Source: Limisphaerales bacterium
GTDB lineage: Bacteria > Verrucomicrobiota > Verrucomicrobiia > Limisphaerales > UBA1100
Assembly (NCBI GenBank): GCA_014382585.1
Contig: JACNJL010000062.1
Location: forward strand, 1-34,825
Reading direction: 5' to 3'
DNA length: 34,825 nucleotides
The translations under genes were made by a program, and so were the position numbers. Every line of letters begins with the position of its first letter. Position 1 is the stretch's first letter. This document shows, in pieces, positions 1 through 34,825 of the stretch. Below the pieces are notes generated by a model. The model did not search any database. It worked only from the letters and a program-made list of their open reading frames with translations, and was not told the origin of the DNA.

Positions 1-1
1 G

Positions 2-703
2 GTCGGCGCGTTCGTGCAGGGCTCGGCTAATTTCCTCCAAGCCCTCGGCATTGCGCCCGCTGTGGCTATTGCGCTAATGGGCGTGCTCGTCGCCTCCTTC
101 GCCGGCACCACGCTGGACACCGCCTGCCGTTTGCAACGCTACGTGGTGCAGGAACTCGCTGCCACGTTGGGTGGAAAGGTGGGCGAATCGAATTCTCCAC
201 CCGCTGCCCCGTTCGCGTGGTTGCAAAACAAACACGGCGCAACCATCTTCGCCATTGTCATCGCCGGCGCAATGGCCGCCGTCCCGTCCGCGGGCAATGC
301 GTGGAGCCTTGCCCACGCCGGCAAAGGCGGGCTGCTTCTTTGGCCGCTCTTTGGCGCGACCAATCAATTGCTCGCCGGCTTGTCATTTCTCGTTATCACC
401 TTTTATTTGTGGCGGCGCGGCCGCGCGATTTGGTTTATCGCCATCCCGATGATTTTTATGCTCATCATGCCGGTCTGGGCGATGACCTATCAACTGTGGG
501 AAGCGCCCGGTTGGTTGCTGACCGCGCGCGAAGGTTTCCCCGATCACAAACCCAACTACCTGCTCGGCAGCATCGGTTTGGCCACCATCGCGCTAGAAAT
601 TTGGATGATCATCGAAGCCATCAAAATTTTTCCCAAAGCAAAGGGGGTGCTGGAGGAAAACGCACTCGATCAACAATCGGAATCTGCTCCGGCTAAGGCA
701 TAG
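2..703 (+). CDS. cstA: Carbon starvation protein CstA family, C-terminal part (5' end outside window)
   Basis: Only the C-terminal ~233 residues are present. The frame is open from the first base, so the true start lies upstream. CstA proteins are multi-span inner-membrane transporters linked to pyruvate or peptide uptake. The fragment has the family's signature GAFVQGSANF and FAGTTLDTACRLQRY, then GATNQLLAGLSF, with hydrophobic segments around residues 15-35, 115-135 and 140-160 of the fragment and one near residue 190. The last ~20 residues are polar and probably cytoplasmic. The stop is followed after one base by the nadD start. I am confident of the family; the substrate cannot be read from this portion. 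Confidence 0.88.
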   Translation, partial: VGAFVQGSANFLQALGIAPAVAIALMGVLVASFAGTTLDTACRLQRYVVQELAATLGGKVGESNSPPAAPFAWLQNKHGATIFAIVIAGAMAAVPSAGNAWSLAHAGKGGLLLWPLFGATNQLLAGLSFLVITFYLWRRGRAIWFIAIPMIFMLIMPVWAMTYQLWEAPGWLLTAREGFPDHKPNYLLGSIGLATIALEIWMIIEAIKIFPKAKGVLEENALDQQSESAPAKA

Positions 704-704
704 T

Positions 705-1283
705 ATGGCGGCGCAACGCATCGGTCTATTTGGCGGCACTTTTGATCCTGTGCACCTCGGGCACACGATGGTGGCGCAGGCGGCTTTGGCGGAGGTGCGC
801 TTGGATCGGCTGTTTATTATTCCTGCCGCGCAATCGCCATTCAAGCCGGAGCAAACGGCCGCGCCGGCGGTGGCGCGTTTGGAGTGGTTGCGATTGGCGT
901 TTGCCGATGAACCGCATTGCGAAATTGATGCGCAGGAAATCGAGCGCGAAGGCGTTTCGTTCACCATCGATACGGTGCGCAATTATGCGGCACGCTTCCC
1001 GGAGGCGGAGTTATTCTATCTCATTGGCGCGGATCACGTACCGACGCTGCCGGAATGGCGCGAGGCGGCGGCGCTTGCGGACGCAGTCACTTTTGTGGTA
1101 GTGCCACGCGCCGGTGAACCCGCCGTGGAATTCCCGCCCTCGTTTCGCGGCACGATGTTACGCGGGGAACCGATGGCAATTTCGTCCAGCGATTTGCGCG
1201 AACGTTTGCGTGCGGGGGAAGCAATTGAAAATTATGTGTCGCCGCAAGTTGCGGATGCGCTGAAAGTGAAGCATAGTTATTGA
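705..1283 (+). CDS. nadD: Nicotinate-nucleotide adenylyltransferase
   Basis: NadD adenylates nicotinate mononucleotide with ATP to give deamido-NAD, the central step of NAD synthesis, in the cytoplasm. The 192-aa protein has the usual family length. It begins with the nucleotidyltransferase motif GLFGGTFDPVHLGH (HxGH type, residues 7-20), has FYLIGADHVPTLPEWRE in the middle, and ends with the ISSSDLRERL motif and the NYVSPQV segment typical of NadD. The start lies one base after the cstA stop, which suggests co-transcription. rsfS follows after 7 bp, and nadD-rsfS is a common pairing in bacteria. Confidence 0.95.
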   Translation: MAAQRIGLFGGTFDPVHLGHTMVAQAALAEVRLDRLFIIPAAQSPFKPEQTAAPAVARLEWLRLAFADEPHCEIDAQEIEREGVSFTIDTVRNYAARFPEAELFYLIGADHVPTLPEWREAAALADAVTFVVVPRAGEPAVEFPPSFRGTMLRGEPMAISSSDLRERLRAGEAIENYVSPQVADALKVKHSY

Positions 1284-1290
1284 AACTGAA

Positions 1291-1641
1291 ATGGAAGGAC
1301 AAGCATTGGCTCTGGCGTGCCGCGAATACGCCGACGACAAAAAGGCGGGGAATCTGCTCGTGCTCGACGTGCGCGAGGTATCGACCATCACCGATTATTT
1401 TGTGATCGCCACCGGCAACAGCGAGCCGCACGTGCGCGCGATCTGGACGGATATCGCCGGGCGCCTCCAAAAAGATCATGCCGTGCGCCCGCCTAAACCC
1501 GAGGGCGATCGAAGAAACCAATGGGTCGTGCTGGATTACTACGACGTGATTGTGCACGTGATGCTTGAATCCGTCCGCGACGAATACGATCTCGAAGGCC
1601 TGTGGAACGACGCCGCTTTGGTGGAGTCCGCCGAAGTGTAG
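1291..1641 (+). CDS. rsfS: Ribosomal silencing factor RsfS
   Basis: RsfS (Iojap/DUF143 family) binds ribosomal protein uL14 on the large subunit and blocks subunit joining when nutrients are low. The 116-aa product matches the family length. It carries the core VLDVREVSTITDYFVIATG and the later WVVLDYYDVIVHVM segment. It sits 7 bp after nadD and is the last plus-strand gene before a convergent junction. A CCCGGGCC hairpin 44 bp downstream may end transcription. Confidence 0.95.
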   Translation: MEGQALALACREYADDKKAGNLLVLDVREVSTITDYFVIATGNSEPHVRAIWTDIAGRLQKDHAVRPPKPEGDRRNQWVVLDYYDVIVHVMLESVRDEYDLEGLWNDAALVESAEV

Positions 1642-1684
1642 CTCGCGCCGTTGGCTCGGGTGGATTTAAATATCGGGCGTGCGA

Positions 1685-1703
1685 CCCGGGCCATCGGCCC
1701 GGG
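1685..1703. repeat. Perfect hairpin at a convergent junction (repeat family C)
   Basis: CCCGGGCC-ATC-GGCCCGGG forms a perfect 8-bp stem with a 3-base loop between the ends of rsfS (+) and the DUF4149-like gene (-), directly abutting the latter's stop codon. A related copy with the same loop lies at 11901-11919, also at a convergent junction. It has no U tract on either side, so it is a REP-like element and only possibly a terminator. Confidence 0.7.
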
Positions 1704-2252
1704 CTACATTGAGCGATCTTCTTTCATCCCCACGGCGGCTTTCCATGCGAGCACGAGTTGGGCGACTAAGCCGAATAGCACCACCAAATTTCCAATTTGT
1801 GAGATGCCGTGCAGCGGGCCGAAGGATTTATTGGCGTAAGCGGTTTGTTCGGGGGTGGTTCCTATTTTGAAATAGTCGGGGTACTTCATTTGGTGCAGCC
1901 ATTCGAGGCGCGGGGTGATGTAAATCAACCCGAACACAATCAGCGCCACCATCACCGCCAACAGTAATCCCCGCGCGCGGGGAAATTTTCCGCCGTCGCC
2001 TTCCAGTCGCCAACCGGCTAGCAAGGCCAGCACGGCGATGGCGGCGAGCGAAAGCTGAAATGCGGTGAAACGGTGGATGAGTTCCTGCGCTACGATGCCG
2101 TCGCGCGGTTTGGGGAGGGCTTCGGCCAGTTCGGGCGCGAAAAACATTGGCCCGGCCACGAAGGTGAAAAATACCGCGCCGCCCAGCCACACGGCGGCCG
2201 TGAGCACAAACACCAGTTGCGCGATGCGTTGTGGATTATTTTTCGGCTTCAT
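1704..2252 (-). CDS. DUF4149-like four-helix membrane protein
   Basis: A small integral membrane protein of 182 aa with four predicted hydrophobic helices (near residues 10-32, 60-80, 90-112 and 150-172 from this start). The pattern WLGGAVFFTFVAGPMFF near the N terminus and YIAxR-like ITPRLEWLH in the third segment fit the DUF4149/TMEM205-like family, whose function is unknown. I chose ATG 2252 (MKPKNNPQ), which overlaps the upstream BrkB-type gene by 17 bp. A GTG at 2282 would add ten residues and cannot be excluded. The overlap implies a two-gene minus-strand operon. Confidence 0.7.
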   Translation of the reverse strand: MKPKNNPQRIAQLVFVLTAAVWLGGAVFFTFVAGPMFFAPELAEALPKPRDGIVAQELIHRFTAFQLSLAAIAVLALLAGWRLEGDGGKFPRARGLLLAVMVALIVFGLIYITPRLEWLHQMKYPDYFKIGTTPEQTAYANKSFGPLHGISQIGNLVVLFGLVAQLVLAWKAAVGMKEDRSM

Positions 2253-3351
2253 TAGTTTCGCCGGCAGTTTGGGTATCGTCACCTTCGCGCTCGCCGGGCT
2301 CAGGTTTTTCTGGCTCGGCGTCTTTGTCTTCCACGGATTCTTTGAGGGGCGTGGTGTGGTATTGCACCCGTGCGGCCACGAGCGCGCCGTACAGCAGAAT
2401 GAGCCACGTAAAATAAACCGCCAACATAAACACCGGCAGCAGGCCGAGGCTGCCGCCGTAGGTTTGGCTGTACCACCCTTTCTCCACCACCACGTGCGAA
2501 ATATAAAGTGCGCTGGCGAGGTGATTGATCTGCCATAAAATGCCGGCCACCACGCCGCCCCAAATCGCCGCGGTCCACGAAACTTTTGTGTTCGGGATGA
2601 GCTTGTACAAAAACGTCAGGCCCGCCATTGCGAACAGCAATGGCACAAGCGTATTCACTACCGCCCCCATGGATTGCAGGCGGTCGCTGATGTTTTCAAA
2701 ATGCACCGCATTGGCCAGCGCAAAGGCGAGGATGATGCAGCCGGGGCCGAGCACGAGCCCCGGCGAAAATTTCAGCAATTGCGAGTACCACACCCGACTC
2801 CGCCGCACGGCCCATAAATCATTAAACGTATCCTCCAGCTGCATCACCACCATCAGCCCGAGATACACAAACACCAACGCACTGAGCACACCGGTCTTGT
2901 CGAAGCTAACCTGTTGCGCGAGGTTATTGGTGAAGTCAGAAATATTATCGCGCAAGCCATCACGGATCTCGGCTATTTTCGCTTCCTTCTCCGGATCCTC
3001 GTGTTTGGCCGGCAATACGCTCACAATGATTTTGCTGACAAATTGTTGTGCCGGCGCCGTAGCATTCGCATCTGCCGCGCCTTTTGAGGATGGTTCGCCC
3101 ACCAGCCAACCGGTCAGCACCGTGGCCAGCGCGAGCACGGGGATGAGCGCCAGCAGCGAGTTGAACGACAGCGCCGCCGCGCGCATAAAGCAGCGTTCCT
3201 CGTCAAACTTGCGATACGCCAGCAGAATAAACCGCGCCACGCGCATCCAGCGTTTGGGCAGCACCACGCGGCTTTCCTTCTCCATCACCTGCGCGAGATC
3301 TTCACGAAGGATTTTCCACGGATTCGGGATTTTCGGTAACGGATTGTCCAC
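2236..3351 (-). CDS. YihY/BrkB family membrane protein
   Basis: A polytopic inner-membrane protein of about 371 aa. The YihY family was once annotated as ribonuclease BN, but its role is not settled. Typical features are the first helix region AAALSFNSLLALIPVLALATVL, a long soluble loop containing DNISDFTNNL, the conserved FNDLWAVRRSR after helix 2, a TFLYKLIPNTKVSWTAAIWGGVVAG segment, and YGGSLGLLPVFMLAVYFTWLILLYGA near the end. The C-terminal ~30 residues are acidic and charged. The frame is open to 3495, but codons upstream of 3351 run through a repeat, so I place the start at GTG 3351. ATG 3285 is an alternative. Confidence 0.85.
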   Translation of the reverse strand: MDNPLPKIPNPWKILREDLAQVMEKESRVVLPKRWMRVARFILLAYRKFDEERCFMRAAALSFNSLLALIPVLALATVLTGWLVGEPSSKGAADANATAPAQQFVSKIIVSVLPAKHEDPEKEAKIAEIRDGLRDNISDFTNNLAQQVSFDKTGVLSALVFVYLGLMVVMQLEDTFNDLWAVRRSRVWYSQLLKFSPGLVLGPGCIILAFALANAVHFENISDRLQSMGAVVNTLVPLLFAMAGLTFLYKLIPNTKVSWTAAIWGGVVAGILWQINHLASALYISHVVVEKGWYSQTYGGSLGLLPVFMLAVYFTWLILLYGALVAARVQYHTTPLKESVEDKDAEPEKPEPGEREGDDTQTAGETNEAEK

Positions 3352-3394
3352 GGGTGCGCGGAGATTAGCAAAAAAATTTGGGTGAGACAATTTT

Positions 3395-3470
3395 TGAACC
3401 GCTAGGACGCAAAGCCACCCAGTTTTTTTGAACCTGGTTTCCCTTCGCAGCTTTGTGTCTTGGCGGTTCA
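3395..3470. repeat. Inverted-repeat element without ORF (family A)
   Basis: The outer ends read TGAACCGC...GCGGTTCA, with arms of about 28 bases (roughly 20 of 28 pairing) around a T-rich centre containing GGTTTCCC. The arms match the ends of the GxxExxY element at 20710-21156 and of the copy at 15805-15870. It lies in the divergent gap between the BrkB-type gene and ftsK. Confidence 0.85.
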
Positions 3471-3525
3471 TCCTTCCCCAGTTTGAGTTTGTCAATCGCG
3501 CCGTTTTCTGCTCTACTTTTGGCGG

Positions 3526-6500
3526 ATGGCGCGTAAGGAGGCTCCTAAAAAAACGGATTCCAAAGGAGGTGCCAACGAAGTACTCGGGATAGGGCTGCTG
3601 GCTCTGGCTGTGTTATTTTTGTTGGCGCTGTTTTCCTTTGATAAAGGCGATCTGTCGGTCAACGGCACAAACGTCAACGATCCCCTGCATAATCTTGTGG
3701 GCACGCTCGGGGCGTGGCTGGCGCAGGGCTGCTTTATGGCGCTTGGCGTGGCGGCGTATTTGTTGCCGCCGTTGACGCTGATTTTCGCCATCGCATTTTT
3801 CACCGATAAACTCGACGGCCTGCGACGGCGCTGGCCGTGGGCGGTGGCGTTGGTGTTGGCGGGATCAGCGGGGCTCAGTTTGTATCCCGGCCTCTTTGGC
3901 GGGTTGGCGAAAAGTCTGAACACGGTGGGCGCCGGGGGCTATGTGGGGATGTTGTTGCATAATGGCATTTTTCAACACGTGGGCACGGCGGGTGCCACGG
4001 TGTTATTACTGGCGGTGTACTTGGTGAGCCTGCTTTATCTTACAAATTTTCAGCTCAAAGAATGGGCCAAAACCGCGTGGTCAAAATGGAAGCTGCGCAA
4101 GGTGGATCGCTCACAGCCGCTGGCCAACGAAGAGATCGAGCTGAACCAACGTGAAGCTGAACTGCAACAGCGCGTGGCGGATTTGCAAAAGGAATTGGCC
4201 AACACCGCTCAGACGGTGCCCGCCGTCGTCAACCGCGAAGAGCCAAACATTATCGACCTCAGCCAACCGCAAGCGCGCCCCAAGGCGGCAGTGGCGGATG
4301 AAGAAGCACCGACGGAGTCGCGCCGCAAGTTGGCGGCGATTGTGTTCACTGATATCGTGGATTATTCCAGCCTCTCCAATCGCGATGAAAAAGCGGCGTT
4401 GAAGCTCCTTAAAAAACAACGCCGCTTGCTCAAGCCATTGGTCAAACAATTTGAAGGCGAATGGCTCAAGGAAATTGGCGATGGTTTACTTTTGAGTTTC
4501 GACAGTTCGCTCAGTGCTGTTGAGTGCGCGCTGGCAATTCAGGCGAAGGTGCTTGGCGAGGAGCATCTCGAACTACGCATCGGCATTCATCAGGGCGACG
4601 TCGTTCGTGAAGGTAACGACATCCTGGGCGACGGCGTGAACATCGCCTCGCGCATTGAGGAATACGCGCCGGTCGGTGGCGTGGCGGTTTCCGCAAAAAT
4701 CCAGCAGGACCTCATCAGCCAACCGCAATACGAAGCACGGTTGCTCGGCGAGTTCGTCTTGGAGGGGCTCGCTCAAAAAGTTGAGATTTACACCGTGGCC
4801 GTGGCTGTGGAGGTGTTGCCCGAGACTGTCTTTGAGGACGAAGATCTTACCGCTAATCCGGAAGTGGTGGCAGTGGTGGAATCGGAGCCGGAAGAAAAAG
4901 CCGACCATGCGGTAGCCACTGTGGAGGAAATCCTTGGCGATCCCGAGGACGACACCGAGCCGACGGTGCACATCGCCCCCGCTATTTCCAGCACCGGTCC
5001 CGCTAAATTCAAACGCCCCAAACCCACCGCCGTGGCGCGCGGGCCGCTCATTGAGAATTATAAATTGCCGCCGGTTGAGTATTTGCAAGCGCCGGAATTC
5101 ATCGCCGCGCCCACCGATTCCACCGACGAACTTAAATCCGCCGCCATTACCATTCAGCAAACGCTCAGGCAATTCGGCGTGGAAGTCGCGCTGGGCGACA
5201 TTACCAAAGGGCCCACCATCACCCGTTTCGAGCTGCATCCTGCGCCGGGCGTGAAGATGGAAAAAATCACGACTTACACCAACAACATCACCGCCGCACT
5301 CAAGGCCGAGCGCATCAACATCCTCGCTCCCGTGCCCGGCAAAAGCACGGTGGGCGTCGAGGTGCCCAATCGCGTTAAGACAAAAGTCATTATGCGCGAC
5401 TTACTCGAAAGCGATGAGTGGAAGAAGAGTAAAGCCAAAGTGCCCGTGGCGCTGGGTAAAGATGTTTACGGCAAACCTATCGTGGCGGACCTCGCCGAGA
5501 TGCCGCATCTTTTGATTGCCGGCGCCACCGGCGCGGGTAAGAGCGTGTGTATGAACGGCATCGTCGCCTCATTGCTTTATAAATTTTCGCCGGATGAATT
5601 GCGGCTCGTGATGATCGATCCCAAAGTGGTGGAGTTGCAAATGTACAACACCCTGCCGCACCTCGCGATGCCGGTGGTGACCGATTCGAAAAAAGTCATC
5701 CTCGCGTTGCGCTGGGTGGTTTCGGAAATGGAAAAGCGCTATAAAATTTTTGCGAAGGAAAATGTGAAGAACATCCAATCCTTCAACAAACGCCGCCGCG
5801 ACAAACCGCCCGCCGAGCCGGAGCCGCAGATGACGCTCTTTGATGGTGAGCGCGGCAATTCCGAAGGGTTTGCCGTGGAAATCGATGAGGAAATCGTGGT
5901 GCCACGCGATGAGGAAATCGAAATCCCCGATCGGCTTAGTTATATTGTGGTGGTCATTGACGAGTTGGCCGATCTCATGCTCACCGCGCCGGCCGAGGTG
6001 GAAAACGCCATCGCCCGCATCACCCAAATGGCCCGCGCCGCCGGCATTCATTGCATCGTGGCCACCCAGCGCCCGAGCGTGAAAGTCATCACCGGCGTCA
6101 TCAAAGCCAATATCCCAAGCCGCATTGCATTTCAGGTTGCCTCCAAAATCGATAGCCGCGTGATCCTCGACGAGATGGGCGCGGAGAAACTCTTGGGCAA
6201 AGGCGATATGTTGTATCAACCGCCCGGCGCACCCAAGCCCATCCGTGCGCAAGGGCCGCTGGTTACCGACGAAGAGGTCCAACAAATCGTCAGCTTCATC
6301 ACCGAACAGGGCAAGCCGAAGTTCGAAGTGGACATCACCCAGCAGCTTTCCAAACCCGCTTTGGCCGGCTCGGCCTCCAGCGGTGAGGATGAAGATCTCA
6401 TCGAACAATGCATCGAGGTCATTCGCAGCGAGCAAAAAGCCAGTGTCTCCAAACTGCAACGCCGCCTGCGCCTCGGCTACACCCGCGCCGCGCGCATTAT

Positions 6501-6624
6501 GGACGAGCTTGAAGATCGCGGCATCGTCGGCCCCGCCCAAGGCCACGAGCCCCGCGAAATCCTCATCGACCTCGACGGCAACGGCGCCGACGGTCGAGGC
6601 CAAGGCGTGGCGGAATTGGTTTAG
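3526..6624 (+). CDS. ftsK: FtsK/SpoIIIE DNA translocase with an internal class III adenylate cyclase domain
   Basis: FtsK is the septum-anchored hexameric ATPase that pumps chromosomal DNA during division. In this 1032-aa protein, residues 19-175 hold four hydrophobic segments and ~200-225 a short coiled coil. Residues 266-426 form a complete class III nucleotidyl cyclase domain: KLAAIVFTDIVDYSSL with metal Asp276, Lys315 and Asp319 in KEIGDG, Asp365 in NDILGD (adenine-type), and Asn372/Arg376 in VNIASRI. An acidic linker (427-505) leads to the FtsK alpha domain (from ~506), Walker A GATGAGKS (666-673), Walker B VIDELADLM (810-818), and the gamma winged helix (~956-1025) with LQRRLRLGYTRAARIMDELE. 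Ordinary FtsK proteins are ~750-850 aa and lack the cyclase. The reading frame is continuous and codon use is uniform across the domain boundaries. I know of no described FtsK with this architecture. A cyclic-nucleotide-binding protein is encoded 173 bp downstream. Confidence 0.97.
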   Translation: MARKEAPKKTDSKGGANEVLGIGLLALAVLFLLALFSFDKGDLSVNGTNVNDPLHNLVGTLGAWLAQGCFMALGVAAYLLPPLTLIFAIAFFTDKLDGLRRRWPWAVALVLAGSAGLSLYPGLFGGLAKSLNTVGAGGYVGMLLHNGIFQHVGTAGATVLLLAVYLVSLLYLTNFQLKEWAKTAWSKWKLRKVDRSQPLANEEIELNQREAELQQRVADLQKELANTAQTVPAVVNREEPNIIDLSQPQARPKAAVADEEAPTESRRKLAAIVFTDIVDYSSLSNRDEKAALKLLKKQRRLLKPLVKQFEGEWLKEIGDGLLLSFDSSLSAVECALAIQAKVLGEEHLELRIGIHQGDVVREGNDILGDGVNIASRIEEYAPVGGVAVSAKIQQDLISQPQYEARLLGEFVLEGLAQKVEIYTVAVAVEVLPETVFEDEDLTANPEVVAVVESEPEEKADHAVATVEEILGDPEDDTEPTVHIAPAISSTGPAKFKRPKPTAVARGPLIENYKLPPVEYLQAPEFIAAPTDSTDELKSAAITIQQTLRQFGVEVALGDITKGPTITRFELHPAPGVKMEKITTYTNNITAALKAERINILAPVPGKSTVGVEVPNRVKTKVIMRDLLESDEWKKSKAKVPVALGKDVYGKPIVADLAEMPHLLIAGATGAGKSVCMNGIVASLLYKFSPDELRLVMIDPKVVELQMYNTLPHLAMPVVTDSKKVILALRWVVSEMEKRYKIFAKENVKNIQSFNKRRRDKPPAEPEPQMTLFDGERGNSEGFAVEIDEEIVVPRDEEIEIPDRLSYIVVVIDELADLMLTAPAEVENAIARITQMARAAGIHCIVATQRPSVKVITGVIKANIPSRIAFQVASKIDSRVILDEMGAEKLLGKGDMLYQPPGAPKPIRAQGPLVTDEEVQQIVSFITEQGKPKFEVDITQQLSKPALAGSASSGEDEDLIEQCIEVIRSEQKASVSKLQRRLRLGYTRAARIMDELEDRGIVGPAQGHEPREILIDLDGNGADGRGQGVAELV

Positions 6625-6632
6625 GGGAATGA

Positions 6633-6746
6633 CCAATTCCCCAAAACCCAGGGCCCAAGGAATACCCAAATCCCAACAACCCACTTTCGCGCCTCCTTGG
6701 GATTTGGTCATTGGGATTTCCTTTGGATTTGTGTTTTGGAAATTGG
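6633..6746. repeat. Long imperfect inverted repeat between ftsK and the cNMP-binding gene
   Basis: The left arm (6633-6676, containing CCCAAATCCCAA) and the right arm (6697-6746, containing TTGGGATTTGG and later TTTTGGAAATTGG) pair imperfectly around a ~20-base centre. It fills most of the 173-bp gap after the ftsK stop. In RNA it would form a long stem and could reduce read-through into the next gene. It resembles the low-complexity GGGATTTGGTCATTGGG repeats common in such genomes. Confidence 0.65.
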
Positions 6747-6797
6747 GCCTTCAAAATCCCCTTTCCATCCAACCCTCCTCGGCGTAACTTGCCCGCA

Positions 6798-7508
6798 ATG
6801 GCGATGGCGACGAATCGAACTTACAAGGTGTGGGCCGCGGATGACGTGGTCTACGGCCCCATCGATTTCCCAACGCTCAGCCAATGGATCCGCGAGGTGC
6901 GTGTGACCGATGCGATGTGGCTTTATCTGGAAGACACCGAGCAATGGGCGCGCGCGGGTGATCTGCCGGAGCTCGGCCTGTATTTCGAGAAAGCCGCCGG
7001 CCTGGTGAAGCCCGGCACGATTGTCCACAGCCCGCTCATCCCCGGCGTTCCCGTGGGCACGCTGGAAGGCGTGGAAATTTTCAAGGAAATGACCGACCAA
7101 CAACGCGGCCGCTTTGCTCAAAGCATGGAGGTGCAAAAGTTTGTGAAGTTCGAAATCCTTGTTAACGAAGGCGACGTGGGCGACGCGATGTTTGTGTTGC
7201 TCGAAGGCGTGGTGCGCGTCCGAAAAATGGTGGGCGGCAAGGAAACACCACTTGCCACGCTGAAGGCCGGCGAAGTGTTCGGAGAAATTTCGCTGTTCGA
7301 TCGCGGCAAACGCAGTGCCGACATCGTGGCCAACAGCGATGGCGTGCTGCTCAAAATCGACGCCAAAGAATTCGAGCGCCTCGTGGATCAACAACCCGAA
7401 ATCGCCACCCCCTTCCTCGCCGCCCTCGCCGCCAAAATGTCCACCCGGATGCGCGCGGACAACGAACGGCACAAGAAGGATTTGATTCTGATGCAGTCAA
7501 GCCGGTGA
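6798..7508 (+). CDS. GYF_2 and cyclic-nucleotide-binding domain protein
   Basis: A 236-aa soluble protein. Residues ~8-58 (YKVWAADDVVYGP...AMWLYLEDTEQWARAGDLPEL) match the GYF_2/DUF4339 pattern, a probable protein-interaction module. Residues ~94-205 form a cNMP-binding beta-roll: EILVNEGDVGDAMFVLLEGVV, then the phosphate-binding cassette GEVFGEISLFDRGKRSAD with Gly162, Glu163 and the phosphate-contacting Arg172. There is no DNA-binding HTH after the roll, so it is not a Crp-type regulator; it probably acts through protein contacts. ATG 6798 is chosen because upstream codons lie in a repeat. Its place directly after an FtsK carrying an adenylate cyclase makes it a candidate receptor for that enzyme's product; this link is inference. 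Confidence 0.88.
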   Translation: MAMATNRTYKVWAADDVVYGPIDFPTLSQWIREVRVTDAMWLYLEDTEQWARAGDLPELGLYFEKAAGLVKPGTIVHSPLIPGVPVGTLEGVEIFKEMTDQQRGRFAQSMEVQKFVKFEILVNEGDVGDAMFVLLEGVVRVRKMVGGKETPLATLKAGEVFGEISLFDRGKRSADIVANSDGVLLKIDAKEFERLVDQQPEIATPFLAALAAKMSTRMRADNERHKKDLILMQSSR

Positions 7509-7511
7509 TTT

Positions 7512-7566
7512 GATTTACGAATTACGATTGTTGATTGACGATTAAACCAATCGTCACTCGTAAATC
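7512..7566. terminator. Inverted repeat at convergent gene ends, possible two-way terminator
   Basis: GATTTACGAATTACGATTG (7512-7530) and CAATCGTCACTCGTAAATC (7548-7566) pair at 17 of 19 positions with a 17-base loop. It lies between the stop of the cNMP-binding gene (7508) and the stop of the MBL-fold gene (7568) and fills the gap exactly. No clear U tract follows, so termination is likely but not certain. It may be a repeat element reused for this role. Confidence 0.6.
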
Positions 7567-7567
7567 T

Positions 7568-8356
7568 TCAATCGGAAATTTCAACCAACTGATCGTCTTC
7601 CAAAAACGTCACTTCCATCCCTCCCAATGCCTCGGCGGCTTGGGTTTTTAGGGCTTCGAGATTTTCGCGGTGTTGGCGGGAGAGGTGGGTGAAACAGACG
7701 TGGCCGATTTTTTTGGTGGCGAGGAGGGCGAAGAGTTCGGTGGGTTCCACGTGGGCGAGTTCGCAGCAGAATAAATCCAGCGGCTGGGCGAGCAACGGCT
7801 CGAGGTCGGTGGCCGCGCCGATGTCGCCACTGTGGGCGATGCGGGTGTCTTCGGTTTCCAAAATAAAACTGAACGCTTCAAAGCCTTGCGGATATTTTTC
7901 CTGAAAATGCTGGCGCAACGTTTCGAGGTGGGTGGTGGGGTGCGGCGTGATTTTTATGGGGCCAATGTGCAATGGCTCGTTGGCGGTGAGCGGGGCGAAG
8001 TCCAGCGCGGCGGGCATCAACTCGCGGAAAATAAATGCGGCATCGAGCATCCGGCGCACGGGCTCGAGGCCTTCGGCGGGCATATGCACGGTCAAATCCC
8101 GCGTGCGTTTCTCGAGCCAAAACCCCTGCATCAACATGAAAAAACCGCCAATGTGATCGCAGTGCAGATGGGTCAGCAAAATGCCATCGAGATCATCGGG
8201 CGCAATGCCGGCGGCACGCAGACGGCGGCTCACCGGCTCGCCGCAATCGATCAGCAGCGTGCGTCCGCCCAGCCGGTACACGAACGCCGAATGCCCGCGC
8301 GAATCGCCGGCCCAGCCATCGCCGGTGCCCAGCGCGTGAAGAGTTGCCTTGCTCAC
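7568..8356 (-). CDS. MBL-fold hydrolase, ribonuclease Z-like
   Basis: A 262-aa metallo-beta-lactamase-fold protein. It has LLIDCGEPV (~residues 34-42), the zinc motif THLHCDHIGG (His63, His65, Asp67, His68), a second metal site around SGDIGAATDL, and a distal FTHLSRQH histidine segment. This arrangement fits the RNase Z/ElaC branch, which trims tRNA 3' ends, although the protein is shorter than bona fide RNase Z (~300 aa) and the exosite is not evident. The start is GTG at 8356. A tRNA-processing role is likely but another phosphodiesterase role is possible. Confidence 0.78.
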   Translation of the reverse strand: MSKATLHALGTGDGWAGDSRGHSAFVYRLGGRTLLIDCGEPVSRRLRAAGIAPDDLDGILLTHLHCDHIGGFFMLMQGFWLEKRTRDLTVHMPAEGLEPVRRMLDAAFIFRELMPAALDFAPLTANEPLHIGPIKITPHPTTHLETLRQHFQEKYPQGFEAFSFILETEDTRIAHSGDIGAATDLEPLLAQPLDLFCCELAHVEPTELFALLATKKIGHVCFTHLSRQHRENLEALKTQAAEALGGMEVTFLEDDQLVEISD

Positions 8357-8418
8357 TTGGCGGGGAAAGCTATCGGAAAGCGCGGGTATTGTAAATGTTG
8401 GGGGCTACATTGATTCAC

Positions 8419-8469
8419 CCAATGTTCACAATGTCATTGGGATAACTTTTTGTGCCAATCATTGTGAAC
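8419..8469. promoter_or_regulatory. Palindromic region upstream of the RodZ-like gene, possible operator
   Basis: GTTCACAATG (8424-8433) is repeated in inverted form as CATTGTGAAC (8460-8469), a perfect 10-bp inverted repeat separated by 26 bases. Overlapping it is a second palindrome, CCAATG...CATTGG (8419-8440). The block ends 18 bp before the ATG of the HTH gene and lies in the divergent gap with the MBL-fold gene. It could be an operator or a hairpin in the leader. Confidence 0.5.
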
Positions 8470-8487
8470 GGTCGCTAAATTGGCTGC

Positions 8488-8985
8488 ATGGCAACGGTGG
8501 CCGAACAACTCAAAGACGCACGCGAAGCGAAGGGCTTGGCGCTGGCGGAGGTGGTGGAGCTCACTCAGCTCAAGACCGACCAAGTGCAGGCGCTGGAAAG
8601 CGGCCGTTATGAGGAATTCGCCGCGACGGCGTACGTGCGCGGCTTCGTGCGCAGCTACGCGAATATGCTGAAGCTGGACACGGAAGCGCTGCTCGAACAG
8701 CTGAATGTTGAGATGGGCCAAGCCCGCGAAGGCCAGCCCGACGGCAGCAACGCTGCTCTGCGCGCGGGGATTCTCGATGCCATAATGCTCTCCTTCTCGC
8801 GCGTGAACTGGCGGCTTGTGTTGCCGGTGTTTGCGTTTGTCGCTCTTGCCGCCGGCATTTTTTATGGCGTCAAATGGAAACGCGAGTTCGACAGCACTGA
8901 TCATTTGAAAAATATCGGCCCCGGCCTGTACGCGCCTGATGCCACTTCGGATGCGGATTTGCTTCCGCTTGATTCCGGCTCTTGA
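8488..8985 (+). CDS. RodZ-like HTH membrane protein, short form
   Basis: A 165-aa protein with an N-terminal HTH_25 domain (residues ~3-70: VAEQLKDAREAKGLALAEVVELTQLKTDQVQALESGRYEEF followed by AYVRGFVRSYANML), the hallmark of RodZ, which links MreB to the cell envelope. A single hydrophobic helix follows at ~110-130 (LVLPVFAFVALAAGIFYGV). Only ~35 residues come after the membrane span, so the periplasmic beta domain of canonical RodZ is absent. rimO follows directly. A cell-shape role is an inference from the domain; the HTH might instead bind the palindrome upstream. Confidence 0.8.
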   Translation: MATVAEQLKDAREAKGLALAEVVELTQLKTDQVQALESGRYEEFAATAYVRGFVRSYANMLKLDTEALLEQLNVEMGQAREGQPDGSNAALRAGILDAIMLSFSRVNWRLVLPVFAFVALAAGIFYGVKWKREFDSTDHLKNIGPGLYAPDATSDADLLPLDSGS

Positions 8986-9019
8986 TTTTATTTTCGGAAT
9001 CACTAGGCTGGCTGCGCCC

Positions 9020-10597
9020 GTGGCCCGCTCGTCCCAACGCAATGCTGTTGCCGCCCCAACTCGTGTGGGGTTGATTTCGCTGGGGTGTGCCAAAAACCTT
9101 GTCGATGCCGAGGTGATGCTCGGCTCGTTGATGGCCGATGGCCTCGAGATTACCAACGAACCCGCCGAGGCCGACGCGCTGATCGTCAACACCTGTTCCT
9201 TCATCGACACCGCGCAAGAGGAAAGCGTGGACACCATTCTCGAATCCGCCGAGTACCGCGAAGCCAAACGCCCCGGCCAAGCGCTCATTGTTTCCGGCTG
9301 CCTCCCGCAACGCTTCCGCAAAGAGCTCCCCAAGCTGATGCCTGAGGTGGATGCGTTTATGGGCGTGGACCAAATCGCTGATGTCTCCCGCATCGTGCGC
9401 GAGGCTATTGATCATCGCGCCGCGAAACCCACTAACGGCGCGCCCAAGCGCGTCCGCAAAAAAGCCGCCGCGCCGATTAGCGAAATTCACCCGCGGCCCG
9501 AGTACGTGCCCGATGTGGAGACGCCGCGCTTCCGCCTCACGCCGCGCCATATGGCGTATGTCAAAATCGCCGAGGGCTGCAATCATCCGTGCAGTTTTTG
9601 CATCATCCCGCGCATGCGCGGCAGTCATCGCAGCCGCCCGCAAGCGGATCTTGTCACTGAATCGCAGCGCCTCATCAATCAGGGCGTCAAAGAGCTGAAT
9701 CTTATTTCGCAGGACTCCACCTATTACGGGATGGACCTTCGCCCCGGCCATCGGCGTACCATTTCGTCGCCGGAAAATTTCGCGCGCGCCAATGCCGATC
9801 TCCCCGCCGGCGGCGCAAACCTCAGCACGTTGCTTCGTGAGCTCAACACACTGCAGGGCGATTTTTGGATTCGTTTGCTTTATACCCACCCCGCGCACTG
9901 GACTGATGAGCTCATCAAAACCATCGCCGACTGCGCGAAGGTCGCGCGTTACGTGGACATCCCGCTGCAGCACATCCACGACGTCATGCTCGAGCGAATG
10001 CGCCGCGAGACCGACGGCCAATACATCCGCGACCTCCTCGGCCGCATCCGCGAAGGCATCCCCGGCATTGCCCTGCGCACCACGTTTATTGTCGGCTTCC
10101 CCGGCGAAACTGAGAAACGATTTGAGTCGCTGCTGGAGTTTATTCGCGAAACAAAATTTGAACGACTCGGTGTGTTTGCTTACTCCAAAGAAGACGGCAC
10201 GCGCGCGGGCGGAATGCGCGGGCAAATTTCTGAGGCGATCAAAAAAGAACGCTGCGCCGCCGCGATGGCCGAGCAGAAAAAAATTTCCCGCGTGCGGGGC
10301 AAAGCTAAAATCGGTGCTAAAATTAACGTGCTCGCCGAGCGCCTCGCCACCGATACCGACCTCAAAGGCGCGGACGTCCGCTCGTGGGAACACGGCCATA
10401 TGCGGGACAGCACCCAAAAAAGCGCGCGCAAAAGCCCCAAACTCGATACCGCTCAATACACCCTCACCCGAGGCGAAGCCGACGCGCCGGACATTGATGG
10501 CCGCGTGTACGTGAAAGGCGAATTGCCGCTGGGCGATTTTTGCTGGGTCCGCGTGGTGGGCCACACAGATTATGATTTGATTGCGGAGAGAATATAA
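9020..10597 (+). CDS. rimO: Ribosomal protein uS12 methylthiotransferase RimO
   Basis: RimO is a radical-SAM enzyme with two Fe-S clusters that methylthiolates an aspartate of ribosomal protein uS12. The N-terminal UPF0004 domain supplies three cluster cysteines (SLGCAKNLVDAE Cys23, VNTCSFID Cys59, VSGC Cys94). The radical-SAM CX3CX2C is Cys187/191/194 in GCNHPCSFC. SQDSTYYGMDL, IPLQHIHD and GFPGETEKRF are typical of RimO, and a TRAM domain closes the protein. I use GTG 9020; the frame is open to ATG 8939, which would overlap the preceding gene by 47 bp. At 525 aa it is ~80 residues longer than usual because of insertions near residues ~135-165, ~240-265 and ~455-475. Confidence 0.93.
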   Translation: MARSSQRNAVAAPTRVGLISLGCAKNLVDAEVMLGSLMADGLEITNEPAEADALIVNTCSFIDTAQEESVDTILESAEYREAKRPGQALIVSGCLPQRFRKELPKLMPEVDAFMGVDQIADVSRIVREAIDHRAAKPTNGAPKRVRKKAAAPISEIHPRPEYVPDVETPRFRLTPRHMAYVKIAEGCNHPCSFCIIPRMRGSHRSRPQADLVTESQRLINQGVKELNLISQDSTYYGMDLRPGHRRTISSPENFARANADLPAGGANLSTLLRELNTLQGDFWIRLLYTHPAHWTDELIKTIADCAKVARYVDIPLQHIHDVMLERMRRETDGQYIRDLLGRIREGIPGIALRTTFIVGFPGETEKRFESLLEFIRETKFERLGVFAYSKEDGTRAGGMRGQISEAIKKERCAAAMAEQKKISRVRGKAKIGAKINVLAERLATDTDLKGADVRSWEHGHMRDSTQKSARKSPKLDTAQYTLTRGEADAPDIDGRVYVKGELPLGDFCWVRVVGHTDYDLIAERI

Positions 10598-10604
10598 CGA
10601 CGCG

Positions 10605-11273
10605 ATGAATCTCCCCAACAAACTCACCACCTCGCGGTTTTTCATCACGCTCTTTTTTGTGATCATCGTGTTGTGGGATACCCTCCCGTACAATACCTCG
10701 TGGGCCGCGCTGTTGTTTTTCATCGGCGGCATGACTGATATCGCCGATGGCATCATTGCCCGCCGCCGCAATTTGCAATCTGATTTCGGCGCGTTGATGG
10801 ATCCCCTCGCTGATAAAATTCTCGTCACCGCCGGTTTCATTTTGCTCGTCGGAATGGAAATGAATCCGGCAACTAACCTCACAGGCTATCATCTCCCCGA
10901 AGCCATCGCCGCGCCCGGTTTGCCGGGCCACTCGCTCATCCCCGCGTGGATGGTGATCGTCATCGTTGCGCGTGAGCTCGCCATCACCGGGCTGCGCCTG
11001 CTCGCCGCCAACAAACAAGTCGTCCTTCCTGCCGAGAACATCGGCAAACGCAAAACCAATTTCCAATTCGTTGCCGTCGTCGCCATGCTCATCCTCGTGA
11101 GCTACCCCGGTTGGGGCGAAGGCTGGGTGAAATTTTTCAGCTGGGAAATCGCCGGTTGGCCCTGGAGCATTTGGGTCACCTTCATCGCCACGTGGGGCGC
11201 GGTATTGCTCACCGCCATTTCCGGCGCGCACTACCTCTGGAGCAACCGCGACCTCTACATCAAAGATATGTGA
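10605..11273 (+). CDS. pgsA: CDP-diacylglycerol--glycerol-3-phosphate 3-phosphatidyltransferase
   Basis: This membrane enzyme joins CDP-diacylglycerol and glycerol-3-phosphate to give phosphatidylglycerol phosphate. The CDP-alcohol phosphotransferase motif DGx2ARx8Gx3Dx3D is intact in DGIIARRRNLQSDFGALMDPLAD, preceded by the NLPNKLTTSRF opening characteristic of PgsA. Several hydrophobic helices follow. The start is ATG 10605, 7 bp after rimO, and the stop overlaps the pgpA start (TGATG), so both steps of phosphatidylglycerol synthesis are translationally coupled. Confidence 0.93.
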   Translation: MNLPNKLTTSRFFITLFFVIIVLWDTLPYNTSWAALLFFIGGMTDIADGIIARRRNLQSDFGALMDPLADKILVTAGFILLVGMEMNPATNLTGYHLPEAIAAPGLPGHSLIPAWMVIVIVARELAITGLRLLAANKQVVLPAENIGKRKTNFQFVAVVAMLILVSYPGWGEGWVKFFSWEIAGWPWSIWVTFIATWGAVLLTAISGAHYLWSNRDLYIKDM

Positions 11274-11782
11274 TGGACCGCCTCCTCCTTTGGATCGCCC
11301 AAGGCACTTGGCTCGGTCGCGTGCCCAAAGCCCCCGGCACCGCCGGAACCCTCGGCGGTTTCCCCCTCACCGCGCTGCTCCTTTGGCCCGGAAATTTCTG
11401 GGCTTACCTCGCCGGATGCATCGTGCTCATCCCCATCTCCGCCCGCATCTGCGAACACGCCGAGCGTATCCTCGATGAAAAAGATCCGCCCTCCGTCGTG
11501 CTCGACGAAATCATCGCCATCCCCATCTGCTTCCTCGGCATCTTTGCCCTCATGGAATTTAACGGCCCCAGCCAACCCACCCTCACTGCTATTTTAGAAA
11601 TCCCCAATTGGGCCGCCTGGGCCCTCGCCGCCTTCGCCCTCTTCCGCCTCTTCGACATCTGGAAACCCGGCCCCATCGATACCATCCAAAAACTCCCCAA
11701 CGGCTGGGGTGTAATCATGGATGACGTGCTAGCCGGTGCAGTGGTCTGCATCCTCCTCACCGTGGCGTTTTACATCGTTTGA
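11273..11782 (+). CDS. pgpA: Phosphatidylglycerophosphatase A
   Basis: PgpA removes the phosphate from phosphatidylglycerol phosphate, the product of PgsA. The 169-aa membrane protein has the family motifs GTWLGRVPKAPGTAGTLGG (residues ~11-29), VVLDEIIAIPI with its acidic pair, and FRLFDIWKPGPI near the C terminus, followed by MDDVLAGAVV. ATG 11273 overlaps the pgsA stop by one base. An upstream in-frame open stretch exists but lies wholly inside pgsA. Confidence 0.94.
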   Translation: MDRLLLWIAQGTWLGRVPKAPGTAGTLGGFPLTALLLWPGNFWAYLAGCIVLIPISARICEHAERILDEKDPPSVVLDEIIAIPICFLGIFALMEFNGPSQPTLTAILEIPNWAAWALAAFALFRLFDIWKPGPIDTIQKLPNGWGVIMDDVLAGAVVCILLTVAFYIV

Positions 11783-11806
11783 ACCGCCAAGCCACCCAGT
11801 TTTTTT
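11780..11806. repeat. Half copy of repeat family A
   Basis: TGAACCGCCAAGCCACCCAG followed by a T run matches the left arm of the 3395-3470 element, including its CCACCCAG portion, but no right arm follows. The repeat overlaps the last codons of pgpA (the TGA stop is part of it). Confidence 0.75.
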
Positions 11807-11830
11807 CAGTGTATTAGTTCAGTGTATTAG
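11805..11830. repeat. Perfect 13-bp tandem duplication
   Basis: TTCAGTGTATTAG occurs twice back to back (11805-11817 and 11818-11830) directly after the truncated family A repeat. It may be a replication slip or a scar of element loss. Confidence 0.85.
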
Positions 11831-11834
11831 AAAA

Positions 11835-11870
11835 GGTGTGCACTCCGAGTGCGCCGCGGCGGTTTAGAAA
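11835..11870. repeat. Degenerate partial copy of repeat family B
   Basis: GTGCACTCCGAGTGCGCC followed by GCGGCGGTTTAG corresponds to the first hairpin and the start of the second hairpin of the 54-bp element at 18913-18966. Paired changes in the stem (GCAC/GTGC instead of GCGC/GCGC) keep the hairpin. Confidence 0.6.
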
Positions 11871-11900
11871 AGAAAATGGGGCAAGGCGGGATTTGCTCCT

Positions 11901-11919
11901 CCCGGACCATCGGTCTGGG
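11901..11919. repeat. Hairpin related to 1685-1703 (repeat family C)
   Basis: CCCGGACC-ATC-GGTCTGGG keeps the stem and ATC loop of the hairpin at 1685-1703, with an A-T pair replacing a G-C pair and one wobble, and a similar GGGCTA flank. It lies between the convergent ends of pgpA and korB, 21 bp beyond the korB stop. Confidence 0.65.
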
Positions 11920-11939
11920 CTAAATTATGCGCGTTAGCG

Positions 11940-12833
11940 CTACTTCATTTTGTCGAAGTTTTGTTGGAGGATTTGCCAATCTTCGAGGTCTTTGGTTTTG
12001 GTGAGGAATTTTTCGTTTACAGTTTTTTCGCGGTCTTGTTTGGAGGGGCGATCGACTTGGTAGAAAATTCCGAAGTGGCCGGGGAAGGGTTGGCCGGCCA
12101 GGGCGTAGGCTTCGCCTTCGTTGGTGGGGTCATGGTCTTCGGGGACTTCGAGGAATTCGCCGCCTTTGCGGGGGTTGCTGGCGTCGAAGGCGCCGTTATA
12201 AAATTCGGTGCATTCGCTGAGGCATTCGATGAAGCCAAAGCCGTTGTGATCCATCGCGGCTTCCATCATGGCGAGGAGGTGTTTGGGGTTGGTGTGGGTG
12301 GTGCGGGCGACGAAGGTGGCGCCGGCGGCGATGGCTTGTTTGAGGGGGTTGATGGGTTGATCGACGGCGCCCCACATGTCGGTTTTGCTTTTGAATCCGA
12401 TGGGTGAAGTGGGGCTGGTTTGTTTTTTGGTGAGCCCGTACACGGAGTTATCCATCACGACGTAGGTGAGGTTGACGTTTTTGCGGGCGCAATGGGTGAA
12501 ATGATTTCCGCCGATGGAGAAGGCGTCGCCGTCGCCGCCAAACACAAAGAGGTCGAGGTCCTGTCGGGCCATCGCGATGCCGGTGGCGAAGGGCAGGGCG
12601 CGGCCGTGGATGAAGTGGACGCCGTGGCCCTGCACAAAGTAAGGGAAGCGGCTGCTGCAACCGATGCCGGCGACGGTGGCGATTTTCTCGTGATGGATGC
12701 CGCGGTTTTGGATGAGCTTGAAGTAGAGGGCGAGCACGGAGAAATCGCCACAGCCGGGGCACCACGTGGGGTGATCGGCGGCGAGGTCTTTTTTGGTCAG
12801 CGGTTCGCGGGTGATTTCGGCTGTGGCGCTCAT
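11940..12833 (-). CDS. korB: 2-oxoacid:ferredoxin oxidoreductase, beta subunit
   Basis: This is the thiamine-pyrophosphate-binding subunit of an enzyme that oxidatively decarboxylates a 2-oxoacid (2-oxoglutarate by resemblance) to its CoA ester with ferredoxin as acceptor. In its 297 aa it shows HPTWCPGCGDFSVL near residue 20-35, GIGCSSRFPYF, GRALPFATGIAMA, and the TPP-binding signature GGDGDAFSIGGNHF followed by MDNSVYGLTKKQTSPTS. It lies 8 bp after korA in the same direction. Two-subunit enzymes of this kind usually replace the 2-oxoglutarate dehydrogenase complex. Exact substrate is by similarity only. Confidence 0.92.
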   Translation of the reverse strand: MSATAEITREPLTKKDLAADHPTWCPGCGDFSVLALYFKLIQNRGIHHEKIATVAGIGCSSRFPYFVQGHGVHFIHGRALPFATGIAMARQDLDLFVFGGDGDAFSIGGNHFTHCARKNVNLTYVVMDNSVYGLTKKQTSPTSPIGFKSKTDMWGAVDQPINPLKQAIAAGATFVARTTHTNPKHLLAMMEAAMDHNGFGFIECLSECTEFYNGAFDASNPRKGGEFLEVPEDHDPTNEGEAYALAGQPFPGHFGIFYQVDRPSKQDREKTVNEKFLTKTKDLEDWQILQQNFDKMK

Positions 12834-12841
12834 GGTGTCAA

Positions 12842-14659
12842 TTAACCGTTAAGTTCTTCGAGTTTGGTTTGTACGCGGGCGAGCACGTCTTTGACGCGCC
12901 AGGTGAGGCCGTCGGTTTTGTTGATGCCCACGATTTTTGAATTGGCAAATTTGGCGCGTAACAGGCCGCAGAGTTGGCCGTAGCCGTAGAGGCCTTCGTC
13001 GTTGTTTTCCACAACGAAGACGTGGTTGAAGCCGTCGAAAATATTTTCCAAGCCTTCGGGCATCGGATGGATGTGGCGCATGGTGAGGCAGGAAATGCTG
13101 TCGCCGGCTTTGCGGGCTTGCTCGGTGGCTTCGCGCAGGCTGCCTTGGGTGCTGCCCCAGCCGATGAGGAGCACGTTGCCTTCCTCGGGGCCAAACACTT
13201 TGGGCAATTCCAGGTTGCGTCCGAGCGCCTGCAGTTTGCTGCGGCGTTTGGTGGTCATGTCCAAATGCATTTGGGGCGAACCGCTGGGGTGACCCATTTC
13301 GTCGTGCTCAAGGCCGGTGACGACTGGATATTTGCCGTTTCTGATGTGAGTGCCGGGCGGGGCGTGCTGGGTGATGCCGTCGGGCGCGGAGAGGTCGTAG
13401 GGCTTGTGCTCGTCGCGCGGGGTGAGGTCGGGCGAAATGTCCTGGCACAATTCCTGCAACTTCGGCATCGTGAAGGCTTCGATGCGCGTGGCAATGGCTT
13501 GGTCGGTGAGAATGAAAACCGGGGTGCTGTATTGGCGCGCGATGTTCACGGCCTCGATGGCGGTGTAGAAGCAATCCTCCACGCTGGCGGGTGCAATGAC
13601 CACGCGCGGGGAATCGCCGTGGCCACCGAAGACTGCGATATTGAGATCGCTTTGCTCCACGTTGGTGGGCATCCCGGTCGAGGGCCCGCCGCGTTGGACG
13701 TCGATGACGATAAGCGGAATCTCGGCCATCACCGCCCAGCCGATGGCTTCGCCCTTGAGGGAAATGCCGGGGCCGGACGAACCGGTGACTGCCACGCGAC
13801 CGCCCCAACTGGCGCCGATGGCCATCGAGACTGCGGCGATTTCGTCTTCGCACTGCACAAAAACTCCGTCGTACTTGGGCAGCTCGCGGCGGAGCAGTTC
13901 CATAATATCCGACCACGGCGTGATGGGGTAGCCCGCGCCGAAGCGCACGCCGGCGGCGAGGATGCCATAGCCGAGCGCGTCATTGCCGTTGCAAACGACT
14001 TGGTCCGTGTCGCGTGCTTGGGGTTCTTCGAACGCGTAAATTTCTTCCAGCGTAGTGAGCGGATAACCGTACCCCGCGTGAAACGCCGTGAGCGCGGTGG
14101 TGGTGATGCTGCTGGCTTTGCCTTTGAAGCGTTCGGAGATGAGGCCTTCCAGTCGCGCGGCATCGAGATCGAACATCCGCGCCACGAGGCCGAGCGCAAA
14201 AATATTTTTGCCTTTGTCTTTGGCCGTGCCGCCGATGGCTTCCACCGTTAGTTCCGCGATGGGGCAGCCGATGTGGCGGTATTTTTTCAGCAACTCCGGA
14301 TCCGGTTCCACGTGGCTGCTGTCGTACAAAACGATGCCGCCTTCTTTTAGAAAATTGATGTGGTTTTCGTAGCTGTGTTGATAAAACGGCATCAGCACAT
14401 CCGCTTCATCACCGGAAGTGAGCACCTCGCCAGAGCCAATGCGCACCTGGAAAATCGACGGCCCGCCGGAGATGGTGGCGGGGATGGTCATAAAGGTCAT
14501 CACCTCCTGCTCGCTGCGGCCGGCCAATTGGGCGAGAAACCCGCCAATGGACTGGATACCGTCCTGCGAGTTGCCGGCAATGCGGATGACGGCCTCGGTT
14601 ACTTTCGAGACCTTTGGACTATCGCTAACGACCTCTTTGGTCGCGGAACTATCGCTCAT
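12842..14659 (-). CDS. korA: 2-oxoacid:ferredoxin oxidoreductase, fused gamma-alpha subunit
   Basis: The partner of KorB. The 605-aa protein has an N-terminal gamma domain (residues ~25-190: IRIAGNSQDGIQSIGGFLAQ, then ATISGGPSIFQVRIG) fused to the alpha pyrimidine-binding domain (from ~215: CNGNDALGYGILAAGVRFGAGYPITPWSDI, VQCEDEIAAVSMAIGASWGG, VTGSSGPGISLKGEAIG, DVQRGGPSTGMPTNVEQSDL) and a C-terminal transketolase-like domain (VLLIGWGSTQGSLREA). The order gamma-alpha fused, then beta, is the KorAB type. ATG 14659 gives a 25-residue lead before the gamma domain. It is the first gene of the operon, with a 300-bp gap upstream. Confidence 0.93.
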   Translation of the reverse strand: MSDSSATKEVVSDSPKVSKVTEAVIRIAGNSQDGIQSIGGFLAQLAGRSEQEVMTFMTIPATISGGPSIFQVRIGSGEVLTSGDEADVLMPFYQHSYENHINFLKEGGIVLYDSSHVEPDPELLKKYRHIGCPIAELTVEAIGGTAKDKGKNIFALGLVARMFDLDAARLEGLISERFKGKASSITTTALTAFHAGYGYPLTTLEEIYAFEEPQARDTDQVVCNGNDALGYGILAAGVRFGAGYPITPWSDIMELLRRELPKYDGVFVQCEDEIAAVSMAIGASWGGRVAVTGSSGPGISLKGEAIGWAVMAEIPLIVIDVQRGGPSTGMPTNVEQSDLNIAVFGGHGDSPRVVIAPASVEDCFYTAIEAVNIARQYSTPVFILTDQAIATRIEAFTMPKLQELCQDISPDLTPRDEHKPYDLSAPDGITQHAPPGTHIRNGKYPVVTGLEHDEMGHPSGSPQMHLDMTTKRRSKLQALGRNLELPKVFGPEEGNVLLIGWGSTQGSLREATEQARKAGDSISCLTMRHIHPMPEGLENIFDGFNHVFVVENNDEGLYGYGQLCGLLRAKFANSKIVGINKTDGLTWRVKDVLARVQTKLEELNG

Positions 14660-14959
14660 TGAATATGTGGATAAAATTGCCGATTGCTACCACTAGGCCA
14701 TGCGCCTTCGACTTCCCTGCAAAGGGATGCGGGAAACTATCATCATTGGGCGAGCTGTCAAACGATATTCACAAATGAGTCCAATTTTTATCGTGGTGGA
14801 TAGGTAGGGAAAAACAGGTGCGAAGGTCGGGGCATCAAAAGTCATTCACAAAACCAGAGCGGGGCTTCGCCCTCCTTCGGCTCAGCAGCAACTTCGCCCT
14901 CCCGTAGGATTCGCGCCTTGCGCCGGTTCGTGGCTGCGCTCACACTCGTCGGCGAAACG
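14660..14959. other. Intergenic region between divergent korA and TPR genes
   Basis: About 300 bp with no gene that I can support. The half near korA is AT-richer (TTTTTATCG, GATATTCACAAATGAG) and probably holds the promoters. The half near the TPR gene has a short direct repeat CTTCGCCCTCC (14866-14876 and 14891-14901). A lone GGTAGGG near 14807 recalls the end of repeat family B. No clear sigma-70 box pair or hairpin was identified. Confidence 0.5.
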
Positions 14960-15403
14960 ATGGCTGAGGATTTGCAAATCCAATTTGATGATGCTGTATT
15001 CGCTTACACCACGGGCGATTATGCCCAAGCGGTAGCGGGATTCGAGGCGGTGCTGGCAACGGATCCGGAGCATTTTGAGGCGCGGCTGTCGCTGGGCATG
15101 GCGTTTTACCGACAGGAAAACTATGCCGCTGCCATTGAGGAAGGCCATAAAGCCGAGGCCATTAATGCCGATGAACAGCGCGTGCACACCAATCTTTCGC
15201 TCGCTTATATGAAGAGCGGCAACAAAGAAACCGCCGAGCACCACGGCTTGCAGGCCAAGATCGTCGGCTGGAAAGCCGATCCCAATGCTGCTGCGGCCAC
15301 GGCGGCGGAAGGCGAGGACGATTTGAAAATGGCGGAGCCCAAGCTGGAGAATATCAAACTACCCACAAAATTCCCCGAACAACCGTGGAAGAAGAAAAAC
15401 TAA
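14960..15403 (+). CDS. Small tetratricopeptide-repeat protein
   Basis: A 147-aa protein with about three TPR units at residues ~8-110 (FDDAVFAYTTGDYAQAVAGFEAVLATDP; FEARLSLGMAFYRQENYAAAIEEGHKAEAIN; RVHTNLSLAYMKSGNKETAEHHGLQAK), then a short acidic and Lys/Pro-rich tail. There is no signal peptide from ATG 14960; a start at 14918 would add 14 residues without making one. TPR proteins act as protein-binding scaffolds; the partner here is unknown. The next gene starts one base after the stop, so the two are probably made together. Confidence 0.82.
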   Translation: MAEDLQIQFDDAVFAYTTGDYAQAVAGFEAVLATDPEHFEARLSLGMAFYRQENYAAAIEEGHKAEAINADEQRVHTNLSLAYMKSGNKETAEHHGLQAKIVGWKADPNAAAATAAEGEDDLKMAEPKLENIKLPTKFPEQPWKKKN

Positions 15404-15404
15404 A

Positions 15405-15680
15405 ATGAAAAGCGCATACGAACTCGCGATGGAAAAGCTGGACAAAGAATCGCCGGTCCAAAAAGTCACCGACGAACTCAAAGCCGAGCTGGCTGAGCTG
15501 GATAATCTTTACCAATCAAAACTCGCCGAACGCGAAGTATTCCTCGGAGGAAAAATCGCAGAAGCCGAAGCAGCCGGCGACTTCGAAGCTCTCGAACAAT
15601 TGCAACGCGAGCTGGCTAGCGACAAGAAAACGCTGGAATCAGATTTGGAGGAGAAGAAGGAGGCGGCGCGAAGCAAATAA
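15405..15680 (+). CDS. Small coiled-coil protein of unknown function
   Basis: A 91-aa, highly charged, almost wholly helical protein rich in Lys, Glu, Ala and Leu. Two heptad-like stretches are visible (residues ~18-45 and ~52-90), separated by FLGGKI. I do not recognise a named family. It starts one base after the TPR gene stop, so it is a plausible binding partner of that protein. Confidence 0.75.
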   Translation: MKSAYELAMEKLDKESPVQKVTDELKAELAELDNLYQSKLAEREVFLGGKIAEAEAAGDFEALEQLQRELASDKKTLESDLEEKKEAARSK

Positions 15681-15685
15681 TTTTT

Positions 15686-15713
15686 TGAACCGCCAAGGCG
15701 CAAAAACGCCAAG
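15686..15713. repeat. Left arm of repeat family A
   Basis: TGAACCGCCAAGGCGCAAAA plus ACGCCAAG matches the 28-base end of the GxxExxY element. It has no nearby matching right arm of its own: a family B element follows 5 bp later, and then a complete family A copy at 15805-15870. Confidence 0.85.
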
Positions 15714-15718
15714 ATTTT

Positions 15719-15769
15719 GGTAGGGACGCGCTGTGCGCGTCCATGGACATGCGGCAGCATGTCCCTACC
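15719..15769. repeat. Double-hairpin element with GGTAGGG/CCCTACC ends (family B variant)
   Basis: The ends are GGTAGGG and CCCTACC. Inside are two adjacent hairpins, GGACGCGC-TGT-GCGCGTCC and GGACATGC-GGCA-GCATGTCC. The plan is that of the 54-bp elements at 18913 and 29489, but the stem sequences differ. Confidence 0.8.
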
Positions 15770-15804
15770 GTAAAAGATGAAATCTCAACTTCCCCTATTT
15801 TTTA

Positions 15805-15870
15805 TGAACTGCCAAGCCGCCGAGATTTTGAAAAGGGTTTCCCTTGGCGTCTTCGCGCCTTGGCGGTTCA
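15805..15870. repeat. Inverted-repeat element without ORF (family A)
   Basis: The left arm begins TGAACTGCCAAG and the right arm ends CGCCTTGGCGGTTCA, with a centre containing GGGTTTCCC that is shared with the 3395-3470 copy. It ends directly at the stop codon of the Nudix gene on the minus strand and could also act as a hairpin terminator there. Confidence 0.85.
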
Positions 15871-16425
15871 TCATCCCTCCAGCGAGAAATAATGCAACGC
15901 CGCCACGATCACCGAGTGGCGGATTTTGTTTTCCTTAACCAACTGCGGCAAATCGTCGGCGGGCACAAGCCGTGTCCGTAAATCTTCGCCAGCGTCCATT
16001 TGCATTTCGTGGGTGCGATGGCAGTGTTCCACGAGGATGGTGTGGACGCGGTTATTCATAATGGCAGGATTGGCGAGGCATTCGCCGATCTTGCGGGCGC
16101 TGGCGGCGTCACCGGTGTAACCGGTTTCCTCCTGCAACTCTCTCAATGCTGTCACCACGGGATCGGTCTCGTGGGGATCCATCATTCCGCCAGGGATTTC
16201 CAGTTCCACCGTTTCGGTGCCGTGACGGTATTGCTCCACCATCACCACTTCGCGGTCGGGCGTGAGGGCGATGATGTTTACCCAATCGGGGCACTCAAGC
16301 ACCACCATCTTATGTTCGTTGCCGGTGCGCGGGTTAACAACCGTGTCTTCGCGCAATTGAAAAATGCGATGATCGCTGATTGGCTGACTGCCGCGCTTTT
16401 CCCATTTACGAATTTCATCAGCCAT
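15871..16425 (-). CDS. Nudix hydrolase, ADP-ribose pyrophosphatase-like
   Basis: A 184-aa Nudix protein that should cleave a nucleoside diphosphate linked to another group. The Nudix box runs from GGMMDPHE through RELQEETGY, with one extra residue between the first Glu and the REL compared with the textbook spacing, as in a known subgroup with GGMVDPGD. EQYRHGTETVELEIPGG just before it is typical of ADP-ribose/NDP-sugar pyrophosphatases, which is my best guess for the substrate class. The ATG overlaps the end of the 68-aa gene upstream by 8 bp, so the three minus-strand genes 17157-15871 form an operon. Confidence 0.85.
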   Translation of the reverse strand: MADEIRKWEKRGSQPISDHRIFQLREDTVVNPRTGNEHKMVVLECPDWVNIIALTPDREVVMVEQYRHGTETVELEIPGGMMDPHETDPVVTALRELQEETGYTGDAASARKIGECLANPAIMNNRVHTILVEHCHRTHEMQMDAGEDLRTRLVPADDLPQLVKENKIRHSVIVAALHYFSLEG

Positions 16426-16624
16426 TGTGTTTTTGGCGTTCGGTGTTGGCGTTCTTCATCAGCTGCAATAAATGGATGAGTGCCTGTTCGTAAGTGCGAT
16501 CACCTTCGGCGGCAAGTTGATGGGCACGCTTATCGAATTGCGCGGCCATCGGGGTAGCCTTGGCGGGAGGTACGCCGAATTGTTGCAGCGCTTGTTCGAG
16601 AGCGGCCTGTTCGGCGGCGGTCAT
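16418..16624 (-). CDS. Small 68-aa protein of unknown function
   Basis: A short helical protein starting MTAAEQAALEQALQQFGVPP, with AAEGDRTYEQALIHLLQLM later. It lies between two conserved genes and overlaps both: its ATG shares four bases with the stop of the cyclophilin gene (ATGA), and its stop overlaps the Nudix start by 8 bp. This tight packing is the main support. No family recognised. Confidence 0.7.
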   Translation of the reverse strand: MTAAEQAALEQALQQFGVPPAKATPMAAQFDKRAHQLAAEGDRTYEQALIHLLQLMKNANTERQKHNG

Positions 16625-17157
16625 TCCACGTCGGCGTCTTCGCGCGACACGATGGAGATGGACATCACGTCCTGCCGGTCCTCGGGGCGACTGCCTTCGC
16701 CGCCGCCGCCGCACGGCACTTCGCCGAGCGTTTCCAGCACGTCCATCCCGCTGATGAGTTCGCCGAAGCAGGTGTATTCGCCATCCAAAAAACTGGCGGC
16801 CTTGAGGCAAATGAAAAACTGGCTGCCGGCTGAGTTGGGATCGCTGGAACGCGCCATCGAGATGACGCCCTTCACGTGCGGGCGATCGCTGAATTCCGCA
16901 TCAATTTGGTAGCCCGGATTGCCGGTGCCCCATTCGTCTTCCCGCGCGGGGTCTTTGGTGTTCGGGTCGCCGCCCTGAATCATAAACCCCTTCACGATGC
17001 GATGGAAACACGTGCCGTCATAAAACGATTTGTTCGCCAGCTTCTTAAAATTCGCTACCGTCTCCGGCGCCACATCGTCCCAAAGTTCCACTACCATTTC
17101 GCCTTGGCTCGTGCTGATCACAGCCACCTCATCCATTTCATCAATTGAATCGTCCAT
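16621..17157 (-). CDS. Cyclophilin-type peptidyl-prolyl isomerase, cytoplasmic
   Basis: Catalyses cis-trans isomerisation of X-Pro bonds. The 178-aa protein has no signal peptide, so it acts in the cytoplasm. The cyclophilin core is clear: DVAPETVANFKKLA, FYDGTCFHRIVKGFMIQGGDP, a GVISMARSSDPNSAGSQFF segment and the late FGELISGMDVLETL. A short Gly-rich loop (CGGGGEG) precedes the C terminus. I use ATG 17157; an upstream TTG at 17229 would add 24 residues without family support. It is transcribed away from the cyclophilin-FKBP lipoprotein gene 92 bp off, so two prolyl isomerases share a promoter region. Confidence 0.92.
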   Translation of the reverse strand: MDDSIDEMDEVAVISTSQGEMVVELWDDVAPETVANFKKLANKSFYDGTCFHRIVKGFMIQGGDPNTKDPAREDEWGTGNPGYQIDAEFSDRPHVKGVISMARSSDPNSAGSQFFICLKAASFLDGEYTCFGELISGMDVLETLGEVPCGGGGEGSRPEDRQDVMSISIVSREDADVE

Positions 17158-17249
17158 CGGCGGCAACCTGCGATGCCGCGCCCGATTTGTCACGCCAAAA
17201 CACAAAAAAGGCTCGCCTATTCCCGCCAATCCGCTTTGATGGAGCCGCT

Positions 17250-18842
17250 ATGCATACCCCGTTTCTAAAACCTCTGGGCACCGCCGTTTTGGCCGTGCTG
17301 GCGTTTTCACTGCTCACCGGCTGCGGCCAACAGGATACTGCCGCAGCAACCGGCCCCGAAACCTCGGCCCCGATCACCATCGCGCCGGTTAAGCCCGAGC
17401 CCGTGGCCAATATTCCGTTGCCTGCGGAACCGGCCAAAGCGGATTTGGGCGATGGTCTTTATGCGGAATTCACTACTACCAAAGGCACCATCATCGCGCT
17501 GCTGGAGTTTGAGAAAACGCCCGTGACCGTCGCCAGCTTCGTGGGTCTCGCCGAGGGCACCAAGGATTTTGCCAATCGCCCGAAGGGCAAGCCCTATTAT
17601 GACGGACTCAATTTCCATCGTGTGATTCCGGATTTTATGATCCAAGGCGGTTGCCCGAAAGGCACGGGAGGCAGCGGCCCCGGCTATAATTTTGCGGATG
17701 AAACGCGCAAGGATCTCACCCACAAAAGCGCCGGCATCCTTTCAATGGCCAACTCCGATCCTCAAGGATCAAAGGCCCCGTACTCCAACGGCGGCAGCTC
17801 CAACGGCAGCCAGTTTTTCATCACCCACCGCGCCACGCCGCATCTTGACGGATTGCACACCGTGTTTGGCCACGTGGTCATCGGGCAAGCCGTGGTTAAT
17901 GCCATTGTGAAAGGCGATAAAATCAATAGCCTCAAACTCATCCGCAACGGCGCGGCGGCTACGGCGTTTAAAGTGGACGAAGCCGGTTTCAAAAAAATTA
18001 AGGAAGAAAAACAAAAATCCAAACTAGCGAAATTTGAAGAACGCATGAAAAAAGACACCGAACAATCAGACGCGCTGCTTGCCGGCCTCAAGGAAAAACA
18101 CAAAGCCGAAGTGGTCACCACGAAGACCGGCTTGCGCTACATCATTACCCAGCCCGGCGAAGGCGAAGTTCCCGTCGAAGGCGACAAGCTGACGCTGAAT
18201 CTGAAATTCACATTAGCCGATGGAACCGTCATTGATGATTCCAGCAAAAACGAAGATCCCCTCGTTATTCCCGTGGGTGAGAATTTGCGGCTGGATGGTT
18301 TGACCGAAGGAATTACCGGAATGAAAAAAGGCGAACACCGCACACTCGTCATCCCGCATAAGCTCGGTTTTGGCGAATCCGGCGCAGGCGATAAAATTCC
18401 ACCCTTTGCTACGCTGGTTTTTCAGTTGGAAATCACCGACGTGAAGTCCGATAAAAAACTCATCGAAGCCCTCATTGCCAAGCTCAAAAAAGATCATCCC
18501 AAAGCCAAACTCGTCACCACCAAATCCGGCCTGCGCTACGTGGTGACTCAAGCCGGCGCAGGGGCAAAAGTCGGCAACGGCAAAAAAATTAAAGCGCACT
18601 ACACCGGTCAGTTTCTTGATGGAAAGGTATTCGATAGCTCCGTAAAACGCGGCGAGCCGCTAGAATTTGTCGTCGGCACTGGCCAAGTGATCAAGGGGTG
18701 GGACGAGGCATTGTCGGACATGAAAAAGGGCGAGAAACGCGTTCTAATTATCCCGCATCAACTAGCCTACGGCGAACGCGGTCGCGGCCCCATCCCGCCC
18801 GCCTCCACGCTGGTATTCGACGTGGAATTGGTGGATTTTTAA
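17250..18842 (+). CDS. Lipoprotein with one cyclophilin and two FKBP domains
   Basis: A 530-aa envelope prolyl isomerase. The signal peptide ends in a lipobox (LLTGC, Cys ~26), followed by a Pro/Ala-rich linker. The cyclophilin domain spans ~70-245 (FHRVIPDFMIQGG, SNGSQFFITH, HLDGLHTVFGHV). A Lys/Glu-rich helical linker (~250-288) leads to two FKBP domains at ~290-395 and ~422-530. The last is canonical (HYTGQF, VFDSS, VIKGWDEAL, IPPASTLVFDVEL). The first lacks the aromatic pocket: LKF replaces YTG, VIDDSS replaces VFDSS, and DGLTEGI replaces the GWDEAL tryptophan, so it is probably a non-catalytic, substrate-holding domain. ATG 17250 is chosen because it places the signal peptide at the N terminus. 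A good terminator follows. Confidence 0.93.
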   Translation: MHTPFLKPLGTAVLAVLAFSLLTGCGQQDTAAATGPETSAPITIAPVKPEPVANIPLPAEPAKADLGDGLYAEFTTTKGTIIALLEFEKTPVTVASFVGLAEGTKDFANRPKGKPYYDGLNFHRVIPDFMIQGGCPKGTGGSGPGYNFADETRKDLTHKSAGILSMANSDPQGSKAPYSNGGSSNGSQFFITHRATPHLDGLHTVFGHVVIGQAVVNAIVKGDKINSLKLIRNGAAATAFKVDEAGFKKIKEEKQKSKLAKFEERMKKDTEQSDALLAGLKEKHKAEVVTTKTGLRYIITQPGEGEVPVEGDKLTLNLKFTLADGTVIDDSSKNEDPLVIPVGENLRLDGLTEGITGMKKGEHRTLVIPHKLGFGESGAGDKIPPFATLVFQLEITDVKSDKKLIEALIAKLKKDHPKAKLVTTKSGLRYVVTQAGAGAKVGNGKKIKAHYTGQFLDGKVFDSSVKRGEPLEFVVGTGQVIKGWDEALSDMKKGEKRVLIIPHQLAYGERGRGPIPPASTLVFDVELVDF

Positions 18843-18875
18843 TCTCCGAGCGCAACCTCTAGAGTGACTTCAGAA

Positions 18876-18903
18876 GGGACGGGTTCCACCCCGTCCCTTT
18901 TTT
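18876..18903 (+). terminator. Rho-independent terminator after the cyclophilin-FKBP gene
   Basis: GGGACGGG-TTCCAC-CCCGTCCC forms an 8-bp GC-rich stem followed by a run of six T, 34 bp after the stop codon. It is the clearest intrinsic terminator in the window. Confidence 0.88.
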
Positions 18904-18912
18904 GTGGTTTCA

Positions 18913-18966
18913 GGTAGGGCGCGCTCTCCGAGCGCGCCGTGGCGGTTTCGGAGAAACCGCCCTACC
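18913..18966. repeat. 54-bp double-hairpin element (family B), supplies the ygfZ stop codon
   Basis: The ends are GGTAGGG and CCCTACC, with inner hairpins GGCGCGCTCTCCGAGCGCGCC-like and GGCGGTTTC-GGA-GAAACCGCC. Its reverse complement matches 29489-29542 at 53 of 54 bases. The CTA at 18962-18964, inside the element's end, is the TAG stop of the minus-strand ygfZ gene, so the insertion set the end of that protein. Confidence 0.92.
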
Positions 18967-19936
18967 TTGCAAAAGGCTCAAACGGCATCGTCGACACTGT
19001 GGCTTGGGTGTCCCCCACACGAAGCACCGTGCCCAATTCCGCCGCATCGCGATGCACAATCGCCAGCGCGACGTTCGGTTCGGTGATCACACTCGAAAGC
19101 GTTCCCACATTTTTTTCACCAAGAAAAATCGCGTCGCCTTCCGCCGCCGCGCCGTCCAGTCGCAAGCCGCGCAGGATGCGGTTGACCTTTCCACGGGAGC
19201 GAATGCGCGAGATAACTTCCTGTCCGATGTAGCACCCCTTCGCATAGCTGATGGCCCGCGCCTCGATGCCGCCTTCGGGTGCGAGGTTGTTGGACGTAAA
19301 ATCTTTTCCAAATCGTGGAATCGTTGCCAATACCCGCGCCTTTTCAAACGCAACGTCGCCGCACATCGGCGTGTGCTCCGCCAAACGTGATTTCATTTTT
19401 TCCACAGCATCCACCGGCACAAACAAATCAAATCCAATTGAGCGGAGGCGCGGTTGATTCACCACAAAAATTTCCTCGGGGGTTTTTTTCAGCGCAAATT
19501 CTGTTTCCGGAGCGGGCAATTCAAGCGCCGCCAACACCTCCGCCGCCTTCGGCCCCTGCACGCTGAGCAAACCAAAATGCGGTGCCACGTCCGCCACTTC
19601 CACATCTTCGGCGATGGTAAAACGTTCCAGTCGAGCCCGCACCCCATCGGCCAAGCCCGGCTCGAAATCCAAAAGCAATTCCTCCGCCAGCTGATACACG
19701 AACAGATCACTCTCCATTTTCCCCTTCGCATTCACCAGCGCGGCGTAGCAGCCGGTGTGTTCGGCGAGGCTGTTGATGTTGTTGGTTACTTGCCCGTGCA
19801 AAAACGTCGTGCGATCCGCGCCCAACAAGCACAGCCGTGAGCGATTGGAAAGATCCAGCCAAGCGGCGGAGTTTCTCAATGAATTGAATTCTGCTTCCAC
19901 GCGCGCGATTGCAGCACGTTTTTGCTGACAGGCCAA
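18962..19936 (-). CDS. ygfZ: Folate-binding protein YgfZ (GcvT-related)
   Basis: YgfZ is a tetrahydrofolate-binding protein of the GcvT fold that supports assembly or repair of Fe-S clusters. The 324-aa protein has the N-terminal [27 protein letters not shown], then [12 protein letters not shown], and the diagnostic [17 protein letters not shown] (Cys in KGCYxGQE) at ~236. The start codon is TTG at 19936; no better upstream start exists before the divergent gpmA gene at 19962, leaving only 25 bp. The final residue Arg and the stop fall inside a family B repeat. RimO and other Fe-S enzymes in this genome are plausible clients. Confidence 0.9.
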
Positions 19937-19961
19937 GGCTGCCTCGTTAGAGTCCGCCGCT

Positions 19962-20708
19962 ATGCATAAATTGGTTTTACTGCGCCACGGTCAATCTCAA
20001 TGGAATTTGGATAATCGGTTCACCGGTTGGCACGATGTGGATCTCACCGAGCAAGGCCGCGCGGAGGCCAAGGCGGCGGGAGCTGTACTCAAGGATAACG
20101 GATTTGTTTTCGACCAGGCCCACACCTCGGTTTTGAAACGCGCCATTCGCACCTTGTGGATTGCGCTGGATGAGCTAGACCAAATGTGGCTGCCCGTGCG
20201 GCGCGATTGGCGGCTGAATGAACGCCACTACGGCGCGTTGCAGGGCCTCAATAAATCCGAGACGGCCGAGAAGCATGGCGAAGAACAAGTGCTCATTTGG
20301 CGGCGCGCCTACGATGTGCCGCCGCCGGCGTTGGAAAAAAGCGATGAACGTTGGCCCGGCAATGACGCGCGCTACGCTAATCTCACCGAGGCACAGCAGC
20401 CGCTCACAGAATGCCTTGCAGATACGGTCGACCGTTTCCTTCCGTATTGGCACGAAACCATCGCGCCGGAAATCAAGGAAGGCAAACGTGTCATCATCGC
20501 CGCCCACGGCAACAGCCTCCGCGCCTTGGTGAAATATCTCGATGACGTTTCTGACGAAGCCATTTTGAAACTCAACATCCCCACCGGTATGCCGCTGGTG
20601 TACGAACTGGACGAGGATTTGAAACCGATTAAAAATTATTACCTCGGCGATGAAGAAGCCGTGAAGGCCGCGATGAACGCAGTAGCAAGCCAGGGGAAAG
20701 CGGGGTAG
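19962..20708 (+). CDS. gpmA: 2,3-bisphosphoglycerate-dependent phosphoglycerate mutase
   Basis: Interconverts 3- and 2-phosphoglycerate in glycolysis and gluconeogenesis. The 248-aa length is standard. The phosphohistidine motif [23 protein letters not shown] is at residues 5-27 (His at ~9), [16 protein letters not shown] follows with the catalytic Glu near 86, and the second histidine is in [17 protein letters not shown] near ~183. ATG 19962 lies 25 bp from the divergent ygfZ start. The stop is one base from the left end of the GxxExxY element. Confidence 0.96.
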
Positions 20709-20709
20709 T

Positions 20710-21156
20710 TGAACCGCCAAGACACAAAGACGCCAAGATGAATGAACCAGATGAAACTGTGGATGGTTTGGCGCGTGAGGTTGTGGATGCGGATTTAGAG
20801 GTGCATCGGGAACTGGGGCCGGGTTATTTGGAGTCAGTTTATGAAGAGGCGTTGGGTGTGGAATTGGAATTGCGCGATGTTGCCTTTGAGCGGCAAGTGC
20901 CGATTGCGGTTCAATACAAAAGCCAATCAGTTGGAGAGGGGCGATTGGATTTGTTGGTGGGCGGCGAATTAATCATCGAATTGAAAGCCGTGGAAGCGCT
21001 ACTCCCCGTCCACAAAGCCCAAGTGCTTTCTTACCTTTAAGCCACGGAAAAACAACTCGGCCTGCTCATCAATTTTAATGTCCCTCTAATAAAAAATGGA
21101 ATCAAACGAATCATCCTTTCTTAAAAACCTTGGCGTCTTTGCGCCTTGGCGGTTCA
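20710..21156. mobile_element. 447-bp element bounded by 28-bp inverted repeats, carrying a GxxExxY gene
   Basis: The left end TGAACCGCCAAGACACAAAG plus ACGCCAAG (20710-20737) and the inverted right end (21129-21156) match at 26 of 28 positions. Between them lies only the GxxExxY reading frame, whose ATG begins at the base after the left repeat. The ends are the same family A sequence found without an ORF at 3395-3470 and 15805-15870. I could not identify a target-site duplication. The element lies between gpmA and the nucleotidyltransferase gene, with 4 bp left before the latter's ATG. Mobility is inferred from repeat structure and dispersed copies. Confidence 0.75.
20738..21124 (+). pseudogene. 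GxxExxY protein (PD-(D/E)xK nuclease-like), broken by an in-frame stop
   Basis: The frame encodes the GxxExxY family, small proteins of unknown function placed in the PD-(D/E)xK nuclease superfamily. The naming motif is Gly29-Glu32-Tyr35 in GPGYLESVYEEAL, and the nuclease-like core is Asp71 with Glu81-x-Lys83 in LDLLVGGELIIELKAVEAL. Codon 101 is TAA (21038-21040). After it the same frame continues ATEKQLGLLINFNVPLIKNG and ends IKRIILS-stop at 21124, which is the normal family C terminus, so a full-length protein would have 128 aa. A single-base change (for example AAA to TAA) explains it. The first 100 residues may still be made but would lack the last strand and helix. Confidence 0.88.
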
Positions 21157-21160
21157 TACA

Positions 21161-21919
21161 ATGAAAGCCATCATTCTAGCCGCCGGCAAGGGCACGCGCA
21201 TGGGCGATCTTACGGATGAGACGCCCAAGCCGATGCTTCCTGTGGAGGGGCGGGCGATTTTGGAACACATCGTCACCGGCCTGCGCGAAGCGGGGGTGAC
21301 TGAGTTTTGCATCATCACGGGTTGGAAGGCGGAGGCAATTGAATCGCACTTCGGCGATGGGGCGGATTTCGGGGTGAGTATTTCTTACGTGCGGCAAATC
21401 GTTCAGGATGGCACGGGGAAGGCACCGGAATTGGCGAAGAACTTTGTGGGCGATGACGCTTTTTTGCTGACGTATGGCGATATTTTGGTGAGGCCGGAGA
21501 CGTATCAAAAGATGTTGGGGCGTTGGGGCGGCGGCGACTTTTCCGGATTGGTGACGGTAACCGGCAGTGAGGATGTGACGAAAGGTGGGTTGTTCTTTTT
21601 TGACCAGGCGTTTTGTTTGAATCATTTGGTGGAGAAACCTTCGGAAGCGCAACTGAATGAATTGCGCGAGAGGGGAATTTTGAAAGATGGCGAAACTGCC
21701 TGGTACAACGCGGGGATTTATATTTTCCAGCCGACGCTTTTCCAACACACGGCTCGGTTGGAAAAATCACCGCGCGGTGAGTATGAATTGACCGATGCGC
21801 TGACCGCAATGCTCGGTGACGGCGACTCCATCGCGGGGCTGGAAATCGCCGGGCGCTGGGTGGATGTGCGGGATCCCCAAGTGCTCGCCCGTCTGCAGGC
21901 CGGGGGTGAAACACCGTAA
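21161..21919 (+). CDS. Sugar-phosphate nucleotidyltransferase (glucose-1-phosphate cytidylyltransferase-like)
   Basis: Transfers a nucleotide to a sugar 1-phosphate to make an NDP-sugar for cell-envelope glycans. The 252-aa protein opens with ILAAGKGTRMGDLTDETPKPMLPVEGR (residues 4-30), the nucleotide-binding loop with the PKPM lysine. LLTYGDILV near 105 holds the metal-binding Asp, VEKP lies near 167, and WYNAGIYIFQP near 185 is also typical. The family resembles RfbF and related enzymes; the exact nucleotide is uncertain. ATG 21161 follows the right end of the family A element by 4 bp, so its original leader has been displaced by that element. The DAHP synthase ATG comes directly after the stop. 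Confidence 0.85.
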   Translation: MKAIILAAGKGTRMGDLTDETPKPMLPVEGRAILEHIVTGLREAGVTEFCIITGWKAEAIESHFGDGADFGVSISYVRQIVQDGTGKAPELAKNFVGDDAFLLTYGDILVRPETYQKMLGRWGGGDFSGLVTVTGSEDVTKGGLFFFDQAFCLNHLVEKPSEAQLNELRERGILKDGETAWYNAGIYIFQPTLFQHTARLEKSPRGEYELTDALTAMLGDGDSIAGLEIAGRWVDVRDPQVLARLQAGGETP

Positions 21920-23023
21920 ATGAGGCTTGTATTGGGGCAGCGCATTGCCTTTACTCCGCCGCTTGTGCAAACGGTAACCGATTTACGCATTGTTTCCTCC
22001 GAGGCGCTGCCCGCTCCATCGCAGTTGATGGACGAGCTGCCGCGTACGCCGGAGCAAACGGCGTTTGTGTCCCGGGCGCGCCGGGAAATATCCGCCATCA
22101 TCCAGGGCCAAGACCCGCGGCTGATGGTTGTGGTTGGCCCCTGCTCCATTCATGACCTGGCCGCCGGTCGCGAATACGCCGAGCGCCTGCGCGCGTTGGC
22201 CGATGAGCTGCAGGATCGCATGCTTCTGCTGATGCGCGTGTATTTTGAGAAACCCCGCACCACCCTCGGCTGGAAGGGGTTGATCATGGATCCGCACCTC
22301 AACGGCACCTACGAAATCCCCGCCGGCCTGCGAATGGCGCGGCAATTTTTGGGCGAGGTGCTGGACCTCGGCATGCCCACCGCCACTGAGTTGCTCGATC
22401 CCATCACCCCGCAATACATTGCCGACAGCCTGTGCTGGTCGGCCATTGGCGCGCGGACGGTGGAGAGCCAAACGCACCGGCAAATGGCCAGCGGCCTGTC
22501 CATGCCCGTGGGATTCAAAAACTCCACCGCCGGCGATTGCGAGGTGGCCGTCAACGCCATCCTTGCCGCCACCCAGCAGCAAACTTTCCTGGGCATCACC
22601 CGCGAAGGCCGGGCGAGCGCGGTGACCACCCGCGGCAATCCGGACTGCCAAATCATTCTTCGCGGTGGCAGCAACGGGCCCAACTACGATGCCGACAACG
22701 TGGCCGCCGTGGAGGCGTTGGCCGACAAGTGCGGCTTGGCCGCCCCTTCGTTGATGATCGATTGCAGCCACGGCAACAGCGGTAAGGATCCCGAGCGGCA
22801 ACCCGCCGTGTTGGCTCATGTGATCGGGCAAGTGGCGGCCGGGAACCGGCGTATTCATTCCGTGATGCTGGAGAGCAACCTGCATGGCGGCGCCCAAAAA
22901 CTTGGCGAAGATATCAGCACCCTCTCATACGGCGTGAGCATCACCGATGGCTGCCTCAGCTGGGCCGCCACCGAAGCCGTCCTGCGCGAAGCTTACGCGG
23001 ACTTGGCCGGGCGGTTTGCATAA
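21920..23023 (+). CDS. aroF: 3-deoxy-7-phosphoheptulonate synthase (class I DAHP synthase)
   Basis: Condenses phosphoenolpyruvate and erythrose 4-phosphate, the entry step of the shikimate pathway. The 367-aa protein has the AroFGH-type motifs MVVVGPCSIHD (residues ~73-83), MRVYFEKPRTTLGWKGLIMDP, the ESQTHRQMASGLSMPVGFKN segment, ILRGG, IDCSHGNSGKD and SVMLESNLHGG. The N-terminal arm that binds the feedback-inhibiting aromatic amino acid in this class is present (~1-60). The ATG starts at the base after the nucleotidyltransferase stop. Which aromatic amino acid inhibits it cannot be read here, so the symbol is tentative. Confidence 0.92.
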   Translation: MRLVLGQRIAFTPPLVQTVTDLRIVSSEALPAPSQLMDELPRTPEQTAFVSRARREISAIIQGQDPRLMVVVGPCSIHDLAAGREYAERLRALADELQDRMLLLMRVYFEKPRTTLGWKGLIMDPHLNGTYEIPAGLRMARQFLGEVLDLGMPTATELLDPITPQYIADSLCWSAIGARTVESQTHRQMASGLSMPVGFKNSTAGDCEVAVNAILAATQQQTFLGITREGRASAVTTRGNPDCQIILRGGSNGPNYDADNVAAVEALADKCGLAAPSLMIDCSHGNSGKDPERQPAVLAHVIGQVAAGNRRIHSVMLESNLHGGAQKLGEDISTLSYGVSITDGCLSWAATEAVLREAYADLAGRFA

Positions 23024-23046
23024 AAAAAGCGCGGCGGGTGCCGCGC
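23022..23046 (-). terminator. Rho-independent terminator of the Gly/Pro-rich lipoprotein gene
   Basis: Read on the minus strand, GCGCGGC-ACCC-GCCGCGC forms a 7-bp GC stem followed by seven T. It lies 14 bp after that gene's stop and touches the end of the DAHP synthase gene on the other strand. Confidence 0.85.
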
Positions 23047-23060
23047 GAACATGGTGTTAA

Positions 23061-23801
23061 TTACGGCGCTCCTGGGCCGCCCGGTCCACCTGGACCACCA
23101 CCTGGACCACCGCCCGGTCCACCTGGACCTCCGCCACCTTGGTTGCCGCCGGCGATCGCTCCCGGGATCACTTCTACCCCGATCACTTGTCCGTCACCTT
23201 GGCTGGTGGGTTTAATTGTGAACCGTACGGCGTTGTAAGTTTTGCCCTGAGCATCACGAATTTTCATCCCGGGATAGGTCCACACGCCATTGGTTCCCAC
23301 GGCCTTGGCGTCGCTGGGCCTGCCAAAGGCACGCATAATTACGGAGGCGGCTTTGCCCATGTAGATGGCTCGGATATCTTGATTTGGCGGCTGTTGACGG
23401 CCGGTGTTCACACCCCAATTTAACTGCGGGGCGGCAGGTTTAGTCGGGTCAAGCCGAACGGGACGTTGTTTGCCGCCTCCGCCAGGGCCACCACCAAATT
23501 CGCCACCGCCACTGCCTGGGCCGGGCAAGCCTTCTCCTCCACCGGGGCCGGGCATCCCGCCGCCGGGGCCGGGCATCCCGCCGCCGGGGCCGGGCATCCC
23601 ACCGCCGGGACCGGGCATCCCACCGCCGCCGCCGGGACCGGGCATCCCACCGCCGCCGCCCGGCGTTTCGCCGCCGCTTCCGGTGCCGGCTTGTTTGCCG
23701 TCATCTGTCTCGGCATCTTCTTCGTCTTTTTTGCAGCCAGTGTTGAGTAGGAGGCTCAGTAGAATTACGGGGAACAAGAGATGCAATTGGGCGGGTTTCA
23801 T
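23061..23801 (-). CDS. Gly/Pro-rich lipoprotein with GGGMPGP heptad repeats
   Basis: A 246-aa predicted lipoprotein: the signal peptide ends in LLNTGCKKD (lipobox Cys ~23). An acidic stretch is followed by tandem GGGMPGP repeats (~50-90), then further Gly-rich sequence. A folded domain follows at ~125-215 (IRAIYMGKAASVIMRAFGRP...VWTYPGMKIRDAQGKTYNAVRFTI), whose pattern recalls SmpA/OmlA (BamE)-like small domains that monitor a WTY segment; this likeness is weak. The C terminus is again almost pure Gly/Pro. The function is unknown; it is probably attached to a membrane and extended. It lies downstream of trigger factor by ~59 bp in the same direction. Confidence 0.75.
   Translation of the reverse strand: MKPAQLHLLFPVILLSLLLNTGCKKDEEDAETDDGKQAGTGSGGETPGGGGGMPGPGGGGGMPGPGGGMPGPGGGMPGPGGGMPGPGGGEGLPGPGSGGGEFGGGPGGGGKQRPVRLDPTKPAAPQLNWGVNTGRQQPPNQDIRAIYMGKAASVIMRAFGRPSDAKAVGTNGVWTYPGMKIRDAQGKTYNAVRFTIKPTSQGDGQVIGVEVIPGAIAGGNQGGGGPGGPGGGPGGGPGGPGGPGAP
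23539..23650. repeat. 21-bp tandem repeats within the lipoprotein gene
   Basis: A 21-bp unit, CCGCCGGGGCCGGGCATCC-like, is repeated about five times, encoding GGGMPGP on the minus strand. Two units carry extra GCC triplets, lengthening the Gly run. Such arrays change length easily by slippage without breaking the frame. Confidence 0.85.
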
Positions 23802-23860
23802 GGGGTGGGTTATTGGGTTTAAGGGTAGGTGCGGGGCTAATGCGATGGTGGGAGGCAGGG

Positions 23861-25234
23861 TTATCCGTGCGAATGCCCGTGGTCGTGATCGTGATCGCCG
23901 GGTTCCGGTTTGGGTGGGTCCACCAACTCAATCTCGGCGTGTTCGGCGATGAACTCGATGACTTTATGTTCTCGGATTTGGTTTTGGATGGCGCTGATCT
24001 GATTGTTGTCGGCCAGCTCTTTAACGTGTTGCTGGGGGTCCTTGCCCATTTGCTGGGCTTGCATGGCGATGGTGCGCAGCACTTCTTCACGACTGACTTC
24101 AATTTTTTCTGTTTCAGCGATGAGGGGATGAATGAAAAACCAGCGTGCACGATCCATGGCAACGGGGTTGGCCTCGGCAGTGATTTGCTCTTTGGCCGCC
24201 TCGATATCTTCCTCCGAGGCGCCGCCGGCACGGCGGGTGCGCACCATATTTTCTACGACGATGCGCAGTTCGTTTTGCTGCACGGGTTCAGGCACGGGGA
24301 AGTTTACTTTTTTCATCAACTCCTCGTGCACTTGCGCGCGTACGACGCGCATTGCTTCGCCTTCCTGGTTTGATTTTAAATCGTCCCGCACGCCTTGGCG
24401 CAATTGGTCCACGCTTTCGGCTTCCCAGCTTTTGGCAAATTCATCGGTTAATTCGGGCAGCACTTTTTCTTTCACCTGCTGCACTTTCACTTCGTAAACC
24501 ACATCCAGCCCTTGCAATTTCGGTTGGCTGGGAAATTCGTCGGGGATGGTTACCTTCACCGTGCGTTCGTCGCCGGGTTTGGCGTCGATCAGTTGCCGGG
24601 TGAAGCCGGGAATAAAATGATCGTGCTCATCGGCGTGTACGTGCAGCGGGAAATTTTCCTGCTTGGTCATCCCGCGCGCGGTGGGGGAAAAATCCGTGAG
24701 TGGCTTGCCGTCACTGGTGCCGGTGAAGCTGACCACCACGTAATCGCCCGCTTGCGTACCGCGTTCCCGCTCTTTGTATTCCGCGCGACCTTCGCGGAGT
24801 TTGTCCAGCGCGTTGTCCACGTCGGCATCGCTGATTTCCAGTTTCGGTTTTTTGGCGGGCAACCCTTTGTACTCCGGCATTTCGAAATCCGGCGCGGTTT
24901 CCACCGTGGCCAAAAAGTCCAGCGCCTCGCCTTGCTTGAAATTGACTTCCTCCACTTCCGGCTGCAGGATCGGGCGGATTTTGTTGTCTTCAAGCCCTTT
25001 GCGGTAGCAGTCGTTGAGCAATTGCTCGCGCACTTGATCCTGAATTTTCCCGGCAAACTGCGCCGCTACTTTGGCTTCCGGCGCCTTGCCCTTGCGATAG
25101 CCGGGCAGATTGGCTTGCTTGCGGAATGTGCGGGTTACCTCGGCAAACGCCGCGTCCACATCTTCGGCCGGTAGATTAAAGCGCAGTTGTTTTTTGCATG
25201 GCGCTAATTCAATTACTTCAACTTTTACATTCAC
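23861..25234 (-). CDS. tig: Trigger factor
   Basis: The ribosome-bound chaperone and prolyl isomerase that receives new chains at the exit tunnel. At 457 aa it is full length. The N-terminal domain has the ribosome-docking motif LPGYRKGKAPEAKV (~44-57, equivalent to GFRxGKxP), the FKBP-like domain is at ~155-245 (GDYVVVSFTGTSDGKPL, HFIPGFTRQLIDAKPGDERTV), and the helical arm domain follows. The last 12 residues, GDHDHDHGHSHG, are a His/Asp-rich tail not typical of trigger factors and could bind metal such as nickel or zinc. The usual downstream clpP/clpX genes are absent here; the next gene is a lipoprotein. Confidence 0.94.
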   Translation of the reverse strand: MNVKVEVIELAPCKKQLRFNLPAEDVDAAFAEVTRTFRKQANLPGYRKGKAPEAKVAAQFAGKIQDQVREQLLNDCYRKGLEDNKIRPILQPEVEEVNFKQGEALDFLATVETAPDFEMPEYKGLPAKKPKLEISDADVDNALDKLREGRAEYKERERGTQAGDYVVVSFTGTSDGKPLTDFSPTARGMTKQENFPLHVHADEHDHFIPGFTRQLIDAKPGDERTVKVTIPDEFPSQPKLQGLDVVYEVKVQQVKEKVLPELTDEFAKSWEAESVDQLRQGVRDDLKSNQEGEAMRVVRAQVHEELMKKVNFPVPEPVQQNELRIVVENMVRTRRAGGASEEDIEAAKEQITAEANPVAMDRARWFFIHPLIAETEKIEVSREEVLRTIAMQAQQMGKDPQQHVKELADNNQISAIQNQIREHKVIEFIAEHAEIELVDPPKPEPGDHDHDHGHSHG

Positions 25235-25382
25235 GATATATTCCCAATTTGGGGGCCGTCCAAACTAGGGGCGTGGACAAAGGGCGTCAATCAAAGTCTC
25301 AATTTTTACGGATCATTTTTCAATTTCATTGATCCAAAACTGTTTTTTCGCTAACACTCCCTTCCTGTTGGTTTACCCCTTT

Positions 25383-27335
25383 ATGCGAAAACTTTTATTC
25401 ATTTTTCTGGCCACCGCGGCAGTTCATATCCCCGCCGCCGAGCCGCAGCCGGGCTTGGCGCTCACTTGGCGGGTGGGCGAGGCCACGGCGGCGACGGTGG
25501 TGCCGAATCTTTGGTTGTATGTGCCGGCAGGGCGGCCGGCTTCGCCCTTTGTGCCCGCCGGTCGGTTTACGGCCACAATTGAGGGGTTTGTGAATATTGA
25601 TCTGCGCGGCGATTACTCATTCCACGCCACCGGTAAAGGCGGGGTGAAGCTGGAGGTTAATAATGTGGTGCTGCTCGATCTAAAAGGGATCAGCGGTGTG
25701 GCTGAGGCTAAAACCAAAGTGGTGCGGCTCAACAAAGGCGCCAACGCCATTAAGGTCACTTATAGCAGCCCGAACAAGGGCGACGCGCAGTTGAGGATTT
25801 TTTGGAGCGACCGTCCCGATAAACCGCTGCCGCATGAACCCATCCGCAATGGCCAACTTACGCATTTACCCAGCCGGCTGCTCACGCAGGCGAACCTTGT
25901 CGAAACCGGCCGGGAAATTTTCATCGAGCATCGCTGTCAACGCTGCCACACAGTTGATGGCAACAAAGGCACGGACATTCCCGAACTGGCCATGAGCGGG
26001 CCGGGCTTCGACGCCATCGGAGACCGCCGCCACCGCGAATGGATGGCCCAATGGATTCTAAACCCCAAAGCACAGCGCCGCGGCGCACGCATGCCAACGC
26101 TTTTGCACGGCGAAACAGCCCCCGGCGATGCCGCTGCCATTGCGGTGTACTTAGCCAGCCTCAACGGCCCTGCCAAGCCGGCAGTGGAATATCCCAAACC
26201 CGACTTCATGGCGGGCGAAGAGTTGGCCGAGCAATTGAATTGTGTTGGCTGCCACACGCTTCCCGGCACGGCGGCGGAGGCAGGAAAATTGTCACTCGAT
26301 CATATCAATCGAAAATTTCCTATGGGCGAGCTGGCCGATTTCCTGCACGCGCCCAATCGTCATTACGCATGGACGCGAATGCCAAAGTTTGCCCTCACCG
26401 CCAAGGAGGCGTGGGATATTTCACAATGGCTGCGGGTGAAGGCTCCAGCCTATGCCGAACCGCAAATTGATGAAGACATCGCCGCACTCGCGCACGGAAA
26501 AAAACTGGTCACCACGCTCGGCTGCGTTAATTGCCACGATCACAAAGGCGAAAATAAATTCACCGCGCTCAAGCTCTCCGCGTTGGTCGTCGACAAATGG
26601 AATGGAGGGTGCCTTGCTGATGAACCCGGCGGGAGGTCGCCGCGCTTTGGCTTTACGCCCGTTCAACGCGCTGCGCTGCGCGCTTTTGGAGCGACGGATC
26701 GCCAGTCGTTGCACCGTCATGAGCCCGCCGAATTTGCCCGGCGCCAAATGCGCGTGCTCCATTGCAATGCCTGCCACGGTGAGCTCGATGGATTTCCCAA
26801 GCTCGATGCCATTGGCCACAAACTCAAGCCCGAGTGGATGCAGACGCTTTTCGCGGGCACGCGGAAACAGCCCGCCCGCCCGTGGCTGGCCCATCGCATG
26901 CCGGCCTTTCCGGCGCGCGCCAAGCCGCTAGCGCACGGGCTCGCCCAAGCTCACGGTTGGCCGGCGCAAACGCCCGTGAAACAAGCGCCGGTGAATGCCC
27001 GGCTCGCCGAGCTGGGCCGCAAACTCGTTGGGATTGATGGCGGTTTTTCCTGCATCGCCTGCCACGGCGTGAAGCATCGCGAGCCCCTGCAAGTTTTCGA
27101 GGCGCAGGGCGTGAACTTCGCTGAAGTGGGCGCGCGCGTGCGGCCGGATTATTTTTTGCGGTGGATGCTCGACCCACTGCGTGTGGATTCGCAAACTCGA
27201 ATGCCGGATTATTTTGATGAAGACGCTCGCAGCGTATTGGTTGATGTGCTGGAAGGTGATGCGAAGCAACAAATTGAAGCCATCCGTCAGTACCTCCGCC
27301 AAGGCAACAAAATGAAACTGCCTGTTATGCAGTAG
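25383..27335 (+). CDS. Secreted PA14-like and multihaem cytochrome c protein
   Basis: A 650-aa exported protein. It has a signal peptide at residues 1-19 (MRKLLFIFLATAAVHIPAAE). A PA14-like beta domain lies at ~45-155 (FVNIDLRGDYSFHATGKGGVKLEVNN...AIKVTYSSPNKGDAQLRIFWS). Then come five CxxCH haem c sites at Cys185, 287, 381, 461 and 557, arranged as repeated cytochrome c modules (CQRCH, CVGCH, CVNCH, CNACH, CIACH). PA14 folds often bind carbohydrate; together with the haems this suggests an envelope electron carrier tied to sugar oxidation. Proteins of this kind are expanded in Planctomycetes and Verrucomicrobia. ATG 25383 is chosen since it starts the signal peptide. The gene is divergent from tig. 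Confidence 0.87.
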   Translation: MRKLLFIFLATAAVHIPAAEPQPGLALTWRVGEATAATVVPNLWLYVPAGRPASPFVPAGRFTATIEGFVNIDLRGDYSFHATGKGGVKLEVNNVVLLDLKGISGVAEAKTKVVRLNKGANAIKVTYSSPNKGDAQLRIFWSDRPDKPLPHEPIRNGQLTHLPSRLLTQANLVETGREIFIEHRCQRCHTVDGNKGTDIPELAMSGPGFDAIGDRRHREWMAQWILNPKAQRRGARMPTLLHGETAPGDAAAIAVYLASLNGPAKPAVEYPKPDFMAGEELAEQLNCVGCHTLPGTAAEAGKLSLDHINRKFPMGELADFLHAPNRHYAWTRMPKFALTAKEAWDISQWLRVKAPAYAEPQIDEDIAALAHGKKLVTTLGCVNCHDHKGENKFTALKLSALVVDKWNGGCLADEPGGRSPRFGFTPVQRAALRAFGATDRQSLHRHEPAEFARRQMRVLHCNACHGELDGFPKLDAIGHKLKPEWMQTLFAGTRKQPARPWLAHRMPAFPARAKPLAHGLAQAHGWPAQTPVKQAPVNARLAELGRKLVGIDGGFSCIACHGVKHREPLQVFEAQGVNFAEVGARVRPDYFLRWMLDPLRVDSQTRMPDYFDEDARSVLVDVLEGDAKQQIEAIRQYLRQGNKMKLPVMQ

Positions 27336-27365
27336 CGGAGCAGGGGTTGGTGCGCCTGGCCTTTA

Positions 27366-28634
27366 TTATTTCGAATTATTCCCAATGCAAAAGAGGTGTT
27401 TTTCTCCGCGGATAAAAATTTGTCCCTGACTGATTGCAGGACTGGAGGAGACCTTCTCACCCAACTCATTTTTCGCGACCACTTCAAACTTGGAGCCCGG
27501 CCGCACGACGGTGGTTGTGCCTTTGTCTGATACAAAATAAACCAATCCGCCCGCGGAAATGGCGGAGGCACTATGACCGCCTCCGAGGCGCTCCATCCAC
27601 AGTCGCTCCCCATCATCCGCGCGGAAACAGCTGGCAATGCCGCTGTCGGACACAATCAGAAAATACGGCCCCAACGTCACGGGTGAGGGGACGTAAGCCG
27701 CGCCGCGTTTGGCGCGCCAGGCGATGTGTGTTTGGGTGACATTGCCGCGGCCATCGGGGCGAATGGCCAAAATGTGGCGCTCAGGAAAACCGCCGGTGAC
27801 AAACAGATATTGGCCGTTGTAAATCATTGATGCCACGAATTGCTCGGTGGGGCCGTCAATGATCCAATGCCGTTGGCCGCTGGCGGGATCGTAGCTGGCG
27901 ACGGATTTACTGCCGGATAAAATCATTTGTTCGCGGCCGCCGATGGTGCGGATGATGGGGGTGGCGTAGCTGCGCGTTTTGTTTTCGCGGTTCACTTTCC
28001 AGCGCGGCAAGCCGGTGGTGCGATCCAGCGCGGTGAGGTAGGCGTTGCCGTCATGGTCGCCATTGATAATGACGAGGTCGCGATACAGAACCGGGCAGGC
28101 GTTGAACCCGTGCGCGCTGATGAAGTCACCCACTTCTTTTGCCCATTGCTGTTTCCCGGCCATGTCATAGGCCGCCACCATAATGGTGCCGGGCGAGATA
28201 AGGCGCGGCGAGCCGACATTGGGCGCGGGAATCTTTTTGTCACTCACTTTCATGAACGTGACGTAAACAAATTTCCCATCAGTGACCGGCGTGCTGGAGG
28301 CGCGGCTGTTGAGGCGATGGATGACTTCGAGCGGAGTCTTGAGCACGGTGCGTTGCCAAAGTGATTTGCCGTCTCGTCGGTCGATGCAAAGCAGCACGCG
28401 TTCCTCCTTCTCCGGCAGGCAAGCCAGCAGGAAGATTTTATCCCCCCAAATGACTGGCGAAGAATGGCCGCGTCCAGGCAGCGGTGATTTCCAAGCGAGA
28501 TTTTTTGTGGAACTCCACTGAGTAGGAATCTTGGTTTCCAAGCTCGAGCCATCGCCGCGTGGCCCGCGCCAGCCCGGCCAGTTTTCTGCACATAATGAAT
28601 ATGAAACAACCAGAAAGAGTGCTATGAAGCGCAT
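27366..28634 (-). CDS. Secreted PQQ-like beta-propeller protein
   Basis: A 422-aa exported protein with a signal peptide at residues 1-15 (MRFIALFLVVSYSLC) followed by NWPGWRGPRGDGSS, a standard opening for this family in PVC bacteria. Propeller blades recur as SSPVIWGDKIFLL, DRRDGKSLWQRTV, TPVTDGKFVYVTF, YDMAGKQQWAKEV, LDRTTGLPRWKV, YDPASGQRHWIID and FRADDGERLWMERL. PQQ-dependent dehydrogenase residues are not evident, so it may be a structural or binding propeller (PQQ_2/PQQ_3 type) and not an enzyme. It points toward the cytochrome gene, with a 30-bp gap between stops, and is divergent from the DUF1080 gene. Confidence 0.85.
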   Translation of the reverse strand: MRFIALFLVVSYSLCAENWPGWRGPRGDGSSLETKIPTQWSSTKNLAWKSPLPGRGHSSPVIWGDKIFLLACLPEKEERVLLCIDRRDGKSLWQRTVLKTPLEVIHRLNSRASSTPVTDGKFVYVTFMKVSDKKIPAPNVGSPRLISPGTIMVAAYDMAGKQQWAKEVGDFISAHGFNACPVLYRDLVIINGDHDGNAYLTALDRTTGLPRWKVNRENKTRSYATPIIRTIGGREQMILSGSKSVASYDPASGQRHWIIDGPTEQFVASMIYNGQYLFVTGGFPERHILAIRPDGRGNVTQTHIAWRAKRGAAYVPSPVTLGPYFLIVSDSGIASCFRADDGERLWMERLGGGHSASAISAGGLVYFVSDKGTTTVVRPGSKFEVVAKNELGEKVSSSPAISQGQIFIRGEKHLFCIGNNSK

Positions 28635-28776
28635 GGTGAAAGTTTAGGGCGAGGCTCACTGCGCGCAAGGGTTTTCGCTGTCTGCGGACAAGTGTTGCTG
28701 CAGATTCCAATTGACGGCACCGCGCGCGTAAACTGTAAAACTTGCGAAAACCTCAAAGTCCATTTACAAGAGCGGC

Positions 28777-29472
28777 ATGACATCCATGCGGCTTTTTTTT
28801 GTGGCTCTTTTCTTCTCCGTGTCCGGCTTGTTGGCCGGCGAACCCAACACCCTGTCCAAGGCCGAGAAGGCGGCTGGTTGGCAGTTGCTCTTTGATGGCA
28901 AAAACATCAACGCGCATTGGCGCAATCTCGGGCAAAAGGAAGTGACCGGTGCGGGCTGGGTGATTAAGGAGGGCGTGCTGATCAAGGAGGAAGGCCGAGC
29001 GGCCGGGAACATTCTCACGCGCCGGACTTGGACGGATTATGAATTCACCTGGGAATGGCAGGTGGGCGTCAAGGGCAACAACGGCGTGAAATACATGGTG
29101 CTCGAGAAGCGCGGCGCGATCGGGCATGAGTACCAGATGATCGATGACAGTTTCTGGCAGAAGAGTCCGTTAAGCTTGACCGGCGTGTTTTATGCCGTGC
29201 TACCGCGCGATGTGAAATTGGCTGAGCCGGTACGCATCAACAAATGGAATCAATCCCGCATCAAAGTGCTGGGCCAAAAGGTGGAGCATTGGTTGAATGG
29301 TGAAAAAATCTTGAGCTACACGCTCGGCAGCGAGCGCGTGTTGGCCGGTGTGGCCAAGAGCAAGTTCAAGAAATTTGAGGGCTTTGGCAAAAAGGTCACC
29401 GGCCACATTCTGCTAACCGATCACAAGGATCGCTGTGCGTTTCGTAACCTTAAAATTCGCGAACTGAAATGA
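28777..29472 (+). CDS. Secreted DUF1080 (3-keto-disaccharide hydrolase-like) protein
   Basis: A 231-aa exported protein of the DUF1080 family, some members of which hydrolyse 3-keto-glycosides. A signal peptide spans ~1-20 (RLFFVALFFSVSGLLAG). The jelly-roll domain shows GWQLLFDGKNINAHWRNLG, WVIKEGVLIKEEGRAAGNILTRRTWTDYEFTWEWQV, NNGVKYMVLEKRGAIGHEYQMIDD and HWLNGEKILSYTL, with FRNLKIREL at the end, all standard. ATG 28786 is an alternative start that gives a more typical signal. Its stop overlaps the start of the ThuA gene (ATGA), which suggests the two act together on a sugar derivative. Confidence 0.9.
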   Translation: MTSMRLFFVALFFSVSGLLAGEPNTLSKAEKAAGWQLLFDGKNINAHWRNLGQKEVTGAGWVIKEGVLIKEEGRAAGNILTRRTWTDYEFTWEWQVGVKGNNGVKYMVLEKRGAIGHEYQMIDDSFWQKSPLSLTGVFYAVLPRDVKLAEPVRINKWNQSRIKVLGQKVEHWLNGEKILSYTLGSERVLAGVAKSKFKKFEGFGKKVTGHILLTDHKDRCAFRNLKIRELK

Positions 29473-30329
29473 AGTTTTATGAAGCGATGGTAGGGCGGTT
29501 TCTCCGAAACCGCCACGGCGCGCTCGGAGAGCGAGCCCTACCTTGGATCATGGTGGTGCTGTTCACTTTTTCTGTGGATGCCGCACCCAAGCAATTACTC
29601 GTCCTCGGCCAAAAACCGGACGGGCATCCGCCAGGCACACACGAATACATGCCGGGCGCGCGGGTGGTGCAGGCGCTGATGGCCGGGCATCAGGACGTGC
29701 AGGTGACGGTAGCGCAGGCCGATGAACCGTGGCCCGAGGGGCCGGGATTGATCGCCAAAGCGGATGGCATTGTGCTCTTTCTCAACGAAGGCGGCCGCTT
29801 CATTCAGGAGGATCCAAAACGCGCCAAGGCCTTTGCGGATTTTGCTAAACGCGGCGGTGGTTTTGTAGTCTATCACTGGGGCATGGGCGCGAAAGAGGTG
29901 CCGTTGATTACGCCGTTTCTAAATCTGTTTGGCGGATGCCACGGTGGTCCGGATCGTAAATACACCGTGGTGAAGGAGGCGCAGTTTAAAGTCGCCGCAC
30001 CGAAGCATCCGGTGATGTCCGGAATTCAATCCTTCGAGCTGCCGTTTGAGGAATTTTACTACAAACTGAAGGTGCCCAAAAACCCGAAGCATTGGACGCC
30101 ACTAGTGCAGGTGCCGATCGAGGGCAACGTGGAAACCGTCGGCTGGGCCTGGGAACGCCCCGATGGCGGTCGTTCGGTCGGCTACAGTGGTCTGCACTTT
30201 CACGTGAACTGGCGGCATAAGCAGTATCGGCGGCTGATTGCCCAGGCCGCTCTGTGGACCCTCAAGCTACCTGTTCCAAAAGGAGGTCTTCCCGCGAAAC
30301 TCGATCCCAAGGTCATCGACCTGAATTAA
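29469..30329 (+). CDS. Secreted ThuA-like domain protein with a repeat-derived leader
   Basis: A 286-aa protein of the ThuA (trehalose utilisation, glutamine-amidotransferase-like fold) family. The core shows KQLLVLGQKPDGHPPGTHEYM, GIVLFLNEGGRF, GGGFVVYHWGMGAKEVPLITPFLNLFGGCHGG, HPVMSGIQSFELPFEEFYY, and RSVGYSGLHFHVNWRHKQYRRLIAQAALW. The hydrophobic leader core IMVVLFTFSVDA (~27-38) is preceded by about 26 residues, of which [18 protein letters not shown] is encoded by the family B repeat at 29489-29542. ATG 29469 shares ATGA with the DUF1080 stop. If the leader works, its Arg-rich n-region comes from the repeat. ATG 29550 would give a leader with no positive charge. Confidence 0.87.
   Translation: MKFYEAMVGRFLRNRHGALGERALPWIMVVLFTFSVDAAPKQLLVLGQKPDGHPPGTHEYMPGARVVQALMAGHQDVQVTVAQADEPWPEGPGLIAKADGIVLFLNEGGRFIQEDPKRAKAFADFAKRGGGFVVYHWGMGAKEVPLITPFLNLFGGCHGGPDRKYTVVKEAQFKVAAPKHPVMSGIQSFELPFEEFYYKLKVPKNPKHWTPLVQVPIEGNVETVGWAWERPDGGRSVGYSGLHFHVNWRHKQYRRLIAQAALWTLKLPVPKGGLPAKLDPKVIDLN
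29489..29542. repeat. 54-bp double-hairpin element (family B) inside the ThuA leader
   Basis: It begins GGTAGGGCGGTTTCTCCG, has hairpins GGCGGTTTC-TCC-GAAACCGCC and CGCGCTC-GGA-GAGCG, and ends GAGCCCTACC. It is the reverse complement of 18913-18966 with one mismatch (A for C near the right end). Its length of 54 is a multiple of three and it contains no stop in the ThuA frame. Confidence 0.93.
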
Positions 30330-30334
30330 CCTCT

Positions 30335-31909
30335 TTATTTCAGTCGGGTGGCTGGGTTTACTGTGAAGGTATAGTCATTTGCGACGGCATCCTTCTGCCC
30401 CTGTTCGTCGGCTTGGATTGAGCGCAATTCGTACGATCCATTCGGGGCGGGGCGGTAACGGAGCGGTTTTCCATCATAAGGGTCGAAAGGCTGTGATGTA
30501 AGAAACTGGGGCACCAGTTCAGGCAAGTTGCGTGGGATCCTTCCTTGGTTGGCCAGCCGGTATCGCTCGATGGCCAGCGCGGTCGTTGTAAGTTGTTGGT
30601 TTAGGACGGCTCGGTGCACATTTTTCGATAAATTTTCCAAGGATTTCATCATCATGGGTGTGAAAGGATATTTCCCCACATGTTGGATGGTCATGGTCAG
30701 TTTTTGGTGTTTGGCCCAAGTCGATCTAAACTCGCCGTTTTCATCATCGTATGTGGAAAAATCAGGGTAACCCGCCCGGATGCCTTCAAGGAAACGGTTC
30801 ATCATTCCAATGTAAGTTGTCATTTCCAAGTCACGCGCAGCCTCGGAACGAGAACGCAGGAGTAACCAAATGGGCTCTTCAATGATGCGGTGTCTCGGGT
30901 CTATCCACTGCAATTGTTTTATGGTGCCCGTCCGGGCAATCTCTTCTGATCCAAGAATGACTGCACGTTCCCCAACCCAAGCATTTTCAAAATTGCGTGG
31001 CCAATTGAAACCGGCGAAAGCCTGCTGGAGAGACACCAGTTGCGCGTCATTCAACCTCCGCATGTTTAACAACGTCTGAAGCGCATCCCTTGCCCGTTGC
31101 GCGCACCTAACTTCCACTAAGGTGGAAAATACAATAGGTTCGTCATCAAGCAGATGGCAAATGCGCAACAAAACCAAAATGGACCAGACTGCCTGTTGTT
31201 GATCGCCCACGGACAGAGGGTTCTGACCTTGGGCAACAGCGGGTCTCTGTTGCGTGGCAAAGTACCGACTGCGCCACATTAAGACCCTGGATACACTGTT
31301 TATTGGAGTCAAGTGAGGCAGCAATGTGCTATTGCCGCGCGTGCAATCGATGGGAAAACGCGCTGGCTGGTTCGCGGGATATCGTTGGGCAATTGCAAAA
31401 AGTAGATCTACGTTGGCTTGATGCGCGACTAAATACGCCCGAATTATTGAGCGCGAGTCCGGCGCCATCAAAAGTGCTGGGTTAACCTGTTTCCTCTCCA
31501 ATTTATGCACTGGCCGGTAAATATTCTCCGGGACATTGTTAGTGAATTTCCCGAAAGCCAACGCGGCATTCTTCTCCGCTGGCACGGCCTTGTACCACGC
31601 ATCCAGTTCCTTGAGCGTCACCGGTTCCCTCTTGGCGCGAATTTTCTCAAGTTCAATCTTCAGCGTCGATGGCTTGCCCTCATGCAGCGGCCGCAGCGAC
31701 AACAGGAAGCGCTCGTCCTCGGTCAACTCAGTTGTTTGATTCCCCTCCGAATTCCCTTTGGGCATTGGATTCTGCGCGGCCTCGGCGGGCGCGGATGGCT
31801 TGCCAGAAGGCGCGGGCTCGGCCTTCTCCTTGGCCTGTTCATCACCCTTTCCGCATCCCGCAGCCAAGGCCACGATCATACAGAAAACAGAAAGAGTAGA
31901 TTTTCGCAT
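30335..31909 (-). CDS. Hypothetical lipoprotein with pseudopilin-like C-terminal segment
   Basis: A 524-aa predicted lipoprotein: signal peptide with lipobox LAAGC (Cys 19), then a long low-complexity Lys/Glu/Pro/Ala linker (~20-65). The main body (~66-420) is mostly helical, with no family that I recognise. Near the C terminus, TALAIERYRLANQGRIPRNL followed by LVPQFLTSQPFDPYDGKPLRYRP resembles the tail of type II secretion pseudopilins and of similar DUF-type proteins in Verrucomicrobia and Planctomycetes. It ends 5 bp from the ThuA gene stop in convergent orientation. Envelope location is likely; the role is unknown. Confidence 0.72.
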   Translation of the reverse strand: MRKSTLSVFCMIVALAAGCGKGDEQAKEKAEPAPSGKPSAPAEAAQNPMPKGNSEGNQTTELTEDERFLLSLRPLHEGKPSTLKIELEKIRAKREPVTLKELDAWYKAVPAEKNAALAFGKFTNNVPENIYRPVHKLERKQVNPALLMAPDSRSIIRAYLVAHQANVDLLFAIAQRYPANQPARFPIDCTRGNSTLLPHLTPINSVSRVLMWRSRYFATQQRPAVAQGQNPLSVGDQQQAVWSILVLLRICHLLDDEPIVFSTLVEVRCAQRARDALQTLLNMRRLNDAQLVSLQQAFAGFNWPRNFENAWVGERAVILGSEEIARTGTIKQLQWIDPRHRIIEEPIWLLLRSRSEAARDLEMTTYIGMMNRFLEGIRAGYPDFSTYDDENGEFRSTWAKHQKLTMTIQHVGKYPFTPMMMKSLENLSKNVHRAVLNQQLTTTALAIERYRLANQGRIPRNLPELVPQFLTSQPFDPYDGKPLRYRPAPNGSYELRSIQADEQGQKDAVANDYTFTVNPATRLK

Positions 31910-32014
31910 CTGAACTTGAGCGTATCAGGCAAGCGGTCGTAATTAAAGGAGAAACAATGGTTGGTCATTTCCAGTTGACGCGCGCGTGGATTGCGGGAAA
32001 TTCTGCCCCTGCCT

Positions 32015-33571
32015 ATGGCGAAGATTCAACGTGCTCTTATTTCGGTCTCGGACAAGGACGGCTTGCTGCCGTTTGCAAAAACGCTGGCGGAAGCCGGAGT
32101 GGAAATTCTCAGCACCGGCGGCACCGCGCGTGTGATGCGCGAGGCAGGCCTCACGGTCATCGATGTCAGTGATTACACCGGCTTTCCTGAGATGATGGAT
32201 GGTCGTGTGAAAACGCTGCACCCCAAAGTGCACGGCGGCCTGCTGCACCTGCGCGGCAACGCCGAGCATGAGGCGGCCTGTACCGAGCACGGGATTCAGC
32301 CGATCGATCTGGTGGTGGTGAACCTGTATCCGTTTGAGGAAACCGTCGCCAAGCCGGATGCCACGTTGGCCGATGCCATCGAAAACATCGACATCGGCGG
32401 CCCCTCGATGCTCCGCAGCGCGGCGAAGAATCACGAGAGCGTGACGGTCATTACCGATCCCGAAGATTACGATGTGGTTGCCGCACAAATCAAATCCGAC
32501 GGCAACACCACGCTGGAATTGCGTCGCACACTTGCTGCCAAAGTCTACGCCCGCACCGCCGAGTACGACGCCGCCATCGCGTCGCATTTGCAAAATGCGT
32601 TTAGTGATGAAGAGGCCTCTGATGATTTGCCCGCCGAATTGGTGGTGCAAGCGTCGCTCGCACAAACGCTGCGTTACGGCGAAAACCCCCACCAACGCGC
32701 CGGCCTCTATGGGAAATTTGGCGAGTACTTTGAGCAACTGCACGGCAAGGCGCTTTCGTACAACAACATCCTCGACGCCACGGCAGCAGCGAATTTAATC
32801 TGCGAATTTACCGAGGATGCGCCGACGCTGGCCATTCTCAAACACACTAATCCGTGCGGACTGGGACAAGGCGCGAGCTTGCGCGAGGCTTGGGGTCGCG
32901 CCTTCGCCACCGATAACCAAGCGCCTTTTGGCGGCATCATCGCCGTGAACCAACCGCTTGACGGCGACTGCGCCGAGGCGATTGCGGAAATTTTCAGCGA
33001 AGTCATTATCGCACCGGATTTCACCGACGAAGCGAAAGCCATTTTGCAGAAGAAAAAAAATCTGCGCCTGTTGCGGATGCTGAAGAATCCTTTCACCGCT
33101 GTCGCGTGGGACGTGCGCAATACCGGCGCGGAATCGTTCCTCGTACAGGAACGCGACATCAAAACTACTACTGCTGATGATTTGAAAGTGGTAACCGAAC
33201 GCGCGCCGAGCGACGACGAAATGGCCGCGATGCTTTTCGGTTGGCGCGTCGTGAAGCACGTTAAAAGCAACGCCATCGTTTACTGCGGCCCCGGCGCTAC
33301 GCTCGGCATCGGCGCGGGCCAAATGAGCCGCATCGATTCCAGCCGCATCGCCATCTGGAAAGCCGGCGAAGCGAAGCTTTCACTTGAAGGAAGTGTGGTG
33401 TGCAGTGACGCATTCTTCCCCTTCGCCGACGGCCTCATCGCCGCCGCCGAAGCCGGTGCCACTGCCGCCATCCAACCCGGCGGCTCCAAGCGCGACGAAG
33501 AAGTCATCGCCGCCGCCAACGAACGCGGAATGGCAATGGTCTTCACCGGCGCACGGCACTTCCGGCATTGA
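32015..33571 (+). CDS. purH: Bifunctional AICAR formyltransferase / IMP cyclohydrolase
   Basis: PurH carries out the last two steps of IMP synthesis. The 518-aa length is typical. The IMP cyclohydrolase domain (~1-195) shows [56 protein letters not shown] and [17 protein letters not shown]. The formyltransferase domain follows with [48 protein letters not shown] and, near the end, [11 protein letters not shown] and [18 protein letters not shown] 32015 is chosen ([13 protein letters not shown]). It is preceded by ~100 bp of unassigned sequence and the divergent lipoprotein gene. Confidence 0.97.
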
Positions 33572-33616
33572 GCAACGGTGCTGGACTGCGCCACGTCTTT
33601 GAGTTATGCTCCAACT

Positions 33617-33898
33617 ATGAATTTGATCGAGGTATCGCCACGGGAAGGCTATGGATTGTTTGTGCGCTACGATGACGGCGCAAGCGGTGTGGTTGATCTT
33701 TCTGCATTCGTTGGCAAAGGGGTGTTTTCTGAATGGCTAAAACCGGGAGTGTTTGAGCAGGTACAACTGGCCGAGGCGGGGCATCCCGAGTGGCCGGGGG
33801 AAATTGATCTTTGCCCGGACGCGCTTTACCTGCAGTTGACCGGGAAAAAGCCGGAGGAAATTTTTCCAGCCTTAAACCGCCCTTCGGCTCATGCCTGA
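33617..33898 (+). CDS. DUF2442 family protein
   Basis: A 93-aa protein with the DUF2442 pattern: LFVRYDDGASGVVDLSAFVGKGVFSEWLKPGVFEQVQL and later EIDLCPDALYLQL. DUF2442 genes are often found next to DUF4160 genes, as here, where the two overlap by 8 bp. The pair looks like a small two-gene module, possibly toxin-antitoxin-like, but I know of no firm function. ATG 33617 is used; it starts 45 bp after purH. Confidence 0.88.
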   Translation: MNLIEVSPREGYGLFVRYDDGASGVVDLSAFVGKGVFSEWLKPGVFEQVQLAEAGHPEWPGEIDLCPDALYLQLTGKKPEEIFPALNRPSAHA

Positions 33899-34151
33899 AA
33901 TTTCGCGCTTTTACGGCATCGTGATCCGAATGTATTTTGGAGATCATTCGCCACCGCATTTTCACGCAATCTACGGGAGCAACAAAGCCACGGTCGACAT
34001 TGAGATGCTGACATTCATCAAGGGTAAACTCCCTCCAAGAGCAAGCAGCCTCGTCATCGAATGGGCTGCGTTGCATCAGGATGAATTGCACGCGGCATTT
34101 CGTTTGGCGCAGGCAATGGAGGCTCCGGGAAAAATCACCCCGTTGGATTAA
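33891..34151 (+). CDS. DUF4160 family protein
   Basis: An 86-aa protein with the DUF4160 hallmark MPEISRFYGIVIRMYFGDHSPPHFHAIYG (residues 1-29; the HxPPHFHA core is diagnostic). The C-terminal helix ALHQDELHAAFRLAQ is also typical. Its ATG overlaps the DUF2442 stop by 8 bp, so the two are translated together. The stop overlaps the convergent lipoprotein gene's stop by 4 bp. Confidence 0.9.
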   Translation: MPEISRFYGIVIRMYFGDHSPPHFHAIYGSNKATVDIEMLTFIKGKLPPRASSLVIEWAALHQDELHAAFRLAQAMEAPGKITPLD

Positions 34152-34702
34152 CCCCCGGCACGCTTCTCGGAAATGTTGAGGATGATTTTGTAGACGGGGG
34201 GGATTTCTTTGCGGTCGAAGCGGGTGACAATTTTTTGGTAGTAAGCTTTGGCTTCGGTTTTATTTTCTGCGTCCCACAATAAATCGGCGGCGGCTTTCCA
34301 CGCTTGGAGCACTTCGAATTCCTGATTGCCGAAATCGGTGGCCACGCGGTCGTAATGTTTGAGCGCGGCGATGGTGTCGCCTTGTTCGGCACGGACGCCG
34401 GCAAGGCTGCGGAGGGCTTGGGCGCACCAGCGTTTTTGATCGGGATAATCCCGCAATAATTGTTCGTAACGCTTGGCAGCGCCTTCGAGGAGTTTAGTTT
34501 TTTGATCGCCGGTCGCGTCAGCGGAGGGGTTGTGAAAATCGGATGCCGCCTTTTCAAACAATGCCTTGGCGGCTTCTGCGCGTTCGGGCGTTGAGATGGG
34601 TGCCGTGGCGTTGGGCGGTGCGGGTGCGTTGGGTTTGAGCTCGTTGGACTTGCCGCAGCCGAGGGCCAATGCGAGTAGCACGATGAAGCTACTTCCGCGC
34701 AT
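34148..34702 (-). CDS. Small TPR-like lipoprotein
   Basis: A 184-aa predicted lipoprotein: MRGSSFIVLLALALGCGKSNEL gives a signal peptide with lipobox LALGC (Cys 16), then a Pro/Ala-rich linker and helical repeats (~45-165) with TPR-like spacing (AAKRYEQLLRDYPDQ; AQALRSLAGVRAEQGDTIAALKHYDRVATDF; AWKAAADLLWDAENKTEAKAYYQKIVTRF). This resembles YfgC/BamD-type or tol-pal-associated repeat proteins only in fold; no specific family is assigned. The start ATG 34702 overlaps the stop of the upstream gene by 14 bp. Confidence 0.8.
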   Translation of the reverse strand: MRGSSFIVLLALALGCGKSNELKPNAPAPPNATAPISTPERAEAAKALFEKAASDFHNPSADATGDQKTKLLEGAAKRYEQLLRDYPDQKRWCAQALRSLAGVRAEQGDTIAALKHYDRVATDFGNQEFEVLQAWKAAADLLWDAENKTEAKAYYQKIVTRFDRKEIPPVYKIILNISEKRAGG

Positions 34703-34825
34703 TGGTGCCGGTGCGGGTGGTGAGGGTGTACTTGAGGGTGCGTTGTTCGCCGGGCTGGAGTTGGAAAGCGAATTTGATTTTGGTGGCATCGACTTTTTCG
34801 AATTTAACATCGGTGGCGATTTCCC
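34689..34825 (-). CDS. C-terminal fragment of an unidentified protein (5' end outside window)
   Basis: The minus strand is open from the window edge to the TAG at 34689-34691 and encodes 44 residues ending VDATKIKFAFQLQPGEQRTL and KYTLTTRTGTNARK. The pattern of a beta-strand, PGE and KYTL recalls the last strands of DUF4139 and similar immunoglobulin-like domains, but that is a guess. It overlaps the start of the lipoprotein gene by 14 bp, which supports an operon. Only the C terminus is visible. Confidence 0.6.
   Translation of the reverse strand, partial: EIATDVKFEKVDATKIKFAFQLQPGEQRTLKYTLTTRTGTNARK

Follow-up and report, generated by a model that had tools for sequence, protein, structure and literature searches.

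We found that, within a single family of marine Verrucomicrobiota, the gene directly behind ftsK encodes a candidate cyclic-nucleotide receptor with no match to any DNA-binding domain, and that FtsK itself carries an embedded class III cyclase domain. The window in which we describe the pair is the whole stretch of DNA analyzed (34,825 nt of contig JACNJL010000062.1 from a Limisphaerales bacterium). In all 19 genomes that carry the FtsK-cyclase, spread over five genera, the receptor gene lies directly downstream from it on the same strand. A cyclase in the DNA pump of division, together with an adjoining sensor that does not bind DNA, suggests that division state is turned into a small-molecule signal. 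Our preferred reading is that FtsK captured an adenylyl-cyclase domain and that the receptor was recruited beside this FtsK and is functionally coupled to it; we give this reading an even chance of being right.

FtsK carries a predicted adenylyl cyclase

The ftsK gene of the window (3526–6624, forward strand) encodes a protein of 1032 aa whose 4TM, alpha, motor, and gamma domains all scored above the Pfam cut-off with hmmscan. A class III cyclase domain (PF00211; 48.7 bits against a cut-off of 21.9) occupies aa 270–424 (4333–4797, forward strand) of the cytoplasmic linker, between the 4TM region and the alpha domain. Its six catalytic residues (D276, K315, D319, D365, N372, and R376) were invariant among 15 FtsK cyclases of the family. 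From the known positions of class III cyclases, we take D276 and D319 to be the metal ligands and K315 and D365 to be the adenine-type pair, with N372 and R376 completing the set. Because these residues are intact and invariant, we predict that the insert is an active enzyme of the adenylyl-cyclase type, working as a dimer.

The cyclase is preceded in FtsK by a linker motif, P-x-[IV]-[IVR]-D-L-S, and followed by a second one, ATxxEILG. We considered these motifs as a pair-specific ligand of the receptor's GYF_2 domain and rejected the idea, as they also occur in 17/20 and 8/20 cyclase-less FtsKs of the order, respectively; they are therefore old FtsK motifs and no trace of the ftsK–receptor pair. 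The cyclase was inserted between the two, and the motifs are possible docking sites for the receptor's GYF_2 domain.

The matches listed for the order (320 genomes) showed FtsK alignments spanning the cyclase in the window's family alone; those outside it covered the 4TM part and resumed at about aa 420–500. We found no FtsK-cyclase fusion elsewhere in the phylum in 145 genomes at E ≤ 1e-110, a threshold so strict that this null result says little. A scan of GTDB placed five of the best 80 relatives of the cyclase domain in FtsK; all five are from Verrucomicrobiota metagenome-assembled genomes, each of which also has the receptor and the MBL-fold gene described below. In a phylogenetic tree, the FtsK cyclases had a single origin (support 100/99), with a group rich in Neomarinimicrobiota lying near their clade. 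Their sister group comprised soluble class III cyclases of Verrucomicrobiota with kinase, WD40, or TPR parts, whereas the cyclase of the window sits within an FtsK linker.

The adjoining gene encodes a CRP-like receptor candidate

The receptor gene (6798–7508, forward strand) runs from an ATG at 6798 to a stop at 7508 and encodes 236 aa. The sequence-only reading had described its product as a cNMP-binding roll with an intact phosphate-binding cassette and no DNA-binding domain, joined to a GYF_2 domain. This description held. For the roll, aa 113–198 (7134–7391, forward strand) matched PF00027 cNMP_binding in hmmscan (E 4.8e-22; 78.2 bits against a cut-off of 27.5), as did all 35 homologs of the receptor. 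The cassette FGEISLFDRGKRSA (aa 161–174; 7278–7319, forward strand) is kept in these homologs, with Gly162 and Arg172 invariant and Glu163 conserved at 90% or more. We also found no match to HTH or other DNA-binding Pfam models anywhere in the protein. A long helix resembling the C-helix of CRP (aa 200–235; 7395–7502, forward strand; AlphaFold model and Foldseek) ends the chain, with no C-terminal HTH of the CRP/FNR transcription-factor kind behind it.

The match of aa 15–59 to PF14237 GYF_2 (E 6e-4; 19.9 bits) falls under the Pfam cut-off of 25.8 in the window protein itself, but 30 of the 35 homologs matched the model at E ≤ 0.01 (best E 4e-7), and the AlphaFold model gave the domain the order beta-beta-alpha-beta-beta. 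In the alignment of the 35 homologs, a GYF-like GP...W pattern was family-wide, with G20, P21, and W30 invariant. We refer to aa 8–67 (6819–6998, forward strand) as a GYF_2-like domain; it has YGP at aa 19–21, and R35, W41, and W50 are invariant as well.

In the AlphaFold model of the whole receptor (pLDDT 84, pTM 0.67), the GYF-like domain is followed by a low-confidence joint at about aa 70–76, the roll, and the terminal helix. The best Foldseek matches were all CRP-type: 2pqq, Thermus CAP, GlxR, Mycobacterium tuberculosis CRP, and Escherichia coli CRP. The receptor shares the cNMP roll, the phosphate cassette, and a long dimerization-type C-helix with CRP/FNR-type receptors (E. coli CRP, GlxR, the Streptomyces 2pqq domain), but it has an N-terminal GYF_2-like domain and lacks the HTH DNA-binding domain. 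Regulatory domains of PKA and PKG, found as PDB sequence matches, have the roll and cassette in common with it, whereas the receptor is bacterial, has a single roll, and carries no kinase. Within the window's genus its dN/dS is ∼0.07, and it is under purifying selection. By its domains and intact motifs, the protein is a candidate CRP-like, non-transcriptional cNMP receptor.

A cyclase beside a cNMP-binding partner is also the layout of Pycsar antiphage defense, in which the partner is a cNMP-gated effector, and the PADLOC models PycTIR and PycC did match the receptor's roll and, weakly, the FtsK cyclase. These matches, however, span the shared cNMP fold only. Neither a TIR nor a transmembrane killing domain is present in the receptor, GYF_2 and cNMP being the only Pfam models that match it, and the cyclase sits in a core division gene within a vertically inherited housekeeping block that bears no sign of mobility. 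A Pycsar-like role is therefore highly improbable in our view, and we dropped Pycsar membership, the matches being at the level of the fold and the toxic effector domain absent. A phage origin was likewise dropped, as it had a single weak match.

The pair is kept wherever the fusion occurs

We compared gene neighborhoods in a family sample of 20 genomes from five genera of marine Verrucomicrobiota and in an order sample of 320 genomes. The FtsK-cyclase was present in 19 of the 20 family genomes; the twentieth, which is 50% complete, had neither the FtsK-cyclase nor the receptor. The sequence-only reading had named conservation of the pair alongside the fusion as its own test, and the pair came through in every fusion genome: 16 pairs lay on one contig, and in the other three ftsK was broken at the contig end, with the receptor beside its C-terminal piece. 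Outside the family the picture was different. A receptor match at E ≤ 1e-38 was found in 164 of the 320 order genomes, and among the 82 nonfamily genomes in which both genes were located the receptor adjoined ftsK in none, a count in which contig breaks could conceal an odd case. The two genes were on different contigs in all of these 82 save two, where they were 78 kb and 2.9 Mb apart.

The gap between ftsK and the receptor measures ∼50–60 bp in most members and up to ∼110 bp in a few; the window and two close relatives have 151–173 bp. In the window it is 173 bp long (6625–6797), and a simple scan of it detected neither promoter-like nor terminator-like sites. The gaps of these three, ∼110 bp longer than those of other members, contain palindrome-like text (CCAAATCCCAA...TTGGGATTTGG); loose repeats unlike this text occur at 7510–7565.

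Genes upstream of ftsK were reordered between genera (L068, L070, and L072 compared with the window), with ftsK–receptor–MBL unchanged. Downstream, the MBL-fold and RodZ genes were retained in the family nearly as consistently as the receptor; the RodZ-like gene (8488–8985, forward strand; identified by Pfam and neighborhood comparison) adjoins ftsK in parts of the order. In a tree, the receptors of the family formed one clade (support 98/91), and their nearest sampled sister was G026 (branch 97/92), whose locus reads ftsK–rodZ–rimO–pgsA with no cyclase, receptor, or MBL gene there. Similarly, locus L086 has rodZ behind ftsK, without the receptor or the MBL gene.

Since the cyclase has a single origin, the family receptors form one clade, and the sister lineage has ftsK–rodZ without either, the capture of the cyclase by FtsK and the move of the receptor behind ftsK fall on the same branch, and the MBL gene joined the locus on that branch too. 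The receptor itself is an old, order-wide protein that predates the fusion. Its presence across the order without an FtsK-cyclase implies that its basic role is independent of that enzyme. The ftsK–receptor association arose once, so it counts as one evolutionary observation and carries no statistics.

This history leaves room for an accident of synteny, in which the receptor landed behind ftsK in the family ancestor, stayed there only because the ftsK–receptor–MBL–rodZ block seldom rearranges, and senses the general cAMP pool, whichever cyclase supplies it. Its age and order-wide spread and the further cyclases in most family genomes are in line with such an accident, and because the MBL and RodZ genes were also retained, part of the receptor's retention could be synteny inertia. 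We nevertheless consider the accident fairly unlikely: gene order upstream of ftsK varies between the genera named above while ftsK–receptor–MBL stays constant, the co-directional gap is short in most members, and cyclase capture and receptor relocation share one branch.

An MBL-fold hydrolase gene at the same locus

The gene pair is part of the change at this locus, where the gene for an MBL-fold hydrolase, which may be a phosphodiesterase, arrived as well. This gene (7568–8356, reverse strand) is convergent with the receptor gene, and by Pfam, PDB matches, and models its product has a core like that of RNase Z, YhfI, Apyc1, and arylsulfatase. It adjoined the receptor in 19/19 fusion genomes, and most members of the genera other than the window's have the two overlapping or within 15 bp of each other. 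In the sampled other families of the order we found a homolog in 11 genomes, in none of them on the receptor's contig. The metal ligands of the protein (H63, H65, D67, and H68 of the HxHxDH motif, and H143, D178, and H224) are all conserved, and its structural model has a pLDDT of 93.5.

The closest fold was that of arylsulfatase 8gyg, followed by RNase Z, YhfI, and Apyc1, and the PDB matches included three Apyc1 structures and YhfI. Against family models, the MBL protein scored under the cut-off each time: 35.5 against 50 for PF23023, 23.2 against 400 for the NCBIfam cNMP-phosphodiesterase model NF041851, and 76.9 against 292.95 for the RNase Z model TIGR02651, where the best stretch covered no more than the first 103 of its 302 positions. 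None of the 20 family genomes yielded an RNase Z scoring above the TIGR02651 cut-off, and in most of them the MBL gene gave the best partial match, so the MBL protein could be an RNase Z substitute. At the site of the tRNA-binding flexible arm of RNase Z, it has 35 residues from the motif-III His (H143) to the motif-IV Asp (D178); Bacillus subtilis RNase Z has about 71 between the two. YhfI and Apyc1 hydrolyze cyclic mononucleotides, and YhfI prefers cAMP/cGMP (PMC9117128). With these class II cNMP phosphodiesterases the MBL protein shares the fold with HxHxDH and the short core, but it scores under the family cut-offs. It is a possible cNMP phosphodiesterase, on weak evidence.

If it is one, our preferred reading could be extended, rather than replaced, by a cassette in which the FtsK assembly writes, the GYF_2 receptor reads by protein contacts, and the MBL protein erases, giving a chemical report of chromosome translocation or septum assembly. 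The Apyc1 and YhfI matches with their known activity argue for such a cassette, as does an MBL gene that lies beside the receptor throughout the fusion genomes and, in other families, is missing or located elsewhere. The best structural match is an arylsulfatase, however, and RNase Z scores at least as high as YhfI; together with the subthreshold family scores and the possible RNase Z role, these make the cassette improbable in our judgment.

Other cyclases and cNMP readers in the family

Family genomes encode one to four PF00211 proteins, FtsK always among them. The usual second one was a HAMP-cyclase in the two cases examined, and some genomes also have a cyclase bearing kinase, WD40, or TPR parts. 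The PF00027 proteins always include the receptor; others are a ∼500-aa protein in many genomes and a small protein beside a cyclase in some. In three genomes that are 90%–95% complete (G007, G008, and G011), the receptor was the sole PF00027 match at E ≤ 1e-5. If these signal by cAMP via a PF00027 domain, the receptor would be the reader, and there it must read the second cyclase as well as FtsK.

We noted several further proteins of this kind. The window's own genome (G000) encodes an MscS-type channel whose C terminus carries a cNMP-binding domain (L214:903-2408), a second possible cAMP reader. At L216:3-6765 and L217:927-3430, the family has second cyclase–receptor arrangements, in which soluble kinase-FHA, WD40, or TPR cyclases adjoin small stand-alone cNMP-binding proteins. 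Two 151-aa frames with equal scores (G021:C148:3095-3517 and G021:C26:8-430) correspond to the cNMP part of the receptor without GYF_2; one is at a contig start, and they are perhaps a duplicated or assembly-cut gene.

A possible route from FtsK assembly to a nucleotide signal

If the recruited receptor is functionally coupled with FtsK, the following scheme would apply. FtsK forms oligomers by way of its membrane and motor regions, and a class III cyclase requires two domains to build an active site. FtsK assembling at the septum would thus pair the cyclase domains, and cAMP would be made. The receptor would dimerize by its long C-helix and bind cAMP in its intact cassette; binding would reposition the GYF_2 domains such that a partner protein is bound or released, and the convergent MBL hydrolase may clear the signal. 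Catalysis, the ligand, oligomer-gated activity, and the GYF_2 partner are the parts of this scheme that we infer.

To the sequence-only reading, a cyclase and a cyclic-nucleotide receptor side by side had suggested a local signaling circuit at the division site. The two do stand side by side, with the six catalytic residues and the ligand-binding motif intact. The local circuit is the weakest step of that reading: a receptor that predates the fusion, a second cyclase in most genomes (HAMP-type where examined), and the free diffusion of cAMP argue against a dedicated, septum-local circuit. With a diffusion coefficient of some hundreds of square micrometers per second, cAMP crosses a 1-µm cell in a few milliseconds by our own estimate; given this fast spread, a signal could stay local only if tightly tethered and rapidly hydrolyzed. 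It is easier to defend, and more likely, that the output informs the whole cell about the state of the divisome or translocase than that the circuit is strictly local.

Each of the domains involved was already known; the non-transcriptional GYF_2–CRP architecture, proposed to be coupled to a cyclase inside FtsK, did not appear in the literature searched. Our literature search returned no description of FtsK with an adenylate cyclase domain, of cyclic AMP with FtsK and the septum, or of GYF/GYF_2 (DUF4339) joined to cyclic nucleotide-binding; several of the hits seem to concern adenylate cyclase as a two-hybrid tool. To our knowledge, no core divisome protein is known as the source of a bacterial second messenger, and the searched literature contained no such case. 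Should the cyclase borne by FtsK be active, FtsK assembly or translocation would be reported by a nucleotide signal, for which the adjoining non-transcriptional receptor would be the reader. The pair offers two small expressible proteins with clear point mutants (a metal Asp of the cyclase and Arg172 of the receptor) for asking whether cAMP signals division state. More broadly, the wide GYF_2–cNMP family in Verrucomicrobiota, of which we found no study, is a likely class of cyclic-nucleotide effectors.

Finally, we noted a single ORF elsewhere in the window (17145–18842) that combines a cyclophilin domain with FKBP domains and so unites two types of prolyl isomerase.
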